DNA of 64,000 nucleotides from Streptomyces sp. TS71-3 (GTDB taxonomy: Bacteria; Actinomycetota; Actinomycetes; Streptomycetales; Streptomycetaceae), in contig NZ_BNEL01000003.1 in NCBI RefSeq assembly GCF_018327685.1, forward strand, positions 682,001-746,000. The letters run 5' to 3'. Position 1 is the first letter of the stretch. Each line of letters starts with the position of its first letter. The position numbers and the translations under genes are program-made. The notes below the pieces were generated by a model that saw only the letters and a list, made by a program, of their open reading frames with translations, was not told the origin of the DNA and did not search any database. Positions 1-64,000 of this stretch are shown here, piece after piece.

Positions 1-369
1 GAGGCCGCGCTACGGATACGGTTCGGCGGTGCGCAGGTGGTGCGCGAGCAACTCCTGCGGCTGGTCGAGCTCTCGAAGTTGCCGAACGTGACGATCCAGG
101 TCTATCCGTTCAGCGCCCAGGCGTACGCGGCGATCAGTGGGAATTTCCTGCACATCATTCCCGGCAACGAGCGGCTGAGCACCGTGGCCCTGGAGCAGGC
201 CATCGGTTACCAGTACCTCAGCGAGACGTTCCACCTCGAACGCTACAGCGCGATGTTCGATTTGCTGACCGAGAACGCCCTCGCCCCGATCAACGCGTCG
301 TCGGCACCCGAGGCGCATTCGGCGAAGGACTCGCTCGCCCTTATCCAACACCTGCTTTACACGTTGTAG
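1..369 (+). CDS. DUF5753-domain XRE-family regulator, C-terminal part
   Basis: This is the 3' end of a gene that begins before the window; the frame is open from base 1 and ends at TAG 367-369. The visible 122 residues match the DUF5753 domain found behind an N-terminal XRE helix-turn-helix in the large Streptomyces family of Scr1/WhiJ-like regulators; the helix-turn-helix itself is outside the window. The stretch LPNVTIQVYPF followed by a conserved aromatic/acidic C-terminus is typical. It lies 10 bp upstream of a DUF397 gene, the classical two-gene arrangement, in which the DUF397 protein is thought to act as partner (antitoxin-like or activity modulator) of the regulator. The specific target is unknown. 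Confidence 0.85.
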   Translation, partial: EAALRIRFGGAQVVREQLLRLVELSKLPNVTIQVYPFSAQAYAAISGNFLHIIPGNERLSTVALEQAIGYQYLSETFHLERYSAMFDLLTENALAPINASSAPEAHSAKDSLALIQHLLYTL

Positions 370-379
370 GAAGGACCAG

Positions 380-568
380 ATGCCCGAACTCCATTGGCAG
401 AAGTCGACGTTCAGCAGCGGCCCGCAGGGCGAGTGCCTGAACGTCGCCGTCGCTCCTGACGGAACGATACGCCTTCGCGAAAGCGATGCTCCCCGGACCG
501 TGCTGATCGCCACGCCGCACGGGCTGGCGGCCCTCCTGGAGGACATCAAGGGCGGCGCGCCCCGCTGA
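380..568 (+). CDS. DUF397 domain protein (partner of DUF5753 regulator)
   Basis: A 62-residue protein with the DUF397 signature: an aromatic N-terminal LHWQKSTFSSG, a central EC(L/V)NVA strand, the IRLRES strand and a terminal amphipathic helix (LAALLEDIKGG). GGAAGGACC lies just upstream of ATG 380. It follows the DUF5753 gene by 10 bp, so the two are probably co-transcribed and translationally linked. Streptomyces genomes carry dozens of such pairs, and a few (such as the whiJ and bldB neighbourhood pairs) affect development or antibiotic production. No target can be read from the sequence. Confidence 0.88.
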   Translation: MPELHWQKSTFSSGPQGECLNVAVAPDGTIRLRESDAPRTVLIATPHGLAALLEDIKGGAPR

Positions 569-988
569 GGCGCGTTCCGCGCCGCCCAGCCGACAACCGT
601 CCCCTGGGGGTTGTTCCGGTCGCGTCCGGACCAGCGGCGTGTGCCCCGCGCCCCCATCGGGTCCAGCCCCTTGCGGTCGTCCGTTGGCTGCGGGCTCTGT
701 CGTGGCCGGTCGCGCAGTTCCCCGCGCCCCTTTGGGGCGCATCGCTGCACCTCGACGACCAGGGCGCCCCCAGAAGGGGCGCGGGGAACTGCGCGAGCAA
801 CCACGACGAGCCCGCACATGGTCAGGCGCCGAAAGGGGCAGCCCGGCCCCACCGTGCCACCGGCAGAAGAGCGTGCACGCCCAGCCGGAGCACCGACCGG
901 CGGAGCCGGAAGAACCGAGCGAACTCGCGGGAACCCGGGGGAACCCGAGCAAACCCGGGGGACCCCGGGGGAAGCCGAACCCGGGAGG
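569..988. repeat. Intergenic region with REP-like inverted repeat
   Basis: No gene is supported here. The stretch carries two facing copies of a Streptomyces intergenic repeat: GCGCAGTTCCCCGCGCCCC at about 713-731 and its complement GGGGCGCGGGGAACTGCGC at about 776-794. Both arms extend outward with related sequence (GTCGTGGCCGG and CCACGAC). The arrangement could fold into a long hairpin between the DUF397 gene and the 3' end of hspR and may help terminate both transcripts. Confidence 0.75.
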
Positions 989-1441
989 TTACTCCGGCTT
1001 CTTCGGTCGCCAGACCACCAACGCACTGGTCTGCTGGACCTCCTGGTACGGCACCAGATCGCGCCGGTACGAGGCGTGCACCGCCGCCTCCCGCTGCCGC
1101 ATGGCAGCCGCCGCACCGTCGACCGCGGCCTGGAGTTCGGCGACGCGCGCCTGGAGAGCCGCGACCTGGTTCTCCAGTTCGATGATCCGCTTGATGCCGG
1201 CGAGGTTGATGCCCTCGTCCTGCGACAGCTGCTGCACCTGGCGGAGCAGCTCGATGTCACGGGCGGAGTACCGGCGCCCCCGGCCCGCGGTGCGGTCCGG
1301 GGAGACCAGTCCCAGGCGGTCGTACTGCCGCAGGGTCTGCGGGTGCAGCCCGCTGAGCTGAGCAGCCACGGAGATGACGTAGACCGGTGTCTCCTCGGTC
1401 AGCTCGTACGGGTTCCGGCTGCGTCCTGGTCGGCTGTCCAT
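989..1441 (-). CDS. hspR: Heat-shock autorepressor HspR (MerR family)
   Basis: This 150-residue protein has a MerR-type winged helix at about residues 18-85 (VYVISVAAQLSGLHPQTLRQ, then the wing RGRRYSARDIELL), followed by a coiled coil (residues about 90-125) and a basic tail. HspR represses its own dnaK-grpE-dnaJ-hspR operon and other heat-shock genes by binding HAIR operators, and uses DnaK as co-repressor. It is the last gene of the operon, only 4 bp after the dnaJ stop. Two matching HAIR sites are visible upstream of dnaK, so the autoregulatory circuit is complete in the window. The DxRP-like arginine-rich N-terminus (MDSRPGRSRNPY) is usual for Streptomyces HspR. Confidence 0.97.
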   Translation of the reverse strand: MDSRPGRSRNPYELTEETPVYVISVAAQLSGLHPQTLRQYDRLGLVSPDRTAGRGRRYSARDIELLRQVQQLSQDEGINLAGIKRIIELENQVAALQARVAELQAAVDGAAAAMRQREAAVHASYRRDLVPYQEVQQTSALVVWRPKKPE

Positions 1442-1445
1442 ACCG

Positions 1446-2630
1446 TCAAGCTCCCTTCGCGGCCTGGAATAGCTCCGCCCGCGGGTCCTCTCCCACGGTG
1501 GCCTCGCGATACGCCTCCAGCGCGTCGCGCGCCTTGCCTGTCACGTCCTTCGGTACCACGACCTCCACGGTGACGAGAAGGTCGCCGCGGGTGCCGTCCT
1601 TGCGAACGGCGCCCTTGCCGCGGGCGCGCATCGTGCGCCCGTTGGGGGTGCCCTCCGGGAGTTTCAGGGTGACCGGGGGACCGCCCAGGGTGGGCACCTT
1701 GACCTCGCCGCCGAGCGCCGCCTCCGAGAAGGTGACCGGGACGGTGACGGTGAGGTTGTCGCCCCGGCGGCCGAAGACCGGGTGCGCGTCGACGTGCACC
1801 ACGACATAGAGGTCGCCGGCCGGGCCGCCGCGCTCGCCCGGCGTGCCCTTGCCGCGCAGCCTGATCCGCTGCCCGTCGCTCACGCCGGCCGGGATGCGGA
1901 CCTGCATCGTGCGCGAGGACTTCGCACGGCCCGAGCCCTTGCAGACCTCGCAGGGGTTCTCGGCGATCAGGCCGCGGCCCTTGCAGTCGACGCACGGGTC
2001 GGTGAGCGAGAAGCCGCCACCGCCGCCGCGCGAGACCTGGCCGGTGCCGACGCAGGTCGGGCACACGCGCGGCGTGCCGTTCTTGTCGCCGGTGCCCGAG
2101 CAGGCCTTGCAGGGCGCCTGCGACGACATCCTGAGCGGGACCGTCGCGCCGTTGATCGCCTCCGTGAAGCTGAGGGTGACCTCGGACTCGATGTCCTGGC
2201 CGCGCCGCGGCTGCACCCTGCCGCCCGCGGTGCCGGTGCCGCCGCGGTTGAACAGTCCGCCGAAGACGTCGCCCAGGCCGCCGCCGAAGCCGCCGGCGCC
2301 CCCGCTGCCACCCGGGGTCCCGCCGAAGAGGTCGCCCAGGTCGAAGTTGAAGTTCCCGCCGGTCCCGCCGGGGCCGGGCCGGAAGCCGCCGTTGCCGAAC
2401 AGCGACCGGGCGTCGTCGTACTCCTTGCGCTTCTTGGGGTCGCCGAGCACGTCGTTGGCCTCGGAGATCTCCTTGAAGCGCTCCTCCGCCCTGGCGTTGC
2501 CCTTGTTGGCGTCCGGGTGGTTCTCCCGGGCCAGCTTGCGGTACGCCTTCTTGATCTCTGCTTCGGTGGCGTCCTTGGGGACGCCGAGGACCTTGTAGTA
2601 GTCCTTCTCGATGAAGTCCTTGGTGCTCAT
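1446..2630 (-). CDS. dnaJ: Chaperone protein DnaJ (class A)
   Basis: DnaJ delivers unfolded clients to DnaK and stimulates its ATPase. The 394 residues show the full class-A layout: a J domain at about 9-75 with the catalytic HPD (in ENHPDANKG), a Gly/Phe-rich linker (about 78-140), the zinc domain with four CxxCxGxG motifs (CKACSGTG, CPTCVGTG, CVDCKGRG, CEVCKGSG) and a C-terminal substrate-binding region. It sits 60 bp downstream of grpE and 4 bp upstream of hspR, so it belongs to the HspR-controlled operon. Confidence 0.97.
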   Translation of the reverse strand: MSTKDFIEKDYYKVLGVPKDATEAEIKKAYRKLARENHPDANKGNARAEERFKEISEANDVLGDPKKRKEYDDARSLFGNGGFRPGPGGTGGNFNFDLGDLFGGTPGGSGGAGGFGGGLGDVFGGLFNRGGTGTAGGRVQPRRGQDIESEVTLSFTEAINGATVPLRMSSQAPCKACSGTGDKNGTPRVCPTCVGTGQVSRGGGGGFSLTDPCVDCKGRGLIAENPCEVCKGSGRAKSSRTMQVRIPAGVSDGQRIRLRGKGTPGERGGPAGDLYVVVHVDAHPVFGRRGDNLTVTVPVTFSEAALGGEVKVPTLGGPPVTLKLPEGTPNGRTMRARGKGAVRKDGTRGDLLVTVEVVVPKDVTGKARDALEAYREATVGEDPRAELFQAAKGA

Positions 2631-2690
2631 CCTCGGCGCCCCTCCTTCCTCTCGTGCGCCGCTCGCGCGGCACCGTGCCGGTAGGCGGTG

Positions 2691-3446
2691 TCAGCCCTCG
2701 TCCGGGCCACCGCTGTCCCTGTTTCTGGCGGTCCCGGCGTTCCCGGTGCCGTCCGTGCCGTTCTGCCCCTGCGTGCCTTCCGCGGAACCGTCCGCCTGGG
2801 CCTCCGCCTGGTCACCCGCCTCGGACCTGCCCGGCTTGCCTGCTTCCGGACCGGCGCCCTGCGCGCCCGGCTGCGGTTCCGCCACCGCCACCCGCGCGGG
2901 GCGGATGGTGCGCTCGCCGAACCGATACCCAGGCTGCAGAATCGCCACGCACGTGGTCTCCGTGACGTCCGGCGCGTAGCTGTGCATCAGGGCCTCGTGG
3001 ATTGTCGGGTCGAAGGGCTCGCCCTCCTTGCCGAACTGCTGGAGGCCCAGCTTGGCGGCGACCGTCTCCAGCGACTCGGCCACCGACTTGAAGCCGCCGA
3101 CCAGCTCGCCGTGCTCCCGCGCGCGGCCGATGTCGTCCAGCACCGGGAGCAGCTCCGTCAGGAGGTTCGCGATGGCGACCTCCTTGACGGCCACCCGGTC
3201 CCGCTCGACCCGGCGGCGGTAGTTCTGGAACTCCGCCTGCAACCTCTGCAGGTCACCGGTGCGCTCGCCGAGCGCGGTGCGCACCTGGTCGAGCTGGGCC
3301 CGCAGTCCAGCCGTCTCGTCCCCGGCGGGGGCCGCCGTACCCTCTCGCGAGGGCCCGGCGGCCTGCTGCTCGGCGTCGTCAGGGGTGGCGCCGGAGGAGA
3401 CGTCGGCGGGCTCGCGCTCGTCGAAGCCCGGGGTCTCCTCCGTCAC
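2691..3446 (-). CDS. grpE: Nucleotide exchange factor GrpE
   Basis: GrpE releases ADP from DnaK. The core is clear: a long coiled coil (about residues 50-95, ending [15 protein letters not shown]) followed by the four-helix/beta domain with [15 protein letters not shown] and PTIHEALMH. At 251 residues it is longer than the E. coli protein because of acidic/alanine-rich ends, especially a disordered tail after PARVAVAEP, as is normal in Streptomyces. Its GTG start overlaps the dnaK TGA stop (GTGA, 3443-3446), so the two are translationally coupled. Confidence 0.96.
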
Positions 3447-5302
3447 GCGGCACCGTCCTTCCGCTCATCGTCGACGATCTCGGCGTCGACGACGTCGTCG
3501 TCCGCCTTGGCCTGACCGGCGCCCGCACCGCCCGCGGCACCCGCGGCGCCCGCGCCCTCACCAGCGGCCTGGGCGTCGGCGTACATCGCCTGCCCGAGCT
3601 TCTGGGAGACCGCGGCGACCTTCTCGGTGGCCGTGCGGATCTCGCCCGTGTCCTCGCCCTTGAGCTTCTCCTTCAGCTCGGCGACGGAGGCCTCGACCTC
3701 GGTCTTGATCTCGCCGGGGACCTTGTCCTCGTTGTCCTTGAGGAACTTCTCCGTCTGGTAGACGAGCTGCTCGCCCTGGTTGCGGGTCTCGGCGGACTCG
3801 CGGCGGCGGTGGTCCTCCTCCGCGTACTGCTCGGCCTCCTGCCGCATCCGGTCGACCTCGTCCTTCGGCAGCGAGGAGCCGCCGGTGACGGTCATCTTCT
3901 GCTCCTTGCCGGTGCCGAGGTCCTTCGCGGTGACGTGCATGATGCCGTTCGCGTCGATGTCGAAGGAGACCTCGATCTGCGGCACGCCGCGCGGCGCCGG
4001 CGGCAGGCCGGTCAGCTCGAACATGCCGAGCTTCTTGTTGTACGCGGCGATCTCGCGCTCGCCCTGGTAGACCTGGATCTGCACCGACGGCTGGTTGTCC
4101 TCGGCGGTGGTGAAGATCTCGGAGCGCTTGGTCGGGATCGTGGTGTTGCGCTCGATGAGCTTCGTCATGATGCCGCCCTTGGTCTCGATGCCGAGGGACA
4201 GCGGGGTGACGTCGAGCAGCAGGACGTCCTTGACCTCGCCCTTGAGGACACCGGCCTGGAGCGAGGCGCCGATGGCGACGACCTCGTCCGGGTTCACACC
4301 CTTGTTGGCCTCCTTGCCGCCGGTCAGCTCCTTGACGATCTCGGCGACGGCCGGCATGCGGGTCGAACCGCCGACGAGCACGACGTGGTCGATCTCGGAG
4401 AGCTGGATGCCCGCGTCCTTGATGACGTTGTGGAACGGCGTCTTGCACCGCTCCAGGAGGTCGGACGTGAGCTGCTGGAACTGGGCGCGGGTCAGGCGCT
4501 CGTCCAGGTGCAGCGGGCCCTCGGCGGAAGCCGTGATGTAGGGCAGGTTGATGGTCGTCTCGGTGGACGAGGAGAGCTCGATCTTCGCCTTCTCCGCGGC
4601 CTCGCGGAGGCGCTGGAGGGCCATCTTGTCGCGGGACAGGTCCACGCCGTGGCCGTTGGCGAACTGCTTGACCAGGTAGTCGACGATGCGCTGGTCCCAG
4701 TCGTCACCACCGAGGTGGTTGTCGCCGTTGGTGGCCTTCACCTCGACGACGCCGTCGCCGATCTCCAGCAGCGAGACGTCGAAGGTGCCGCCACCGAGGT
4801 CGAAGACCAGGATGGTCTGGTCGTCCTTGTCGAGGCCGTAGGCCAGGGCGGCGGCCGTGGGCTCGTTGACGATGCGCAGGACGTTCAGGCCCGCGATCTC
4901 GCCGGCCTCCTTGGTGGCCTGGCGCTCCGAGTCGTTGAAGTACGCCGGGACGGTGATCACGGCGTCCGTGACCTTCTCGCCCAGGTAGGATTCGGCGTCG
5001 CGCTTCAGCTTCTGCAGAATGAAGGCGGAGATCTGCTGGGGGTTGAAGCCCTTGTCGTCGATGTCGATCTTCCAGCCGGTGCCCATGTGGCGCTTGACCG
5101 ACCGGACGGTCCTGTCGACGTTGGTGACCGCCTGACGCTTCGCTACCTCGCCGACGAGCACCTCGCCGTTCTTGGCGAAGGCGACGACGGACGGCGTGGT
5201 CCTGGCGCCCTCGGCGTTGGTGATGACGGTGGGCTCACCGCCCTCCAGAACGCTGACGACGGAGTTAGTCGTGCCCAGGTCGATGCCGACCGCACGTGCC
5301 AT
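3443..5302 (-). CDS. dnaK: Chaperone protein DnaK (Hsp70)
   Basis: DnaK is an ATP-dependent Hsp70 chaperone and the co-repressor of HspR. The 619-residue protein begins with the family signature [17 protein letters not shown], contains the phosphate loop [19 protein letters not shown], the third Hsp70 signature [15 protein letters not shown], and a substrate-binding domain from about residue 365, followed by an Ala/Gly-rich tail ending in the acidic [13 protein letters not shown]. The ATG at 5302 has a GGAGG-like site in the expected place. Expression is probably controlled by the two HAIR operators at 5321-5393. Confidence 0.98.
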
Positions 5303-5320
5303 TTCGAATCCTCCAGCTTT

Positions 5321-5341
5321 ATTGAGCGGAACGCGCTCAAG
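5321..5341 (-). promoter_or_regulatory. HAIR operator for HspR, proximal copy
   Basis: On the minus strand the sequence reads CTTGAGC-N7-GCTCAAT, matching the HspR inverted-repeat consensus CTTGAGT-N7-ACTCAAG with the correct 7-bp spacer. It lies 19 bp upstream of the dnaK start codon and overlaps the proposed -10 element, which suits repression by blocking RNA polymerase. Confidence 0.88.
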
Positions 5342-5368
5342 AGTGCCTCATCGGGTACGGCGTGTCAA
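5340..5368 (-). promoter_or_regulatory. Probable dnaK promoter (-35 TTGACA, -10 CACTCT)
   Basis: On the minus strand TTGACA (5368-5363) is followed after exactly 17 bp by CACTCT (5345-5340). This is a good vegetative-sigma (HrdB-type) -35 element with a weaker -10. It sits between the two HAIR operators, with the -10 touching the proximal one. Confidence 0.6.
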
Positions 5369-5372
5369 CAGA

Positions 5373-5393
5373 CCTGAGTCGTGGGGGCTCAAC
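5373..5393 (-). promoter_or_regulatory. HAIR operator for HspR, distal copy
   Basis: On the minus strand the sequence is GTTGAGC-N7-ACTCAGG, two changes per arm at most from the HspR consensus and with the same 7-bp spacer. It lies just upstream of the -35 element, so an HspR-DnaK complex could bridge both operators across the promoter. Confidence 0.8.
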
Positions 5394-5779
5394 TTTTATT
5401 CTGGGCTTATGCCCAAGCAAGGGGCACCTGACGGTGCCGGGGCGCCCCGGCGGGGTGGGCGCACACGGGTGTGGCGGCCGTCTTTTGCGCAGTTCCCCGC
5501 GCCCCTTCTTGGGCCCTGCCCCCTGCGGTCAGCCGTCGACTCTCGGTACGTCGTGGTCGTTCGCCCCTACGCGGCGGAGCCGCATATCGACACAGCCCCG
5601 CGCTCCTTTCGGGGCGCTTCCGCTTGCCGTCGGCGGTCGGCTGCCGCTCTTCGGGGCGCAGCCCCGTCCTTCAAGGGGCGCGGGGAACTGCGCGAACGAC
5701 CACGACACAGCCTTCAGACCGCGACCCACCCCCAGAGGCACCCCCTCCCGGCGATGCCCCCCCGCAGGGGAACCGCGGC
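5394..5779. repeat. Intergenic region with REP-like repeat mosaic
   Basis: No gene is supported. It holds a facing pair of the same intergenic repeat seen at 713-794: GCGCAGTTCCCCGCGCCCC at about 5487-5505 and GGGGCGCGGGGAACTGCGC at about 5675-5693. In between is a second repeated motif, GCGGCGGAGCCGCA at about 5570. A short palindrome CTGGGC-N5-GCCCAAG lies at 5401-5417 next to the dnaK regulatory region. It has the wrong spacing for a third HAIR. Confidence 0.65.
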
Positions 5780-6922
5780 CTACCGAGAACCCTCCGTGCC
5801 GTCCACCGAAGTCGTCGGCCGCGGCGCTCCGAGGCGGCCCCAGGTGACGAACACCGCCGTGGAACCCGCCGCCCAGACGCCCAGCACGAGGAAGGGAAAG
5901 GCGTGCTGGTGGCCGTGGAAGTACACGGCCGTGTGCTGCGCGTTCACCGAGGCGCCTGGCGGCAGCCAGCGGCCGATCGCGCCCAGGACCGAGGGCAGCA
6001 GGGGCCAGGAGACGGCGCCGCCCGAGGACGGGTTGCCGATGATCACCATAAGCCCCCAGGTGGGCAGCATCGCCCAGCGCCCGACGAGCACGCCGAACAT
6101 GCCCGTGACCATCCCCGCGGTGAACATCGTCAGCGTCAGGATCAGCCACGACTCGGGGAAAGGCAGCCTGATCGCCCCGAGCACCCAGTCCGCGAAGACG
6201 GTGATCGAGAAGCCGCCCAGCAGCGCGTAGCCGGCGGTGAAGAGGATCCGCTGGAGCGCGCCGAGCCCCTTCGCCTGGGCGCTGAGCTGGAACGACCCGA
6301 CGAGGCCGATGATCACCGACGCGAGCGTGACGTAGAAGATCGCCAGCCCGCGCGGGTCGCCCCGCTGGAGCGGCTTGACGTCGGTGACCCGCACCGGGAT
6401 GCCGATCCTGCGGCCGACCGCGGGCCCGGCCCGCTCCAGCACCTCGGCGACCGACTCCCCGGACGCCCCCGACACGCCGAGGTCCACGGCACGGCCCCCG
6501 GGCCGCACGTCCAGCACCGCGAAGACGCGCTGGTCGTCGAGGGCGTCCCGGGCGGCGGCCACGCTCCCGTAGAAGTGCAGCCTGAGGGAGGCGTTCAGCG
6601 CCTTCTCCATGCCGTCGACGAACGCCCGGCCGCCCGTGGAGCGGACATCGCCGGTGACGCCGCTGGGGATGTGGTGCGGGGTGGGGTTCGCCATGGCGTA
6701 CGTGTACGTGCCGGCGAAGAGCCCGGCCGCCAGCGCCGCGAGGAGGGACACCACGGTCGCGGGCAGGTAGGGCGAGTCCTTGAACGCCGCCCACCGGCCC
6801 CGCTGGCCCCACCGGCCCCTACCGCCGTCCGGCGCCCGGTGCGCACCCCCGCCGGCGCCGCGGCCCGCGCCTCCGGCACCCTCGGAGGGCGGGCGCTCGG
6901 AACCCTCGGACTCTTCAGGCAT
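5780..6922 (-). CDS. DUF3533-type membrane protein (YhgE/ABC-2-like)
   Basis: This 380-residue membrane protein has a disordered Gly/Pro-rich cytoplasmic start (1-45), a first transmembrane helix at about 52-72, a roughly 130-residue external domain and then five or six hydrophobic helices (from about residue 205, for example GLAIFYVTLASVIIGLVGSF). That topology, and the motif NPSSGGAVSWPLLPSVLGAIGR, fit the DUF3533/YhgE-Pip group, which resembles ABC-2 permeases without an ATPase. No ATPase gene is adjacent. The role is unknown; relatives are linked to export or phage receptor functions. It is divergent from hrpA, and repeated CATACG elements overlap its start codon. Confidence 0.72.
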   Translation of the reverse strand: MPEESEGSERPPSEGAGGAGRGAGGGAHRAPDGGRGRWGQRGRWAAFKDSPYLPATVVSLLAALAAGLFAGTYTYAMANPTPHHIPSGVTGDVRSTGGRAFVDGMEKALNASLRLHFYGSVAAARDALDDQRVFAVLDVRPGGRAVDLGVSGASGESVAEVLERAGPAVGRRIGIPVRVTDVKPLQRGDPRGLAIFYVTLASVIIGLVGSFQLSAQAKGLGALQRILFTAGYALLGGFSITVFADWVLGAIRLPFPESWLILTLTMFTAGMVTGMFGVLVGRWAMLPTWGLMVIIGNPSSGGAVSWPLLPSVLGAIGRWLPPGASVNAQHTAVYFHGHQHAFPFLVLGVWAAGSTAVFVTWGRLGAPRPTTSVDGTEGSR

Positions 6923-6965
6923 ACGCTCAAGCTAACCAAGACGTATGTCACATTCCTGGCATACG
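6920..6965. promoter_or_regulatory. Repeated CATACG/CGTATG elements between divergent genes
   Basis: Three copies of the hexamer occur as CATACG (6920-6925), CGTATG (6942-6947) and CATACG (6960-6965). The first overlaps the start codon of the DUF3533 gene. The inverted arrangement suggests a TetR- or MarR-type operator controlling the membrane protein, perhaps also hrpA. No regulator gene is adjacent, so the assignment is tentative. Confidence 0.35.
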
Positions 6966-7062
6966 GTCCTCCGGGGCCGTCGGCAGGACGCGACGGCACC
7001 GGTGGGGCCCCGCGCAAAACCGTTCGCCACGCATTTCCCGAAGGTGAGATCCTGGAGCCCGT

Positions 7063-10000
7063 ATGTCCACGCACCCTGGCCCCACGCAGCCCCCGTCCTT
7101 CGGTTCCCTCGCCCCCCGCCTGACCGAGCTGTCCCTGCGCGACGCACAGCGCCTGGGCCGCCGGCTGGAGGGTGCGCGCAGGATCCGCAAGCCCGAGGCC
7201 AGGTCCGCCGTACTGGCCGAGATAGCGGCCGAGGTCGAGCGGGCCGAGGCCCGCCTCGCCGTGCGCGCGGCCCGCCTGCCCGCCGTCAGCTACCCCGAGC
7301 AGCTCCCGGTCAGCCAGAAGAAGGACGACATCCTGGCGGCGATCCGCGACCACCAGGTGGTGATCGTCGCGGGCGAGACCGGTTCCGGGAAGACCACGCA
7401 GATCCCGAAGATCTGCCTGGAGCTGGGCCGCGGCGTCAAGGGCATGATCGGCCACACCCAGCCCCGCAGGATCGCGGCACGCACGGTCGCCGAGCGGGTG
7501 GCGGAGGAGATGTCGACCCCGCTCGGCGAGGCGGTCGGCTGGAAGGTCCGCTTCACCGACCAGGTCGACCAGGACGCGACCTTCGTCAAGCTGATGACCG
7601 ACGGCATCCTGCTCGCCGAGATCCAGACCGACCGCGAGCTGCGCGCCTACGACACGATCATCATCGACGAGGCCCACGAGCGGTCCCTGAACATCGACTT
7701 CCTGCTCGGCTACCTGGCCCAGCTGCTGCCCCGGCGCCCCGACCTCAAGGTGGTCGTCACCTCCGCGACGATCGACCCGGAGCGCTTCTCACGGCACTTC
7801 GGCGACGCCCCGATCGTCGAGGTCAGCGGCCGTACGTACCCGGTGGAGGTCCGTTACAGGCCACTCCTCGAAGACGTGGAGGACGACTCCGACGGCCCCG
7901 CCGCCGACGCCGACCGCGACCAGATCACCGCGATCACGGACGCCGTCGAGGAGCTGATGGCCGAGGGGCATGGCGACATCCTGGTCTTCCTCTCCGGCGA
8001 GCGCGAGATCCGCGACACGGCGGAGGCGCTGGAGAAGAAGAAATATAGATTCACGGAAGTCCTGCCGCTGTACGCGCGCCTCTCGCACGCCGAGCAGCAC
8101 CGCGTCTTCCAGGCGCACACGGGGCGCCGCATCGTCCTCGCCACCAACGTCGCCGAGACCTCCCTGACGGTCCCCGGCATCAAGTACGTCATCGACCCGG
8201 GCACGGCCCGCATCTCCCGCTACAGCCACCGCACGAAGGTGCAGCGGCTGCCCATCGAGGCGATCAGCCAGGCCAGCGCCAACCAGCGCAAAGGGCGTTG
8301 CGGCCGTACCTCCGACGGCATCTGCATCCGGCTCTACTCCGAGGACGACTTCCTCGCGCGCCCGGAGTTCACCGACGCGGAGATCCTCCGCACCAACCTG
8401 GCGTCGGTCATCCTCCAGATGACCGCGGCGGGCCTCGGCGACATCGAGAAGTTCCCCTTCATCGACCCGCCGGACCACCGCAACATCCGCGACGGCGTCC
8501 AGCTCCTAGAAGAGCTCGGCGCGCTCGACCCGCCCACCCGTCTCCCACCACCACCCTCAAACGAGCCCTCCGGGCCACCTTCTGCTTCAAAGGACCCCCG
8601 CAAGCGCCTCACACCGATGGGCCGCAAGCTCGCCCAGCTCCCCGTGGACCCGCGGCTCGCCCGGATGGTCGTCGAGGCCGACCGGAACGGCTGCGTCCGG
8701 GAGGTCATGGTGATCGCCGCCGCGCTGTCGATCCAGGACCCGCGCGAGCGCCCCGCCGAGAAGCAGACCCAGGCAGACCAGCAGCACGCCCGCTTCAAGG
8801 ACGAGACCAGCGACTTCCTGGCCTACCTCAATCTCTGGCGGTACCTGCGCGAGCAGCAGAAGGAGCGCGGCTCGTCGTCGTTCCGGAGGATGTGCAAGGC
8901 CGAGTACCTGAACTTCCTGCGGGTGCGCGAGTGGCAGGACATCTTCACGCAGTTGCGCACGGTCGCGCGGCAGATGGGCATCGACGTCAACGAGGACGAC
9001 GCCCCCGCCCAGCAGATCCACGTATCGCTGCTGGCCGGACTGCTCTCCCACATCGGCATGAAGGACACCCAGGACGGGAAGGCCGCCGACGCCGCCAAGC
9101 GCGGGGCCGAGAACCCCAAGCGCCCCCAGCGGGGCGAGTACCTGGGCGCGCGGAACGCCAAGTTCGCCATCTTCCCCGGCTCCGCGCTCTTCAAGAAGCC
9201 GCCCCGGTTCGTGATGTCCGCCGAGCTGGTCGAGACGTCCCGGCTGTGGGCACGCGTCAACGCCCGCATCGAGCCCGAGTGGGTCGAGCCGCTCGCCCAG
9301 CACCTCGTCAAACGCACGTACTCCGAGCCGCACTGGGAGAAGGACCAGGCGGCCGTCATGGCGTACGAGAAGGTCACCCTGTACGGCGTCCCCATCGTCG
9401 CGCACCGCAAGGTGAACTACGGCCGCATCGACGCGGAGCTGTCCCGGGAGCTGTTCATCAGGAACGCCCTGGTGGAGGGCGACTGGCGCACCCACCACAA
9501 GTTCTTCGCGGCCAACCGCCGGCTGCTCACCGAGGTCGAGGACCTCGAACACCGCGCGCGCCGCAGGGACATCCTCGTCGACGACGAGGCGCTCTTCGAC
9601 TTCTACGACCAGCGGGTGCCCGAGGACGTCGTCTCCGGTGCGCACTTCGACGCCTGGTGGAAGGAGCAGCTCCGCAAGGGCGGCGAGGCGGCGGAGCTGC
9701 TGGACTTCGAGCGCTCGATGCTCATCAACGAGAAGGCCGGCGAGGTCACCAAGGACGACTACCCGGACGCCTGGCACCAGGGCCGCCTGAAGTTCCGCGT
9801 GACCTACCAGTTCGAGCCCGGCGCGGACGCGGACGGCGTCACCGTCCACATCCCCCTCCAGGTGCTCAACCAGGTGAGCGAGGAGGGCTTCGACTGGCAG
9901 ATCCCGGGCCTGCGCGAGGAGGTCGTCACCGAGCTGATCCGCTCGCTGCCCAAGCCGATCCGCCGGCACTACGTACCGGCGCCCAACTACGCCAAGGCGT

Positions 10001-11193
10001 TCCTGGAGCGCGCGGAGCCCCTCCAGGAGCCGCTGACGACCACGCTGGCCAGGGAGCTCCAGCGGATGGTGGGCGTCCCGCTGAGCGCCGACGACTTCGA
10101 CTGGGCGAAGGTCCCCGACCACCTCCGGATCACGTTCCGCATCGTCGACGAGCGGCGCCGCAAGCTGGACGACAGGGACGGGGCCACCGAGGACAAGGAC
10201 CTGGAGGCCCTGCGGCTGCGGCTGCGCCCCGAGGCCCGCAAGGCGCTCTCCCGGGCCGCCGCGGCCACCGCCGAGCGCTCCGGCGGCGAGGCGATCGAGC
10301 GCAGCGGCCTGACGGACTGGACGATCGGCTCCCTGCCGCGGGTCTTCGAGACCAGGCGCGCGGGGCAGCCCGTCAAGGCGTACCCGGGACTCGTTGAGGA
10401 CACTGCGGAGGGTGCCGACGGACCTGCCGCCGGCACCGTCTCCGTGCGGCTCTTCGACACCGAGGCGGAGCAGCAGGAGGCGATGCGCCGCGGCATCCGC
10501 CGCCTGATCGTGCGCAACATCCCGGTGAACCCGGCCAAGTTCGCCGTGGACCGGCTCACCAACCCGCAGAAGCTGGCCCTCTCGGCGAACCCGCACGGCT
10601 CCGTGGGGGCCCTCTTCGAGGACTGCGCCACGGCCGCCGCCGACCGCCTCATCGCCGACGCCGGCGGCCCCGTCTGGGACGAGGAGTCGTACCGCAAGCT
10701 CTACGAGAAGGTGCGCGCCGACATCGTCGACACCACCGTGCGCACGGTCGGCCAGGTGCAGCAGGTGCTGGCCGCCTGGCAGTCGTGCGAGCGGCGGTTG
10801 AAGTCCACCACCAGCTCCGCGCTCACGGCCAACGTCGCGGACGTGCGCGCCCAGCTCGCGGCGCTCGTCGGCCCCGGTTTCGTCACGGCGACGGGCCTGG
10901 CCAGGCTGCCCGACCTGATGCGCTACCTGATCGCGGCCGACCGCCGCCTGACGCAGATGCCGTCGAACGCCCAGCGGGACACCACCCGGATGGCGAAGAT
11001 CCACGAGATGCAGGACGAGTACGCCTGGCTCCTCGAACAGCTTCCCCAGGGACGCCCGGTGCCCCAGGAGGTCCGGGAGATCCGCTGGATGATCGAGGAG
11101 CTCAGGGTGAGCTACTTCGCCCACGCGCTGGGGACGGCGTACCCCGTCTCGGACAAGCGCATCGTCAAGGCGATCGACGCGGTGCTCGCTTAG
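7063..11193 (+). CDS. hrpA: ATP-dependent RNA helicase HrpA (DEAH box)
   Basis: This 1376-residue DEAH-box helicase has Walker A GETGSGKT at residues 104-111, DEAH at 202-205, motif III SAT, the C-terminal RecA domain with the QRKGRCGR-type motif VI, the ratchet/OB region, and the long DUF3418 C-terminal half found in full-length bacterial HrpA. HrpA acts on RNA and in E. coli clears stalled ribosomes. The ATG at 7063 follows GGTGAGATCCTGG. A proline/serine-rich insertion (about residues 490-512) sits between the helicase core and the winged-helix region. A short AT-rich patch (8039-8055) has codons unlike the rest. The gene is monocistronic here. Confidence 0.95.
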   Translation: MSTHPGPTQPPSFGSLAPRLTELSLRDAQRLGRRLEGARRIRKPEARSAVLAEIAAEVERAEARLAVRAARLPAVSYPEQLPVSQKKDDILAAIRDHQVVIVAGETGSGKTTQIPKICLELGRGVKGMIGHTQPRRIAARTVAERVAEEMSTPLGEAVGWKVRFTDQVDQDATFVKLMTDGILLAEIQTDRELRAYDTIIIDEAHERSLNIDFLLGYLAQLLPRRPDLKVVVTSATIDPERFSRHFGDAPIVEVSGRTYPVEVRYRPLLEDVEDDSDGPAADADRDQITAITDAVEELMAEGHGDILVFLSGEREIRDTAEALEKKKYRFTEVLPLYARLSHAEQHRVFQAHTGRRIVLATNVAETSLTVPGIKYVIDPGTARISRYSHRTKVQRLPIEAISQASANQRKGRCGRTSDGICIRLYSEDDFLARPEFTDAEILRTNLASVILQMTAAGLGDIEKFPFIDPPDHRNIRDGVQLLEELGALDPPTRLPPPPSNEPSGPPSASKDPRKRLTPMGRKLAQLPVDPRLARMVVEADRNGCVREVMVIAAALSIQDPRERPAEKQTQADQQHARFKDETSDFLAYLNLWRYLREQQKERGSSSFRRMCKAEYLNFLRVREWQDIFTQLRTVARQMGIDVNEDDAPAQQIHVSLLAGLLSHIGMKDTQDGKAADAAKRGAENPKRPQRGEYLGARNAKFAIFPGSALFKKPPRFVMSAELVETSRLWARVNARIEPEWVEPLAQHLVKRTYSEPHWEKDQAAVMAYEKVTLYGVPIVAHRKVNYGRIDAELSRELFIRNALVEGDWRTHHKFFAANRRLLTEVEDLEHRARRRDILVDDEALFDFYDQRVPEDVVSGAHFDAWWKEQLRKGGEAAELLDFERSMLINEKAGEVTKDDYPDAWHQGRLKFRVTYQFEPGADADGVTVHIPLQVLNQVSEEGFDWQIPGLREEVVTELIRSLPKPIRRHYVPAPNYAKAFLERAEPLQEPLTTTLARELQRMVGVPLSADDFDWAKVPDHLRITFRIVDERRRKLDDRDGATEDKDLEALRLRLRPEARKALSRAAAATAERSGGEAIERSGLTDWTIGSLPRVFETRRAGQPVKAYPGLVEDTAEGADGPAAGTVSVRLFDTEAEQQEAMRRGIRRLIVRNIPVNPAKFAVDRLTNPQKLALSANPHGSVGALFEDCATAAADRLIADAGGPVWDEESYRKLYEKVRADIVDTTVRTVGQVQQVLAAWQSCERRLKSTTSSALTANVADVRAQLAALVGPGFVTATGLARLPDLMRYLIAADRRLTQMPSNAQRDTTRMAKIHEMQDEYAWLLEQLPQGRPVPQEVREIRWMIEELRVSYFAHALGTAYPVSDKRIVKAIDAVLA

Positions 11194-11203
11194 TTTTCGA
11201 CGG

Positions 11204-11243
11204 TCAGCCGATGCGCGCCGCAGTAATCAGCCGATGCGCGCCG
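11204..11243. repeat. Short tandem duplication at the 3' end of the secreted-protein gene
   Basis: TCAGCCGATGCGCGCCG occurs at 11204-11220 and again at 11227-11243. The second copy is the last codons and stop (ARIG-stop) of the minus-strand gene, and the first is a duplicate just past the stop. The 23-bp period suggests a slippage duplication. Confidence 0.8.
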
Positions 11244-12237
11244 TCCAGTGGTCGTTGGCGTGGGCCAGGGTGAGGCCGAGCGAGGGGCAGTCGAAGCGGC
11301 TGCCGGACGGGGGCGGAGTGCTGTCGGGCCTGCTGTTGCCCGGTGCGGCCGGCGTCCACGTCGATCCCGACAGCACCTTGACGCTGCTGCTGTCGAAGGT
11401 CTGGCCGGCCATGTCCTGGCAATAGTAGCCGGCCCCGGTCGAGGGGTTCACCGAGGTGTAGACCTCGAACATGTCCCAGCCGAACGCGAACTGCGGCAGG
11501 TCGTAGGTGCCGGAGCTGGTGTAGTAGGTGTCCCACGCGTGCGTGCGGTAGTTGAAGAGGTGGGCGCTCCAGGTGTTGGACGCCGCCGACGTCTGGTGGA
11601 TGTCCAGGCTGTAGGCGGGCCTGCCGCCGACCGTGGTGGTGTAGGTGGAGAGGAACGCGGAGTCCATCGGCGTGAGCTTGCCGACCCGGTCCCGCCCGCC
11701 GCACCAGTCCCACGCCCAGAGGTCGGGGCCGTCCGGCGTGTAGGCCGTGGTCATCTCCATGCAGGCCCCGCCGGCCGGTATCGCCGTCGGTGCGTAGACG
11801 TAGTCGCCGCCGCTGGTGGCCCTGGCGCCGCCCACGACGCTCTGCGTGGCCTGGAGCCCCAGGCTGGCGCCGTTCGGCAGGTTCACGCCCCAGGTCGTGT
11901 GGAGTTGGGCGGCCGCGGCGCCGGGGTGCCCGGCCTTCGCGCGGGTCCGTTCCTCGGTGAGCTGCCGGAACCGGTCGGCCGCGGGGCCGGCCGCGTCCTG
12001 CGCCGCCGTGCCGGTCAGGCCGGGGACCACGCCGGCGATCGGTGCGGTGGAGCCGCGCAGCGCCGGGTCGTCGGCGGCCGGCCGTGCGATGCCGGCCGCG
12101 CCGGAGGTCCGTGCGGTCGTGTGTGCCGGGGCCGGGGCCGCCAGCGCGGGGGCCGGTCCGCTCGTGACGAGCAGGGCGGCCGCCGCGGTGAGGACCGCGG
12201 CCGTGGTTCTGGCTCTGAGGCCGGTGAGGATGCGCAT
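11227..12237 (-). CDS. Secreted protein of unknown function
   Basis: A 336-residue exported protein. The N-terminus is a clear Sec signal (RARTTAAVLTAAAALLVTSG, cleavage near ALA-AP at about residue 33), then an Ala/Pro-rich spacer and a C-terminal domain of about 220 residues rich in Trp, Tyr and Gly. Four cysteines (in GACMEM, DWCGG, YYCQD and FDCPS) could form two disulfides. Related streptomycete proteins are sometimes called carbohydrate-binding, but no catalytic signature is visible. It lies 77 bp downstream of a GH127 gene on the same strand, so a supporting role in plant polysaccharide breakdown is a reasonable guess. Confidence 0.75.
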   Translation of the reverse strand: MRILTGLRARTTAAVLTAAAALLVTSGPAPALAAPAPAHTTARTSGAAGIARPAADDPALRGSTAPIAGVVPGLTGTAAQDAAGPAADRFRQLTEERTRAKAGHPGAAAAQLHTTWGVNLPNGASLGLQATQSVVGGARATSGGDYVYAPTAIPAGGACMEMTTAYTPDGPDLWAWDWCGGRDRVGKLTPMDSAFLSTYTTTVGGRPAYSLDIHQTSAASNTWSAHLFNYRTHAWDTYYTSSGTYDLPQFAFGWDMFEVYTSVNPSTGAGYYCQDMAGQTFDSSSVKVLSGSTWTPAAPGNSRPDSTPPPSGSRFDCPSLGLTLAHANDHWTARIG

Positions 12238-12314
12238 GTGGGGGCTGCCTTTCCTGCGGAGAGTGCGGAAGGTACGGAGAGTGCGAAGACGTGTGGTGGC
12301 GTGCGCGAGGTGTG

Positions 12315-14222
12315 TCAGCCCGTCGTCCAGTACACGGTGTAGTACTGGTGGTGGGTGCGGGCGATGGGGTCCAGGGTGACCGCCTTGCCGTCGGCGGTGG
12401 CGGTGAACGCCAGGGGCGTGGAGGTCTCCCGTATCGAGCCGGTGTCGAGCGTGGGCATCCGCGTCGGCCGGGTGCTTCCGTAGCCGCCGGCGAGGACGAC
12501 GGGGCCGCGCAGCACCGCCGCCACGCGGGAGTTGTCGGGCGTCGGCTCGATCGTGGTCCGCATCGGCAGGGACACCTTGACCGTGTCACCGGCCCGCCAG
12601 GCCCGGTCCACGGTGAGCCGGCTGCCCGGTGCGGGGGCCGGCAGCGGCCGGCCGTTGAGGGTGGCCTGTGCGCCGCTCGCCCAGGACGGGATGCGCACCG
12701 ACAGCGGGTGCGTGGCGCTCCCCGAGACCACGGTGAGGGTGGTGCCCGCCTCGTCGGGGAAGCCGGTGGTCTGCCGCCAGGTGACGCCCTTCTCGGACCA
12801 GGTGACCTGGGACGGGATGAACAGGTTCACCAGCAGGCGCGTGTCGTCGTGGGTGTAGACGGTGTCGGCGAACTTGGCCTGGGTCTCCATGCCCGTGCCG
12901 TGGTCGCAGGAGAAGTTGTCGTAGTCCGTCGAGTACGCGTTCGGGTCGGAGCCCATGAACGACGGCTGCTGCTTGAACGAGCCCGTGCCGACGCCGGTGT
13001 AGTAGATGTTGAAGCCGTGCGACGAGTTCGGGTCCTGCTCGCCGAGCATCTGGTTGAAGAGGGTGCGCTCGTAGTAGTCGAGCAGGTCGGCCCGGTCGGG
13101 CGCGTGGAAGTGCACCAGGCGGGTCAGCTTGAGCATGTTGTAGCTGTTGCAGTTCTCGCACGTGCCGTTGGACAGTTGGGAGGCGATCGCGTCGGGCTCG
13201 TGGAACGCCTCGCCGTTGCTGTTCCCGCCGATCACGTAGGTGTGGTGGCCGGTGACGATCTTCCAGAAGTTCTCGCCGATGCTGCGGTACTTGGCGTCCA
13301 GGCCCTCCTCCCACTGCCGCATCGCGCCGACCATCTTCGGTATCTGGGTGTTGGCGTGCAGCCCGGCGAGCCGGTCCTCGTTCCGGGAGAGCGGGTCGAG
13401 GACGCGTGCGTGGTAGAACCGCTCGGACACCGCCAGCCACCGGGAGTCGCCGGTGATCGCGTGCAGGTCGGCCAGCACGTCCGGCATCCCGCCGAACTCC
13501 GTCTCCAGCACGGCCTGCATCTGGGAGTACGACAGCCGCGCGGTGCGCTGGTCCACCCAGGCGGCCTGGCGCAGCACCACGTCCAGGGCCTGCGCGTTCC
13601 CGGCGAGCTGGTACTGGTCGACGAGGCCCGCCATGATCTTGTGGATGGTGTAGTACGGCGCCCAGACGTCGGTCCTGGCTTCGAGCCGGTCGAAGAAGCT
13701 CTCCGGGAAGGCCGACAGGTACCCCGTCCCGAACCCGGCCTGGGGCGAGCGCGCCTGGCACGCGGCGAGCGCGGCGACCACCTGGGCGCCCTTGTCGCGC
13801 AGCCCCGTGTCCCCGGTGTTGGCAAATGCCAGGGCCAGCCCGGACATCAGGTGGCCGGTGCTGTGGCCGCGCAGCTCCACGTCGGGTCCCTCCCAGCCGC
13901 CACAGGGCTGGGCCGAGCTAACGATGCCGACGTTGCGGCGGAAGGTGTGCAGCAGGCGGTTGATGTCGACGAACCGAAGATAGGCGGAGTTGCGCGCCTG
14001 GTTGTCGCGGAAGACGCCCGGGAGCAGCGAGACCGCGGTGAGGGGGAAGGGGCGTACGGCGGACGCCGCGCGCGGCGAGCTGCCCGCGGCGGGGGCGGCG
14101 GCCGTGCCGCCGTCTGCCGCCGGGGGTGCGGCGAGTGCCGGGGTGCTGCCCGCCGCGACCACGGCGGCGGCCCCGCCTGCGGCCGCGAGGAAGTGACGCC
14201 TGCCCAGGGAGTGTCGGCTCAT
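12315..14222 (-). CDS. Secreted GH127-type beta-L-arabinofuranosidase
   Basis: This 635-residue enzyme starts with a twin-arginine signal (SLGRRHFLAAAGG, cleavage after ALA near residue 33). The long alpha-helical barrel carries the glycoside hydrolase 127 signatures: GTCENCNSYNMLKLTRL at about residue 350, supplying the Glu-x-Cys ligand pair, and NFSCDHGTGMETQAKFAD near 438, which holds the nucleophilic cysteine. In the characterised enzyme HypBA1 two adjacent cysteines stand at the latter site; here the second is Asp. The start at 14222 is chosen because the signal peptide begins there; longer readings run into tRNA sequence. It is probably co-transcribed with the downstream secreted protein and controlled by the palindrome at 14319. 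Confidence 0.85.
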   Translation of the reverse strand: MSRHSLGRRHFLAAAGGAAAVVAAGSTPALAAPPAADGGTAAAPAAGSSPRAASAVRPFPLTAVSLLPGVFRDNQARNSAYLRFVDINRLLHTFRRNVGIVSSAQPCGGWEGPDVELRGHSTGHLMSGLALAFANTGDTGLRDKGAQVVAALAACQARSPQAGFGTGYLSAFPESFFDRLEARTDVWAPYYTIHKIMAGLVDQYQLAGNAQALDVVLRQAAWVDQRTARLSYSQMQAVLETEFGGMPDVLADLHAITGDSRWLAVSERFYHARVLDPLSRNEDRLAGLHANTQIPKMVGAMRQWEEGLDAKYRSIGENFWKIVTGHHTYVIGGNSNGEAFHEPDAIASQLSNGTCENCNSYNMLKLTRLVHFHAPDRADLLDYYERTLFNQMLGEQDPNSSHGFNIYYTGVGTGSFKQQPSFMGSDPNAYSTDYDNFSCDHGTGMETQAKFADTVYTHDDTRLLVNLFIPSQVTWSEKGVTWRQTTGFPDEAGTTLTVVSGSATHPLSVRIPSWASGAQATLNGRPLPAPAPGSRLTVDRAWRAGDTVKVSLPMRTTIEPTPDNSRVAAVLRGPVVLAGGYGSTRPTRMPTLDTGSIRETSTPLAFTATADGKAVTLDPIARTHHQYYTVYWTTG

Positions 14223-14300
14223 GACTGGCCTCTCGTATGCCGGGGCCCTGAGGGCCCGTGGTGTCGCGCTCGGTCCCGGGTGTGCGCGACGCGTGGGGGA

Positions 14301-14336
14301 CGTTCGAGATGGCGCGTTCGTTCGAGATTGCGAACG
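14301..14336. promoter_or_regulatory. Putative operator CGTTCG-N6-CGAACG upstream of the GH127 gene
   Basis: A perfect 6+6 inverted repeat, CGTTCGAGATTGCGAACG, occupies 14319-14336, about 100 bp upstream of the GH127 start. A further half site CGTTCGAGAT lies at 14301-14310. GTTCG-N-CGAAC palindromes are typical of IclR-family sugar regulators in Streptomyces. No such regulator gene is in the window. Confidence 0.5.
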
Positions 14337-14584
14337 ATGTACGAGATGCTGCGCAGCCCTCAAGGTAGCGAGGAATGGAGTGGTGTCAATGGACCCGTGG
14401 GAACGGAGGGACGGGAACCGGACGCCGACCTTCCCCGCGCCCGCGCGGGCCACCCGCCGAGGAGGCGCGAAACCGCTCGCCGAGCGGGCCACGATGACCC
14501 CGCCCGAGCCGGTTCGACCTGGGGTCCCGCACTGCTGTACAGTCTCTTCCCGCAGCACAAAGCGGCTTTCGCGCCGCAGAGCAA

Positions 14585-14659
14585 GGTCCTGTGGAGCAGT
14601 TAGGAGTGCTCGCCACCCTGTCAAGGTGGAGGCCGCGGGTTCAAATCCCGTCAGGACCG
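14585..14659 (+). tRNA. tRNA-Asp (GTC)
   Basis: A complete cloverleaf: acceptor GGTCCTG/CAGGACC, anticodon loop CTGTCAA with anticodon GTC, and canonical T-loop GGTTCAAATCC. CCA is not encoded. It is followed by a strong rho-independent terminator. The last 18 bases and two beyond are duplicated exactly 131 bp downstream. Confidence 0.95.
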
Positions 14660-14684
14660 CATAGTTTCCTTCGTTCCCCCGAAG

Positions 14685-14715
14685 CCCGCAGCCCGTACAT
14701 ACGGCTGCGGGTTTT
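14685..14715 (+). terminator. Terminator of the tRNA-Asp gene
   Basis: Inverted repeat CCCGCAGCC / GGCTGCGGG followed directly by TTTTCTCGT, a classical intrinsic terminator 25 bp after the tRNA. Confidence 0.85.
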
Positions 14716-14772
14716 CTCGTGGCCTCTCCGCACCGAGGCCGCGCCCGCGGCGGAGCCCCCAGAACAGCACAG

Positions 14773-14792
14773 CAAATCCCGTCAGGACCGCA
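14773..14792 (+). repeat. Duplicate of tRNA-Asp 3' end (possible att remnant)
   Basis: CAAATCCCGTCAGGACCGCA is identical to 14642-14661, the end of the tRNA-Asp gene plus its flank. Exact duplicates of tRNA 3' ends are what tyrosine-integrase elements leave at their second attachment site. Only 131 bp separate the copies, so any element has been lost. Confidence 0.8.
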
Positions 14793-14805
14793 CCGCCCAC
14801 CCCCA

Positions 14806-14882
14806 CCGCACCCCGCACCCCGCACCCCGCACCCCGCACCCCGCACCCCGCACCCCGCACCCCGCACCCCGCACCCCGCACC
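14806..14882. repeat. Eleven-copy heptamer repeat CCGCACC
   Basis: The unit CCGCACC is repeated eleven times without interruption (77 bp), starting 13 bp after the duplicated tRNA end. It is not a CRISPR array: the unit is 7 bp and there are no spacers. Because 7 is not a multiple of 3, it is unlikely to be coding. Confidence 0.95.
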
Positions 14883-15217
14883 GACAGCTACGCCCCCACG
14901 CGGGGCCTCCCCCCGGCGCACTCGGAACTCCGCGCAACCAAAAAATTCAGCCTTCTACATGTGCACCCTGCCCGGCGCGATGTGACCTGTCGTCAGGCAT
15001 ATGCCACCCCGATTCTGGGTGGGCGAATGCCGCGAAACCATGCAATTTCCGGTCACCGTGAGGGGTCGTAAGCGGTGCGTGCCGCCTGTCCGGATGCACA
15101 TGTTCCCCTCGCCGAACCCTTGAGGATCATCGCGGTGCGTCTTGACTGCGTCACATTCCGTCGGTACCCAGACATGTGGGACCGCTGCCCGTCGCCAGCG
15201 GCCCGAGGAGGTAAGGA
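14883..15217. other. Intergenic region upstream of the DUF6274 gene
   Basis: Relatively AT-rich in places (AAAAAATTCAG near 14941). No gene, RNA gene or terminator can be supported. It probably contains the promoter of the small gene at 15218. Confidence 0.5.
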
Positions 15218-15439
15218 ATGCCGGCATCCGCGAGGCACGAGACGCGGGCACTTCTCCGTGCCCACCTGTCGGCCGCGAGCGGTAACCGTCACCTGACCCG
15301 CCGCTGTCCGATATGTCACCAGCTCCAGCGCCTGGCCATGGAGCCCTCCCAGACCCCGGCGGCGGCTCCCGCCACCCAGGGACCCGACAGCGCCCCTCAG
15401 GGCCCCCAGCCGGGCGAGGAGAGCTTCCCCGAGGCCTGA
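15218..15439 (+). CDS. Small DUF6274-type protein with CxxC motif
   Basis: A 73-residue protein whose first half (ASARHETRALLRAHL, then HLTRRCPICHQLQRLAMEP) is a streptomycete-conserved family I recognise as DUF6274. The second half is a disordered Pro/Ala/Gly tail. The CPIC pair could bind a metal or form a redox site. The start is secure because GAGGAGGTAAGGA directly precedes ATG 15218. It lies in the neighbourhood of bldC, as is usual in the genus. Function unknown. Confidence 0.75.
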   Translation: MPASARHETRALLRAHLSAASGNRHLTRRCPICHQLQRLAMEPSQTPAAAPATQGPDSAPQGPQPGEESFPEA

Positions 15440-15970
15440 CCACCCGTCACCCGGGAAGCCTCCGGACGACCCACGAGCGCCCCACGAGCGCCCCGCGAGC
15501 GCCCCGCGAGCGCCCCACGCACCGGCACACCGTCTCGCACGGCCACCCGCAGAACCGGCCGCACTCCTCGCGCGACGGACGGCGCGCCGCCCTGCATGAC
15601 GGCTCCAGGCCCCCGATGATTGGCAGGACCCCCACCCCGGGCGCCCCGGTACGCCTCCGTGCACCGGATGCCACATCAAAGCGCCTTTAGCGCAGGAGCA
15701 ACCCAACAACAAGCACCCTGCACTGTGACGGGTGTCACGTGAGGTTTTTCGGAGCCTGCCTCACTTACCCGTGTCCTACAACTAGTCAATTTAATATGTG
15801 CAATTGCACCACTCGTCAGGCGGCTTCGGCAGTACCGAGTTCCCCCCACGCGGGGGCGTACGCCCGCACATTTCACGATGCATCCAGACGGCCCCGCACG
15901 CGCCCCACCACGCTCCCATCCGCCCCCCCGGCGCACGCCCAGTTGACCCGCACCCCGGGCGGCCGGACAC
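15440..15970. other. Intergenic region between DUF6274 gene and bldC
   Basis: No gene is supported. A notably AT-rich island at 15778-15812 (for Streptomyces) includes the perfect 12-bp palindrome GTGCAATTGCAC at 15798-15809, which could be a protein-binding site. At 15480-15515 the short unit GAGCGCCCC(A/G)C repeats four times. Confidence 0.5.
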
Positions 15971-16007
15971 AAAAAGATCGCGCTGGACCCGGCGGAGTCC
16001 AGCGCGA
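15971..16007 (-). terminator. Terminator of bldC
   Basis: Read on the minus strand, an 11-bp perfect stem (TCGCGCTGGAC with its complement, 15978-15988 and 15997-16007) is followed by TCTTTTT. It lies about 130 bp after the bldC stop. Confidence 0.85.
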
Positions 16008-16134
16008 CCGACGACGCACCCTGTCATGTGTTCGGGCACGGATCCTGTTGGGGCAGGATCCCCGTCGTATGGAGATGAGGTCCGGGCCTGCCTCGGGTTG
16101 GGGGAACCCGCGAAATGCCCGGGTCGTACGGTTT

Positions 16135-16341
16135 TCAGGCCTCGCTTCGCTGCTGCGGAATGCCCGCGAGCAGAGCGCGGACCTCCGCCTCTCGGTAGCG
16201 ACGGTGCCCTCCGAGCGTGCGGATCGACGTGAGCTTGCCGGCCTTCGCCCAACGCGTGACCGTCTTAGGGTCGACGCGGAACATGGTGGCAACCTCAGCG
16301 GGGGTCAGCAGCGGCTCGGCATCAGGGGTGCGAGCGGTCAT
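16135..16341 (-). CDS. bldC: Developmental regulator BldC
   Basis: A 68-residue MerR-like DNA-binding protein that is essentially a single winged helix-turn-helix: LLTPAEVATMFRVDPKTVTR, then GGHRRYREAEVRALL. BldC binds cooperatively to direct repeats and holds back entry into development in Streptomyces. The start at 16341 gives exactly the known 68-residue length, and GAGGAGG lies correctly before it. A longer reading to 16407 adds residues that lack such a site. The gene is monocistronic with its own terminator. Confidence 0.97.
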   Translation of the reverse strand: MTARTPDAEPLLTPAEVATMFRVDPKTVTRWAKAGKLTSIRTLGGHRRYREAEVRALLAGIPQQRSEA

Positions 16342-16990
16342 GAGCGGCCTCCTCGGGAGAACCGAACCTTCTCGGTTCTTTCCTCTAAATTCTGCACCTT
16401 GACCCACGTTGCCCGAAATGGCGGACGCGGGTCGAGTCGGTTATAGGACGAACGGCTTGTCCTCGGCACTACAACTACACCATCTGTCCAGCCGCGTCGG
16501 CCAAACCGATGGAATTGCCCTCCCAGGTGTTCATCAGCGACGGAAGCCGATGGACCGGGCCATAGCGGACAGTCACGCCGCTGTGACGATCAGTCACTGA
16601 GCGATCACCAGGGACAGCTGCGCCCCCCAAAGCGTGCAATGCTGGGCAACCCACCCATAAATGGATGGACAGAGCCTTCCCCGGACTCCTTGTCCTATTT
16701 TGGCACGAGGAGGGGCGATGGGCGCAAGAGCCCTGAAAGTGCGGTCCGTCACCCTTGGCACACTTGACTCAAAGGCCCGGATAGGCCCGTCTGTCCCCGG
16801 CACCCGCGCCCATCAGCGCCCGAGCGCCCCTCCGGACGGACTCCCGACAGACTTCCAGGCAGACTTCCCGACTGGCTTCCAGGCAGGCGCCAGGCGGCCC
16901 GGAGCGCGCCCGAGCGCACTCGGATCCGCCTCCGGCGGGGCCCGGGACCGGCCGCCAACTCGCGAACCGCTTGGCCCGCTGATTCTCCGG
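16342..16990. other. Upstream region of bldC
   Basis: About 650 bp without a supportable gene. It must hold the bldC promoter. TATAAC on the minus strand (16444-16439) is a possible -10, but no convincing -35 is seen. The length is generous for one small gene and suits complex developmental control. Near 16850 a short motif (CTTCCAGGCAG/ACTTCC) is repeated. Confidence 0.45.
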
Positions 16991-17833
16991 TCAGTTCGCG
17001 GACTGCCGCTCCCGCACCGCCCGCCAGCGCTCCACCAGACGGGCGTACGCCTCGCCGGCGGTTTCCCCGTCGCCCTTGCGCAGTGCCTCTATGCCCTCGG
17101 CGACGTCCGCGGCCGAGTGGTCCTCCGACAGGTGCTCCTCGGGGAGCGTGTGCACCAGGCCGCCGTAGTCCAGTTCGACCAGCGAGCGCGGATGGAACTC
17201 CTCCAGCCAGCGGCCGACGTCGAAGAGCCCCTCGATGAGCGGCCCTTCGTCCAGCGTCTCCTTGAGCGCCCGCAGGCCGCGCGCCACCCGCCGCCGGGCC
17301 TGCACCATCGGCGTGCGGTAGCGCAGCATCGGGGGCGTCTGCCCGGAGCGCTTCTCGTAGGACCGCTCCTCGTCGGAGACCAGCACGAACCAGTTCAGCG
17401 GCACGTGCCAGGTCGCCGTGCGGATCCAGGGGCGGGCGTCGGGGTTGCGGGCGCGCCAGTGCTCGTAGTCGGCGGCCGCCTGCCGGCGCACCACGGGCGG
17501 CAGCACGGCGTCGAGCACGGGCGGGGCGAGCTGGCCGTCCAGCGCGTCCAGCGCCTGCCAGCCGCGCAGCCGGGTGCGCCAGGGGCAGACGCAGAGCACC
17601 CCGTCGACCTCCGTCACGAACGCGTCGTCGCTCTCGTGCACCGGCACCGGCATGGGCGGGGTGGGCAGCAGGTCGGCGAGCGAGCGGCGCAGCTCGTCCT
17701 GGTACGAGGGGCGGTCACGGCGCTCGGCGTACCGCGTCCAGTGCGTCCGTTCAGGCTCCGGAAAGGCGGCCAGCGGCTCGTACACGCGCAGGTAGGACGC
17801 GTACGGCACGATCAGCGAGGACACCTTGGGCAC
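16991..17833 (-). CDS. Conserved streptomycete hypothetical protein next to bldC
   Basis: A 280-residue soluble protein beginning [20 protein letters not shown], with conserved blocks [19 protein letters not shown] and [20 protein letters not shown]. No enzyme signature or membrane segment is visible. It is probably the conserved gene between bldC and vdh in Streptomyces. Two GTG starts compete: 17833 (GGGAGG 8 bp upstream) and 17824 (CAGGAG 8 bp upstream); I chose the first. Function unknown. Confidence 0.78.
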
Positions 17834-18089
17834 TCCTGCCGCCTCCCCTGTCGAAGCCCTGCAAAACGCCGGGTGGAGCCGGAGGGAATCCACCGGCGTC
17901 TCGTCGCCACCCAGCAAATCGTCCCATGCCCGTACTCCGCGAGGGGGTGATCCCCGGCACTGGACGATCGCCGCGAGCGCCAAGGCTCTAGTCTCGTGCC
18001 CAACAGGCGCCCACAGTGCTTCCCCTGTCACAAGCGGGGGACCCCCAGGGCTCCTCCCCAACCGCCGCACACACCCGGGAGTCACCACA

Positions 18090-19208
18090 GTGACCGACGC
18101 GACCGACGGCGTCCTGCACACCCTGTTCGGCTCCGATCAGCATCCGGACCTAGGGGGACACGAGCAGGTCGTCCTCTGCCAGGACCGCGAGAGCGGCCTC
18201 AAGGCCATCATCGCCATCCACTCGACCGCACTGGGCCCCGCCCTCGGCGGCACCCGCTTCTACCCCTACGCCACCGAGAACGAGGCCTTCACCGACGCGC
18301 TCAACCTCGCGCGCGGCATGTCGTACAAGAACGCCATGGCCGGGCTCGACCACGGCGGCGGCAAGGCGGTGATCATCGGGGACCCCGAGCGGATCAAGTC
18401 GGAGGAGCTGCTGCTCGCCTACGGCCGGTTCGTGGCCTCCCTGGGCGGTCGCTACGTCACCGCCTGTGACGTGGGCACCTACGTGGCGGACATGGACGTG
18501 GTGGCGCGCGAGTGCCGCTGGACGACCGGCAGGTCGCCCGAGAACGGCGGCGCGGGCGACTCGTCCGTGCTGACCGCCTTCGGCGTCTACCAGGGCATGC
18601 GGGCCTCCGCACAGCACCTGTGGGGCGACGCGTCGCTGCACGGGCGCACGGTCGGCATCGCGGGCGTCGGCAAGGTCGGGCACCACCTGGTGGAGCACCT
18701 CCTTCAGGACGGCGCGCGGGTGGTCGTCACGGACGTCCGCGAGGAGTCGCTGCGGAGGGTGACCACGGCGCACCCCGAGGTCACGGTCGCGGCGGGCACG
18801 GAGGAGCTGATCCGCACCCCGGGCCTCGACGTGTACGCCCCCTGCGCGCTGGGCGCCGCACTGAACGACGACACCGTGCCGGTGCTCACCGCGCGCGTGG
18901 TGTGCGGCGCGGCCAACAACCAGCTGGCCCACCCGGGCGTCGAGAAGGACCTCGCCGACCGGGGGATCCTCTACGCGCCGGACTACGTCGTGAACGCCGG
19001 CGGCGTCATCCAGGTGGCCGACGAGGTCAACGGCTTCGACTTCGAGCGCTGCCGGGCGAAGGCCGCGCGCATCTTCGACACGACGCTCGACATATTCGCT
19101 CGCGCGAAGGCCGACGGCATTCCGCCGGCCGCCGCGGCCGACCGCCTCGCCGAGCAGCGCATCGCCGACGCCGCCTCCCGCACCCGCACGGCGGAGCCGC
19201 CCCTCTAG
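18090..19208 (+). CDS. vdh: Valine (branched-chain amino acid) dehydrogenase
   Basis: Vdh oxidatively deaminates L-valine (also leucine and isoleucine) to the 2-oxo acid with NAD+. In Streptomyces this feeds branched-chain precursors into polyketide synthesis. The 372-residue protein shows the Leu/Phe/Val dehydrogenase catalytic motif [10 protein letters not shown] with its lysine, the [14 protein letters not shown] block, and the nucleotide-binding GVGKVGHHL glycine motif. GTG 18090 follows GGGAG by 7 bp. It diverges from the hypothetical gene at 16991-17833. Confidence 0.94.
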
Positions 19209-19861
19209 ACGGCCCCGCGCCCCTGCCGGGCGCAGCCCCACTCCAGGGTGGAGCGTGCCCCGGCCCGCTCAGGGGCGCGGGGAACCGCGCGCTCATCCGG
19301 ACCACCGGCCGGTGGTCCGGATGCGACGGAGACTGCCCCTTCGGGACGGTGACGACCTGACAGGGTCTACGTGGCGGTCGCTCCCCCACTGCCTCAATGG
19401 CGTGGGTGGTACCCCGTCCCCGCTCCTGGGCTCCCCGCCCCCGGGTGCCGGGGCACCCCTCCGACGACCCACGCGGCGGAGCCGCATCATCCCGCGCAGG
19501 GTGCGCGCATGACGTACTCCGAGCGGACGATCGGATGTGCTCCGCACGGAGGTTTCTCCCTGGGAAGATCGTCGGGACAGGGCGCGCGGGAGACGTGAGG
19601 AACGGGCGTGGGAGAGATGACTCACCCCCGTCGGCGGGTCGTACCCCGCAAGAGGCTAAAATTGAACGTGACCAGCGGGGACGGCGCGCCTTGCGGGTTC
19701 AGTGCAGGGGCACGTCCTGTGGGCGACGTACCGTATGGGCGCGGAAGCAGGTACGGTTGAAGCTCTACGGACCGGGTCTCTCTGAGGAGAGCCCGTTCCA
19801 GATCATGAACGCGTGTCAAGACTCTGGGGCCATCGAGCCCCGTCACCGAGGGGGTCGAGCC
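19209..19861. repeat. Intergenic region with repeat mosaic upstream of the DUF3073 gene
   Basis: No gene is supported. It contains three motifs of a dispersed repeat mosaic: CAGGGGCGCGGGGAACCGCGC at about 19264-19284, the block CCCCACTGCCTCAATGGCGT at about 19384, and GCGGCGGAGCCGCA at about 19480. A small hairpin CACTCCA-GGG-TGGAGCG follows the vdh stop. The part after 19600 is less GC-rich and should include the promoter of the DUF3073 gene. Confidence 0.6.
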
Positions 19862-20113
19862 ATGGGGCGCGGCCGGGCCAAGGCCAAGCAGACGAAGGTC
19901 GCCCGCCAGCTGAAGTACAACAGCGGTGGGACTGACCTCTCACGCCTGGCCAGCGAGCTGGGCGCATCGACTTCGAATCAGCCGCCGAATAGCGAGCCGT
20001 TCGAGGACGATGAGGACGACGACCCGTACGCACAGTACGCGGATCTCTACAACGACAACGAGGACGACGAGGAAGAAGAGTCCGGCCCCGCGTCAGGCCG
20101 CCGCGGGGCTTGA
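19862..20113 (+). CDS. DUF3073 family protein
   Basis: An 83-residue actinobacterial protein. It has a strongly basic N-terminus (MGRGRAKAKQTKVARQLKY), a middle SGGTDLSRLASELG, and a highly acidic tail with runs of Asp and Glu. The split charge and small size suggest nucleic-acid or ribosome association, but no function is established. The ATG at 19862 follows a GAGGGGGTCGAGC site. It lies convergent to purM, as usual in Streptomyces. Confidence 0.9.
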   Translation: MGRGRAKAKQTKVARQLKYNSGGTDLSRLASELGASTSNQPPNSEPFEDDEDDDPYAQYADLYNDNEDDEEEESGPASGRRGA

Positions 20114-20433
20114 CTCCGGGGTAGCGGCCGTCGGACCCCGGCCGCCGACCCTCTTCCGAGGCCTTGTAGCCTCCGCATTTCTCCCGGTCCGGGCCACAGC
20201 GCCGGGCCGGGTTTAGTGCTGCCTCGACCAGCTCGACCAGGGGGATCCCCGCCGGCGTGAGGCCGCCCTCGGCCCACCCGGGGGCGCCTGCCTCCGGGCA
20301 CCGGCCCGGAAGACGCCTTCCGTGAGGACCCGCGTGAGGGCCCGCCGGCCGCCTCCCGGCCTCCGGGCCCCGCGGCCGCTCGTTCCTGGTCGTCATCCTG
20401 GTCGTCATGTCCACGCCTGCCTCAGCGCCCGTC
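20114..20433. other. Intergenic region between convergent DUF3073 gene and purM
   Basis: About 320 bp between two stop codons, very GC-rich with several short inverted repeats (for example GGCCGCC motifs near 20095-20145) that could act as bidirectional terminators. No gene is supported. Confidence 0.4.
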
Positions 20434-21513
20434 TCAGCCCGCGTAGCGGCCCGTCAGCGCGGCGCCCGTGGTGTGGCCGGGCTCCCGGGAGACGACCTCG
20501 CCGGCCACCCAGGCCGTGATGCCCCGGTCGACGAGGAGGGTCAGGGCGGTGTTGGCGCCGGCCTCGGGGAGCACGGCGAGCATGCCGACGCCCATGTTGA
20601 GGGTCCGCTCCAGCTCCGGCTGCTCGACCCGGCCGACCCCGCCGACCAGCTCGAAGACGGGGGCGGGTGCCCACGTGGAGCGGTCGACCACGGCGTGCAG
20701 GCCGTCCGGGACGACGCGGGCCAGGTTGGCGGCGAGGCCACCGCCGGTGACATGGCTGAGGGCGTGCACCTCGGTGCCGCGGGCCAGCGCCAGGCAGTCC
20801 AGCGAGTAGATCCTGGTCGGCTCCAGCAGCTCTTCCCCGAGGGTCCTGCCGAGCTCCTCCACCGTGCCGTCCAGCGGCATGCCGGCCTGGTCGAGCAGCA
20901 CGTGCCGGACGAGCGAGTACCCGTTCGAGTGAAGTCCGGAAGACGCCATCGCGACGAGCACGTCACCCGCGCGGACCCGCTCGGGGCCGAGCAGTTCCGC
21001 CGCCTCGACGGCGCCCGTGCCGGCGCCGGCCACGTCGAAGTCGTCGGGCCCGAGCAGCCCCGGGTGCTCGGCCGTCTCCCCGCCGACCAGGGCGCAGCCG
21101 GCGAGCACGCAGCCCTCGGCGATGCCCTTGACGATGGCGGCGACCCGCTCCGGGTGCACCTTGCCCACGCAGATGTAGTCCGTCATGAACAGCGGCTCGG
21201 CCCCGCACACCACGATGTCGTCCATGACCATCGCCACCAGGTCGTGCCCGATCGTGTCGTACACGCCGAGCCGGCGGGCCAGGTCGACCTTGGTGCCGAC
21301 GCCGTCGGTGGCGGAGGCCAGCAGCGGCCGCTCGAAGCGGGTCAGCGCGGAGGCGTCGAAGAGGCCGGCGAAGCCGCCGATCCCGCCCAGCACCTCGGGC
21401 CTGCGGGCCTTCTTCACCCACTCCTTCATCAACTCGACGGCGCGGTCGCCCGCTTCGATGTCGACACCGGCGGCCGCGTAGCTGGCGCCGGGAGTCGCTG
21501 GTGAGTCCGACAT
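20434..21513 (-). CDS. purM: Phosphoribosylformylglycinamidine cyclo-ligase (AIR synthetase)
   Basis: PurM closes the imidazole ring (FGAM plus ATP to AIR), step five of purine synthesis. The 359 residues carry the family landmarks: LLASATDGVGTKVDLARR, DLVAMVMDDIVVCGAEPLFMTDY, GCALVGGETAEHPG and the glycine-rich GLHSNGYSLVR. It lies about 230 bp downstream of purF on the same strand, and the two are probably expressed together. Confidence 0.97.
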   Translation of the reverse strand: MSDSPATPGASYAAAGVDIEAGDRAVELMKEWVKKARRPEVLGGIGGFAGLFDASALTRFERPLLASATDGVGTKVDLARRLGVYDTIGHDLVAMVMDDIVVCGAEPLFMTDYICVGKVHPERVAAIVKGIAEGCVLAGCALVGGETAEHPGLLGPDDFDVAGAGTGAVEAAELLGPERVRAGDVLVAMASSGLHSNGYSLVRHVLLDQAGMPLDGTVEELGRTLGEELLEPTRIYSLDCLALARGTEVHALSHVTGGGLAANLARVVPDGLHAVVDRSTWAPAPVFELVGGVGRVEQPELERTLNMGVGMLAVLPEAGANTALTLLVDRGITAWVAGEVVSREPGHTTGAALTGRYAG

Positions 21514-21741
21514 GACGGAAAGCCTTAAGGGTCGATGCTGAACGGCTGGGTGGACGGCGGGAGGTGGGGGACGGAAGGTGGGGGACGGAAGGTGGTGGCG
21601 GACAGTCGTGACGGGAAGTCGCGGCGGGCGGCCGCGGCGGGAAGTCGGTGACGAACGCGGGGAAGGCGTAGGGGGCGGGTCTGGACGGCGGCCTGGGCGG
21701 CCCCCGAGGGGGGCGGGGCCGCCATACCGGCTGTACGGGCG

Positions 21742-23268
21742 CTACGGGCGCCGGAGCGCCTCCGCTGCCGCGGTGGCGGCGGGTCCCGCAGCCAGCTCGG
21801 TCTCCAGGAGCTGCTTGCCGAGCAGCTCGGGGTCGGGCAGCTCCATCGGGTACTCGCCGTCGAAGCAGGCGCGGCAGAGGTCGCCCTTGGGGATCGTGGT
21901 GGCCTCGATCATGCCGTCGATGGAGATGTAGGAGAGGGAGTCGGCGCCGAGCGACTTGCCGATCTCCTCGATCGACATGCCGTTGGCGATGAGTTCGGCG
22001 CGGGTGGCGAAGTCGATGCCGAAGAAGCAGGGCCACTTCACCGGCGGCGAGGAGATCCTGACGTGCACCTCGGCGGCGCCCGCCTCGCGCAGCATCTTCA
22101 CCAGCGCGCGCTGGGTGTTGCCGCGCACGATGGAGTCGTCCACGACGACCAGGCGCTTGCCCCTGATGACCTCGCGCAGCGGGTTCAGCTTCAGCCTGAT
22201 GCCGATCTGGCGGATGGTCTGGGACGGCTGGATGAAGGTGCGGCCGACGTAGGCGTTCTTGACGAGGCCGTTGCCGAAGGGGATGCCGGACTCCTCGGCG
22301 TACCCGATGGCGGCCGGGGTGCCGGACTCCGGCGTCGCTATGACGAGGTCGGCGTCCACCGGCGCCTCGCGGGCCAGCGTGCGGCCCATCTCGACGCGGC
22401 TGAGGTAGACGTTCCGGCCGGAGATGTCGGTGTCCGGGCGGGCCAGGTAGACGTACTCGAAGACACACCCCTTGGGCTTCGCTTTCGCGAAGTGGGTGGA
22501 GCGGATGCCGTTCTCGTCGATGGCGACGAACTCGCCCGGGTCGATCTCCCGGACGAAGCTGGCGCCGCAGATGTCCAGCGCGGCGGTCTCCGAGGCGACC
22601 ACCCAGCCGCGCTCCAGGCGGCCGAGCACCAGCGGGCGCATGCCCTGCGGGTCGCGGGCCGCGTAGAGGGTGTTCTCGTCCATGAAGGCCAGCGAGAACG
22701 CGCCCTTGACGGCCGGCAGCACCTTCACCGCCGCGGCCTCGACGGTGAGCGGGTCGCCCTCGTCGTCCGTCTGGTTGGCGAGCAGGGAGGTGATCAGGTC
22801 GGTGTCGTTGGTCGCGGAGACGCGGGGCGTGTGGCCGTTCTCCCTGGGGAGGTCGGCGACCATCTCGGCGAGCTCCGCCGTGTTGACCAGGTTGCCGTTG
22901 TGTCCCAGGGCGATCGATCCGTACCCGGTGGCCCGGAACGTCGGCTGTGAGTTCTCCCACACCGAGGCGCCGGTGGTGGAGTACCGGGTGTGTCCGACGG
23001 CGATATGGCCCTGGAGGGAGCCGAGAGAGGTTTCGTCGAAGACCTGCGAGACCAGCCCCATGTCCTTGAAGACGAGGATCTGGGAGCCGTTGCTCACCGC
23101 GATACCCGCGGATTCCTGGCCTCGATGCTGGAGGGCGTAGAGCCCGAAGTACGTGAGCTTGGCGACCTCTTCGCCCGGAGCCCAGACGCCGAAGACGCCG
23201 CAGGCGTCCTGGGGGCCCTTCTCACCGGGGAGCAGGTCGTGGCTGAGTCGTCCGTCACCACGTGGCAC
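21742..23268 (-). CDS. purF: Amidophosphoribosyltransferase
   Basis: PurF makes phosphoribosylamine from PRPP and glutamine, the committed step of purine synthesis. The 508-residue protein has a short propeptide and the catalytic cysteine at residue 23 (in DACGVFGVWAPG), an Ntn-type glutaminase half, and the PRPP-binding loop VVVDDSIVRGNTQR in the transferase half. The start GTG 23268 (PRGDGRLSHDLLPGEKG) gives the normal streptomycete N-terminus. Longer open frames upstream are rejected because they run through repeat DNA and another gene. Confidence 0.96.
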   Translation of the reverse strand: MPRGDGRLSHDLLPGEKGPQDACGVFGVWAPGEEVAKLTYFGLYALQHRGQESAGIAVSNGSQILVFKDMGLVSQVFDETSLGSLQGHIAVGHTRYSTTGASVWENSQPTFRATGYGSIALGHNGNLVNTAELAEMVADLPRENGHTPRVSATNDTDLITSLLANQTDDEGDPLTVEAAAVKVLPAVKGAFSLAFMDENTLYAARDPQGMRPLVLGRLERGWVVASETAALDICGASFVREIDPGEFVAIDENGIRSTHFAKAKPKGCVFEYVYLARPDTDISGRNVYLSRVEMGRTLAREAPVDADLVIATPESGTPAAIGYAEESGIPFGNGLVKNAYVGRTFIQPSQTIRQIGIRLKLNPLREVIRGKRLVVVDDSIVRGNTQRALVKMLREAGAAEVHVRISSPPVKWPCFFGIDFATRAELIANGMSIEEIGKSLGADSLSYISIDGMIEATTIPKGDLCRACFDGEYPMELPDPELLGKQLLETELAAGPAATAAAEALRRP

Positions 23269-23528
23269 ACGACCGAGTGTAGGCGAGATCGACCACTGGT
23301 CCGAATTGGGGATACCTGGGGGACCCTCACCATGTACGGTGAGTGACGACGAGATGACGCGGAGGCGCTTGCGGGCGGCTCGGGCGCCTCCCGTGTCACT
23401 CGCGCCTCTTCCATCACTTCGACGCCGTGCTGGGCGCTCGGGCGCCGACCGGCGCTCGGGGGGCGTAGGTCCGCGGCTCGGGGCGGTCGGTCCGCCGCTC
23501 GGGGCGGTCGGTCCGGGGCCCGGTTCGC

Positions 23529-24323
23529 TCAGCTCATCACCGGCAGCAGCGCACTCAGGTCGGAGCGCTCGCCGCTGGCGCTGACCCTGGACTCGGCGAT
23601 CTCCGTCCCCCACCGCGCACGGCCGGTGGCGAGCCGGATCCAGGTGAGCGGGTCGGTCTCGACGACGCTGGGCGGGGTGCCGCGGGTGTGCCGGGGGCCC
23701 GCGACGCACTGCACGACCGCGAACGGCGGGATCCGCACCTCCGTGGAGGCTCCGGGCGCCTTGGCGGCGAACGCGTCGGCCAGCAGCCGGGTGGTGGCGG
23801 CGAGCGCCTGGCGGTCGAAGGAGACGTCCAGGCCGATGGCGCGGTTCAGGTCGTCGGTGTGCACGACCAGTTCGACGATCCGGGTGACCAGGTAGTCCGT
23901 GAGATTCATGGCACCGGCGGGGGTGGCGACCAGGCGCTGCGCGTCGAGGTCGGCCGCCCGCTCGGCGAACCGCGCCGCCGTCTCCTCGTACAGCGCGAGG
24001 ACGTCGGGGTGGGCGGCGGACAGGGCGCGGGTGCCCTCGTCGACGGCGGCGGCCCTGGACGCCGTACCGAGCGCCCAGTCGCTGACGGTCGTCTCCAGCT
24101 TGGGCGGCTCCGGGGCGTCCAGGGCGCGCACGATCGCGCTCGGCGCCCAGGTGAGGTGAACGGCGAGATCCCGCACGGTCCACTCGCCCAGCGCCGTCGG
24201 CAGGGCGAACTGCTCCTCGGCGAGACCCCGCACGCCTTCGTGCACCAGCTCGAACTGGGCGCGCACGGCCGCCCGCGTCTTGACCGGGTCGTACTGCCGC
24301 CGCTTGGTGCGGGTCGCTGACAT
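23529..24323 (-). CDS. Maleylpyruvate isomerase-like (mycothiol-dependent, DinB-fold) protein
   Basis: A 264-residue protein with the four-helix DinB/MDMPI fold: GEWTVRDLAVHLTWAPSAI carries the first conserved metal-site histidine and VTRIVELVVHTDDLNRAIG the later His-x-x-Asp. A C-terminal SCP2/MDMPI_C-like region (about 190-264) follows. Such proteins act with mycothiol, the actinobacterial thiol, in detoxification or isomerisation; the substrate is unknown. The start at 24323 is likely, but ATG 24335 is also possible. It sits upstream of purF on the same strand, with about 260 bp between. Confidence 0.82.
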   Translation of the reverse strand: MSATRTKRRQYDPVKTRAAVRAQFELVHEGVRGLAEEQFALPTALGEWTVRDLAVHLTWAPSAIVRALDAPEPPKLETTVSDWALGTASRAAAVDEGTRALSAAHPDVLALYEETAARFAERAADLDAQRLVATPAGAMNLTDYLVTRIVELVVHTDDLNRAIGLDVSFDRQALAATTRLLADAFAAKAPGASTEVRIPPFAVVQCVAGPRHTRGTPPSVVETDPLTWIRLATGRARWGTEIAESRVSASGERSDLSALLPVMS

Positions 24324-24335
24324 GCGCCCGAGCAT

Positions 24336-24912
24336 ATGCCCGCCTTGGCGGGCGAAGGGCCGGGTTCTCGGTGCCGGTGCCCCTTCGGGGCGGTGGGCCG
24401 GGGGCGGCAGGGGGTGCCCCTGGGGGTCGGTGGCGATCTGACGTCCCCCACTGCCTGAAGGGCGTGGGAGGTGCCCCCAGTCGTGGCTGGTCGCGCCCAC
24501 GCGGCGGAGCCGCACATCGGCACAGCCCCGCGCCCCTTGAAGGACGGGGCTGCGCCCCTACAGGGCCGCGACTCGACAGAACCGCGCCCCGACAGGGGCG
24601 CGGGGAACTGCGCGAGGAACCACGACGGACCGGCGGCCAACCGCCGACAGCGAGGGACTGGGCCCGGTCAGGGGCGCGGGGAACTGCGCGAACAACCACG
24701 ACCGACCGGCAGCCAACCCACGACCGCAAGAGCCAGCCCCCGATCAGGGGCGCGGGGAACTGCGCAAACGGAACCCCGGCGCCGGCTGCCGGAACGCTCT
24801 GCGCACCCCCGCCGGGGGACCCGGCACGTACCCCCGCCGGGGCCCGGCAAAGACACCCCCGCCGGGGTGACCCGCAAGACCGGGCGAGGGCGGATCGGCC
24901 CCCGCCCGGGCG
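24336..24912. repeat. Intergenic repeat cluster downstream of purL
   Basis: No gene is supported. Three direct copies of AGGGGCGCGGGGAACTGCGC occur at about 24596, 24672 and 24748, each 76 bp apart, and the first two are followed by CCACGAC. The companion motifs CCCCACTGCCTGAAGGGCGT (about 24447) and GCGGCGGAGCCGCA (about 24500) precede them. Nearer purL, CCCCCGCCGGGG hairpins recur at about 24807, 24832 and 24857. This is the densest copy cluster of this repeat in the window. Confidence 0.8.
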
Positions 24913-27252
24913 TCAGGCGAGGATCGCCGGAATCGCACCCTCGAACGCGTCCCGCAACTCGCCGAGCGGCACGCTGAACTCGCCCTGGACCTCGACCACG
25001 TCCCCGTCCACGACCCCGATCCGCGAGGCGGGCAACCCGCGCGCCCCGCACATCTCGGTGAACCGGACCTCCTCCGACCGCGGCACGGCGACCACCGCAC
25101 GCCCCGCCGACTCGGAGAACAGGAACGTGAACGCGGAGAGCCCCTCCGGCACGACGAGCCGCGCCCCGTACCCGCCCCGCAGGCAGGACTCGGTGACCGC
25201 CTGGATCAGACCGCCGTCGGACAGGTCGTGCGCCGCGTCGATCATGCCGTCCCGCGAGGCGGCGATCAGGATCTCGGCGAGCAGCCGCTCACGCTCCAGG
25301 TCCACCTTCGGCGGCAGCCCGCCCAGGTGGTCGTGGACCACCTGGGACCACGCGGAGCCGCCGAACTCCTCGGCGGTGTCCCCGAGCAGGTACAGCTGCT
25401 GCCCGGCCTCGGCGAACGCGGACGGCGTCCGACGCGTCACGTCGTCGATGACCCCGAGGACGGCCACCACGGGCGTCGGGTGGATGGCGACGTCACCCGT
25501 CTGGTTGTACAGCGAGACGTTCCCGCCGGTGACGGGCGTGCCCAGCACCTGGCAGGCGTCCGCGAGCCCGCGGATGGCCTCCGTGAACTGCCACATGACG
25601 GCGGGGTCCTCGGGCGAGCCGAAGTTCAGGCAGTCGGAGACGGCGAGCGGCCGGGCGCCGGTCGTCGCGACGTTGCGGTACGCCTCGGCGAGCGCGAGCT
25701 GCGCGCCCGTGTACGGGTCGAGCTTGGCGTAGCGCCCGTTGCCGTCGGTGGCGAGCGCGATGCCGAGCCCCGTCTCCTCGTCGACGCGGAGCATCCCGGA
25801 GTCCTCGGGCTGCGCCAGCACCGTGTTGCCCTGCACGAACCGGTCGTACTGGGAGGTGATCCACGCCTTGGACGCCTGGTTCGGCGAGCCGACCAGCCTC
25901 AGGACCTGCGCGCGCAGCTCGTCCGCGTCGGCCGGCCTGGGGAGGGCACCGGCGTCGTCCGCCTGGAGGGCGTCCTGCCACTGCGGGCGGCGGTAGGGGC
26001 GGTCGTAGACCGGGCCCTCGTGGGCGACGGTGCGGGCGTCGACGTCGACGATCTTCTCGCCGTGCCAGTAGATCTCAAGACGGTCGCCGTCGGTGACCTC
26101 GCCGATGACGGTGGCGATCACGTCCCACTTGTCGCAGATCTCCAGGAACCGGTCCACCTTCTCCGGCTCCACGACCGCGCACATGCGTTCCTGCGACTCG
26201 CTCATGAGGATCTCCTCGGGCGAGAGCGTGGAGTCGCGCAGCGGAACGTCGTCCAGGGTGACGCTCATGCCGCCGGAGCCGTTGGACGCCAGCTCGCTGG
26301 TGGCGCAGGACAGGCCGGCCGCGCCGAGGTCCTGCATGCCGACGACCAGCTTCTCGGCGAACGCCTCCAGGGTGCACTCGATGAGCAGCTTCTCCTGGAA
26401 CGGGTCGCCGACCTGGACGGCGGGGCGCTTGGAGGGCTTCGCGTCATCGAAGGTCTCGGAGGCGAGGATCGACGCGCCACCGATGCCGTCGCCGCCGGTC
26501 CTGGCGCCGTACAGGATGACCTTGTTGCCGGCGCCGGAGGCCTTGGCGAGGTGGATGTCCTCGTGCCGCATCACGCCGATCGCTCCGGCGTTCACCAGCG
26601 GGTTGCCCTGGTAGCAGGCGTCGAAGACGGTCTCGCCGCCGATGTTGGGCAGGCCGAGGCAGTTGCCGTACCCGCCGATGCCGGCGACCACGCCGGGCAG
26701 CACCCGCTTGGTGTCGGGGTGGTCGGCCGCGCCGAACCGCAGCGGGTCGACGACGGCGACCGGGCGGGCGCCCATCGCGATGATGTCGCGGACGATGCCG
26801 CCGACGCCCGTGGCGGCGCCCTGGTAGGGCTCCACGTAGGACGGGTGGTTGTGGGACTCCACCTTGAACGTGACGGCGTAGCCCTGGCCGATGTCGACCA
26901 CGCCGGCGTTCTCGCCTATCCCGACCAGCAGCGCGTCCGTCCGGGGGGCCTTCTCGCCGAACTGGCGCAGGTGCTTCTTGGAGGACTTGTAGCTGCAGTG
27001 TTCGGACCACATCACCGAGTACATGGCCAGCTCGGCGCCGGTGGGCCGGCGGCCGAGGACCTCGCGGACCCGCTCGTACTCGTCCTTCTTGAGGCCGAGT
27101 TCGGCCCAGGGCTGCTCGACGTCGGGGGTCGCGGCGGCGTGCTCGACGGTGTCCAGCCTCGACGGGGCGGCGGGCTTCGACGGGGCGGCGGACGGGGCCG
27201 CGCCGGGGCCTCCCGCCCCGGAGGATCCGGCCCCGGAGGGGGTGGGGCTCAT
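24913..27252 (-). CDS. purL: Phosphoribosylformylglycinamidine synthase II
   Basis: The ATP-dependent synthetase subunit that converts FGAR to FGAM with ammonia from PurQ, assembled by PurS. The 779 residues begin with a disordered Ala/Pro/Ser stretch (1-32), then [52 protein letters not shown] and the second-half sites. The size and lack of a glutaminase domain mark the small (bacillary) PurL type. Its ATG overlaps the purQ stop (ATGA at 27249-27252), so purSQL is a translationally coupled operon. Confidence 0.97.
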
Positions 27253-28106
27253 GCGAGGGCGCCTTCCATGACGGTCCTGAGGATCGAGGTGAAGAACGGC
27301 AGGCCGTCGGTGCGGCCGGTGCCGACGAGCGGGTCCGTGGCGTGCTCCGGGTGCGGCATCAGGCCGACGACGTTGCCCTCGGCGTTGCAGATGCCGGCGA
27401 TGCGGCGCAGCGAGCCGTTCGGGCTGCCGGCCTCGGTGGGCGGGTAGACGGACGTCCCGGGGGCCCGGCGGGCGGCGGAGGCCGCGGCGGTGTCCGGGCC
27501 CGAGGCGGCGGAGTCGTCCTGCGCGCCGGCGTAGCGGAAGACGACGCGCCCCTCGGCCTCCAGCATGTCGAGGGTGTGCTCGTCGGCGACGTAGCGCCCG
27601 TCCATGTTCTTCAGCGGGATGTGGATCTCCTGGCCCGCCTGGTAGTCGGCCGTCCAGGCCGTCTTCGCGTTCTCCACGCGCAGCTTCTGGTCGCGGCAGA
27701 TGAAGTGCAGGTGGTCGTTGCCGAGCATGGCGCCGGGCAGCAGGTGGGCCTCGGTGAGCACCTGGAAGCCGTTGCAGATGCCGAGGACCGGCATGCCCTC
27801 GCGGGCGCGCTCGACGATCGTCTCCATCACCGGCGAGAACCGGGAGATCGAGCCCGCGCGCAGGTAGTCGCCGTACGAGAAGCCGCCCGGCAGGACCACC
27901 GCGTCGGCCTGGCCCAGGTTCCTGTCCTTGTGCCAGAGCGGCACCGGCTCGGCCCCGGCGAGCCGGATCGCCCGCTGGGTGTCCCGGTCGTCGAGGCTGC
28001 CCGGGAAGGTGACGACGCCGATCCGGACGTTCCGGCCGATCCCGGCGTCCCGGGCGGGGCCGGGGCCGGCGGCCGTGGCGGCGCCGGCGGACGGGTGCAC
28101 GGTCAC
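27249..28106 (-). CDS. purQ: Phosphoribosylformylglycinamidine synthase I (glutaminase)
   Basis: PurQ supplies ammonia from glutamine to PurL. The class-I glutaminase site is present: nucleophile elbow [13 protein letters not shown] and the His/Glu pair in LMPHPEHA. At 285 residues it is about 60 longer than usual. A 28-residue extension ([20 protein letters not shown]...) precedes the normal [15 protein letters not shown] start, and an Ala/Ser/Pro-rich insertion (about residues 213-245) lies before the catalytic His. The start at GTG 28106 overlaps the purS stop (GTGA), and no start codon exists at the conventional position, so the extension appears real. Confidence 0.95.
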
Positions 28107-28411
28107 TTCTCGGCCCCCGCGGTGGCGGCCGGCGCCGCGGACCCGGTACCGCCGGAGGCTCCCGCGGCGTCCTCGACCTTGACGTCGAAGTTCTCGATCA
28201 CGGTGTTGGCGAGGAAGGATTCCGCGAGATCGCGGATGCGGGCGAGCGCGGCCTCGTCGACGGGGCCTTCGACTTCGAGTTCGAACCTCTTTCCCTGGCG
28301 GACATCGGAGATGCCCTCGAAGCCGAGGCGCGGCAACGCACGCTGGACGGCCTGTCCCTGAGGGTCGAGGATCTCGGGCTTGAGCATGACGTCGACTACG
28401 ACGCGTGCCAC
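28103..28411 (-). CDS. purS: Phosphoribosylformylglycinamidine synthase, PurS subunit
   Basis: PurS is the small subunit that holds PurQ and PurL together. The first 82 residues are canonical ([54 protein letters not shown]); a Gly/Ala tail follows. Start GTG 28411 is preferred because GGGAG lies 5 bp upstream; the alternative GTG at 28417 would overlap that site. First gene of the purSQL operon. Confidence 0.95.
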
Positions 28412-28470
28412 TGGCACTCCCGGGTGTGTGGGGCTGAGCAGGCAACGTCTTCAGACTACCGGGAGAGAAT

Positions 28471-28486
28471 TTCTACGCGGGTAGAA
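28471..28486. promoter_or_regulatory. Palindrome TTCTAC-N4-GTAGAA upstream of purS
   Basis: A perfect inverted repeat about 60 bp upstream of purS, immediately beside a -10-like TAGGAT (minus strand, 28491-28486). Its position suits an operator or a leader hairpin for purSQL. A similar TCTAC-N4-GTAGA palindrome precedes the TetR gene at 57836. No dedicated purine repressor gene is seen. Confidence 0.35.
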
Positions 28487-28491
28487 TCCTA

Positions 28492-28812
28492 GTTACCCAC
28501 AGGAAACATGAGGTACCCCACAGCGGTCGGAAGCGCGCTCCCACGGCCCGAGAAGGCGCCTGACCTGCTGCGCGCCACCCATGCGCCACCCACACCCGGC
28601 GGAGTCGGGACCACCGCTTCACCAAAAATTCCGGGAAAAATCGCAGATCCACAATGAACCTGGACACGCTGAGCGTTTTTGCTGGACTTCCCAATTCCTT
28701 ACCGCGCACTGTACAAAGGAAAAGGCATTAGCCGAAACATTGCCCCAAGTAGCCGGACAGTCGCCATCACCGCACGTCAAGGCAGTGATGTCGCACGAAG
28801 GGACCGATATTC
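28492..28812. other. Divergent intergenic region purS / Lsr2-like gene
   Basis: About 320 bp, relatively AT-rich for this genome between 28620 and 28760 (for example AAAAATTCC and AAAAATCGC). It should hold the promoters of both divergent units. No small gene or known riboswitch is recognised. Confidence 0.45.
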
Positions 28813-29142
28813 GTGGCGCAGCGTGTTGTGGTCACCCTCTACGACGACATTGACGGAGGGGAAGCGGTGGAAACCATCGCCTTCGGCCTGGACGGCAAGT
28901 CGTACGAGATCGACCTCAATCCAGCCAATGCCAAGAAACTGCGTAAGGCCCTGGCCCCGTACATGCACGCCGGCCGCAAGGCCGCACGGGCCGCGAAGCA
29001 CCCGGCCAAGGTGCTGAAGTACACCTCGCTGACCGCGGACCCCGCGGCCGTCCGCGCCTGGGCCCGCTCGCACCGGATGGAGGTTCCGCCGCGCGGGCGG
29101 ATCCCCAAGAAGGTGTACGAGGCGTTCGAGGCGGCGAATTAG
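28813..29142 (+). CDS. Lsr2-like nucleoid-associated protein
   Basis: A 109-residue Lsr2/H-NS-functional homologue. The N-terminal dimerisation domain starts AQRVVVTLYDDIDGG and includes AFGLDGKSYEIDL. The C-terminal DNA-binding domain holds the AT-hook-like RGRIP near residue 95, which inserts in the minor groove of AT-rich DNA. Streptomyces usually has two paralogues, Lsr2 and LsrL; this purine-cluster copy is probably the second. Such proteins silence horizontally acquired and biosynthetic genes. GTG 28813 follows GAAGGGA. Confidence 0.9.
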   Translation: MAQRVVVTLYDDIDGGEAVETIAFGLDGKSYEIDLNPANAKKLRKALAPYMHAGRKAARAAKHPAKVLKYTSLTADPAAVRAWARSHRMEVPPRGRIPKKVYEAFEAAN

Positions 29143-29695
29143 TCCGGAGGGTCCGTTCCCGGTGGCCCGCTCCGCGGTGCCCGGCGGTCCCCCGCGATCC
29201 CCGGTCGTCCGCCCACTCTGACCGCCCTGCGGTCCCTGGTGGGCCTCTGCGGCGTCCGGCGCGAGCGGGTGCCGGCGGTTGCCGGCGGGCATTGCGGAGG
29301 TCGGCGGGCGTTGTCGAGTGCCGGTACGCGTACGCGGGTGTGTGCTGCGGCCTGATCGATGCCGCTGGGGCCGATCGGCGCGGGCCGTGCGGCGCGTGTG
29401 GTGCGGGCCGTGCGGTGCGGCCTGTGCGGCCTGTGCGGTGTGGTCGCACCGCGCGGTCCGCGCGGTGCGCGACGAGTCGTCGGGGAACCGGCCGTGCCCG
29501 GATCGTCGCCCGCCCGGCGTACGAACTCGGTTGCCGCGTACGCCCGGTGGCCCGCGGTCCGGCGGCCTGGGCAGCCGGGCAATCGAGCGTCTACCGGCTC
29601 GACTTGCGCAGCACCCCGGCTGATCAGTTAGAGTCTGGGCACACCGAGGGCGAGCCCGGGGCCGGAAGGCCAGGGCGTTTTCCTCGGAGTGTCTT
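29143..29695. other. Intergenic region before the glycine tRNA cluster
   Basis: About 550 bp, extremely G-rich on the plus strand with many GTGCGG/GGCCGTGC near-repeats at 29385-29460. No gene is supported. The less GC-rich end (29600-29690) probably carries the tRNA promoter. Confidence 0.45.
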
Positions 29696-29767
29696 GCGGG
29701 TGTAGTTCAGTAGTAGAACACCCCCTTTCCAAGGGGGAGGCGCAGTGTGCAATTCCTGTCACCCGCT
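29696..29767 (+). tRNA. tRNA-Gly (TCC) with degenerate T-arm
   Basis: Acceptor GCGGGTG/CACCCGC, D-arm GTTC/GAAC, anticodon arm CCCCC-TTTCCAA-GGGGG (anticodon TCC) and discriminator T are all sound. The T-arm is not: the stem strands CAGTG and CCTGT pair at only one or two positions, and the loop reads TGCAATT, so the universal GTTC is GTGC. In the D-loop (AGTAGTA) one of the invariant GG pair is A. Both changes weaken D-loop/T-loop contact and EF-Tu binding. This matches known staphylococcal peptidoglycan-dedicated tRNA-Gly species; that role here is inference. Confidence 0.85.
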
Positions 29768-29786
29768 CTGCATCTCTACCAAGTAC

Positions 29787-29811
29787 TCCGGATGGTCGGC
29801 GACCATCCGGA
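29787..29811 (+). terminator. Hairpin downstream of tRNA-Gly(TCC)
   Basis: A perfect 11-bp stem TCCGGATGGTC / GACCATCCGGA with a 3-base loop, 20 bp after the tRNA. There is no U-tract, so it may be a processing signal or a weak terminator. Confidence 0.5.
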
Positions 29812-29865
29812 CGAATCAGGTAGGCTGATGCCTGCACCGACCGGTGAGAGCCGGTCGGAGGCAAT

Positions 29866-29938
29866 GCGGACGTAGCTCAGTTGGTAGAGCGCAACCTTGC
29901 CAAGGTTGAGGTCGCGAGTTCGAGCCTCGTCGTCCGCT
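29866..29938 (+). tRNA. tRNA-Gly (GCC), copy 1
   Basis: Canonical 73-nt tRNA: acceptor GCGGACG/CGTCCGC, anticodon loop TTGCCAA, T-arm GCGAGTTCGAGCCTCGT-like with normal GTTCGA. It contrasts with the degenerate glycine tRNA just upstream. Confidence 0.96.
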
Positions 29939-29943
29939 CGGTC

Positions 29944-29977
29944 GAAACCCCGGTCCCGATGGGCCGGGGTTTCTTCG
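29944..29977 (+). terminator. Terminator of tRNA-Gly copy 1
   Basis: Stem GAAACCCCGG / CCGGGGTTTC followed by TTCG, 5 bp after the tRNA. Confidence 0.85.
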
Positions 29978-30372
29978 TGCGCACGCGTGCGCATACGCGC
30001 GCACGCACGCGGATGGCGAAGGCCGGTGAATGCGAGGCCGGCGCCGAGCAACGCGTGAGGCGCGCCTGTGGACGGGGCACCTGTGGACAGGCACGAGCGC
30101 CGAGAACCTGATGACCGTGGCACGAGCGCCGACAATCCGATGACGGTGGCACGGGCGTTGATGGTCCTGTGATCGATGTCACGGACGTGCGCGGCGGCTA
30201 CGGCGGTCCAGGATCGGGGCCGAGAACCGGCATTCCGCTGCCCGTCCCGCCCCGGTGCGGGGTTGGGTATAGTGACCTGGCCGCAGTGCTCCTGATCCGG
30301 ACACGGGCGCCGACGGGCCGGTGACCGGTCCCGTGGCGGGCGCGCGCGGCGCGTACGACCCAGCGGTCGTGT
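29978..30372. other. Spacer between the two tRNA-Gly(GCC) copies
   Basis: About 395 bp without a gene. An imperfect tandem repeat of about 34 bp built on TGACCGTGGCACGAGCGCCG runs over 30090-30160, and an alternating GCGCACGC tract lies at 29980-30010. The region just before 30373 should hold a tRNA promoter. Confidence 0.45.
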
Positions 30373-30445
30373 GCGGACGTAGCTCAGTTGGTAGAGCGCA
30401 ACCTTGCCAAGGTTGAGGTCGCGAGTTCGAGCCTCGTCGTCCGCT
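30373..30445 (+). tRNA. tRNA-Gly (GCC), copy 2
   Basis: Identical in sequence to 29866-29938, canonical cloverleaf with anticodon GCC. Confidence 0.96.
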
Positions 30446-30453
30446 CCACACAG

Positions 30454-30484
30454 AGCCCCCGGTGGCCAGGCCCCCGGGGGCTTG
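30454..30484 (+). terminator. Terminator of tRNA-Gly copy 2
   Basis: Stem AGCCCCCGG / CCGGGGGCT starting 9 bp after the tRNA; the U-tract is short. Confidence 0.7.
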
Positions 30485-30596
30485 CGCGTGCCCGACTCCG
30501 GCGCCTCGCGGCCGGCGGGTGCCGGGACTGGCAGATACCGGCACGAACAGATACCGGTACGGGCGGATGCCGGTAGAGGCAGGTGCCGATACCGGC

Positions 30597-31496
30597 TCAG
30601 TCCCAGGACGTGCCGGTCAACCGCTCGTACGCCTCCGCGTACTTCGCCCGCGTCGCCGCGACCACGTGCTCCGGAAGCTCGGGCGGCGGCTGCTCGGCCG
30701 TCCGGTCCCAGCCGGAGTCGGGGGACGTCAGCCAGTCCCGTACGAACTGCTTGTCGTACGACGGCTGGGGCCGGCCGGGCTGCCACTGGTCCGCGGGCCA
30801 GAAGCGGGAGGAGTCCGGCGTCAGCACCTCGTCCGCGAGGACCAGCGTGTCCCCGTCGAAGCCGAACTCGAACTTGGTGTCCGCCAGGATGATCCCCCGG
30901 TCCCGCGCGATGTCCCGGGCCCGGCTGTACACCGCGAGCGTGGCCTGCCGGAGTTCGGCGGCGACGTCCGCGCCCACCTTGCGGGCCACTTCCTCGTACG
31001 ACACGTTCTCGTCGTGCTCGCCGACGTCCGCCTTTGTGGCGGGCGTGAAGATGGGCGCGGGCAGTTCCGAGCCGTCCACCAGGCCCTCGGGCAGCGCCAG
31101 GCCGCAGACGGTCCTGGTCTGCCGGTACTCGGCCAGGCCCGAGCCCGTCAGGTAGCCGCGTGCCACGCACTCCACCGGCACCATCGCGAGGGACTTGCAG
31201 ACCAGGGTCCGCCCCTCCCAGCCGGCCGGGGCGCCCGCGGGCAGGTCGGTGCTCAGCACGTGGTCGGGGACGAGGTCCGCGAACTTGTCGAACCACCACA
31301 GCGAGAGCCGGGTGAGGATCCGGCCCTTGTCCGGGATCTCCGTGGGCAGCACCCAGTCGAATGCGGAGATGCGGTCGCTGGCCACCATCACCAGGTCGCC
31401 CGCCACGTTCCGGTACAGATCGCGCACCTTTCCGGTGTGCAGATGCACCAGCCCCGGAATCTGCATCGGCTGCGGCTTGTCGACGAATCCGGACAC
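30597..31496 (-). CDS. purC: Phosphoribosylaminoimidazole-succinocarboxamide synthase (SAICAR synthetase)
   Basis: PurC joins CAIR and aspartate (ATP-dependent), step eight of purine synthesis. The 299-residue protein is of the long, yeast/actinobacterial type, with GKVRDLYRNVAGDLVMVASDRISAFDWVLPTEI in pieces, VECVARGYLTGSG, and IILADTKFEFGF. GTG 31496 (SGFVDKPQP) is preceded by GGGGAGGAACC. It is convergent to the tRNA-Gly cluster. Confidence 0.96.
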   Translation of the reverse strand: MSGFVDKPQPMQIPGLVHLHTGKVRDLYRNVAGDLVMVASDRISAFDWVLPTEIPDKGRILTRLSLWWFDKFADLVPDHVLSTDLPAGAPAGWEGRTLVCKSLAMVPVECVARGYLTGSGLAEYRQTRTVCGLALPEGLVDGSELPAPIFTPATKADVGEHDENVSYEEVARKVGADVAAELRQATLAVYSRARDIARDRGIILADTKFEFGFDGDTLVLADEVLTPDSSRFWPADQWQPGRPQPSYDKQFVRDWLTSPDSGWDRTAEQPPPELPEHVVAATRAKYAEAYERLTGTSWD

Positions 31497-31705
31497 GGTT
31501 CCTCCCCGAGGTTCTGTCCCAGTGCGACCAATTCTCCCGTATCGCACAAGCGGAATGCGGTGCGGGGGCCCCGGCGGTGCGATTTCCCGGCCGGTCAGAG
31601 CCCCGGCGCGCCGTCCCCCGCGTACCCCGCGCATGCGCCGTGAGTCCCGCGGGCGGTCTCGTCGACGGCCCCGGGTGACCGCCCCGGGCCCGCTCGCCCC
31701 ACTGC

Positions 31706-33199
31706 TCAGTCCCGTTTGCAGATCCGATCGAGCAGGTTGGCCGTGGCCCGCTGCACGCGGGTGTCGACGTGGCCGGGGCGGTCCAGGGCGGGGGACCAGG
31801 CGAAGGTGCCGGAGGCGAAGACGAGCGCGCCGGACGGAGCCCGGTACAGGGACGTCTCCTGGTGGCGCCCGTTGCCTTCGGTGTCGAGGTAGGGGGAGTG
31901 GGCGAGCAGGATACGGCGCTGGTGGTCGGGCAGTGGCGCGCGAGGGAAGTAACGATCAGCCTCACCGGCGACGAGACCCGCCAGTTCGTCTCCCTCCTCG
32001 GCGCCGGTCGCCTCCCAGAGCCAGTGGTGGCCGTTGCGGACGATCAGCGGGTACGGCTCCGGGACGCGGCCCGCGTACTGGATGCCGAGCAGTTCCTGCT
32101 CGGGGCGGTCGATCTCCCGCCAGAGCGCGGGCCGGCCGGGGCCGCGGTTCTTCCGGCAGATCAGCAGCCGGTCGGGGGCCCCGGACGGGGAGGGGGCCAG
32201 CTCGACCTGCCAGTACATGGTGTTGGCGGACAGGAACACCAGCGACGTGCCGTGGTCGCGGGCGCGCTCGACGGCCCGGCGCATCGGCACGGACCAGTAC
32301 TCGTCGTGTCCGGCGAACACCAGGCCCCGGTAGCGGCGGATGTCGACGCGGCCGGCGTGCAGGTCGCGGGTGTCGGCGTAGGCGAGGTCGTAGCCGTACC
32401 GCTCGGCCCAGCGGATGAAGTCGTACGAGTGGCCGACGTGCAGCGGCAGGCCGGCGCCCGCGTACGGCCGGTCGAAGGAGACCGTGACGGCCGCGTCCTT
32501 CTCGCCGAGCAGCCGGCCGTGCTCGTCCCAGGCGTGGTAGAGGCTGGCGCCGGTGTGGCCGTCCTCCGGGTAGAGGTTGTACGCCTGCCAGGTGATGTCC
32601 GGGAGGACCAGCAGCAGATCGGCCTCGCGGTTGTCGCGAACGGTGAACGGGACGTGCGAGCGGTAGCCGTCCGCGGTGGTGAGGACCGCCACGTACGCGC
32701 CGACGTTCCAGTAACTGGGGATCTGCAGGCGCCAGGAGAGCCACCAGTGGTGGCAGGAGACCGTGCGGTCGGCGGTGAGCGGCGCGGGCTGGACGATGCC
32801 GCAGATCCGCGGGCTGTTCGTGATCTTGGACGCGCCGTCGCCCGCGTAGTGCCCGATGCGGTAGACGTCCACGCTGAACTGCTGCGGCGGGTCGACGGTG
32901 ACGTGGAAGTCGATCGCCTCCCCCGGCGCGGCCGCGCCCGGCGAGACGAAGCCCTTGATCTGGCGGTGCACGTCGTCGGCGGTGCGCAGGCCCGTCGCGG
33001 GGCGCTGGTGGGGGATCCCTGCGGCGCCCGGAGCCGGGGCGTGGTCGACGTACCAGGGGACGACGTGGCCGGTGTCGTCGAAGTAGCTCTCGCTGCCGCG
33101 CAGCCATGGCAGGGGCCCCTGGCCGAAGGGATCGGACACCGCATGCGCCAGCGCGCCCGACTCCCAGCGGCGGATCCGCCTCAACCCTTCCGTGCCCAC
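31706..33199 (-). CDS. N,N-dimethylformamidase large-subunit-like protein
   Basis: A 497-residue soluble protein resembling the C-terminal, glutaminase-like part of the N,N-dimethylformamidase large subunit: SVDVYRIGHYAGDGA, FTVRDNREADLLLVLPDITW, VFAGHDEYWSVPMRRAVE and FLSANTMYWQVEL. This family is common in Streptomyces near purC, and DMF is unlikely to be its natural substrate. No small-subunit gene is present. GTG 33199 has a GGGGAG site. Substrate unknown. Confidence 0.8.
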   Translation of the reverse strand: MGTEGLRRIRRWESGALAHAVSDPFGQGPLPWLRGSESYFDDTGHVVPWYVDHAPAPGAAGIPHQRPATGLRTADDVHRQIKGFVSPGAAAPGEAIDFHVTVDPPQQFSVDVYRIGHYAGDGASKITNSPRICGIVQPAPLTADRTVSCHHWWLSWRLQIPSYWNVGAYVAVLTTADGYRSHVPFTVRDNREADLLLVLPDITWQAYNLYPEDGHTGASLYHAWDEHGRLLGEKDAAVTVSFDRPYAGAGLPLHVGHSYDFIRWAERYGYDLAYADTRDLHAGRVDIRRYRGLVFAGHDEYWSVPMRRAVERARDHGTSLVFLSANTMYWQVELAPSPSGAPDRLLICRKNRGPGRPALWREIDRPEQELLGIQYAGRVPEPYPLIVRNGHHWLWEATGAEEGDELAGLVAGEADRYFPRAPLPDHQRRILLAHSPYLDTEGNGRHQETSLYRAPSGALVFASGTFAWSPALDRPGHVDTRVQRATANLLDRICKRD

Positions 33200-33353
33200 C
33201 GTGCTCCCCTCCCTGCACACCCAGGCCCCGCCCCACGCCCACCCGGTGCGCGGCCCGGACCTCAGCACATCACACTACGCAGACAATCGCTCACGGTTCG
33301 TCGCGATCGGGGGCGACAAGAACCTCTTTCCGTACGGTTGACGTTATTGACCG

Positions 33354-36257
33354 CTAAACGAGGCGTACCGGCTTTTCGGGATGGACACCGATTCGAGTGA
33401 GCCAACCGCGCAATGGTTCGGGATCGCCGTCCTCGATCAGGCTCAGCACCCGGGGGGCGAGGTCGACGGCGCGGACCCCGCCGACCAGCAGGGCGGGGCC
33501 GTCGAGCCAGTCGAGGCCGGGGGTGGCGCCGGCGGTGTCCACGGCGGCGCAGCAGACCATGGCGGTGACGTGGTCCGCGAGGAGTTCCCGGGCGGTGCGG
33601 GGCGGTTGCATGGGGAAGAGGGGGAGCGCGCCGTCGTCCCAGAGCGCCTCGTCGGGGCGGCGCTGTTCGGACGCGCCCGGTGTTTCCGGGTGTTCTTCCA
33701 GGTGGGCGGCTTCTTCGCGGTCCAGCTCGGCGCTGAGTTCCGCGGCGAGCGCGGCGCCCCGGTGCTCGTGGGCGCCCCGGGTCCGGGGGGTGTGGGGGGC
33801 GGCGGCCGAGGGGGCTTGGGCGGGGCGGCCGGTGCCAGTGCCGGTGCTGTGGCTGGTGGCGGTGCTCATTCCGATGCCGGTGCTTTGGCCGGTGCCGGTG
33901 CCGGTGCCGGCGTCCGTGTCGCGATTCGTGCGGGTGGGGGTGCCTGTGCTGCCGGCGGTGCTGCCGGGGTCGGCGACGCCGCCGTCCCGGCCGGTGTGCG
34001 GGGGCGAGTCGGCTTCGTCTCCGTCGTGGGCCGCTCCGTCGCCTTCCTGAGAGGTGTGGTGGCGGGAGAGCGCGGTGGGGGCGGGCGATGCCGGGCGAGC
34101 GCCGGGCGCGTTGAAGCTTTCGCGGGCGTACCGGCGGCCTGCGGGGTCGGCTTCTGCGGGTCTGTCCGGAGCGTCGGGTCCGTCCAAGTCCTCGGGGGTC
34201 GCCGGGTCGTGGGCGCGGACGGTGCCGGGAACGGAGTCGGGGCCGTGGTTGGGCTCAGGGTCGAGGTCGAGGTCGGAGGTTCCGGGTCTCACTTCGGAGG
34301 GGTCCGGGGCTTCGGAGGTCTCGGCTCCGGTGGGTTCGCCTCCGGTGGACTCCGGGGCCGGGGCTCCCGGGAGCCCCGCGGCTCCCTCGGCTTCCCGGGT
34401 CTGCCGTGCCGGGCCGCCCTGTTCCACGGCATCCGCGCCTCCGGAGCCCCGGGCCGGATCCGGCATCGGCTCGGGGAGCCGTTCGGGAAGGGACTCGGGA
34501 TCGGGAAGAGAACCGGGATCGGAGAGGGACCCGGGATCAGGAAGGGACCCGGGACCGGGAAGGGACTGGGGATCGGGGAGGGATTCGGGGAACTGTTCGG
34601 GAAGCGTGGTCACCGAAAGGTGGGCCATCACGCGCGCCAGGCTCGCTCCCGGCGGATCGGCGCCCCCGCCGTGCGCGGCGCCCGCGGGCCGGCGCACCCC
34701 CAGGACGTCGAGCACGCGCTGCAACCGGGCGGCGTCCGCGCGCCATTTGCGGTCGACGACCTCCGCCGGGTACTGCTGCCAGTCGACGGGCACCCAGTCG
34801 GGGCCGGGCTCGGCCGGGCCGCCGTGGAACAGCCGCGCCGCGAGCAGGGACGTCGCCTCGTCGACGAGGCCCGGCTCCTCCAGCAGATCGCACGCGGGGC
34901 GCTCTCCGAGCCGTGACGCGAACCCTTCGGCGAGCCGGTCGCGGCGCGACAGCTCCGTGAGGGCGGCCACCACGCCGGCGTCCAGCCGGGACGGCCACCG
35001 GCCCATCCGCCACGCGGGCAGCGCCACCCGGGTCAGCAGCCGGTCCCACCCGGCGTACGCCAGGCCGACCTGCTCCTGGGCGACGATCCGCAGGCCGTAG
35101 TCCACAGCCTGTGCACGCTCGGCGGCGGCAGCGGCCACGCCGCGCTCCATCTCGGCGGCGAGGTCGCGGCACATCCCCAGCAGCGTCCGGGCGACCCAGC
35201 CGGCGCACCGCAGCGCGGCGGCGGGCAGCGGGCCGCGCCCCGGAGCGGCGGCCACCGCGACGGCCGCGTCGAGCCCGCGGACGAAGCGCCTGGCCGCGGC
35301 TATGTCCGGGTGCGCGGAGGGGCCCGTGCCCGCGACGACGGGGGCGAGCAGCGCGCGTAGCTCGGCGACCCGCATCCACCAGAGGAAGGGCGAGCCGATG
35401 ACCAGTACCGGGGCGGCCGTGGGGCGCTTCGCGCGCGCGGGCCTGCCCGGCCGGTCGCGCCGGCCTGTTCCGTAGGGCGCTCCGGACCCGGTGGCCCCGT
35501 CGGCGTTCCCGATCCGCGCCGCACCCTCACCCGCCGCGCCCGGGTGGCCGGGGCGGGATGCTCCGCCGGGGCGGCCCAGCACCGGGAGCGTGTCGGCGGC
35601 CGGTCCGGCTGCCTCGGCGCCCCGGCGGCTCGCCCCCGGCATGGGGCGCTCGGCGCGTTCGTCCACGCGGGCGCCGGGGTCCACGCGCAGGCCGACGTCG
35701 ACCCGCCTGCCGGAGCCCGTCCGCCCGGCCTGGTCCGCCGGGTCGTCCGTGTCCGCCCTCGTGCGGGAGTCGGGTCCGCGGGAGTCCGATCCGCGGGAGT
35801 CCGGTCGGGTGCCGGTGTCCGCGGGCGGGGGCTGCTCGTCGTGCGCCGGGTGTGTGCGGTCCTCCAGCCAGCTGTCGCAGTCGGGGGTGAGCGCTATGGC
35901 CGAGGGTGCGGGCACCTCCAGGCGGTCGGCGAGGTCACGGACCAGCCGGTAGAGGTCGGGCGCCGCGGACTCCGGGATGGTCACCGTGGGGCTGACGGCG
36001 GGGCGGGAGCGGGTCACCACCAGGCCGAAGAAGACCGCGGCGACCAGCACCAGGACCGCAAGGGCCGTGACCGCCCAGCGCACGGCGCCCCAGGCGGGCC
36101 CGGTGAACTGGCCGGTGGCGACGCCGGCCTGCAGGACCACGGCCACGCCCGCGGGAAGCAGCGCGAGAGCGAGGGCCCTGCCGCGGATCCGCAGCACGGC
36201 GAGCGCCCGCGCACGGGCGGCCCGCACTCCTGCCTCGACCGGCATTCCGGACACCAT
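33354..36257 (-). CDS. Large membrane protein with degenerate M48-like peptidase domain
   Basis: A 967-residue protein. Two transmembrane helices (about 26-47 and 58-80) precede PDLYRLVRDLADRLEVPAP, which looks like the N-terminal strand/helix of M48 (HtpX-type) zinc peptidases. Where M48 enzymes have LRAVLAHELGH, this protein reads VAELRALLAPVVAG (about 297-310), so the zinc-binding HExxH is gone. Two long disordered segments interrupt it: residues about 130-285 and about 555-880, the latter including a PDPGSL-type hexapeptide repeat. The C-terminus is again structured. Probably a pseudo-enzyme or scaffold; function unknown. Confidence 0.75.
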   Translation of the reverse strand: MVSGMPVEAGVRAARARALAVLRIRGRALALALLPAGVAVVLQAGVATGQFTGPAWGAVRWAVTALAVLVLVAAVFFGLVVTRSRPAVSPTVTIPESAAPDLYRLVRDLADRLEVPAPSAIALTPDCDSWLEDRTHPAHDEQPPPADTGTRPDSRGSDSRGPDSRTRADTDDPADQAGRTGSGRRVDVGLRVDPGARVDERAERPMPGASRRGAEAAGPAADTLPVLGRPGGASRPGHPGAAGEGAARIGNADGATGSGAPYGTGRRDRPGRPARAKRPTAAPVLVIGSPFLWWMRVAELRALLAPVVAGTGPSAHPDIAAARRFVRGLDAAVAVAAAPGRGPLPAAALRCAGWVARTLLGMCRDLAAEMERGVAAAAAERAQAVDYGLRIVAQEQVGLAYAGWDRLLTRVALPAWRMGRWPSRLDAGVVAALTELSRRDRLAEGFASRLGERPACDLLEEPGLVDEATSLLAARLFHGGPAEPGPDWVPVDWQQYPAEVVDRKWRADAARLQRVLDVLGVRRPAGAAHGGGADPPGASLARVMAHLSVTTLPEQFPESLPDPQSLPGPGSLPDPGSLSDPGSLPDPESLPERLPEPMPDPARGSGGADAVEQGGPARQTREAEGAAGLPGAPAPESTGGEPTGAETSEAPDPSEVRPGTSDLDLDPEPNHGPDSVPGTVRAHDPATPEDLDGPDAPDRPAEADPAGRRYARESFNAPGARPASPAPTALSRHHTSQEGDGAAHDGDEADSPPHTGRDGGVADPGSTAGSTGTPTRTNRDTDAGTGTGTGQSTGIGMSTATSHSTGTGTGRPAQAPSAAAPHTPRTRGAHEHRGAALAAELSAELDREEAAHLEEHPETPGASEQRRPDEALWDDGALPLFPMQPPRTARELLADHVTAMVCCAAVDTAGATPGLDWLDGPALLVGGVRAVDLAPRVLSLIEDGDPEPLRGWLTRIGVHPEKPVRLV

Positions 36258-37124
36258 CGGCTCTCACCCCCTTCCGCACCGCCCGTCCGGCGTGCGCTGA
36301 CCCAGCCACCGCGGACGAGCACCCTTGGCACTGCTCATTCCCCCACTGTGGCACCCGGTCGCGACATCGCAATGCCGCAGAGCCAAGTGCCCGAACGCCT
36401 GCGGGGCACCCTAGTTGGGGCTCAGAGCCACGTCAGCGGGATGGTTGGCCGGTCACTCGATGGAATGGCTTTGGGCAAAGCCGGATGACGTAGGGGCCGC
36501 CGATCGGGCAAGGGTTCGGTGGGGCGCACAACGGTTCCCGCAGCGGGGCTCGTGCGGCTGGCGGCTGTGGTGGCGGGTGGCTCCGGCGGCGGCAACTTTG
36601 GCGCTGGGCGCCTCCGGTGCTGGCGGCTTCGGGGGGCAGCTGCATCTGCGGGGCGGCTTAGGTGCTGATGGCTTCGGTGCTGGTGGCTTGCGTGCCGGGC
36701 GGGTGTGGTCCGGCCGGCAGGCGTACTCGGCAGCCGTACTCGGCAGCCGTAGTCTGCGGTCGTAGCCGGGAGGCGGTGGGGTCTCCGGCGTGCCGGTTCC
36801 ACCTAGGCCGGGCGGGCAGGGACCCCGGATGCTGTACGCGGCAGGCCCCTGCCGTTCTTCGGTAGGCGCACCCCAGGGCCGTGCGCCCGCTCGCAGCACC
36901 CGTTCGCTTGCTCGCGCCCCCGGCTCGGACGACGTCCGGCGCGCCTTTACCGGGGCCCGGTGCCCCCGTCACCCGCGCCTCTCCGCCTCCAGCCGCCTGT
37001 ACCACCCCGGCGCGCCCGCACTACCGTCCCGAAAGAGCGTCCCGCCAGGAGGCGGAACGGCGCACGCGGCGGGAGGCGCAACCGCGCAGGCGGCAGCGAC
37101 CGGGCAGACCCCCGCCCGTGGCGG
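36258..37124. other. Long intergenic region upstream of the pseudo-peptidase gene
   Basis: About 870 bp between the start of the membrane-protein gene and the purD stop. The several open frames have unnatural Arg/Pro/His-rich or Cys-rich translations, so no gene is supported. Short direct repeats occur: GTACTCGGCAGCC twice at about 36721-36749, and GGTGCTG(A/G)TGGCTT at about 36660-36690. The region just upstream of 36257 (ending in GGGGTGAGAGCCG) should contain a promoter. Confidence 0.5.
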
Positions 37125-38390
37125 TTACGACCGCCCCGCCGCCGCCTCCGCGGCCGTCGCCGCGATGTCGGTGCGGTGCTGGGAACCGTCGAGCCGGATG
37201 CGTCCGACCGCGCTGTACGCCCGTTCGCGGGCCTCGACCAGGTCGGCGCCGGTCGCCGTCACGGACAGCACGCGCCCGCCGGCGCTCAGCACGGCCCCGT
37301 CCTCCCGACGTGTCCCGGCATGCAGGACATACGCGTGCGGGGCGGCCTCCGCGGCCACCTCGGCGAGCCCGTCGATGGGGTCGCCGGTGCGGGGCTTGCC
37401 GGGGTAGTTCTCCGCGGCGACGACCACGGTCACCGCGGCGTCGTCGCTCCAGCGCAGCGGATCCAGATCGGCGAGGGTGCTGCTCGCGGCGGCGTGCAGC
37501 ACGGCCGACAGCGGGGTCCTCAGGCGGGCCAGCACGACCTGCGTCTCGGGGTCGCCGAACCGCGCGTTGAACTCGATGACCCGCACGCCCCGCGACGTGA
37601 TCGCGAGACCCGCGTACAGCAGTCCGCTGAACGGGGTGCCGCGCCGCGCCATCTCGTCCACGGTCGGCTTCAGAACCGTCTGCGTCACCTCGTCGACGAG
37701 CTTCGGGTCGGCCCACGGCAGCGGGGAGTAGGCACCCATGCCGCCGGTGTTGGGGCCGGCGTCGCCGTCGAGGGCGCGCTTGAAGTCCTGGGCGGGCTGG
37801 AGCGGTACCACTGTGGTGCCGTCCGTGACCGCGAACAGTGAGACCTCGGGGCCGTCCAGGTACTCCTCGATGACCACGCGCCCGCACGCGCGCGCGTGCT
37901 CCCGCGCCGCGGCCAGGTCGCCTGTGACGACCACGCCCTTGCCCGCGGCCAGCCCGTCGTCCTTGACGACGTAGGGCGCGCCGAAGGCGTCGAGCGCCTC
38001 GTCGACCTCCTCGGGGGTGGTGCAGACGTAGCTACGGGCGGTGGGGACCCCGGCCGCGGCCATCACCTCTTTGGCGAAGGCCTTGGAGCCCTCCAGCTCG
38101 GCCGCCTCCCGGGAGGGGCCGAAGCAGGGGATGCCCGCGGCCCGTACGGCGTCGGCGACCCCGCCGACCAGCGGCGCCTCCGGGCCCACGACGACCAGTT
38201 CCGCGTCCAGGCGCTGCGCCAGCGCGGTCACGGCGGCCCCGTCGAGCACGTCCACCTGGTGCAACTCGGCCACCTCGGCGATTCCGGCGTTGCCGGGGGC
38301 GCAGTGCAGGGCGGTGACGGAGGGGTCGAGGGAGAGGGAACGGCATAGGGCGTGCTCGCGGGCACCGCCGCCGATGACAAGGACCTTCAC
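37125..38390 (-). CDS. purD: Phosphoribosylamine-glycine ligase (GAR synthetase)
   Basis: PurD joins phosphoribosylamine and glycine, step two of purine synthesis. It is a 421-residue ATP-grasp enzyme: KVLVIGGGAREHALCRSL at the start, APYVVKDDGLAAGKGVVVT with the ATP-grasp lysines, GPNTGGMGAYSPLP and VIEFNARFGDPETQVVL. Monofunctional, as in most bacteria. Confidence 0.97.
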   Translation of the reverse strand: MKVLVIGGGAREHALCRSLSLDPSVTALHCAPGNAGIAEVAELHQVDVLDGAAVTALAQRLDAELVVVGPEAPLVGGVADAVRAAGIPCFGPSREAAELEGSKAFAKEVMAAAGVPTARSYVCTTPEEVDEALDAFGAPYVVKDDGLAAGKGVVVTGDLAAAREHARACGRVVIEEYLDGPEVSLFAVTDGTTVVPLQPAQDFKRALDGDAGPNTGGMGAYSPLPWADPKLVDEVTQTVLKPTVDEMARRGTPFSGLLYAGLAITSRGVRVIEFNARFGDPETQVVLARLRTPLSAVLHAAASSTLADLDPLRWSDDAAVTVVVAAENYPGKPRTGDPIDGLAEVAAEAAPHAYVLHAGTRREDGAVLSAGGRVLSVTATGADLVEARERAYSAVGRIRLDGSQHRTDIAATAAEAAAGRS

Positions 38391-38603
38391 GGGAGCCAGC
38401 GTAGCCGCCGGGGGTGTCCGCTCTTGTAGGGGCCGTTGCGGGGCCGTAGCGGGGCTGCTCCGAGGGCCGTTGCGCGGGCTGTCACAGGGGCAGTTGTACG
38501 GGCCGCGGCGGTTGCCGGGTGATCGCGGTTCCGAGCTGGCCGCGACTGCCGTGGGGGCCGCAGTTGCGGGCTGACCGCGGCTGCCGCGGTGCCCGCCGGC
38601 TGC

Positions 38604-41294
38604 TCACTCGGTGGCGTACTCCTCCAGGACGGTGGCTCCGAGTTCCCGGACGATCAGGTCGTGGCTGGAGAGCGCGGACTCGTCGAGGTCGGGGTCGTCG
38701 TCCTCCGGGATGTCGTCCTCGGGAGAGATCGGCGCAGGAGTCCCCGGATCGGCGGACCAGGACGGGGCGGGCTCGGCGGCGCCGGCGCTCGCGGGGCGCG
38801 AGGGACCCGACGGGCTCGCGCCGCCCGACGGTCTGGACTGGCCGTTCGACGACCGGGGTGACCCCGGGGACGTACCGGAGTCGGAACCGGACGAGTATCC
38901 CCCGGACGCACCTGGACCTGCCCCGGGCCCCTGCCCCTCAGCTCCCGGTGCGGATCCGGGGCCGGGTCGCGCGGGGCCCGGCCGGGACGGTGGCGCGGGC
39001 TGCGCGGGGGCCCGGCCGCCCTGGGGACCACCGGGGCCGCCCATGCCGCCGGGCGGCGCGGACCCGCCCGAGGGGTCGACGATCGCCTCGATGTTCCACT
39101 GCACCCCGAACTGCTCCGCCAGCGCCTGCCGCAGTACGTCCTCGCTGCCGCTGCCGGCGAAGTTGTCCCGCGCACCGGCATTGACGAACCCGATCTGGAG
39201 GGTCGTGCCGTCGAAGCCCGCGACGTGGGCGTTCTGGCTGAGCAGGATCCAGGTGAAGCGGCGGCGGTTCTTCACCGCCTCCAGGATGTTCGGCCAGAGC
39301 ACGCGGGGGTCGAGCCCGCCGCCCCCGCCACCGGACGGCGGGGAACCCTGCGCGCCCCCGGCCGGGGCGCCGCTCCCGGAACCTCCCGCCGACCTGCTCC
39401 CCCAGCCGGACGCCTCCGCCGCACCGGACGTGGAACTGGACGCGGAGCCGGACGGGGCACCCGCCGGCCGCGCGCCGCCTCCCGTGGAGGCCGCGGTGGG
39501 CCAGCCGCCGGGCCGCCGGGCCGGGGTGTCGGAACCACCCGCGCCCTGGCCTGCGGCGGCGCCGCCCGCGCCTTCCGCACCGGCACCGGAACCCGTACCG
39601 GACCCCGTACCGGAACCCCCCGCACCGCCGGGGCCGGACCCGCCGTCGGTCCGCTTAGCAGTCGCCTCGGGCCACGCGCCGGGGCCGCCCCGGCCGGAAC
39701 CGGAACCGGCTGCCGGATCGCCCTCACCCTGGCCGCCCGCACCGGACCCACCGGCCTCACCACCGCCCCCGGCCTGCGCCGCACCGCCCGCGCCACGATC
39801 ACTCCCGGGAGCGCCGGCACCGGCCGTCTCGGGGGCACCGGTGGCACCGGTGGCACCAGCCGCCCCAGGAGCACCGCCCGCACCGGCCCGCGCGGCGGCA
39901 CGAGCGGCAGAGGCCCCGCCACCCGCGGCCGGGCCGCCCCCGCCGGGGCCACCGGCCCCGCTACCTGCACCGGGACCTCCGCCGGCACCGGAACCAGGAC
40001 CGCCGATCGCGCCGGAACCCCCCTGCCCCACCCCCGGCCCGTGGGCGTCGGACTCGGGTACGTACCCCATGGCGGGATACCCACCGCCCCCGGGACCCCC
40101 CGAACCCCCCGGACCGCCGTGCATGACCTGCACCTGCACGCCGCGCTCGACCCGGTCGAGCCGGGCCAGCACGGACCGCTCGTCGTCGTAGGCCGCGGGC
40201 AGCAGCACGCGCGCGCAGATCAGCTCGAGCTGGAGCCGGGGTGCGGTGGCGCCGCGCATCTCGGTGAGGCCCTCGTTGACGAGGTCGGCGGCCCGGCTGA
40301 GCTCGGCGGCGCCGAAGGAACCGGCCTGGGCCTGCATCCGCTCGACGACGTCGGCGGGCGCGTCGATGAGCCCCTTCTCCGCGGCGTCCGGCACGGCGGC
40401 GAGGATCACCAGGTCCCTGAGCCGCTCCAGGAGGTCGGCGACGAACCGCCGGGGGTCGTTCCCGGCCTCGACGACGCGGTCGACGACCTCGAAGGCGGCC
40501 GCCCCGTCGCCGGTGGCGAACGCCTCCACGACGGAGTCCAGCAGGGAGCCGTCCGTATACCCCAGCAGACCGGTGGCCATGGCATACGTCACGCCGTCCT
40601 CGGCGGCGCCGGCCAGCAGCTGGTCCATCACGGACATGGAGTCCCGCACGGACCCGGCCCCGGCCCGCACGACCAGCGGAAGCACACCGTCCGCGACGGG
40701 GATCTTCTCCCGGCCGCACACATCGGCGAGGTAGTCACGCAGGGTGCCGGGCGGTACGAGGCGGAACGGGTAGTGATGCGTACGCGACCGGATGGTGCCG
40801 ATGACCTTCTCGGGCTCGGTCGTGGCGAAGATGAACTTGAGGTGCTCCGGCGGCTCCTCGACGACCTTCAGCAGGGCGTTGAACCCGGCCGAGGTCACCA
40901 TGTGCGCCTCGTCGATGATGTAGATCTTGTACCGGCTGGCCGCCGGCCCGAAGAAGGCCTTTTCGCGCAGGTCGCGGGCGTCGTCCACGCCTCCGTGGGA
41001 CGCGGCGTCGATCTCGATGACGTCGATGGACCCGGGTCCGTTCCGCGCGAGGTCCAGGCAGGAGCGGCACTCGCCGCACGGGGTCGGCGTGGGCCCCTGC
41101 TCGCAGTTCAGGCAGCGGGCCAGGATCCGCGCGCTGGTCGTCTTCCCGCAGCCGCGCGGCCCGCTGAACAGGTACGCGTGGTTGACCCGGTTGTTCCGCA
41201 GGGCCTGCTGCAACGGGTCAGTAACATGCTCCTGCCCGATGACCTCGGCAAACGACTCCGGGCGATAGCGGCGGTACAGCGCAAGAGACGACAC
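38604..41294 (-). CDS. dnaX: DNA polymerase III subunits gamma and tau
   Basis: The clamp-loader ATPase. Walker A SGPRGCGKTTSA is at about residues 42-53, a zinc module CxCEQG...CGECRSC follows, then Walker B IIDEAHMVT and sensor 1 ATTEPEKVIGT. After the clamp-loader core (to about 385) comes an extraordinary low-complexity Gly/Ala/Pro/Ser linker of about 270 residues, then a folded tau-like domain starting LDPRVLWPNILEAVKN (about 661), a second Pro/Gly linker and an acidic tail. GTG 41294 (SSLALYRRYRPESF) is the standard start. Total 896 residues. Confidence 0.95.
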   Translation of the reverse strand: MSSLALYRRYRPESFAEVIGQEHVTDPLQQALRNNRVNHAYLFSGPRGCGKTTSARILARCLNCEQGPTPTPCGECRSCLDLARNGPGSIDVIEIDAASHGGVDDARDLREKAFFGPAASRYKIYIIDEAHMVTSAGFNALLKVVEEPPEHLKFIFATTEPEKVIGTIRSRTHHYPFRLVPPGTLRDYLADVCGREKIPVADGVLPLVVRAGAGSVRDSMSVMDQLLAGAAEDGVTYAMATGLLGYTDGSLLDSVVEAFATGDGAAAFEVVDRVVEAGNDPRRFVADLLERLRDLVILAAVPDAAEKGLIDAPADVVERMQAQAGSFGAAELSRAADLVNEGLTEMRGATAPRLQLELICARVLLPAAYDDERSVLARLDRVERGVQVQVMHGGPGGSGGPGGGGYPAMGYVPESDAHGPGVGQGGSGAIGGPGSGAGGGPGAGSGAGGPGGGGPAAGGGASAARAAARAGAGGAPGAAGATGATGAPETAGAGAPGSDRGAGGAAQAGGGGEAGGSGAGGQGEGDPAAGSGSGRGGPGAWPEATAKRTDGGSGPGGAGGSGTGSGTGSGAGAEGAGGAAAGQGAGGSDTPARRPGGWPTAASTGGGARPAGAPSGSASSSTSGAAEASGWGSRSAGGSGSGAPAGGAQGSPPSGGGGGGLDPRVLWPNILEAVKNRRRFTWILLSQNAHVAGFDGTTLQIGFVNAGARDNFAGSGSEDVLRQALAEQFGVQWNIEAIVDPSGGSAPPGGMGGPGGPQGGRAPAQPAPPSRPGPARPGPGSAPGAEGQGPGAGPGASGGYSSGSDSGTSPGSPRSSNGQSRPSGGASPSGPSRPASAGAAEPAPSWSADPGTPAPISPEDDIPEDDDPDLDESALSSHDLIVRELGATVLEEYATE

Positions 41295-41361
41295 GCCTAC
41301 GAGGTTAATGCCGCCCACCGACAACGCCCCGGCCCCGGCACACCCCGTCGCTCCGGACACA

Positions 41362-41457
41362 CAAGCGCCCCTCACGCACCCGCCAGAGCCAACCTACCCT
41401 TGCTGCCTTCCGGCCCTGGGGGAGTTCAGTCAGATAGCGCCACGTGAGGGGCTGCCC
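41362..41457 (-). ncRNA. ffs: Small signal recognition particle RNA (4.5S-type)
   Basis: On the minus strand the hallmark SRP domain-IV sequence GGGCCGGAAGGCAGCAAGGG is present, with its tip tetraloop GGAA and the asymmetric loop AGCA. The ends pair as a 10-bp stem GCCCCTCACG / CGTGAGGGGC (41367-41376 with 41443-41452). The RNA binds Ffh for co-translational membrane targeting. Location beside dnaX is conserved in actinobacteria. Exact ends are estimated. Confidence 0.93.
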
Positions 41458-41528
41458 TCACAGTACCCGATAGAGGGCCCTGCGAACGAGTTCGCTAGCA
41501 CTCCAGCCCGTCATGTAATGTCTCCGTC

Positions 41529-41613
41529 GGAGGATTCGCCTAGAGGCCTAGGGCGCACGCTTGGAAAGCGTGTTGGGGGCAACCCCTCACGAGTTCGAAT
41601 CTCGTATCCTCCG
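41529..41613 (+). tRNA. tRNA-Ser (GGA)
   Basis: An 85-nt class-II tRNA: acceptor GGAGGAT/ATCCTCC, anticodon arm CACGC-TTGGAAA-GCGTG (anticodon GGA), long variable arm TTGGGGGCAACCCCT, T-loop GTTCGAATC. Its last 53 bp (with one flanking base) are repeated exactly at 47073-47125, so it is the integration site of a genomic island. Confidence 0.97.
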
Positions 41614-41614
41614 C
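41562..41614 (+). repeat. attL: tRNA-Ser 3' end
   Basis: The 53 bp beginning TGGAAAGCG and ending TCCTCCGC are exactly those at 47073-47125. They run from the anticodon loop through the end of the tRNA. Confidence 0.92.
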
Positions 41615-41636
41615 CATTGCTTGAACAGGCGAAATG

Positions 41637-41668
41637 AAGGGCCGGACCACGATCGTGGTTCGGCCCTT
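41637..41668 (+). terminator. Terminator downstream of tRNA-Ser
   Basis: A near-perfect palindrome: AAGGGCCG at 41637-41644 pairs with CGGCCCTT at 41661-41668, and ACCACGATCGTGGT lies inside. A diverged equivalent (CGGACCGC...GTGGTCCG) follows the right-hand att copy at about 47154-47180, as expected if the element carried its own version of the tRNA downstream region. Confidence 0.75.
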
Positions 41669-41809
41669 CGGCTTACGCTCGCTACCTTCACATGTCCCAT
41701 TACGGCCATGTCATCCAGCGGTTGGCCCGTCACCCTGTAGACAATGCAGCCCACACAAGACGCCGACGCCCGCCAGGCGGATCCCGCGCCCGTGTCGAAC
41801 TCGCGGATC

Positions 41810-42980
41810 ACAGGAGGTGGATCGCGAGGCGTCAGCAGCGGCGACCGCGTTCGCGGCCCATGCCCTCTCAGTCCTGTCGGCCTACTCCGCGACCCCTCCC
41901 GCCCGGCTGAAGTCCGGCGGGATCAGTGCGCGTGAACTGGCCCGGATCGGCAAAGCCGTCCAGCCGGCGACCCCGTCGTGCGCCTCACCCTGGAGACTGC
42001 GCACGCTGCCGGACTCCTGGCACAGGACGGCGATCGCGTGGTACCCACCGATGCGTACGGCGCCTGGGAGGAACAGGAACCTCCGGAACCGTTCGCCGTC
42101 CTGCTTCGGGCATGGCGCACCGTGCCACTCGCCCCACCCCGGGCTCGCCACGAGGACGGCAAGGCACTCCCGCCCTCGCGAGCGCACCGCCCTGCGACAG
42201 CTGCGTGCAGGCCCGCCACGGGCTTCTGGCCGCAGCCGCCCAGCTCCCGGTGAGGCAGTGCCTCAGGGGCTCCTCGGATCTGGTGCCCCTGATTGCCTGG
42301 CGCCTCCCGCTCGCCAACGCGCTGCCCCAAGACGGAACGCCGTTCGCGACCGTGATCCGTGAGGCCGAATTCTCGGCGTGCTCGCCCACGGCGTCCGATA
42401 ACATGCAAGGACTGAGCGCAATGTGCCGACGGCTGCCGCCGGGCCACCGCGGCGGCCCGGATCGGCGCCGACCTCACCACCGTCGTCACCCCGCGTCGTC
42501 ACCGGCATCCCCTCGGCTCGGCTAGCCGCGCTTCTGAACTCCGCTGCCTACCCGGAGACCATCGGCACGGCGTCGGTATGGCGTTTCAGCGCCAGCAGCA
42601 TCCGCCGGGCCCTGGCCGCCACCCCGCGGACGCCCCCTCCCGGTTTCGCTCAAGCGCGGGCACCCACCCGAACCGGCGCCGGTCGACGGAGGATTGCCCT
42701 TCGCCACGGACGCCGAAGAGACGAGCACAGCCGCGGACACCGAGGAGGTCATCACAAGCTGCGCGAAACGACTGTCGTACAGCGATGCCCGCCAACTTGT
42801 CCGTGCCATCGACGGCGGTCAGCCCATCACCGTCGAGTACGTCGCCGCCTCTGGCAACCGAACGGTGCGCGCCGTTAGCCGCTGGCGCTCGACCTGCCTT
42901 ACCTGGAAGCCTGGTGTCACCTGCGGGACGCCGAACGCGTCTTCACGCTCTCCCGTACCCATGGCGTCATGCCGAAGTAG
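41810..42980 (+). pseudogene. Wrecked XPB/Ssl2-like helicase-associated gene with WYL-like C-terminus
   Basis: Recognisable fragments appear in order but in changing frames: ALSVLSAYSATPPARLKSGG with ISARELARIG (about 41854-41955), TAHAAGLLAQDGDRVVPT (about 41996), VVTGIPSARLAALLN and SVWRFSASSIRRALA (about 42483-42610), PITVEYVAASGNRT (about 42825-42865), and LALDLPYLEAWCHLRDAERV ending at a stop at 42980. This is the layout of streptomycete helicase-associated (Helicase_C_3) proteins ending in a WYL-type ligand fold. At least three frameshifts have destroyed it. It lies right behind tRNA-Ser inside the island. Confidence 0.75.
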
Positions 42981-43154
42981 CGCGCACGCGTGAGACGCGC
43001 GTTGCGCGCCCCTGTGGCTCCTCACGCTTCCGGACACTTCCGGACCAGCGACACTCCGGCACCGAGACCGTGGGCCCCACGAATGTCCCGAGCCAGCCCC
43101 TGTGGGCGGCGTACCCCGACTGGACAACCAAGATCGCACTCGGCACGACCGGCT

Positions 43155-43191
43155 TTATAGGGATACAGTTTACAGAACCGTGCCCCTATAA
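43155..43191 (+). promoter_or_regulatory. Inverted repeat upstream of the island ATPase gene
   Basis: TTATAGGG (43155-43162) and CCCTATAA (43184-43191) form a perfect 8-bp inverted repeat just 15 bp before the ATPase start, in an AT-rich patch with ACAG repeated between the arms. It could be an operator overlapping the promoter. Confidence 0.45.
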
Positions 43192-43205
43192 GCGAGGACC
43201 AGCGC

Positions 43206-44681
43206 GTGGACAAGCCTCCCGAGATGTTCGACCGCGACTACGAGTGGTCGGCACTGACCCGCTTCATCACCGACCCGCAACCAGGCGCCACGCTCGGAGT
43301 GGTCTCCGGTCGCCGCCGACAGGGCAAGACGTTCTTGCTCGACGCCGCATGCCGGGCCGCCGGAGGCTTCTATTTCGGCGCGACCGAGGCCGCGGACGCC
43401 GAGTCCCTACGCCGCTTCAGCACCGCACTGACCAACCACGCCCGCCCTGCCAGTCCCTACCACTTCGCCAACTGGGCGGAAGCCGTGGACGCCCTCCTCG
43501 CCCTCGGCTCCGAGCGCCCGGTGCCCGTCGTGATCGACGAATTTCCCTACCTTGCCAGGGCCAACCCCGAGCTCCCCTCCGTGATCCAGGAGGCATTTCG
43601 TCCACTGCGCGACCAGCGAACGGCTTCCCGCTCCCGGCTGCTCCTGTGTGGCTCAGCCCTGTCCTTCATGGGCAGGCTGCTCTCCGGCAACGCCCCACTG
43701 CGCGGCCGGGCCGGACTCGAACTGATCGTCCGCCCCCTCGACCACCGCCTCGCCGCCGAATTCTGGGACATCACCGACCCCCGTCTGGCGCTGAAGGTCA
43801 ACGCGACCGTCGGCGGCACCCCCGCCTACCGCCGCGAATTCGCCCGCGGCGACACCCCGAGTGGTCCGGACGACTTCGATGACTGGGTCGCCCGCACCGT
43901 CCTCAATCCCGAGACGCCGCTGTTCCGTGAGGCGCGGTACCTGTTGGCGGAGGAGCCCGACCTGCGCGACACGGCCCTGTACCTGTCGGTCCTTGCCGCG
44001 GTGGCCGACGGCAACGCCACGCGCGGCGGAATGGCCGGCTACCTGGAGCGTAAGGCCAACGACATCGCCCATCCCATCAACGTCCTCGAAGACGCCGGAC
44101 TCCTGCACCGCGACGCCGACGCCTTTCGCGAGAACCGGCCGACCTACCGCATCGCCGAACCGCTGATCGCCTTCTACCACACGATCATGCGTCCGGTCTG
44201 GGACCAGCTCGAACGCCCCGGCAGCGCCGCCCGCGTCTGGCAGGCCAGCCGCCGCCGCTTCACCAGCAATGTTCTGGGCCCCCACTTCGAACAGGTCTGC
44301 CGCGACTGGGCACTCCACCATGCTGACCCCGACCTCCTCGGGGGCCTGCCGGCCCGCGTCGGACACGGCGTCGTCCACGACCCAAAAGCCCGCACGGGTC
44401 ACGAGATCGACGTGGCGGTCATCGGCATCGCCGACGGCACCAAGCCGCCCCTGCTCGCCATCGGCGAAGCCAAGTGGAACGACACCATCGGCATCGCTCA
44501 CATCGAACGTCTCCAGCGCATTCGCGACCTCATCACCCTGGCCGGACGCTACGACACCACCCACACCCGGCTCATCTGCTTCAGCGGGGCAGGCTTCAAC
44601 GACAAGGCAGTGGCGGCCGCCGCAAACGCGGGGCCCGGAATCGTCCTCGTCGGTCTGTCCACGCTCTACGGCCAGACCTGA
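43206..44681 (+). CDS. ATPase with DUF234 nuclease-like C-terminal domain
   Basis: A 491-residue ATP-binding protein of the archaeal-type (PF01637) STAND-like ATPases. Walker A is GRRRQGKT at 35-42 and Walker B VVIDEFPYL around D111. A winged-helix segment follows (about 255-320), then the DUF234 C-terminus with a PD-(D/E)xK-like core: EIDVAVIG (E400, D402) and GEAKWN (E421, K423). It is cargo of the first island segment. Bacterial members are patchily spread on mobile DNA, and some are suspected in defence. GTG 43206 is the likely start. No partner gene is adjacent. Confidence 0.85.
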   Translation: MDKPPEMFDRDYEWSALTRFITDPQPGATLGVVSGRRRQGKTFLLDAACRAAGGFYFGATEAADAESLRRFSTALTNHARPASPYHFANWAEAVDALLALGSERPVPVVIDEFPYLARANPELPSVIQEAFRPLRDQRTASRSRLLLCGSALSFMGRLLSGNAPLRGRAGLELIVRPLDHRLAAEFWDITDPRLALKVNATVGGTPAYRREFARGDTPSGPDDFDDWVARTVLNPETPLFREARYLLAEEPDLRDTALYLSVLAAVADGNATRGGMAGYLERKANDIAHPINVLEDAGLLHRDADAFRENRPTYRIAEPLIAFYHTIMRPVWDQLERPGSAARVWQASRRRFTSNVLGPHFEQVCRDWALHHADPDLLGGLPARVGHGVVHDPKARTGHEIDVAVIGIADGTKPPLLAIGEAKWNDTIGIAHIERLQRIRDLITLAGRYDTTHTRLICFSGAGFNDKAVAAAANAGPGIVLVGLSTLYGQT

Positions 44682-45359
44682 GGCGCTCGGGAACATGCTG
44701 TGTCGCCCGGACGTGGTTGCAGTTCTGTTTGCACCGCCGTACGCCACCACCCCCCCACCACCACGCGAGGCGCCTTCGCGATCGTGGCGGGGTTCTCCGT
44801 GATGTCTCATCCGTCGCTGTTCGGACAGGTTGACCGTACCGGCACGGCTGCCCCAGGTTCCCTGAACCACGGTGTCACGCGCCATTCAGAGTTGGAAAGG
44901 GCGTTGGGGGCTCCGTCGCTGGACTACTGGAAGCACTAGCCGTGTTCCTCGTCGGCTTGCCAGACGGCGTACCGGGCTTGCCCCTGCTCGGCCCTGGTCG
45001 CAGCCGGCGAGGATCAGGGGCTCGGCCACAGCGTGCAGTGGCCGAGCGAACGGACCAAGGCTCATCGGGTCTCCTCCTCGCGCCTCAGAACTCCACGTCC
45101 GGCAGGTTGATCGGCAGCGCGGGGGTGGTGCCCTGCCTTGTCGGCGATAGACCCGCCCCTGGGCCAAGGCCGGCTGCACCTCGGTTACGGCACCCTCCTG
45201 GCGGTGGCCGTTCCCCATCAGTTGAGAACCCCCGTGGTCAAGAGCCATGCGCCGGAAGCACGCCAGTTCGGACTTGACGTCGGGCGCTTGTACCTGCCGG
45301 TTGCCCGTTGGCCGGGCTGGGCAGATCTGAGGGCGAGCACGAGCGTCGGGAGGGGAACC
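44682..45359. other. Junction region between the two island segments
   Basis: About 680 bp without a convincing gene. It contains GGTTGCAGTTC-N3-TTGCA at 44715-44733 and the degenerate att core at 44892-44911. On the minus strand near 45060-45110 a stretch reads like the end of a small gene (INLPDVEF-stop) followed by a GAGGAGG site, probably a decayed fragment. The 3' part must hold the promoter for the Mrr-type gene. Confidence 0.55.
44892..44911 (+). repeat. Degenerate internal att copy
   Basis: TTGGAAAGGGCGTTGGGGGC differs from the tRNA-Ser sequence at 41561-41580 at two of 20 positions; the similarity stops before the T-arm. It suggests an earlier, partly decayed junction between two integrated elements. 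Confidence 0.6.
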
Positions 45360-46877
45360 GTGGCACGAAAGAAGTCGCTGGCCGGGCAGTTACTGAAGGC
45401 GTACCAGGACTCGAAGAAGGCCAAGGCCGCCGAGCAGAAGCGGTTGGAGCAAGAACAGGCCCGACGTGCGCGGGCCGCCGAGCAGGCTCGGACCCGCGAG
45501 GAGCGGGCCCGAGCGCAACAGGAGCGGGAGCAGGCACGGGAGTGGGAGCGGGCACGGAAGGAGAAGGAACGGAAGGACACGGAGCGAGCGCGCAAGGCCG
45601 CGCAGATCGAACGCGAACTGGAGAAACGCCAGACCGCCAAGAGACAGGCCGAGGAACGTCGCAAACGGGACGACGCCAAGGCCAAGGCCACCGCCGAGCG
45701 GCAGGCGAAACTGGCGCGCACCGAAGCGCTGAAGGCCGAGGCAGCCGACCGCACAACGCAGGTTCAGGAGCGGATCGAGTCCCTTGAAGCGGTCCTCCTG
45801 CAGAGGCCGGCGGGTCTGTACGGTCACCGGACGGCCGTGGAGGACGCCTTCAACAGCAGCGGATCGGACGGCTTGGTCGAAGCGATCGGACGAGCCCTGG
45901 CGGATCTGCCCGATCCAGAGGGCTTGCGGGGTGAGTGGCGTGCCGTGTTCGCGCCCGAGACACGAGAACTGGTCGTAGAGACGGACCTTCCGGGGCAGGA
46001 GGTCGTGCCCGCGGTCGCGCAGTTCCGCTTCAAGGCCACCGCACCGGCCGCAGTCGTCCCTCAGCCCAGAAAAGAGGCGGAGGTCAAGCAGCAGTACTCA
46101 CGGCTCGTCGCTCGCCTGGCGCTGCGCGCCATCAACGAGGTGCTGGCCGCCAGCCCGCCGTCGCTCGTCGATATCGTCGCCTTCAACGGCCATGTCCGGA
46201 GCAAGGACCGGGCCACCGGGAAGGCCATTCGTCCCTGCCTGGTCAGCGTACGCAGCAGTCGTGATGACTTCGAGGACCTGGTGCTGGACGAACCCGCACT
46301 CGACCCGGTCCAATGTCTGCGCCACCTCAACGCCATCGTCTCCCAGCACCCCTACGACCTCGAACCGGTCCGCCCCGTCGTTACGTTCGACCTCAGCAAG
46401 TACAAGTTCGCCCCTGAAGTGGACGTCGTGGCCGGGCTCGACAGCAGGCCGGACTTGATGGCGCTGGATCCCATCGAGTTCGAGCACCTCATCCGTCGCC
46501 TCTTCGAGGCGTACGGCATGAAGGCGTGGGTCACCCAGGCATCGCGAGACGACGGGATCGACGCCGTCGCGACGAACGAGGATCCGATGACGGGCGGCCT
46601 GTGCATCATCCAGGCCAAGCGCACCAAGAACACCGTTCCGGCGGAAGCCGTCCGCGCGCTGGCCGGCGTCATGCACGACAAAGCCGCCGCGAAAGGCATC
46701 CTCGTTACCACCGCGTGGTTCGGAAAGACCAGCCTGGACTTCGCCCATCGGACCGGCCGCATGCAGCTCATCGACGGCCGCGGGCTCAAAGCCCTGCTCC
46801 AGGAACAGCTCGGTATCGACGCCCTCATCGGGCTTCCTAAGGTTCCGCCCGGCTGGGTTCCGGAAGACCTCAAGTGA
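45360..46877 (+). CDS. Coiled-coil Mrr-type restriction endonuclease-like protein
   Basis: A 505-residue protein. Residues about 10-140 form an uninterrupted, highly charged Lys/Arg/Glu/Gln/Ala coiled coil. A middle domain (about 145-360) is unassigned. The C-terminus (about 367-490) is an Mrr/PD-(D/E)xK nuclease: FEHLIRRLFEAYGM, catalytic DDGID (397-401) and QAKR (Q418, K420), GILVTTAWFG and LIDGRGL. Mrr-like enzymes cut modified or foreign DNA. The start at GTG 45360 is chosen for the GGGAGGGGAACC site; a longer open frame begins at 45138. Cargo of the second island segment. Confidence 0.85.
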   Translation: MARKKSLAGQLLKAYQDSKKAKAAEQKRLEQEQARRARAAEQARTREERARAQQEREQAREWERARKEKERKDTERARKAAQIERELEKRQTAKRQAEERRKRDDAKAKATAERQAKLARTEALKAEAADRTTQVQERIESLEAVLLQRPAGLYGHRTAVEDAFNSSGSDGLVEAIGRALADLPDPEGLRGEWRAVFAPETRELVVETDLPGQEVVPAVAQFRFKATAPAAVVPQPRKEAEVKQQYSRLVARLALRAINEVLAASPPSLVDIVAFNGHVRSKDRATGKAIRPCLVSVRSSRDDFEDLVLDEPALDPVQCLRHLNAIVSQHPYDLEPVRPVVTFDLSKYKFAPEVDVVAGLDSRPDLMALDPIEFEHLIRRLFEAYGMKAWVTQASRDDGIDAVATNEDPMTGGLCIIQAKRTKNTVPAEAVRALAGVMHDKAAAKGILVTTAWFGKTSLDFAHRTGRMQLIDGRGLKALLQEQLGIDALIGLPKVPPGWVPEDLK

Positions 46878-47335
46878 GGAGCGCTCCGTCGAACCGGCCT
46901 CGGTCCGTCACCTGAGCGGCGGGCCCCGTCACTACGCGGCGCCCGCACCCCGACGGGGTTGCAGTTCGGGTTGCATTCAGCCACGTCCAAGCCCGTTCAC
47001 CACACCCTAACGAGCGCGCCCAGCCGCAGGTCAGGACGCCTGCGAACCCATGCGAACCTGCTCACGAACAGGTGGAAAGCGTGTTGGGGGCAACCCCTCA
47101 CGAGTTCGAATCTCGTATCCTCCGCTGCCGCCTGAACAGTCGAAACAAAGTCTCGGACCGCAGCTCGTGGTCCGACACTTGGCGTGCCCTGGTCTCGGTT
47201 TTGGTCTCATTCATTCCTGGCATTCAATACATTTCAGGCATGGGTGAATGCGCCCTTTGCCGGCGATCAGAGGTTACGCAACGAGTGCGCCCCGGCCCTG
47301 GCCCGAGATCCCCCGAAGCGGCTCTCCTCGTGCCA
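46878..47335. other. Right end of the island
   Basis: No gene is supported. It holds GGTTGCAGTTC-N3-TTGCA (46957-46975), the right att copy (47073-47125) and a diverged version of the tRNA-Ser downstream hairpin (about 47154-47180). Confidence 0.6.
47073..47125 (+). repeat. attR: 53-bp copy of tRNA-Ser 3' end
   Basis: Exact copy of 41562-41614. It lacks the 5' half of the tRNA, so it is not a functional gene. Confidence 0.92.
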
Positions 47336-48667
47336 TCAACCCAGCGGATAGCCCAGGGCCAGGGCAGCCTTGCGGAACGCCGGCAGACGGTCGGGGGCGA
47401 CGGCGAGGTGGCGTTCGCCGATTCGGGTACACAGCACGCGCAGGCGGCGATCGCTGATGATCAGGGCTGCCAGTGCCTCGTCCGCGCACTCGATGAGATG
47501 GGTCTGCCCTGTGTCCCGGAGCCGGCCGGTGCGGCGGCCGGCGTCGTCGAGCAGGGTGGCGACGGTCTGGGGTACGGGGTGCGTGGCTGCCTGGTTCAGG
47601 TAGCCACGGAGCTCGTCGAGGGTGTGCCCTCGGTCAAGGGCGTCCAGGAGAGAAGCGGTGGTGAGTGTCCAGACCCGGCCCGTTTTCCGGTCGCAGAAGG
47701 CGTCCAGGAGGAGGGTTTCGGCGGATGGCAGCCCGTCGAGGGCGACGATGTCGAAGTTCGCCAGGACGGTGATCGTGCCCGTCGGGACGGCCGAGGCGGG
47801 GACCTGGCCAGGGACGTAGTCGCCCGTGAGGCCGACGGCGTGGGCGCCCAGGGGGTTGAGGCGGAGCGCGGACAGGCCGTCGTAGCGGCTGAGCTGGTCG
47901 AGGTAGTCGCCACCCCAGTTGTCCCGGTAGTCATCGCGGGCGCCCGCCGGGGAGACGTACTCGATGTCGATGAGGCCGAGCGTGGCGGCGTACTCGAAGA
48001 GCACCGCCAGGGTGTAACGGCCCTGGAGGAGGGGCCAGCCGTGGTGGCCGTCGTAGCCGAGGCTGCCGTACTGCGGATCCTCCAGGTACAGCTTCCACAG
48101 GGCGCGTTCACTGCGGTGGACGACTGGATCAAGACCGGCCGCGCGCATATCCGTGAACAGGCCGTCAACGGGCATCCACTCACCCGGGGTGAGACCGGCC
48201 AGCGCCTGGCCGACGAGCTTGCGGCGCGGTTTGGCGGCGGTCAGGACGTTCGCCGAGCGTTGGCCCTTGATCTCCTCGACGCGGGAGAACTCGTCCAGGA
48301 TGCTGTTGTTCAGCCAGCGCTGCCACAGCTGAGGAATGGCCAGGTGCGGCGGCCGGGTCAGCGCCGCCCGTCCGCGCGTGGTCGGCACCAGCCGACCGCC
48401 GGTGAGCTGGGCGAGGCCGCCTGCCTGGAGCAGCATCGGCCAGGCGTAGGCGGCGATGGCCTCGTGCGGATAGAAGTCGCCGCCGTCCAGGACCTCGGCG
48501 ACCGCCGAGACGGTGGCGGTGCCGGGGCGGCGGGTCTTTTCGCTGCACCGCAGCTTCCCTGTCATGCACAGGCGCAGCACCGCCAGCAGGTTGGCCTGCG
48601 CCTCGTGCTCGGTGTGCCGGACCCGTGGAGCGCCGATGGGCTCCTGCTGCTGCTCGGCCGGTATCAC
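47336..48667 (-). CDS. Helicase-associated (Helicase_C_3-like) domain protein
   Basis: A 443-residue protein without helicase ATPase motifs. The second half matches the XPB/Ssl2-like helicase-associated domain: TGTITVLANFDIVALDG, then RVWTLTTASLLDALDRGHTL, GYLNQAATHPVPQTVATLLD and LRVLCTRIGERHLAVAP. The N-terminal half is all-helical and unassigned. The GTG start at 48667 has only a weak ribosome site. It is the same superfamily as the pseudogene at 41810-42980. It lies just outside the right att site; function unknown. Confidence 0.75.
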   Translation of the reverse strand: MIPAEQQQEPIGAPRVRHTEHEAQANLLAVLRLCMTGKLRCSEKTRRPGTATVSAVAEVLDGGDFYPHEAIAAYAWPMLLQAGGLAQLTGGRLVPTTRGRAALTRPPHLAIPQLWQRWLNNSILDEFSRVEEIKGQRSANVLTAAKPRRKLVGQALAGLTPGEWMPVDGLFTDMRAAGLDPVVHRSERALWKLYLEDPQYGSLGYDGHHGWPLLQGRYTLAVLFEYAATLGLIDIEYVSPAGARDDYRDNWGGDYLDQLSRYDGLSALRLNPLGAHAVGLTGDYVPGQVPASAVPTGTITVLANFDIVALDGLPSAETLLLDAFCDRKTGRVWTLTTASLLDALDRGHTLDELRGYLNQAATHPVPQTVATLLDDAGRRTGRLRDTGQTHLIECADEALAALIISDRRLRVLCTRIGERHLAVAPDRLPAFRKAALALGYPLG

Positions 48668-48706
48668 TGCTCGCGTTTCCCTCTTCGTGCCGCTCGCGTC
48701 ACGTTC

Positions 48707-49435
48707 CTACAGATGGGCAACGTAATCGTAGTTGCCCGTGCCGCAGGTGCGTTCGAGGATCTGGACCACGGTGCGCGTGTCGTCGTAGGGGCCGGGGAAG
48801 TAGAACGGCCTGCCTTCCCGGCCGAAGCCGATGACGGGCCGGTCGCCGGGCGGGACACCCAGGTGCACCGCGGCGTCGGCGAAGCCGTCCGCGGGCTCGA
48901 AGCCAAGACCGCGGGCGTAGGCGAGGGCATCGTGCACGATCGTCTGTGCCTGCGCCACGCCGATCGGCAGCGGCCGGTGATCGAAGGCCGAGTAGTACTT
49001 CGATACGTACGCGGTCAGGGATCCGGACCCCATCACCTCGGGGTCGGTGACGTTCTTGACTCCCAGGCAGTACACGTCCACCAGGAACCCGGTGACGGTC
49101 ACCCTGCTGGCACGTTCCTGGCGGGCGAGGAGAATCTGGGCGAAGCCGCCCGTGCCCGAGTCCGGCTCCTGGCCGAGGGGGTCGGCCGCCGCCCAGTCGG
49201 GGGCCTCGGCCATGTCCAGTCCCGCGCTCCAGCCCGCGTTGACCCAGCAGCCCACCACCGGCCGCTCATCCGGCGCGATATTCACCTGTGCCGCCTCGGC
49301 GACCCGTCTGACCAGCGCGGTGGCCTGGGCCGGGCGGAGCCCCAGCGCCTTCGCGATCTGCTTCGGCGCGCTGCCGCGCTCCCTCATCTCCCGGACCCGG
49401 GCCAGCAGTTCCTCGTCGCGCGTTGCCACCGTCAC
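48707..49435 (-). CDS. Helix-turn-helix protein of unknown family
   Basis: About 242 residues. An N-terminal sigma-70-region-4-like or resolvase-like helix-turn-helix (ELLARVREMRERGSAPKQIA, then LGLRPAQATALVRRVA) is followed by a roughly 180-residue domain that I do not recognise. Conserved-looking pieces are VVGCWVNAGWSAGLDM, VTGFLVDVYCLGVKNV and FYFPGPYDDTRTVVQILER. The second domain may be an enzyme or a sensor. The start is uncertain (GTG 49435 or 49429). It ends 40 bp before the helicase-associated gene, so the two are likely co-transcribed, and it is divergent from the pRiA4b-like gene. Confidence 0.65.
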   Translation of the reverse strand: MTVATRDEELLARVREMRERGSAPKQIAKALGLRPAQATALVRRVAEAAQVNIAPDERPVVGCWVNAGWSAGLDMAEAPDWAAADPLGQEPDSGTGGFAQILLARQERASRVTVTGFLVDVYCLGVKNVTDPEVMGSGSLTAYVSKYYSAFDHRPLPIGVAQAQTIVHDALAYARGLGFEPADGFADAAVHLGVPPGDRPVIGFGREGRPFYFPGPYDDTRTVVQILERTCGTGNYDYVAHL

Positions 49436-49459
49436 AGTCTGCCACTTCCATGTCGCCCC

Positions 49460-50548
49460 ATGCGAAGCACAGGGAACGCCGGCGCCAGGACCGTCGAGCA
49501 GGTGCGAGCGCTGGTCGGTTGGGTCGGCACGGGCCGGAAACTGACCCAGACCGGCCGTGTGACACTTACCGACGCGCGGGCACTGGTGGAGGCTCTGGAC
49601 ACCGGCGACCGGATGGACCCGGTGATCGGGGACGGTACGTTCAAGACGAAGTCCAGCGAGGAGCTGTACCACCTCACCCTGCTGGTCGAGTGGGCGAAGG
49701 CGGCACGACTGCTGCGGACCTCGGGCGGGCGCCTGCTGCCAGTCAAGAACAACGCCAAGCTGCTGGACCACCCCGACGAACTGCGTGGCGCCCTGTTCGC
49801 CGCGCTGCCGCGCATCGGCCCGGCCATGACGGTCTCCGGCTGGCTGGAGTCCCTGTTCACGCACGAGTACGACCGGGGCCTGCGGGTGTTGCTGCAGCAG
49901 TTGTACGCGGCCATCACCCCGGTGCCGCTCAGTGACCTGTACGAGGTGGTGTGGCATGCGGTCAGCCGGCTGTACCTGGTCGACGACCTGTCCCCCGACC
50001 GCCTCCGGCATGTGCGTGCCGCAGGCGACCACGACGTCCAACGGGTCCTCAAGGCCATGACCTCCTTGGGCACCGTCCTCCTCACCGAGGACACCGCCGA
50101 ACTGACGGCGGACGGACGCACCGAGACAGCCCGGACGCGCGGCGGGCCCGGCCCCGGCGACGCGGTGCTGCGGGTCCGCGTCGAACTCGCCGACGTGGAC
50201 GATCCGCGGGTTTGGCGGCAACTGCTGGTGCCCGCCTCCATCCACTTGGACCGGCTTCACTCCGTGATCCAGGACGCGATGGGCTGGCAGAACTGCCATA
50301 TGCACGCGTTCACCATCGACGGCGTCCGGTACGGCCGCCCCGACGGCGAACTCGACTTCCGCGACGAGCGGACCGCCACGCTCGCCGCCCTGCTCAAACC
50401 GGGCGCTCACTTCGTGTACACGTACGACTTCGGGGACTCTGGGAGCACCTCATCACCGTGGAACAGGTCCAGCAAGCCTCAGCCGGGCGCACCTGCCCGC
50501 GCCCTCCCTGGCGCGCGAATGCCAATGGCGCGTACGGCCTCGAAGTGA
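49460..50548 (+). pseudogene. Frameshifted pRiA4b ORF-3-like gene
   Basis: Translation from ATG 49460 gives a helical N-terminal part (TVEQVRALVGWVGTGRKLTQ) and then a plasmid pRiA4b ORF-3 domain: VWRQLLVPASIHLDRLHSVI, AMGWQNCHMHAFTIDG and FVYTYDFGDS. At about 50438-50442 the frame breaks; one extra base would restore GDSWEHLITVEQ, which continues in the next frame. So this is a frameshift mutant or a sequencing error. The domain family is common on plasmids and islands with unknown function. Confidence 0.75.
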
Positions 50549-50834
50549 TCATTCGTCAGCATGCTGACTTTATGGGGATGTCGTGCGCATTCCAGGGCCA
50601 CGTACGCGAACACCGAGTAAACATTCGGTTATACGGGTCGCGTGGCGGGCCGGATCCCGACCACCTGCACGCATGGCGTGAACTCGCAGGCCACTTTCGG
50701 ACGTACGACCTTCACGCACGACGGTGTTGTCCCCGACTTCGGGAACGCCAAAGAGGCTGCGGCCTTCCCACGTGGAGCTCGGTGGTCATGAAGCCGGAGA
50801 CGATGAGCCCAGTCCGCCGGGCTCACCCCCTGCC
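50549..50834. other. Intergenic region after the pRiA4b-like gene
   Basis: Includes a less GC-rich stretch (50530-50630) with TTCGTCAGCATGCTGACTTT, containing the palindrome GTCAGCATGCTGAC. No gene can be supported. Confidence 0.4.
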
Positions 50835-51608
50835 CTACCGAGCGGAGAGTTGCTCCATGGCGTTGTCCAGGTGGGCGATGACGGCCGGCACGTCATCGCT
50901 CTCGGTGCGTCGAATCAGCTGGAGGGCAGGGCGGGCGACACCGCCCGGTCGCGCGATCAACCGGGCGAGCACGGCCGCCCGGACGTCGAGGCGCTCGATG
51001 GTGGCCTCGCGCTGCTCCTCGTTCTGGCCGGCGAGCAGGACGGCGTTGTACCAGGCCTCCTCGCGGGACTGGCGGACGCTGAAGTCGAGGATCTGCTCGT
51101 CGGTGCGCGCTCCGACCTGGTCCAGCAGCGACAGGAGCGGCGACAGGGCGCCGACCGAGTCCTCCACCGCCAGCACCACCCGGGCCAGGATGTCGTTGAT
51201 CAGCAGAAAGTCGCGCCGCAACGTGTGGATGGCCTCGCCCGGGCTGGTTCGTGCGGCGGCGATGGCCAGGTCGAGGTTGATGTGTGCGTTCACGCCGAGG
51301 ATCAGGTGCTGGACGATGATGGCGTCGGCGTCGTCGAGCAGCCCGAACGCCTCGCGCCAGCAACGCGGCGGGCTCTGGTCGCGACGCCAGGCGTCGTACG
51401 CCTCGAAGTAGCGGTTGCCGAAGTGCGTGTCGAAACGGTCCATTCGAGCGCCGTCGTCGAACTGCCCGCCGTGAATGGCCGTGCGGACCTCGACGGTCAC
51501 CTGCCGGTACAGCGCCGCGAAGTACCCGACCCGGTCACCGGCGCGGCCCGCCTCCCGCACGATCCCGGCAAGCCCGTCCACGACGTCGTCGATGTTCTCT
51601 GCCGCCAT
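50835..51608 (-). CDS. DUF5995 family protein
   Basis: A 257-residue, all-helical soluble protein. It matches DUF5995 by GARMDRFDTHFGNRYFEAYD, the WRRDQSPPRCWREAF block and IIVQHLILGVNAHINLDLAI, whose His/Asn/Asp residues could bind a metal. No biochemical role is established. It stands alone between the degraded region and a methyltransferase gene on the same strand. Confidence 0.85.
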   Translation of the reverse strand: MAAENIDDVVDGLAGIVREAGRAGDRVGYFAALYRQVTVEVRTAIHGGQFDDGARMDRFDTHFGNRYFEAYDAWRRDQSPPRCWREAFGLLDDADAIIVQHLILGVNAHINLDLAIAAARTSPGEAIHTLRRDFLLINDILARVVLAVEDSVGALSPLLSLLDQVGARTDEQILDFSVRQSREEAWYNAVLLAGQNEEQREATIERLDVRAAVLARLIARPGGVARPALQLIRRTESDDVPAVIAHLDNAMEQLSAR

Positions 51609-51850
51609 GCCCGACTCCCCCTTGCGGCTCCTGGTTCCTGGTTCGGCGCGCCCCCCTGGCTGCCGCCCCCAGTGCCGTTCCGGGCCCTTCCTACCACCGC
51701 ACGCCGGGGAGGGCTCCCGTCCGTCAGGAACCGGTTGCCGCCATGAGACCGGACGTCGCGGGACATCAGCGGGGCCCGGCCCCAGGCTCTCGCCGCGGCC
51801 GGGGCCGGAAAGGGCGTGCCTCGCGTCACCACACGTTCACGCCGCCCGGT

Positions 51851-52618
51851 TCACCGGACGCGGGCCACCCCCACGTACATGGCGCTGACCTCGTACTCGG
51901 GCGCGGGAGTGTCCTTGTACCACTCGGGAGCCGTGACGAGGCCGGGGTCCACGAGGTCCAGGCCGTCGAAGAACGGCTCCACCTCCGCGCGGGAGCGGAA
52001 GCGCGAGGGGATGCTGCTCCCGTAGGTGTTGTTCTCGCGCTCCTCCGGGAAGGAGTCCATGCTGCCGTGCGACAACACCAGCAAGCTTCCGGCCGGCAGG
52101 GCTCCGACAAGGGTACGGACGATGCCGTAGGGGTCCTGCTCGTCGAGGACGAAGTGCAGCAGCGCGACCAGCGAGAGAGCGATCGGCCGGTCGAAGTCCA
52201 GGAAAGTCCTGGCGTGTTCGAGGATCTTCTCCGGCTCGCGGGCGTCGGCCTGGATGTAGTCGGTGGCCCCCTCCGGAGCGCTCTTGAGCAGCACCTGGGC
52301 GTGGCGCAGCACGAGGGGGTCGTTGTCCGCGTACACGACCCGGGCCGCCGGGTTGATCGCCTGTACGACCTGGTGGAGGTTGGGCTCGGTGGGGATCCCG
52401 GTGCCGATGTCGAGGTACTGGTCGATGCCGCCGCGGGCGGCCCAGGCGACAGCGCGGTGCATGAACGCGCGGTTCACGCGTGCCGCGTCGCGATACAGGC
52501 TCGGTATCCGCTCGCCGAGTTCGCTGTCGACCTCGTAGTGGTCCTTGCCGCCGAGCAGGTAGTCGTAGACGCGTGCCGGGTGCGGCCTGCTGGTGTCGAC
52601 CTGGGGGTTCGGGCTCAT
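51851..52618 (-). CDS. SAM-dependent methyltransferase (PF04672 type)
   Basis: A 255-residue protein of the actinobacterial PF04672 (formerly DUF574) family. It opens with RPHPARVYDYLLGGKDHYEVD, has the SAM-binding motif YLDIGTGIPTEPNLHQV, the acidic strand VVYADNDPLVL and the LVALLHFVLDEQDPYG helix. Substrates are generally unknown. ATG 52618 follows GGAG by 8 bp. Confidence 0.92.
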   Translation of the reverse strand: MSPNPQVDTSRPHPARVYDYLLGGKDHYEVDSELGERIPSLYRDAARVNRAFMHRAVAWAARGGIDQYLDIGTGIPTEPNLHQVVQAINPAARVVYADNDPLVLRHAQVLLKSAPEGATDYIQADAREPEKILEHARTFLDFDRPIALSLVALLHFVLDEQDPYGIVRTLVGALPAGSLLVLSHGSMDSFPEERENNTYGSSIPSRFRSRAEVEPFFDGLDLVDPGLVTAPEWYKDTPAPEYEVSAMYVGVARVR

Positions 52619-52824
52619 CGGGCTACTCCGGCGAAGGTCGTGGAGGGCTGGGCGCCGGCGGGAACAGGTGCGGCGCATCCGAGCAGGGACGGGAGCACAG
52701 CTACCCCGCAGTCAGTTCGTCCACCGGTGCGGTAGTGAGTCTGCCATAGCAAACCTTCCAGGAAGCAGGGGGGATTTGGCCCCCGGAGAGCGGTGGCGGC
52801 AGGCTCGCGGGACGCCGGCGGTGA

Positions 52825-53199
52825 TCATGTAGTGGCCGGGCCGGGCGCGGGGCGGGGAGTCTCCAGGCGGATGACGAGCGCGCGCAGGGCGCGGAGTTCG
52901 GCGTTCAGTGCCTGCGCGCCTTCGCGGGTGAGAGCAATCCAGGTGCGGGGCCGCCGACCGGCGTAGCCCTTCTCCACGGTGATCAGATCCGAGTCCTCCA
53001 GCACCTTCAGGTGCCGGGAGAGATTGCCGTCGGTGAGGGCCAGTTGCTTCTTCAGGAAGCCGAACTCGACTCGATCGGCTTCTCGGGCGATGGTGAGAAT
53101 GCCGAGCCGGACACGCTGATGGACGGTGTCGTCCAGCGACCGGGTCGGGTGGAGTCCTTGCGGTTCGTCCGGCGCAGCGGTCGAGTCCTCGACGCTCAT
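52825..53199 (-). CDS. Winged-helix transcriptional regulator
   Basis: A 124-residue regulator with a MarR/ArsR-like winged helix: HQRVRLGILTIAREADRVEF, recognition helix region LTDGNLSRHLKVLED and wing EKGYAGRRPRTWIALT. Its ATG overlaps the stop of the upstream membrane-protein gene (ATGA, 53196-53199), so the two are translationally coupled and the regulator probably controls the pair. Confidence 0.88.
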   Translation of the reverse strand: MSVEDSTAAPDEPQGLHPTRSLDDTVHQRVRLGILTIAREADRVEFGFLKKQLALTDGNLSRHLKVLEDSDLITVEKGYAGRRPRTWIALTREGAQALNAELRALRALVIRLETPRPAPGPATT

Positions 53200-54026
53200 G
53201 GAGCGACCGTACCCGCATCAGTGGCGCCGGGTGTTGCCCGATGACGGGCCGCGGCCCTCTCGGCCAGGCCGGCGAGGAGCAGGATGGCGGCGAGAAGGAG
53301 CGCTTTGACCTGCGGTCCGTCGGTCCAGCCGGGGTGTGCGGGGTGCTGCCAGGGAAGCCAGCCGGTGCCCCAGGAGGCCCCCAGGTAGCCGGTGAGCAGC
53401 AGGGCGTGGGAGGTGCCGGCGGCTGCGGCGATCCAGCTGCGTTCGGCGATTCCGAGGGCGAGGAGTCCGATGCCGACGACGTACCACGGGGAGGCGTATC
53501 TGTTCTCCAGCAGTTCGGCCTCCCACGACTGGCCGCTGGCGAGCAACAGGGCCATCAACGCCGCAGTGATCGCCGCGGTGGCCATTGCGGTCGTGCGGAA
53601 CCACGTGCCGCGCCGGGGAACGAACCCGCGAGCCTCGCCACGCAGCCGGTACCAGCGGGCGAAGGCGATCCACGCCAGGGGGAGGAGCACGAACCACACG
53701 CTCCAGGCCGTGAAGCGCAGGACGGCGCCGTCGAACTCGCCCCGCAGACAGGGGGTGCCCGGTTCGTGGACGACGCACAGGCCCGTCAGCTCGGCGTAGG
53801 CGAAAGCGGGGTAGGACCCTATGTAGCGGCCGTGGGCTCCGAAATTGAAGGCGTACCGGGCAATCGGAGCGGCTGCCAGCGCGAGAAGACCGAAGCCGAG
53901 AAGCGGGACCCACGAGCCGTTCATCTGCGCGCGAGTCCTGGCCCGCAGACCTTCCGTCGCCGCCAACAGGCCGGCCGCGTCCGGCCCCTGCTCGCATCCC
54001 GCACTACTCAGTGACGGTGGCCCCAC
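53196..54026 (-). CDS. Multi-spanning membrane protein
   Basis: A 276-residue integral membrane protein with about six hydrophobic helices (for example WVPLLGFGLLALAAAPIA, WSVWFVLLPLAWIAFA, TAAITAALMALLLASG and VKALLLAAILLLAGLAE). No transporter or enzyme signature is visible. GTG 54026, preceded by GGGGGAC, is the likely start; an ATG at MNGSW is a shorter option. It is coupled to the winged-helix gene, a pairing seen for many actinobacterial membrane proteins of unknown role. Confidence 0.75.
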   Translation of the reverse strand: MGPPSLSSAGCEQGPDAAGLLAATEGLRARTRAQMNGSWVPLLGFGLLALAAAPIARYAFNFGAHGRYIGSYPAFAYAELTGLCVVHEPGTPCLRGEFDGAVLRFTAWSVWFVLLPLAWIAFARWYRLRGEARGFVPRRGTWFRTTAMATAAITAALMALLLASGQSWEAELLENRYASPWYVVGIGLLALGIAERSWIAAAAGTSHALLLTGYLGASWGTGWLPWQHPAHPGWTDGPQVKALLLAAILLLAGLAERAAARHRATPGATDAGTVAP

Positions 54027-54045
54027 CTTGTCCCCCTGTGGTCGC

Positions 54046-55140
54046 TTACGTGGCCTTGCTTCCTGGTCGCGCTTCCGCCGTCGTGCTTCCGTGGTCGTGC
54101 TTCCGCCGTCGTGCTGCGGCAGCGCTGGGCAGCGGACCGCCGGCCGGCCGTCCACTGGGCTTACTTTTCAATGCAAAGTACATTGCGGTCAAGACTGGGT
54201 GACTCCGCCGCCCCGCATCAGCGGCCGTCGGTGCGGGACGGGAAGCGGCGCCCCGATGGCGGGTCATGGCCACGCCTGCCAGTACGACGGCCATTCCCGC
54301 CACGACCCTCAGCGTCAGGGCCTCGTTCAACGCGACCGCGCCCAGGGTCACGGAGACGACCGGCAGCAGGTAGCCGACGACCGCGGCGTTCGTCGCGCCC
54401 TCGTCCGCGACGATCCTGTAGGTGAGGTGGAACGTGATCCCCGTGGTGAAGACGCCGAGGACGCAGACGGCCGCCAGGGGCGCGGGGTCGATCGTGATCG
54501 GTGACAGGCCGCCCGCCGGGAGTGCCAGGGCCGACAGGGCGGTCGCGGCCAGGAGTTGGGCGGCGGAGAGGGAGAGGGTCGGGATGCCTCTGCCGACCAG
54601 GTTGCGGCCCATGCAGACGAACGCCACCGCGTAGCTGCCCGCCGCGGCCACGATCGCCAGCGCTCCCCACCCCGCCGAACCCGCCTGCCGCCACGGGGCG
54701 AAGACGAGCAGCGTTCCCGCGAAGCCCAGCAGCAGCCCCGCCAGGCGGGCCGGTCGGATGCCCCGTTCCGAGCCGGCGGTGAGGCCGATGGCGACGGACC
54801 ACAGCGGGGTCGTGGCGTTCAGGACCCCGGCCAGGCCCGAGTCCACCGTCTCCTGGCCCACGCTGAACAGCGCGAACGGCAGGGCGTTGCAGAAGAACGC
54901 GGCCACGGCGATGTGGCCCCAGACCGCCCGGCCCCGGGGCAGGCGCCTTCCCGTCGCGTAGCAGGCCGCGGTGAGCACGAGCGCGCCCAGCGCGCAGCGG
55001 GCGACGGTGACCTGGACCGGTGAGAGGCCCCTGAGGGCCAGTTCGATCCAGAGGAACGTCGATCCCCACAGCAGGGCGAGAACGGCCACGCGCGCCCATG
55101 CCGGCGAGTTCCGTCTCCGTGCGGTGACGTTCGTCGTCAT
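54046..55140 (-). CDS. EamA-type (DMT superfamily) transporter
   Basis: A 364-residue permease with two EamA repeats of five helices each (VAVLALLWGSTFLWIELALR starts the first; AIVAAAGSYAVAFVCMGRN the second). Such drug/metabolite exporters move amino acids or metabolites; the substrate is unknown. The C-terminal 60 residues after MTRHRGAA are a basic, disordered extension. ATG 55140 has a GGAGGAGACGCG site. It is divergent from a LysR gene, which probably regulates it. Confidence 0.9.
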   Translation of the reverse strand: MTTNVTARRRNSPAWARVAVLALLWGSTFLWIELALRGLSPVQVTVARCALGALVLTAACYATGRRLPRGRAVWGHIAVAAFFCNALPFALFSVGQETVDSGLAGVLNATTPLWSVAIGLTAGSERGIRPARLAGLLLGFAGTLLVFAPWRQAGSAGWGALAIVAAAGSYAVAFVCMGRNLVGRGIPTLSLSAAQLLAATALSALALPAGGLSPITIDPAPLAAVCVLGVFTTGITFHLTYRIVADEGATNAAVVGYLLPVVSVTLGAVALNEALTLRVVAGMAVVLAGVAMTRHRGAASRPAPTAADAGRRSHPVLTAMYFALKSKPSGRPAGGPLPSAAAARRRKHDHGSTTAEARPGSKAT

Positions 55141-55344
55141 CGCGTCTCCTCCGGTTCCGGTGGGGTTTCGCGTGCAGTGGGGCTTCGCGTGCGGTGGGGC
55201 TTCGCGTGCGGTGAGGCTTCGAGGTCGGTAAGGGTTCGGGTGCGCTGAGGCCTCGGGTGCGGTTTCCGCTCCGCGAATGACGGTGCCCCAGGCCATGTTT
55301 CAGGACAAGCGAAAAGTTCTGCATTGGCCTTTAAGCTCAGCTAC

Positions 55345-56271
55345 ATGCTTGATGTGAGGCGTCTCCAAGTCCTGCGCGCCGTGGTCTCCAGTGGCACGGT
55401 CACCGCCGCTGCCGCACACCTCGGCTACACGCCGTCCGCCGTGAGCCAGCAGGTGGCCGCCTTGGAGAAGCAGGCCGGGACCGCCCTGCTGGAACGGGTC
55501 GGGCGCGGCGTGCGGCCCACGGCCGCCGGTCTGCTGCTCACCGAGCACGCGGTGCTGATCGGCACGGCGGTCGCGCGGGCGGAGTCCGCGCTCGCAGACC
55601 TGCGCGCCGGGCGCACCGGCCGGCTTTCCGTGCGCTACTTCGCCACCGCGGGCTCCACGCTGGTGGCGCCCGCGGTCGCCCGGCTGCGTGCCGAGCATCC
55701 TGGCGTACGGGTCGACCTCGCCCTCGTCGATTCCGAGGAGCGGATTCGAGAGGCGGTACGCGGCCGGGCCGACCTGGCCGTGGTCGTGGGCGCACCCGAA
55801 CCCCTCGGCGACGGCATCCGGCTGGTCCGCCTGCTGGACGACCCGTACGCCGCCGTACTGCCCACCGCGCATCCGCTGGCCGGCAAGCCCACGCTGAACC
55901 TGAACGACCTCGCCGGCGAGCAGTGGGTGGGCAGCGAGCCGCCCGGCCCCTGCCTCGAACCGGTGCTCGCCGGCTGCGCCGCTGCCGGCTTCAGCCCTGA
56001 CTTCGTCGTCGAGAGCGAGGACTACGCGACCGCTCAGGGCTTCGTGGCCGCCGGACTCGGGGTCGGCCTGATGCCGCGGCTGGGGCTGCGCAACCCGCAC
56101 CCCGGCGTCGTCCTCCGCCCGGTCCGGGGCCCCGAACCCGTCCGGGTGATCTCCGCCGTGGTGCGCGAGACGTCGCTGGAGCAGACCGCTCTGCGGGGTC
56201 TGCTCGACGCACTGCGGGACGCGGCCACCGCCGCCGGACCAGGCGACGAGCCCGGCCCCGAGGGTTCGTAG
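55345..56271 (+). CDS. LysR-family transcriptional regulator
   Basis: A 308-residue LysR protein: helix-turn-helix LQVLRAVVSSGTVTAAAAHL with YTPSAVSQQVAALEK, and a type-2 periplasmic-binding-like effector domain from about 85. ATG 55345 (LDVRRLQVL) is chosen over an upstream ATG at 55324, as it gives the usual length and lies close to the divergent EamA promoter region. The inducer is unknown. Confidence 0.92.
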   Translation: MLDVRRLQVLRAVVSSGTVTAAAAHLGYTPSAVSQQVAALEKQAGTALLERVGRGVRPTAAGLLLTEHAVLIGTAVARAESALADLRAGRTGRLSVRYFATAGSTLVAPAVARLRAEHPGVRVDLALVDSEERIREAVRGRADLAVVVGAPEPLGDGIRLVRLLDDPYAAVLPTAHPLAGKPTLNLNDLAGEQWVGSEPPGPCLEPVLAGCAAAGFSPDFVVESEDYATAQGFVAAGLGVGLMPRLGLRNPHPGVVLRPVRGPEPVRVISAVVRETSLEQTALRGLLDALRDAATAAGPGDEPGPEGS

Positions 56272-56532
56272 GGCCCCGAGGGTTCGTAGGGAAATGCGGC
56301 ACCGTCCGCGGAGCGTTGTCGGTCACGGTGCCCGGTCCGGCCGCCGGAATCGGCCCGACGCTGCCGGCCTCGTCGGTCGAGACCGGCCTCCAATGGAGAC
56401 AGGGCACCAACAGAGCACCATCAGAGCACCACCGGAGCCCCACCGAGAGCGCCAACAGAGACAGGGCGGCCGAACGAGCACCGTGCGCGGCCGTCGCCGG
56501 GGTTGCCGTACCCGCCGACCTGGGAGGATTCC

Positions 56533-57759
56533 GTGCCGTCGAGCTCGAAGCCGCTGCGGAAGCTGGGCTTTCTGACCATCGGGCTGTTCGACGGGGCCGA
56601 TCCCCGTCCCGGCCACGAGAGCACCCTGGAGATCATCGAGCTCGGCGAGCGGCTCGGCTTCGACAGCGCCTGGGTGCGCCACCGCCACCTCCAGTACGGC
56701 ATCTCCTCCCCGGTCGCCCTGCTGGCCGCGGCCTCGCAGCGCACCCGCCGTATCGCGCTCGGCACCGCCGTGACCCCGGTGGGCTGGGAGAACCCGCTCC
56801 GGCTCGCCGAGGACCTCGCGACCGTCGACGTGCTCTCCGGCGGCCGGCTCAACCCCGGCATCAGCGTCGGCCCACCGGCGCACTTCGACCGGATCTCCCC
56901 CGCGCTCTACCCCGACACCGCGGACGCGGAGGACTTCGGCTACGAGCGTGTGCGGCGGCTGCTCGCCTTCGTGCGCGGGGAGCCGGCGACCGATTTCTCC
57001 GGCACGGAGGGCTTCGAGGTGTTCTCCGACCGCGTCCAGCCGCACTCCCCCGGACTCGGCGACCGCATGTGGTACGGCGCGGGGAGCCTGCGGTCCGCGC
57101 GGTGGGCGGGCGAGCAGGGTATGAACCTGCTGGTCAGCAGCGTCGTCAAGGCCGAGGAACCGGAGCCGGAGCCGGAGCCGGTGCCGGTGCCAGACGAGTC
57201 CGGGGCCGGCGGCGGGTCCGGCGCGTCCGAGGCGAGCGGCGCATCTGGGTCGGCCGGCGTGCCCGGGGCGACCGGGGCGGCCGGCGTCTCCAGCACATCC
57301 GGGGCGGCCGGGGCGACCGGCACATCCGGAGCGACCGGGGCGGGCGGCGCGCCCGTGGACTTCGCCCAGATCCAGCTCTCCCACATCCGCGCCTTCCGCG
57401 CCCACCACCCCGACGGGGAGCGCGCCCGGGTCTCCCAGGGCCTCGTCGTCATCCCGACCGACAGCGCCACGGGCGGGCAACGCGAGAAGTACGAGGCGTT
57501 CGTCCGGCAGCGGACACCGCGCACCGCCGCCCCGCAGGGGCCCGCGCGCCTGCTCTTCGCACGCGACCTCGTCGGCACCTCCGAGCAGATCGCCGAACGC
57601 CTCTACGCGGACCCGGCCTTCCGGGAAGTCGACGAGGTCGCCTTCGCGCTGCCCTTCACCTTCGAGCACGAGGACTACGTCCAGATCCTCACCGACATGG
57701 CCACGCGCCTGGGGCCCGCGCTGGGGTGGACGGCCGGGGGTGAGGGGACGGCCTCGTAG
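56533..57759 (+). CDS. LLM-class flavin-dependent monooxygenase
   Basis: A 408-residue bacterial-luciferase-like protein: LGFLTIGLFDGADPRPGHES, GERLGFDSAWVRHRHLQYGI, RIALGTAVTPVGWENPLRLA and the C-terminal DLVGTSEQIAERLYADPAF. It uses reduced flavin. An unusual low-complexity segment of about 67 residues (210-276; Glu-Pro repeats, then Gly/Ala/Ser/Thr) interrupts the barrel. GTG 56533 follows GGGAGGATTCC. It is monocistronic; substrate unknown. Confidence 0.9.
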   Translation: MPSSSKPLRKLGFLTIGLFDGADPRPGHESTLEIIELGERLGFDSAWVRHRHLQYGISSPVALLAAASQRTRRIALGTAVTPVGWENPLRLAEDLATVDVLSGGRLNPGISVGPPAHFDRISPALYPDTADAEDFGYERVRRLLAFVRGEPATDFSGTEGFEVFSDRVQPHSPGLGDRMWYGAGSLRSARWAGEQGMNLLVSSVVKAEEPEPEPEPVPVPDESGAGGGSGASEASGASGSAGVPGATGAAGVSSTSGAAGATGTSGATGAGGAPVDFAQIQLSHIRAFRAHHPDGERARVSQGLVVIPTDSATGGQREKYEAFVRQRTPRTAAPQGPARLLFARDLVGTSEQIAERLYADPAFREVDEVAFALPFTFEHEDYVQILTDMATRLGPALGWTAGGEGTAS

Positions 57760-57820
57760 ACCCAACGTAAGTCCCCGCGATCCCTGCACTCCCCCCGGGC
57801 AGGCCCTTGCCCCAGCAATA

Positions 57821-57834
57821 TCTACACTGGTAGA
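57821..57834. promoter_or_regulatory. Palindrome TCTAC-N4-GTAGA before the TetR gene
   Basis: A perfect 5-bp inverted repeat with a 4-bp centre, 1 bp before the TetR start codon. It overlaps a -10-like TACACT (57823-57828). The spacing suggests a leaderless transcript and TetR autoregulation. Confidence 0.5.
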
Positions 57835-57835
57835 C

Positions 57836-58450
57836 ATGGCAGCCATGACACCCGGAGAACCCCGCGACGGCCACGGCGGCACCCCGCCCAAACGGCGCCG
57901 CGACTCCGCCGCGACCCGTGAGGCGATCCTGCGGTCGGCCATGGCCGCCTTCACACGGCACGGTTACGACGGCGTGGGCGTGCGCGAGATCGCGCGGGAC
58001 GCCGGGGTGACGGCGATGCTGATCAACCGCTATTTCGGCTCCAAGGAGCAGCTGTTCGCCGAGGCCGTCGACACCTCCTTCGCACCGCGCACGGTCGTGA
58101 CCGGCGCCGCGGACACCCTGGCCCGCGAGACCGCCGGGACGCTCGTCGCACGGACCGCACCCGGGGCGGACCCGCTCGACCCCTTCCTGCTGATGCTGCG
58201 GTCCGCGGGGAACGCGCGGGCCGCGGAGATCATCCGGGACGGTGTCGAACGGCACGTCGGACGCGACCTCGCGGACCGGCTGCCGGGGGAGCGGGCCGAG
58301 GAGCGCGCGGAACTGTTCCTCGGCGTCCTCGCGGGCGTCTGGATGATGCGCAAGGTGCTCGGCACGAGCGCCCTCGCCGAGGCCGAAGAGGGCGAGCTGA
58401 CCCGCCGGATCGAGGCCCTCTTCCACTCCCTCGTGGAAACGGAGACCTGA
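57836..58450 (+). CDS. TetR-family transcriptional regulator
   Basis: A 204-residue TetR protein: SAATREAILRSAMAAFTRHG then YDGVGVREIARDAGVTAMLI and NRYFGSKEQLFAEAVD form the DNA-binding domain; the C-terminal domain starts near 85. No ribosome site precedes ATG 57836, and a -10-like sequence ends 8 bp before it, so the message may be leaderless. The target is unknown; the neighbouring LLM gene is a candidate. Confidence 0.9.
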   Translation: MAAMTPGEPRDGHGGTPPKRRRDSAATREAILRSAMAAFTRHGYDGVGVREIARDAGVTAMLINRYFGSKEQLFAEAVDTSFAPRTVVTGAADTLARETAGTLVARTAPGADPLDPFLLMLRSAGNARAAEIIRDGVERHVGRDLADRLPGERAEERAELFLGVLAGVWMMRKVLGTSALAEAEEGELTRRIEALFHSLVETET

Positions 58451-58474
58451 TCCCCCGGGCCGCCGGGCCCCGCC

Positions 58475-58557
58475 ACCGCCAGGCCCCACCAGGCCCCACC
58501 AAGCCCCGCCAGGTCACCGCCAGGTCCCGCCAAGTCCCGCCAGGTCCCGCCAGGTCC
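58475..58557. repeat. Tandem CCGCCAGGTC repeats between convergent genes
   Basis: A 10-bp unit CCGCCAGGTC (variant CCACCAGGCC) is repeated about eight times right up to the ferritin stop codon. Confidence 0.8.
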
Positions 58558-59121
58558 CTATCCCTGGTCCGCGGACGTCGGCTGATACAGGTCGTTCAGC
58601 TCGTCCGCGTGTTCCTCCTCCTCTTCGAGGATGTCCTCGATCAGCCGCCGGCTGGTCGGATCGCTCTCCCCGATCCAGCGGACGATTTCCGTGTACGTCT
58701 CGATGACGATGCGTTCCGCGACGAAGTTCTCGCGGATCATGCCCTGGAGATCGGTGTCCGGCGGCGCGGCGTACTCGGTGTGCGAACGTGCGACCAGGGA
58801 GGCGGGGTCCATGTCGGGACTTCCGCCCAATTGGTTGATGCGGTCCGCCACCCGGCGGAAATGGTCGAGTTCCTCGTCCGCGTGCTCCCGGAACATGGCG
58901 GCCACCTGTTCGCGGTCGATTCCCTGCGCGACGATCGCATTCTGCGTGTACCGCAGGTAACAGACCATTTCCGTGGCGACGATCTGGTTGAGCACATCGA
59001 TGAGGCGGGCCACGTCGGACGTGTTCGCGGGCGTGACGGGGCCCCTGGTGATGTGCTTCCTGGCCTCTTCGCGGATCCTGCTGATGTCGATGGCGAACTG
59101 GTTCTGCACGGGTGTCTTCAT
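58558..59121 (-). CDS. Ferritin-like (bacterioferritin-type) protein
   Basis: A 187-residue ferritin-fold protein. The diiron ligands appear in order: E in NQIVATEMVCYLRY, the ExxH motif in REHADEELDHFRRV, E in VIETYTEIVRWI, and EEEEEHADEL near the C-terminus. It probably stores iron or handles peroxide. ATG 59121 has a GAGGAGACGGAAC site. The upstream region has a G-rich minisatellite. Confidence 0.85.
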   Translation of the reverse strand: MKTPVQNQFAIDISRIREEARKHITRGPVTPANTSDVARLIDVLNQIVATEMVCYLRYTQNAIVAQGIDREQVAAMFREHADEELDHFRRVADRINQLGGSPDMDPASLVARSHTEYAAPPDTDLQGMIRENFVAERIVIETYTEIVRWIGESDPTSRRLIEDILEEEEEHADELNDLYQPTSADQG

Positions 59122-59690
59122 GTTCCGTCTCCTCGCCGGGCGCCGGCTCCGCCGTGCGTCCCCGAAACGTCCGGTGGACCGGTCCGTGTGCGATGCGATG
59201 CAGTGGGGTGGGGCGGGGTGGGGTGGGGGGATGGGGTGGGATGGGATGGGGATAGGAGCGCGGATGGGATGGGATGGGATGGGGTGGGGATTTCGGGGGG
59301 CTCGGCGCGGTGGGGGTAGCGGGTTTCGAAGCGGCCCGGCACGGTCGAGGTCGGGGGTTTCGGAAGGGCTCGGCACGATCGGGGGACGGGATTTCCCATA
59401 AGGGGATTTCCCGCAAGGATCGGCACGGTTGCCCGAGATATCGGTCGGCACCGAAATCGTAGATCGGCGCATTCCCGCGGCCCGGACAGACGCGCCCGGG
59501 GTTCCCCCGCGGGCCACCTCGCCCGTCCTCCGAACACCCCGCAGGCAACCCCTCCCCGACCTCCAAGCACCCTCGCCGGCACCCCTCCAACGCCCCCGAC
59601 AACCACCCCCACCACGACCTCGCCACACCCCCATCCCGAACCCTGGCCCCCACCCCCAACGCCCCCCAACTCCCGTTCCGTCCCCCGCCC
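59122..59690. repeat. G-rich minisatellite upstream of the ferritin-like gene
   Basis: No gene is supported. Runs of GGGG and the pentamer ATGGG repeat over about 59203-59290 on the plus strand, giving many G-quadruplex-capable tracts. At 59388-59412 GGGATTTCCC occurs twice in direct orientation, 15 bp apart. The tract lies in the 5' region of the minus-strand ferritin-like gene. Confidence 0.75.
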
Positions 59691-59750
59691 TTGACACCGA
59701 CCCGCCCGAGGAACAATCTCCTGAGAGCGCTCTCTCGTAGAGCGCTCTCA
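59691..59750 (+). promoter_or_regulatory. GH16 promoter with double LacI-type operator
   Basis: TTGACA (59691-59696) is followed after 17 bp by CAATCT (59714-59719). Directly downstream are two AGAGCGCTCT palindromes, TGAGAGCGCTCTCT (59722-59735) and AGAGCGCTCTCA (59739-59750), themselves arranged as a larger inverted repeat. GAGCGCTC-centred sites are the operators of CebR/BglR-type LacI regulators. No LacI gene is in the window. Confidence 0.7.
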
Positions 59751-59815
59751 GCTCGTCCTCCCCTGGCGCGCTCAGCCGGAGTGCGCCACGCCCCCCACGA
59801 CGAGAAGGAGCACCC

Positions 59816-61276
59816 ATGTCCCTCAGAGGCACGCGCGGAGGTTCACCCGCGGCGGGCGCTGTCCCGCCGCGCGGGCGGCTGCTCAGACGGGCGGCCACCG
59901 GGCTGGTCGCGCTCGCCGCCGTGGCGGCGAGCGCGTTCGCCGGCTCACCGGCCGTCTCGGCCCAGCAGAGCGCCCCGCCGTCCGCCGGGCACGCCGCGAC
60001 CCACGCCGCCACCACCGCGCAGAGCGCCCCGCGCGGCTCCACCGGAGCCGAGGCCGTACCAGCGCCCCCCTCCGGCTTCACCACCACCTGGAGCGACGAC
60101 TTCGACGGCGGCGCGGGCACGCCCCTCGACACCGGGGTCTGGCGCTACGACACCGGTCCCGGCTGGAGCTTCGGCACCGGCGAGATCGAGACGATGACGA
60201 ACAGCACCGCGAACGTGTACCACGACGGCAACGGCCACCTGGTGCTCAAGGCGCTGCACGACGGCAGCGACCCGAGCACCGGCTGGACCTCCGGGCGCGT
60301 GGAGACCCAGGCGGACGGGTTCGGCGCGCTGCCCGGCGGCGTGGTGCGCATGCAGGCGTCCATCCAGCAGCCGAACGTCACCACGGCGAACGGCGCCGGC
60401 TACTGGCCGGCGTTCTGGATGCTGGGCGCCCCGCTGCGGGTCGGCAAGGTCTGGCCGGGCTCCGGCGAGGTCGACATCCTGGAGGACATCAACGGCCGGA
60501 GCTCGGTCTTCGGCACCCTGCACTGCGGCGTCGCCCCGGGCGGCTCCTGCAACGAGTCCACCGGCGTCGGCAGCGGCGAGCGGGCCTGCGCGAACTGCCA
60601 GACCGGCTACCACACCTACGCGGTGGAACTGGACCGGTCGACGTCGCCGGAGCAGATCCGCTGGTACCTGGACGGCCAGAACTACTACACCCTGAAGGCC
60701 GACCAGGTGAACGCCGGCCAGTGGGCCGACGCCGTCGACCACAGCTTCTTCATCATCTTCGACCTGGCCATGGGCGGCGCGTTCCCGGCCGCGTACGGCG
60801 GCGGGCCCAACTCCGCCACGGTCTCCGGCGGCTCGCTGAACGTCGACTACGTCGCCGTCTACAACAAGCCCCCGGCCGGCCACCCGACCCAGAACCTCGC
60901 CAAGGGCAAGCCGACCACCGCCTCCTCCGCGGAGAGCGGAGAGTTCCCGGCCTCGAACGCCACCGACGGGAACGTGACCACCCGCTGGTCCAGCCAGTTC
61001 AGCGACCCGCAGTGGCTCCAGGTCGACCTCGGCAAGTCCTACAACCTCAACCACGCCACGGTGGTCTGGGAGGCGGCCGCCGCATCGGCCTACCAGATCC
61101 AGACCTCCCAGAACGGCACCGACTGGACCACCGTCTTCCAGAACAACAACTCCCCGGCCGACATCCAGGACGTCGGCATCAGCGGCTCGGGGCGGTACGT
61201 CAGGATCTACGCCACCGGCCGGGTCTCCCAGTGGGGGGACTCGGTGTACGAGTTCGAGCTGTACGGGTCGGCCTGA
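59816..61276 (+). CDS. Secreted GH16 beta-1,3-glucanase with F5/8-type C-terminal domain
   Basis: A 486-residue exported enzyme. The long signal (RLLRRAATGLVALAAVAASA) ends near VSA-QQ at about residue 45. The GH16 domain (about 85-345) carries the catalytic pair in GEVDILED (E218 nucleophile, E223 acid/base), with the inserted residue typical of laminarinases. A discoidin-like F5/8 type C (CBM32-type) domain occupies about 355-485. It likely hydrolyses fungal or algal beta-1,3-glucan. Controlled by the LacI-type operator upstream; GAGAAGGAGCACCC precedes the ATG. Confidence 0.93.
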   Translation: MSLRGTRGGSPAAGAVPPRGRLLRRAATGLVALAAVAASAFAGSPAVSAQQSAPPSAGHAATHAATTAQSAPRGSTGAEAVPAPPSGFTTTWSDDFDGGAGTPLDTGVWRYDTGPGWSFGTGEIETMTNSTANVYHDGNGHLVLKALHDGSDPSTGWTSGRVETQADGFGALPGGVVRMQASIQQPNVTTANGAGYWPAFWMLGAPLRVGKVWPGSGEVDILEDINGRSSVFGTLHCGVAPGGSCNESTGVGSGERACANCQTGYHTYAVELDRSTSPEQIRWYLDGQNYYTLKADQVNAGQWADAVDHSFFIIFDLAMGGAFPAAYGGGPNSATVSGGSLNVDYVAVYNKPPAGHPTQNLAKGKPTTASSAESGEFPASNATDGNVTTRWSSQFSDPQWLQVDLGKSYNLNHATVVWEAAAASAYQIQTSQNGTDWTTVFQNNNSPADIQDVGISGSGRYVRIYATGRVSQWGDSVYEFELYGSA

Positions 61277-61462
61277 CGGCCGAGGGTGGCCGCGGTTCTT
61301 GGCGCTTCGCGCCTTGTTCGCCTGCGGCGGGCCATCCGTCGCCTGCGGCGGGCCACCCGGCCCAGCCACTTGCTGTCTTACACCTGACCACCCGCTGATT
61401 TGTGGCTGGTCGCTCCCCCACTACCTCAAGGGTGTGGGCGGTACCCCCATCCCCGCGCCCCT
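61277..61462. repeat. Intergenic repeat mosaic after the GH16 gene
   Basis: Contains CTGCGGCGGGCCA(T/C)CCG twice in tandem at about 61323-61353, the motif CCCCACTACCTCAAGGGTGT at about 61416, and CAGGGGCGCGGGGAACCG at about 61464. The last overlaps the 3' end of the broken hydrolase gene. Confidence 0.7.
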
Positions 61463-61920
61463 TCAGGGGCGCGGGGAACCGTCTCTGTCCGGGTCCGGGT
61501 CCGGGGCCTCCCCGGCGCCCGGCACCTCCCGACCGCCCGCCGCATCACGGCCGCCGTCGCCCGCCTCCCCCGCACCCGGGTCCAGCCACCGCCCGAAGCC
61601 GTCGATGTACTCCGCGCCCCAGGTGCCCGCCTCGCAGTGCGCCCCGTACTGGCGGCGCTCCAGGTCGTAGGACTCGCCCGGCACGTGCCAGTCGCGGACG
61701 TTGACGAGGTGCAGCACGCCGTCGCCGTGGCCGCGCAGCCGGGCGCCCACCGTGGCGTCCAGGAAACCGGCCAGCGGCGAGCGGTCGAGCGCCGCGGCGG
61801 ACAGGCTCCTGCGGTGCCCGTCCGCCGGCAGGTCCTCCGTGCCCTCCGGGTCCGCGAGGAACTTCGCCACCGGGGCGTCCGGCAGGCAGAGCCGGCAGTC
61901 CAGGTTCAGGAAGAAGTCGT
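61463..61920 (-). pseudogene. Cysteine-hydrolase (isochorismatase-like) gene fragment
   Basis: Reading from 61918 gives DFFLNLDCRLCLPDAPVAKF, then LHLVNVRDWHVPGESYDLER with YGAHCEAGTWGAEYIDGF, which resembles isochorismatase-like cysteine hydrolases. The N-terminus is cut off by the IS982-type element at 61921. The C-terminus is also abnormal: it dissolves into Gly/Asp/Pro residues and stops within a repeat element, roughly 100 residues short of the usual length. It is therefore broken at both ends. Confidence 0.7.
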
Positions 61921-62907
61921 CTAGACGAGTAAGTCCGATCTCCGGTCAGTGGTCGTAGGCGATCAGTGACCGGGTGATCGGTGCGTTGGTTGCGTTGTTG
62001 TGCCAGATGGCGGCGGCCATCGCGAGGACGCGCTGGGCGACGCGGACAGCGACCCCTTGGAAGGAGCGGCCGCCGTGGTCTTCCAGGTCGAGCTGGCCCT
62101 TGAGGGTGTCGTTGACCGACTCGATCAGCTGCCGGACCTTCTTGAGCATCGGCTCGCCATAGCGGGCCTTCTCATCCTTGCGGGACGGCCGCAGCATCGT
62201 GATGCCGTACTCGCCCAGCAGTGTTTCGAAGTCGCGGCCCGCGAAGCCCTTGTCGCAGATCAGGAGGATGCCGTCGTGCTCGGCAGCCACGTCGGCGTCG
62301 ACTTCGAGCATCGCGGCCAGCACCTCTCGCTCGCCGATCTTCGGGTCGGCCAGCGCCCACAGGATCGGCATGCCCGCCGGTGTGCACACCAGGTACAGCT
62401 TCAGCCCCCAGTAGAAGCGCGAGTGGCTGGCGCAGTAGCCGTAGCCCGCCCATCCGGCCAGGTCCGAGCGCTTCACCGTGGGCCGGGACATACCGCAGGG
62501 CACCGGGGTGGAGTCCACGATCCAGCAGTCGTCGAGCCAGAAGTCGCTCGATGTGGCGAGCATCCGGATGACCCGTTTGACCAGCCCGAGCGCGGCGCGC
62601 AGCCGCTTGTTGTAGCCCGACTGCTGCGGCAGGTACGGAAACAGATCCCGCAGGTGCTTGCGGGCATAGCGCAGCCAGTGAGCCTCGGAGGTGAAGCCAA
62701 GCATCGCCTGGGCGACCGCGACACAGACCAGTTCGGAGTCGGTCAGCACGGGCGGTCTGCCCCTCCATCGGGGTCCTCCCAGCTCGTCGTCGATCTTCAC
62801 GTACAGTGCAGTCAAGAGGGTGTTCAGGTCTTGCGTCACAACATGATCTTGAACACCCTCTCTTCATGCCCGATCGGCACCCCAGAACTTAGGACTTACT
62901 CGTCTAG
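61921..62907. mobile_element. IS982-family insertion sequence
   Basis: A 987-bp element with perfect 16-bp terminal inverted repeats, CTAGACGAGTAAGTCC (61921-61936) and GGACTTACTCGTCTAG (62892-62907). The outermost CTAG may instead be a 4-bp target duplication. One transposase gene fills it. It sits in the divergent space between the hydrolase fragment and the TetR gene. Confidence 0.88.
61946..62839 (-). CDS. IS982-family transposase
   Basis: A 297-residue DDE transposase with the IS982 pattern: TQDLNTLLTALYVKIDDELG, RPPVLTDSELVCVAVAQAML, WIVDSTPVPCGMS (first Asp), and LLICDKGFAGRDFE (second Asp). Full length without frameshifts, so probably still active. GTG start at 62839. Confidence 0.92.
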   Translation of the reverse strand: MTQDLNTLLTALYVKIDDELGGPRWRGRPPVLTDSELVCVAVAQAMLGFTSEAHWLRYARKHLRDLFPYLPQQSGYNKRLRAALGLVKRVIRMLATSSDFWLDDCWIVDSTPVPCGMSRPTVKRSDLAGWAGYGYCASHSRFYWGLKLYLVCTPAGMPILWALADPKIGEREVLAAMLEVDADVAAEHDGILLICDKGFAGRDFETLLGEYGITMLRPSRKDEKARYGEPMLKKVRQLIESVNDTLKGQLDLEDHGGRSFQGVAVRVAQRVLAMAAAIWHNNATNAPITRSLIAYDH

Positions 62908-62925
62908 TGGAACTGGAGACCCGTT

Positions 62926-63641
62926 ATGACGACCGAGGGCAGCATGGACGAGGAGAGGGCAGCGAGCGCCCGAGCGTCGGACGGCGGGACGGCGGGCGCC
63001 GCGGGCAACAGGGGGGCAGGCAGCGACACGGCGGACAGCGGCGGCCCCGGAACCGTGCGGCCGGGGGGGGGCGGACGGCCCGGGTGCGGGCCGCCGTGCT
63101 GCGGGCCGCCGGCGACGCGCTCGCGGAGCACGGGCTCGCACGGCTCGACCTCGCGGACGTGGCGCGGCGCGCGGAGGTCGGCAAGACGACGGTGTACCGG
63201 CGCTGGGGAACCGTTCAGGGACTGGTCGCCGACCTGCTGAAGGAGATGGCCGAGGAGCCGCTGCCGCGCACCGAGACCGGTTCGCTGCTGGGCGACCTGA
63301 CGGCCAACGCGGAGCTGGTCGTGCGGACCCTCACGGACCCCCGGCAGGGCCCCCTGTTCAAGGCGGTCATCGCCGCCGCGACGACCGACCCCGGCACCGC
63401 AGAGGCACTGCACCGCTTCTACGAGACCCGGGTCGCCGAGTGGGCACCCTGCGTCCGGCAGGCGGTCGAGCGCGGCGAACTCCCGGCCGGCACGGATCCG
63501 CACGAGGTGGTCCCCGCCGTGTCGGCACCCCTCTACTACCGGTTGCTGACCAGCGCCGTCCCCCTGGACTCCGCCGCGGCCCGACGCGCCGCACGGGCGG
63601 CGGAGGCGGCGGCACGCGCGGGGGTCTTCGCCGAGGCCTGA
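62926..63641 (+). pseudogene. TetR-family regulator with a G9-tract frameshift
   Basis: From ATG 62926 the frame reads TTEGSMDEERAASARASDG and on to a run of nine G at 63063-63071. The TetR domain (TARVRAAVLRAAGDALAEHG, VARRAEVGKTTVYRRW) continues in another frame, to a stop at 63641. Seven or ten G would join them. An alternative in-frame start, GTG 62907, lies at the very end of the IS. The C-terminal domain is of the TetR_C_11 type. Could be a pseudogene, a phase-variable gene or a sequencing error. Confidence 0.75.
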
Positions 63642-63827
63642 GACGGGCGGCGGGCACACGCCGTCCCCGAACCGCACCGGCCCCCGCCCGGCACACCGCG
63701 CTCGCGGGCCACACCAGTCGCCGCACCAGCCGCCACACCGACCCCCAGCTCCCCAGACCCTCCCGGAGTTGCCCAAGAACGCCCTGTCGCCCGAACCGGC
63801 CGGCGAGTACGGTCGTTCCGCTCGGTC

Positions 63828-63840
63828 CGAGAAGTTCTCG
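63828..63840. promoter_or_regulatory. Palindrome CGAGAAGTTCTCG
   Basis: A perfect 13-bp palindrome about 60 bp upstream of the possible gene at 63901; CTTCTCGCG follows directly. Possibly an operator. Confidence 0.35.
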
Positions 63841-63900
63841 CTTCTCGCGTTTCACTGCGCCATCGCCATGAGGACTCCCCCACGCACCTCTGGAGCTGCC

Positions 63901-64000
63901 ATGACGCAACGCCGATCGACCCCGCACGGAGGATCGACCCTGCACGGAGGATCGACCCTGCACAGAGGATCGACCACGCTCCGCGGAAGGACCACGCGCC
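63901..64000 (+). CDS. Possible gene start, cut by the window end
   Basis: ATG 63901 opens a frame to the window end (TQRRSTPHGGSTLHGGSTL...), with CTGGAG upstream. The 18-bp repeat GGATCGACCCTGCACGGA makes the first residues repetitive. Too little is visible to name it. Confidence 0.35.
   Translation, partial: MTQRRSTPHGGSTLHGGSTLHRGSTTLRGRTTR

Follow-up and report, generated by a model that had tools for sequence, protein, structure and literature searches.

In staphylococci, the glycine tRNAs that serve the cell wall carry a GUGC T-loop, and glycine requires a strong T-stem for binding by EF-Tu. In Staphylococcus aureus, non-proteinogenic tRNA-Gly(UCC) copies used for the pentaglycine bridge exist beside canonical UCC ones. 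These tRNAs are reported to avoid EF-Tu by having A49-U65 and A51-U63 as altered 49-65 and 51-63 pairs (PMC4052509; PMC9976931), to have no GG at 18-19 (PMC4052509), and to possess altered loops (PMC8007984). Another non-standard tRNA gene acting outside translation and with effects on the cell wall is tRNAOther of Bacillus cereus (PMC3399842). In Streptomyces coelicolor, FemX adds a single glycine branch (PMC4790382). According to PMC4052509, it is 'somewhat unclear in most instances' how Fem-type enzymes come by aminoacyl-tRNA in competition with translation. No paper giving a Streptomyces tRNA such a role was found among the top-ranked open-licence papers listed, a scope that makes this result a weak one. 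A preliminary description of the 64,000-nt stretch of Streptomyces sp. TS71-3 DNA analysed here (the window), which credited a FemX-type enzyme with the single-glycine bridge of Streptomyces, proposed that a tRNA-Gly(UCC) within it is dedicated to this enzyme.

An odd tRNA-Gly(UCC) and its T-arm

The odd tRNA gene occupies 29696..29767 on the plus strand, is 72 nt long with CCA not encoded, and was missed by ARAGORN, which called four other tRNAs in the window. The covariance-model scoring that the preliminary description had proposed recognizes it as a tRNA, with 56.6 bits against Rfam RF00005 (curated cut-off, 29 bits) and 104.5 bits against model R1. As first described, the window copy pairs at every position of its acceptor, D and anticodon stems, and the anticodon (29728..29730) reads UCC, as in 84/84 aligned copies. 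Two departures in the loops were also read correctly at the outset. The D-loop AGTAGTA (29709..29715) has A at 29712 in place of G18 and retains G19, thus lacking one of the two invariant G residues, and the T-loop UGCAAUU (29748..29754) has G at 29749 in place of U55, giving GUGC, the motif of the staphylococcal wall tRNAs, for GUUC. A18 and G55 occur jointly in 79/84 aligned copies, the window included, and G18 and U55 jointly in 5, which are of Embleya/Yinghuangia type; there is no mixed row. Glycyl-tRNA synthetase (GlyRS) recognizes the first three acceptor pairs, U73, C35 and C36. Judged by its sequence, the odd tRNA keeps these positions, with the glycine anticodon, G1-C72, C2-G71, G3-C70 and U73 retained; in the alignment, A3-U70 is found instead in the Streptacidiphilus-, Embleya- and Yinghuangia-type copies.

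The T-stem, by contrast, had been described as destroyed, with one or two pairs left, which proves to be an error of register, since with one bulged U all five positions pair. The T-arm (29742..29759, plus strand) is GCAG-[U]-G / CCUGU, with the bulged U at 29746 and the pairs G49-U65, C50-G64, A51-U63, G52-C62 and G53-C61. In an alignment of 84 homologues, 37 of them distinct, the bulged register is paired in 100% of cells, each of the 37/37 distinct sequences having all 5 pairs, whereas the unbulged register pairs in 40% of cells and was rejected; the alignment was fitted to the bulged structure, yet 36/37 distinct rows are gapless, leaving little room for the fit to act. The stem is nearly invariant and hence offers little covariation of its own. 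Its sole change is G49 to A49 with the pair kept (4/37 distinct rows, three of Streptacidiphilus type plus locus L263), G-U being present in the window and in 33/37, and the 51-63 pair is A-U in 37/37.

The 9.79-Mb genome yields 61 tRNA matches, five of them inside the window; these five and 55 others were read, C3:116103-116185 (83 nt) being left out. The glycine tRNAs found are one canonical UCC, one CCC and three GCC, plus the odd UCC. The canonical UCC copy, whose existence the preliminary description had wished to see checked, lies at C1:3819696-3819766, so the odd one is not the sole reader of GGA. With the canonical UCC and CCC tRNAs the odd tRNA shares a 4-nt variable loop (AGGC) and U73, and its acceptor stem is identical to that of tRNA-Gly(CCC), whereas these two have GG18-19, GUUC and a T-stem that contains G51-C63 and has no bulge (GCGGG or GCGAG); G49-U65 and G51-C63 are found in the T-stems of all five other glycine tRNAs of the genome.

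Like the S. aureus type, then, the odd tRNA is an extra UCC copy beside canonical ones, and in both G51-C63 has given way to A51-U63 and the G18/G19 region is changed. In S. aureus, however, both G18 and G19 are replaced (UU or CU), whereas here only G18 is changed to A, and the staphylococcal A49-U65 is answered in the window by G49-U65, a strong EF-Tu pair according to PMC4052509, which speaks against a function in the wall. The bulged U is a feature of the odd tRNA that sets it apart from the S. aureus type, as does its occurrence in actinobacteria, where it was found here in one family only and is absent from Kitasatospora-type genomes. With several tested features alike and two (G19 and G49-U65) different, the odd tRNA is not filed as a member of the S. 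aureus type on these sequence features. It also differs from B. cereus tRNAOther, which is expressed within a larger RNA (PMC3399842).

Surroundings, conservation and distribution

Upstream of the gene lies a predicted promoter, TTGCGC (29604-29609) and TAGAGT (29629-29634), with a 19-nt spacer (29604..29634, plus strand), whose upstream box was assigned by eye. In the region 36-85 nt upstream, taken from 47 of the 84 aligned rows, TAGAGT is exact in 23 loci and TAnnGT occurs in 41 against 3.3 expected from shuffles; the loci are related and not independent, so these counts attest conservation and are not promoter proof. TAnnGT is missing in six loci, five of which are of Embleya/Yinghuangia type with a different upstream layout. 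These boxes are likely the promoter of the odd tRNA, which is probably expressed. In many loci, the leader that follows this promoter-like box up to the tRNA (29635-29695 in the window) often contains, by eye, a small hairpin of the GGCCGAAAGGCC type. Two canonical tRNA-Gly(GCC) genes follow downstream, as previously noted, at 29866..29939 (plus strand; ARAGORN; Rfam, 70.2 bits) and 30373..30448 (plus strand; ARAGORN). We infer co-transcription of the odd tRNA with the first of them, on whose 3' side a terminator-like hairpin followed by a T-rich stretch is predicted (29945..29975, plus strand). Directly upstream of the tRNA cluster is a 109-aa open reading frame (28813-29142), presumably a gene for an Lsr2-type nucleoid protein, flanked by what we take to be purS and purC.

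A match spanning both the odd tRNA and the GCC gene that follows it was found in 101/101 same-genus genomes, own included, and all of the copies read, from 70 of these genomes (22 distinct sequences), have 72 nt, UCC, A18, GUGC and the T-stem with this bulge. The pattern TTCCAR..GTGCRA..CCNGC likewise matches in 40/40 same-genus genomes. Thus, of the proposal that GTGC and a broken stem are conserved across Streptomyces, the first part holds and the second does not, the stem being bulged and paired. A covariance model trained on 10 sequences and run over 121 family genomes finds a bulged-stem copy in 90, at 86.7 bits at least, the next best match scoring 72.5 bits; the 28 genomes of the same genus included in this set are all carriers. 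The 31 non-carriers, tallied by hand, comprise 27/27 genomes of genus group g14, 3/3 of g11 and 1/2 of g16, and the carriers include g2 and g5; the copies read there, in one genome of each, have normal loops. In eight g14 and three g11 genomes, the syntenic purS locus has two tRNA-Gly(GCC) and lacks the odd tRNA; the g16 genome G126 gave no purS match.

Named relatives were obtained from a search whose query was purS from a g14 genome; of 512 loci, the best 80 were considered. Among these 80, 64 carry the odd tRNA, 61 of them with A18 and GUGC, while Yinghuangia soli, Embleya scabrispora and Streptomyces sp. SID3343 have the same bulged stem with normal GG and GUUC. Embleya and Yinghuangia are early branching. 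The odd tRNA is absent in 15, of which 11 bear the title Kitasatospora and the other 4 'Streptomyces sp.'; these 15 share 93-99% purS identity with the query, and one of them, L256, ends at a contig edge; a further locus, L253, gave no tRNA match whatsoever. The twelfth Kitasatospora-titled locus, '[Kitasatospora] papulosa' (brackets in the record title), has the odd tRNA. Given that purS identity reaches 96% in carriers from other genera, identity by itself cannot name g14, and we infer g14 to be Kitasatospora from identity combined with the fact that both lack the odd tRNA. Within the same 80 loci, the odd tRNA is found in tandem, with two copies in L270 and L289, three in L262, L290 and L303, and four in L291, and the tandem copies that were aligned retain the odd features. 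Tandem amplification is likewise seen in genomes G579, G192, G543 and G114.

In the 84-row alignment, the acceptor, D and anticodon stems contain compensatory changes at 8 pairs in 44 cells, the first anticodon-stem pair being lost in 3/37 distinct copies. From the genus-wide fixed traits, the compensatory changes, the recurrent promoter-like box and the tandem copies, the odd tRNA is judged to be under selection, and decay is rejected as an account of its sequence, in agreement with the preliminary description. The opposite reading, that a duplicated glycine tRNA gene is decaying, could point to the silence of ARAGORN, to the absence from Kitasatospora-type loci and to the lost anticodon-stem pair, and is scarcely credible against identical departures in 70/70 same-genus copies read, stems that otherwise keep pairing through double changes, and traits kept in tandem copies.

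Beyond the family, the GUGC pattern matched in 16/354 genomes of other families against 32/354 for a reversed-pattern control counted by hand, which is at or below chance. Of the 17 outside-genus pattern matches, 12 had loci and were scored with the covariance model, reaching no more than 15.2 bits, and none of the 16 distinct outside-genus matched strings pairs at five T-stem positions. A GUGC tRNA-Gly(UCC) was therefore not found in these 354 genomes by a pattern that demands GTGC, which the Embleya/Yinghuangia form or other designs would escape. In six genomes picked from those outside the family that have FemAB, the glycine tRNAs read (24 of 36 model matches listed, plus 5 more) are all ordinary, with GTTC and GG, and include a UCC copy in 4/6; in G545 and G239, which belong to one genus of another family, no UCC glycine tRNA is among the matches read. 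A tRNA-like locus, L332, from genome G270 of a different family in the class, has an unusual acceptor stem, CATGGAG/CTCCATG, and an odd anticodon loop, CTGTTAC. The odd tRNA was not found in plasmids (near search) or phages (distant search), leaving spread on mobile elements unsupported. That these searches met it in a single family points to an independent origin.

FemAB proteins and glycine in the wall

The genome of TS71-3 (G000) has two FemAB-family genes, C3:864171-865277 (minus strand) and 882809-883888 (plus strand), about 18 kb apart. They are about 150-170 kb distant from the odd tRNA, which counts against a role of the latter in the wall. One of the two proteins was compared with solved structures and has S. 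aureus FemX (6snr) as its best PDB sequence match, followed by Weissella FemX; with the NCBIfam FemX model, both proteins score far below the cut-off of 500 bits (88.1 and 106.3 bits).

FemAB genes are present in 120/121 family genomes. By hand tally, 89 of the 121 have both the tRNA and FemAB, 1 the tRNA only, 31 FemAB only, and none neither. The lone carrier without a FemAB match, G121, is a draft of 410 contigs and is counted against a wall function. Strict coupling of the odd tRNA to FemAB fails, as all 31 non-carrier family genomes have FemAB. In the class, FemAB (PF02388) is found in 179/394 genomes, including 139/354 outside the genus, none of which has a GUGC tRNA-Gly(UCC) by the pattern, and this counts against a dedicated, required FemX tRNA. 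In Kitasatospora viridifaciens, the peptidoglycan is DAP(Gly) and UDP-MurNAc-pentapeptide-Gly was seen (PMC8092295, Table 1), a comparison made at genus level, as the absence of the odd tRNA comes from Kitasatospora-titled loci. Glycine can probably be added to the wall without the odd tRNA; since Kitasatospora-type genomes that lack it keep FemAB, and DAP-linked glycine has been published for a Kitasatospora wall, it is probably not obligatory for FemX. The distribution, as read from genome sequences, neither demands FemX as the client nor rules it out. The FemX-dedicated tRNA of the preliminary description thus stands in part: the conserved GUGC and D-loop, the second UCC copy, the FemX-like transferase and A51-U63 agree with it, whereas the notion that the tRNA is required or dedicated does not fit 31/121 family genomes that keep FemAB in its absence.

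Proposed function and competing accounts

The alterations of the odd tRNA should, from their positions, weaken its use in protein synthesis. With barely better than even confidence, we propose that it is a selected, expressed glycine tRNA with weakened EF-Tu binding that would supply FemX-type transfer of glycine to peptidoglycan. GlyRS would charge it with glycine, EF-Tu would hold the charged form weakly, and the free Gly-tRNA would feed a FemX-type transferase that places a single glycine on the peptidoglycan stem peptide; the benefit would be more glycine for wall synthesis with no tRNA drained from the ribosome. This proposal draws support from the presence of a further UCC gene in a genome whose canonical glycine tRNAs are complete, from the signs of selection and expression given above, from FemAB in nearly all family genomes together with the S. 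coelicolor enzyme that adds the Gly branch (PMC4790382), and from A51-U63 and the altered G18/G19 region, both as described for S. aureus. It is opposed, beyond the points given above, by a report that Gly-tRNA without EF-Tu is exposed to D-aminoacyl-tRNA deacylase (PMC4880308).

The odd tRNA could instead be a structural variant that reads GGA in translation, perhaps under particular conditions, with an altered elbow that is tolerated. UCC in all aligned copies, the intact acceptor, D and anticodon arms, a T-arm that pairs with a bulge, the adjoining normal tRNA-Gly(GCC) and the Embleya/Yinghuangia-type copies with normal loops all fit such a decoder, but a canonical UCC tRNA exists in its own genome and in 6/6 family genomes whose glycine tRNAs were read, the G18-U55 contact is gone on both sides in 79/84 copies, and 51-63 is invariably A-U, so that we consider it unlikely. 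Similarly improbable is a Gly-tRNA donor for a different transferase, in natural-product, lipid or protein-modification pathways, present in most of the family and not in Kitasatospora. The absence of the odd tRNA does not track FemAB, and Streptomyces use aminoacyl-tRNAs in several pathways (PMC4052509), but no Streptomyces-universal Gly-dependent enzyme was identified in a search that covered FemAB only.

A regulatory RNA or decoy, comparable to B. cereus tRNAOther and not an amino-acid donor, appears slightly less probable still. Its basis is the minimum-energy single-sequence fold, in which the T-arm is replaced by a GCGC-AGU-GUGC hairpin that is paired in 92.6% of cells. This hairpin loses one pair in 7/37 distinct rows, whereas the bulged T-stem is intact in 37/37, and as a full account it was rejected; the positions expected for glycylation are, moreover, retained. 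According to the folding model, the hairpin may be a second state of the odd tRNA. It is possible in the derived copies (window 29740-29750, alignment columns 45-55), and columns 45 and 54, which separate the Streptomyces form from that of Embleya/Yinghuangia, both carry changes that complete it.

Returning to the supply of glycine to the wall, the odd tRNA would be helpful and not obligatory, as Kitasatospora lost or never gained it. A history can be sketched tentatively, and we lean somewhat against its being right in full: a wall glycine tRNA of the Streptomycetaceae would have arisen independently of that of staphylococci, first with the bulge and A51-U63, a step still visible in Embleya and Yinghuangia, then with the joint loss of G18 and U55, followed by amplification in some species, up to four tandem copies, and loss in Kitasatospora. 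If the role in the wall is true, a tRNA gene conserved in a genus that has been studied intensively would have passed as an ordinary decoder, and Streptomyces would offer a direct genetic test of how aminoacyl-tRNA is supplied to Fem-type enzymes, with Kitasatospora as a natural knockout and Embleya and Yinghuangia as apparent intermediates.
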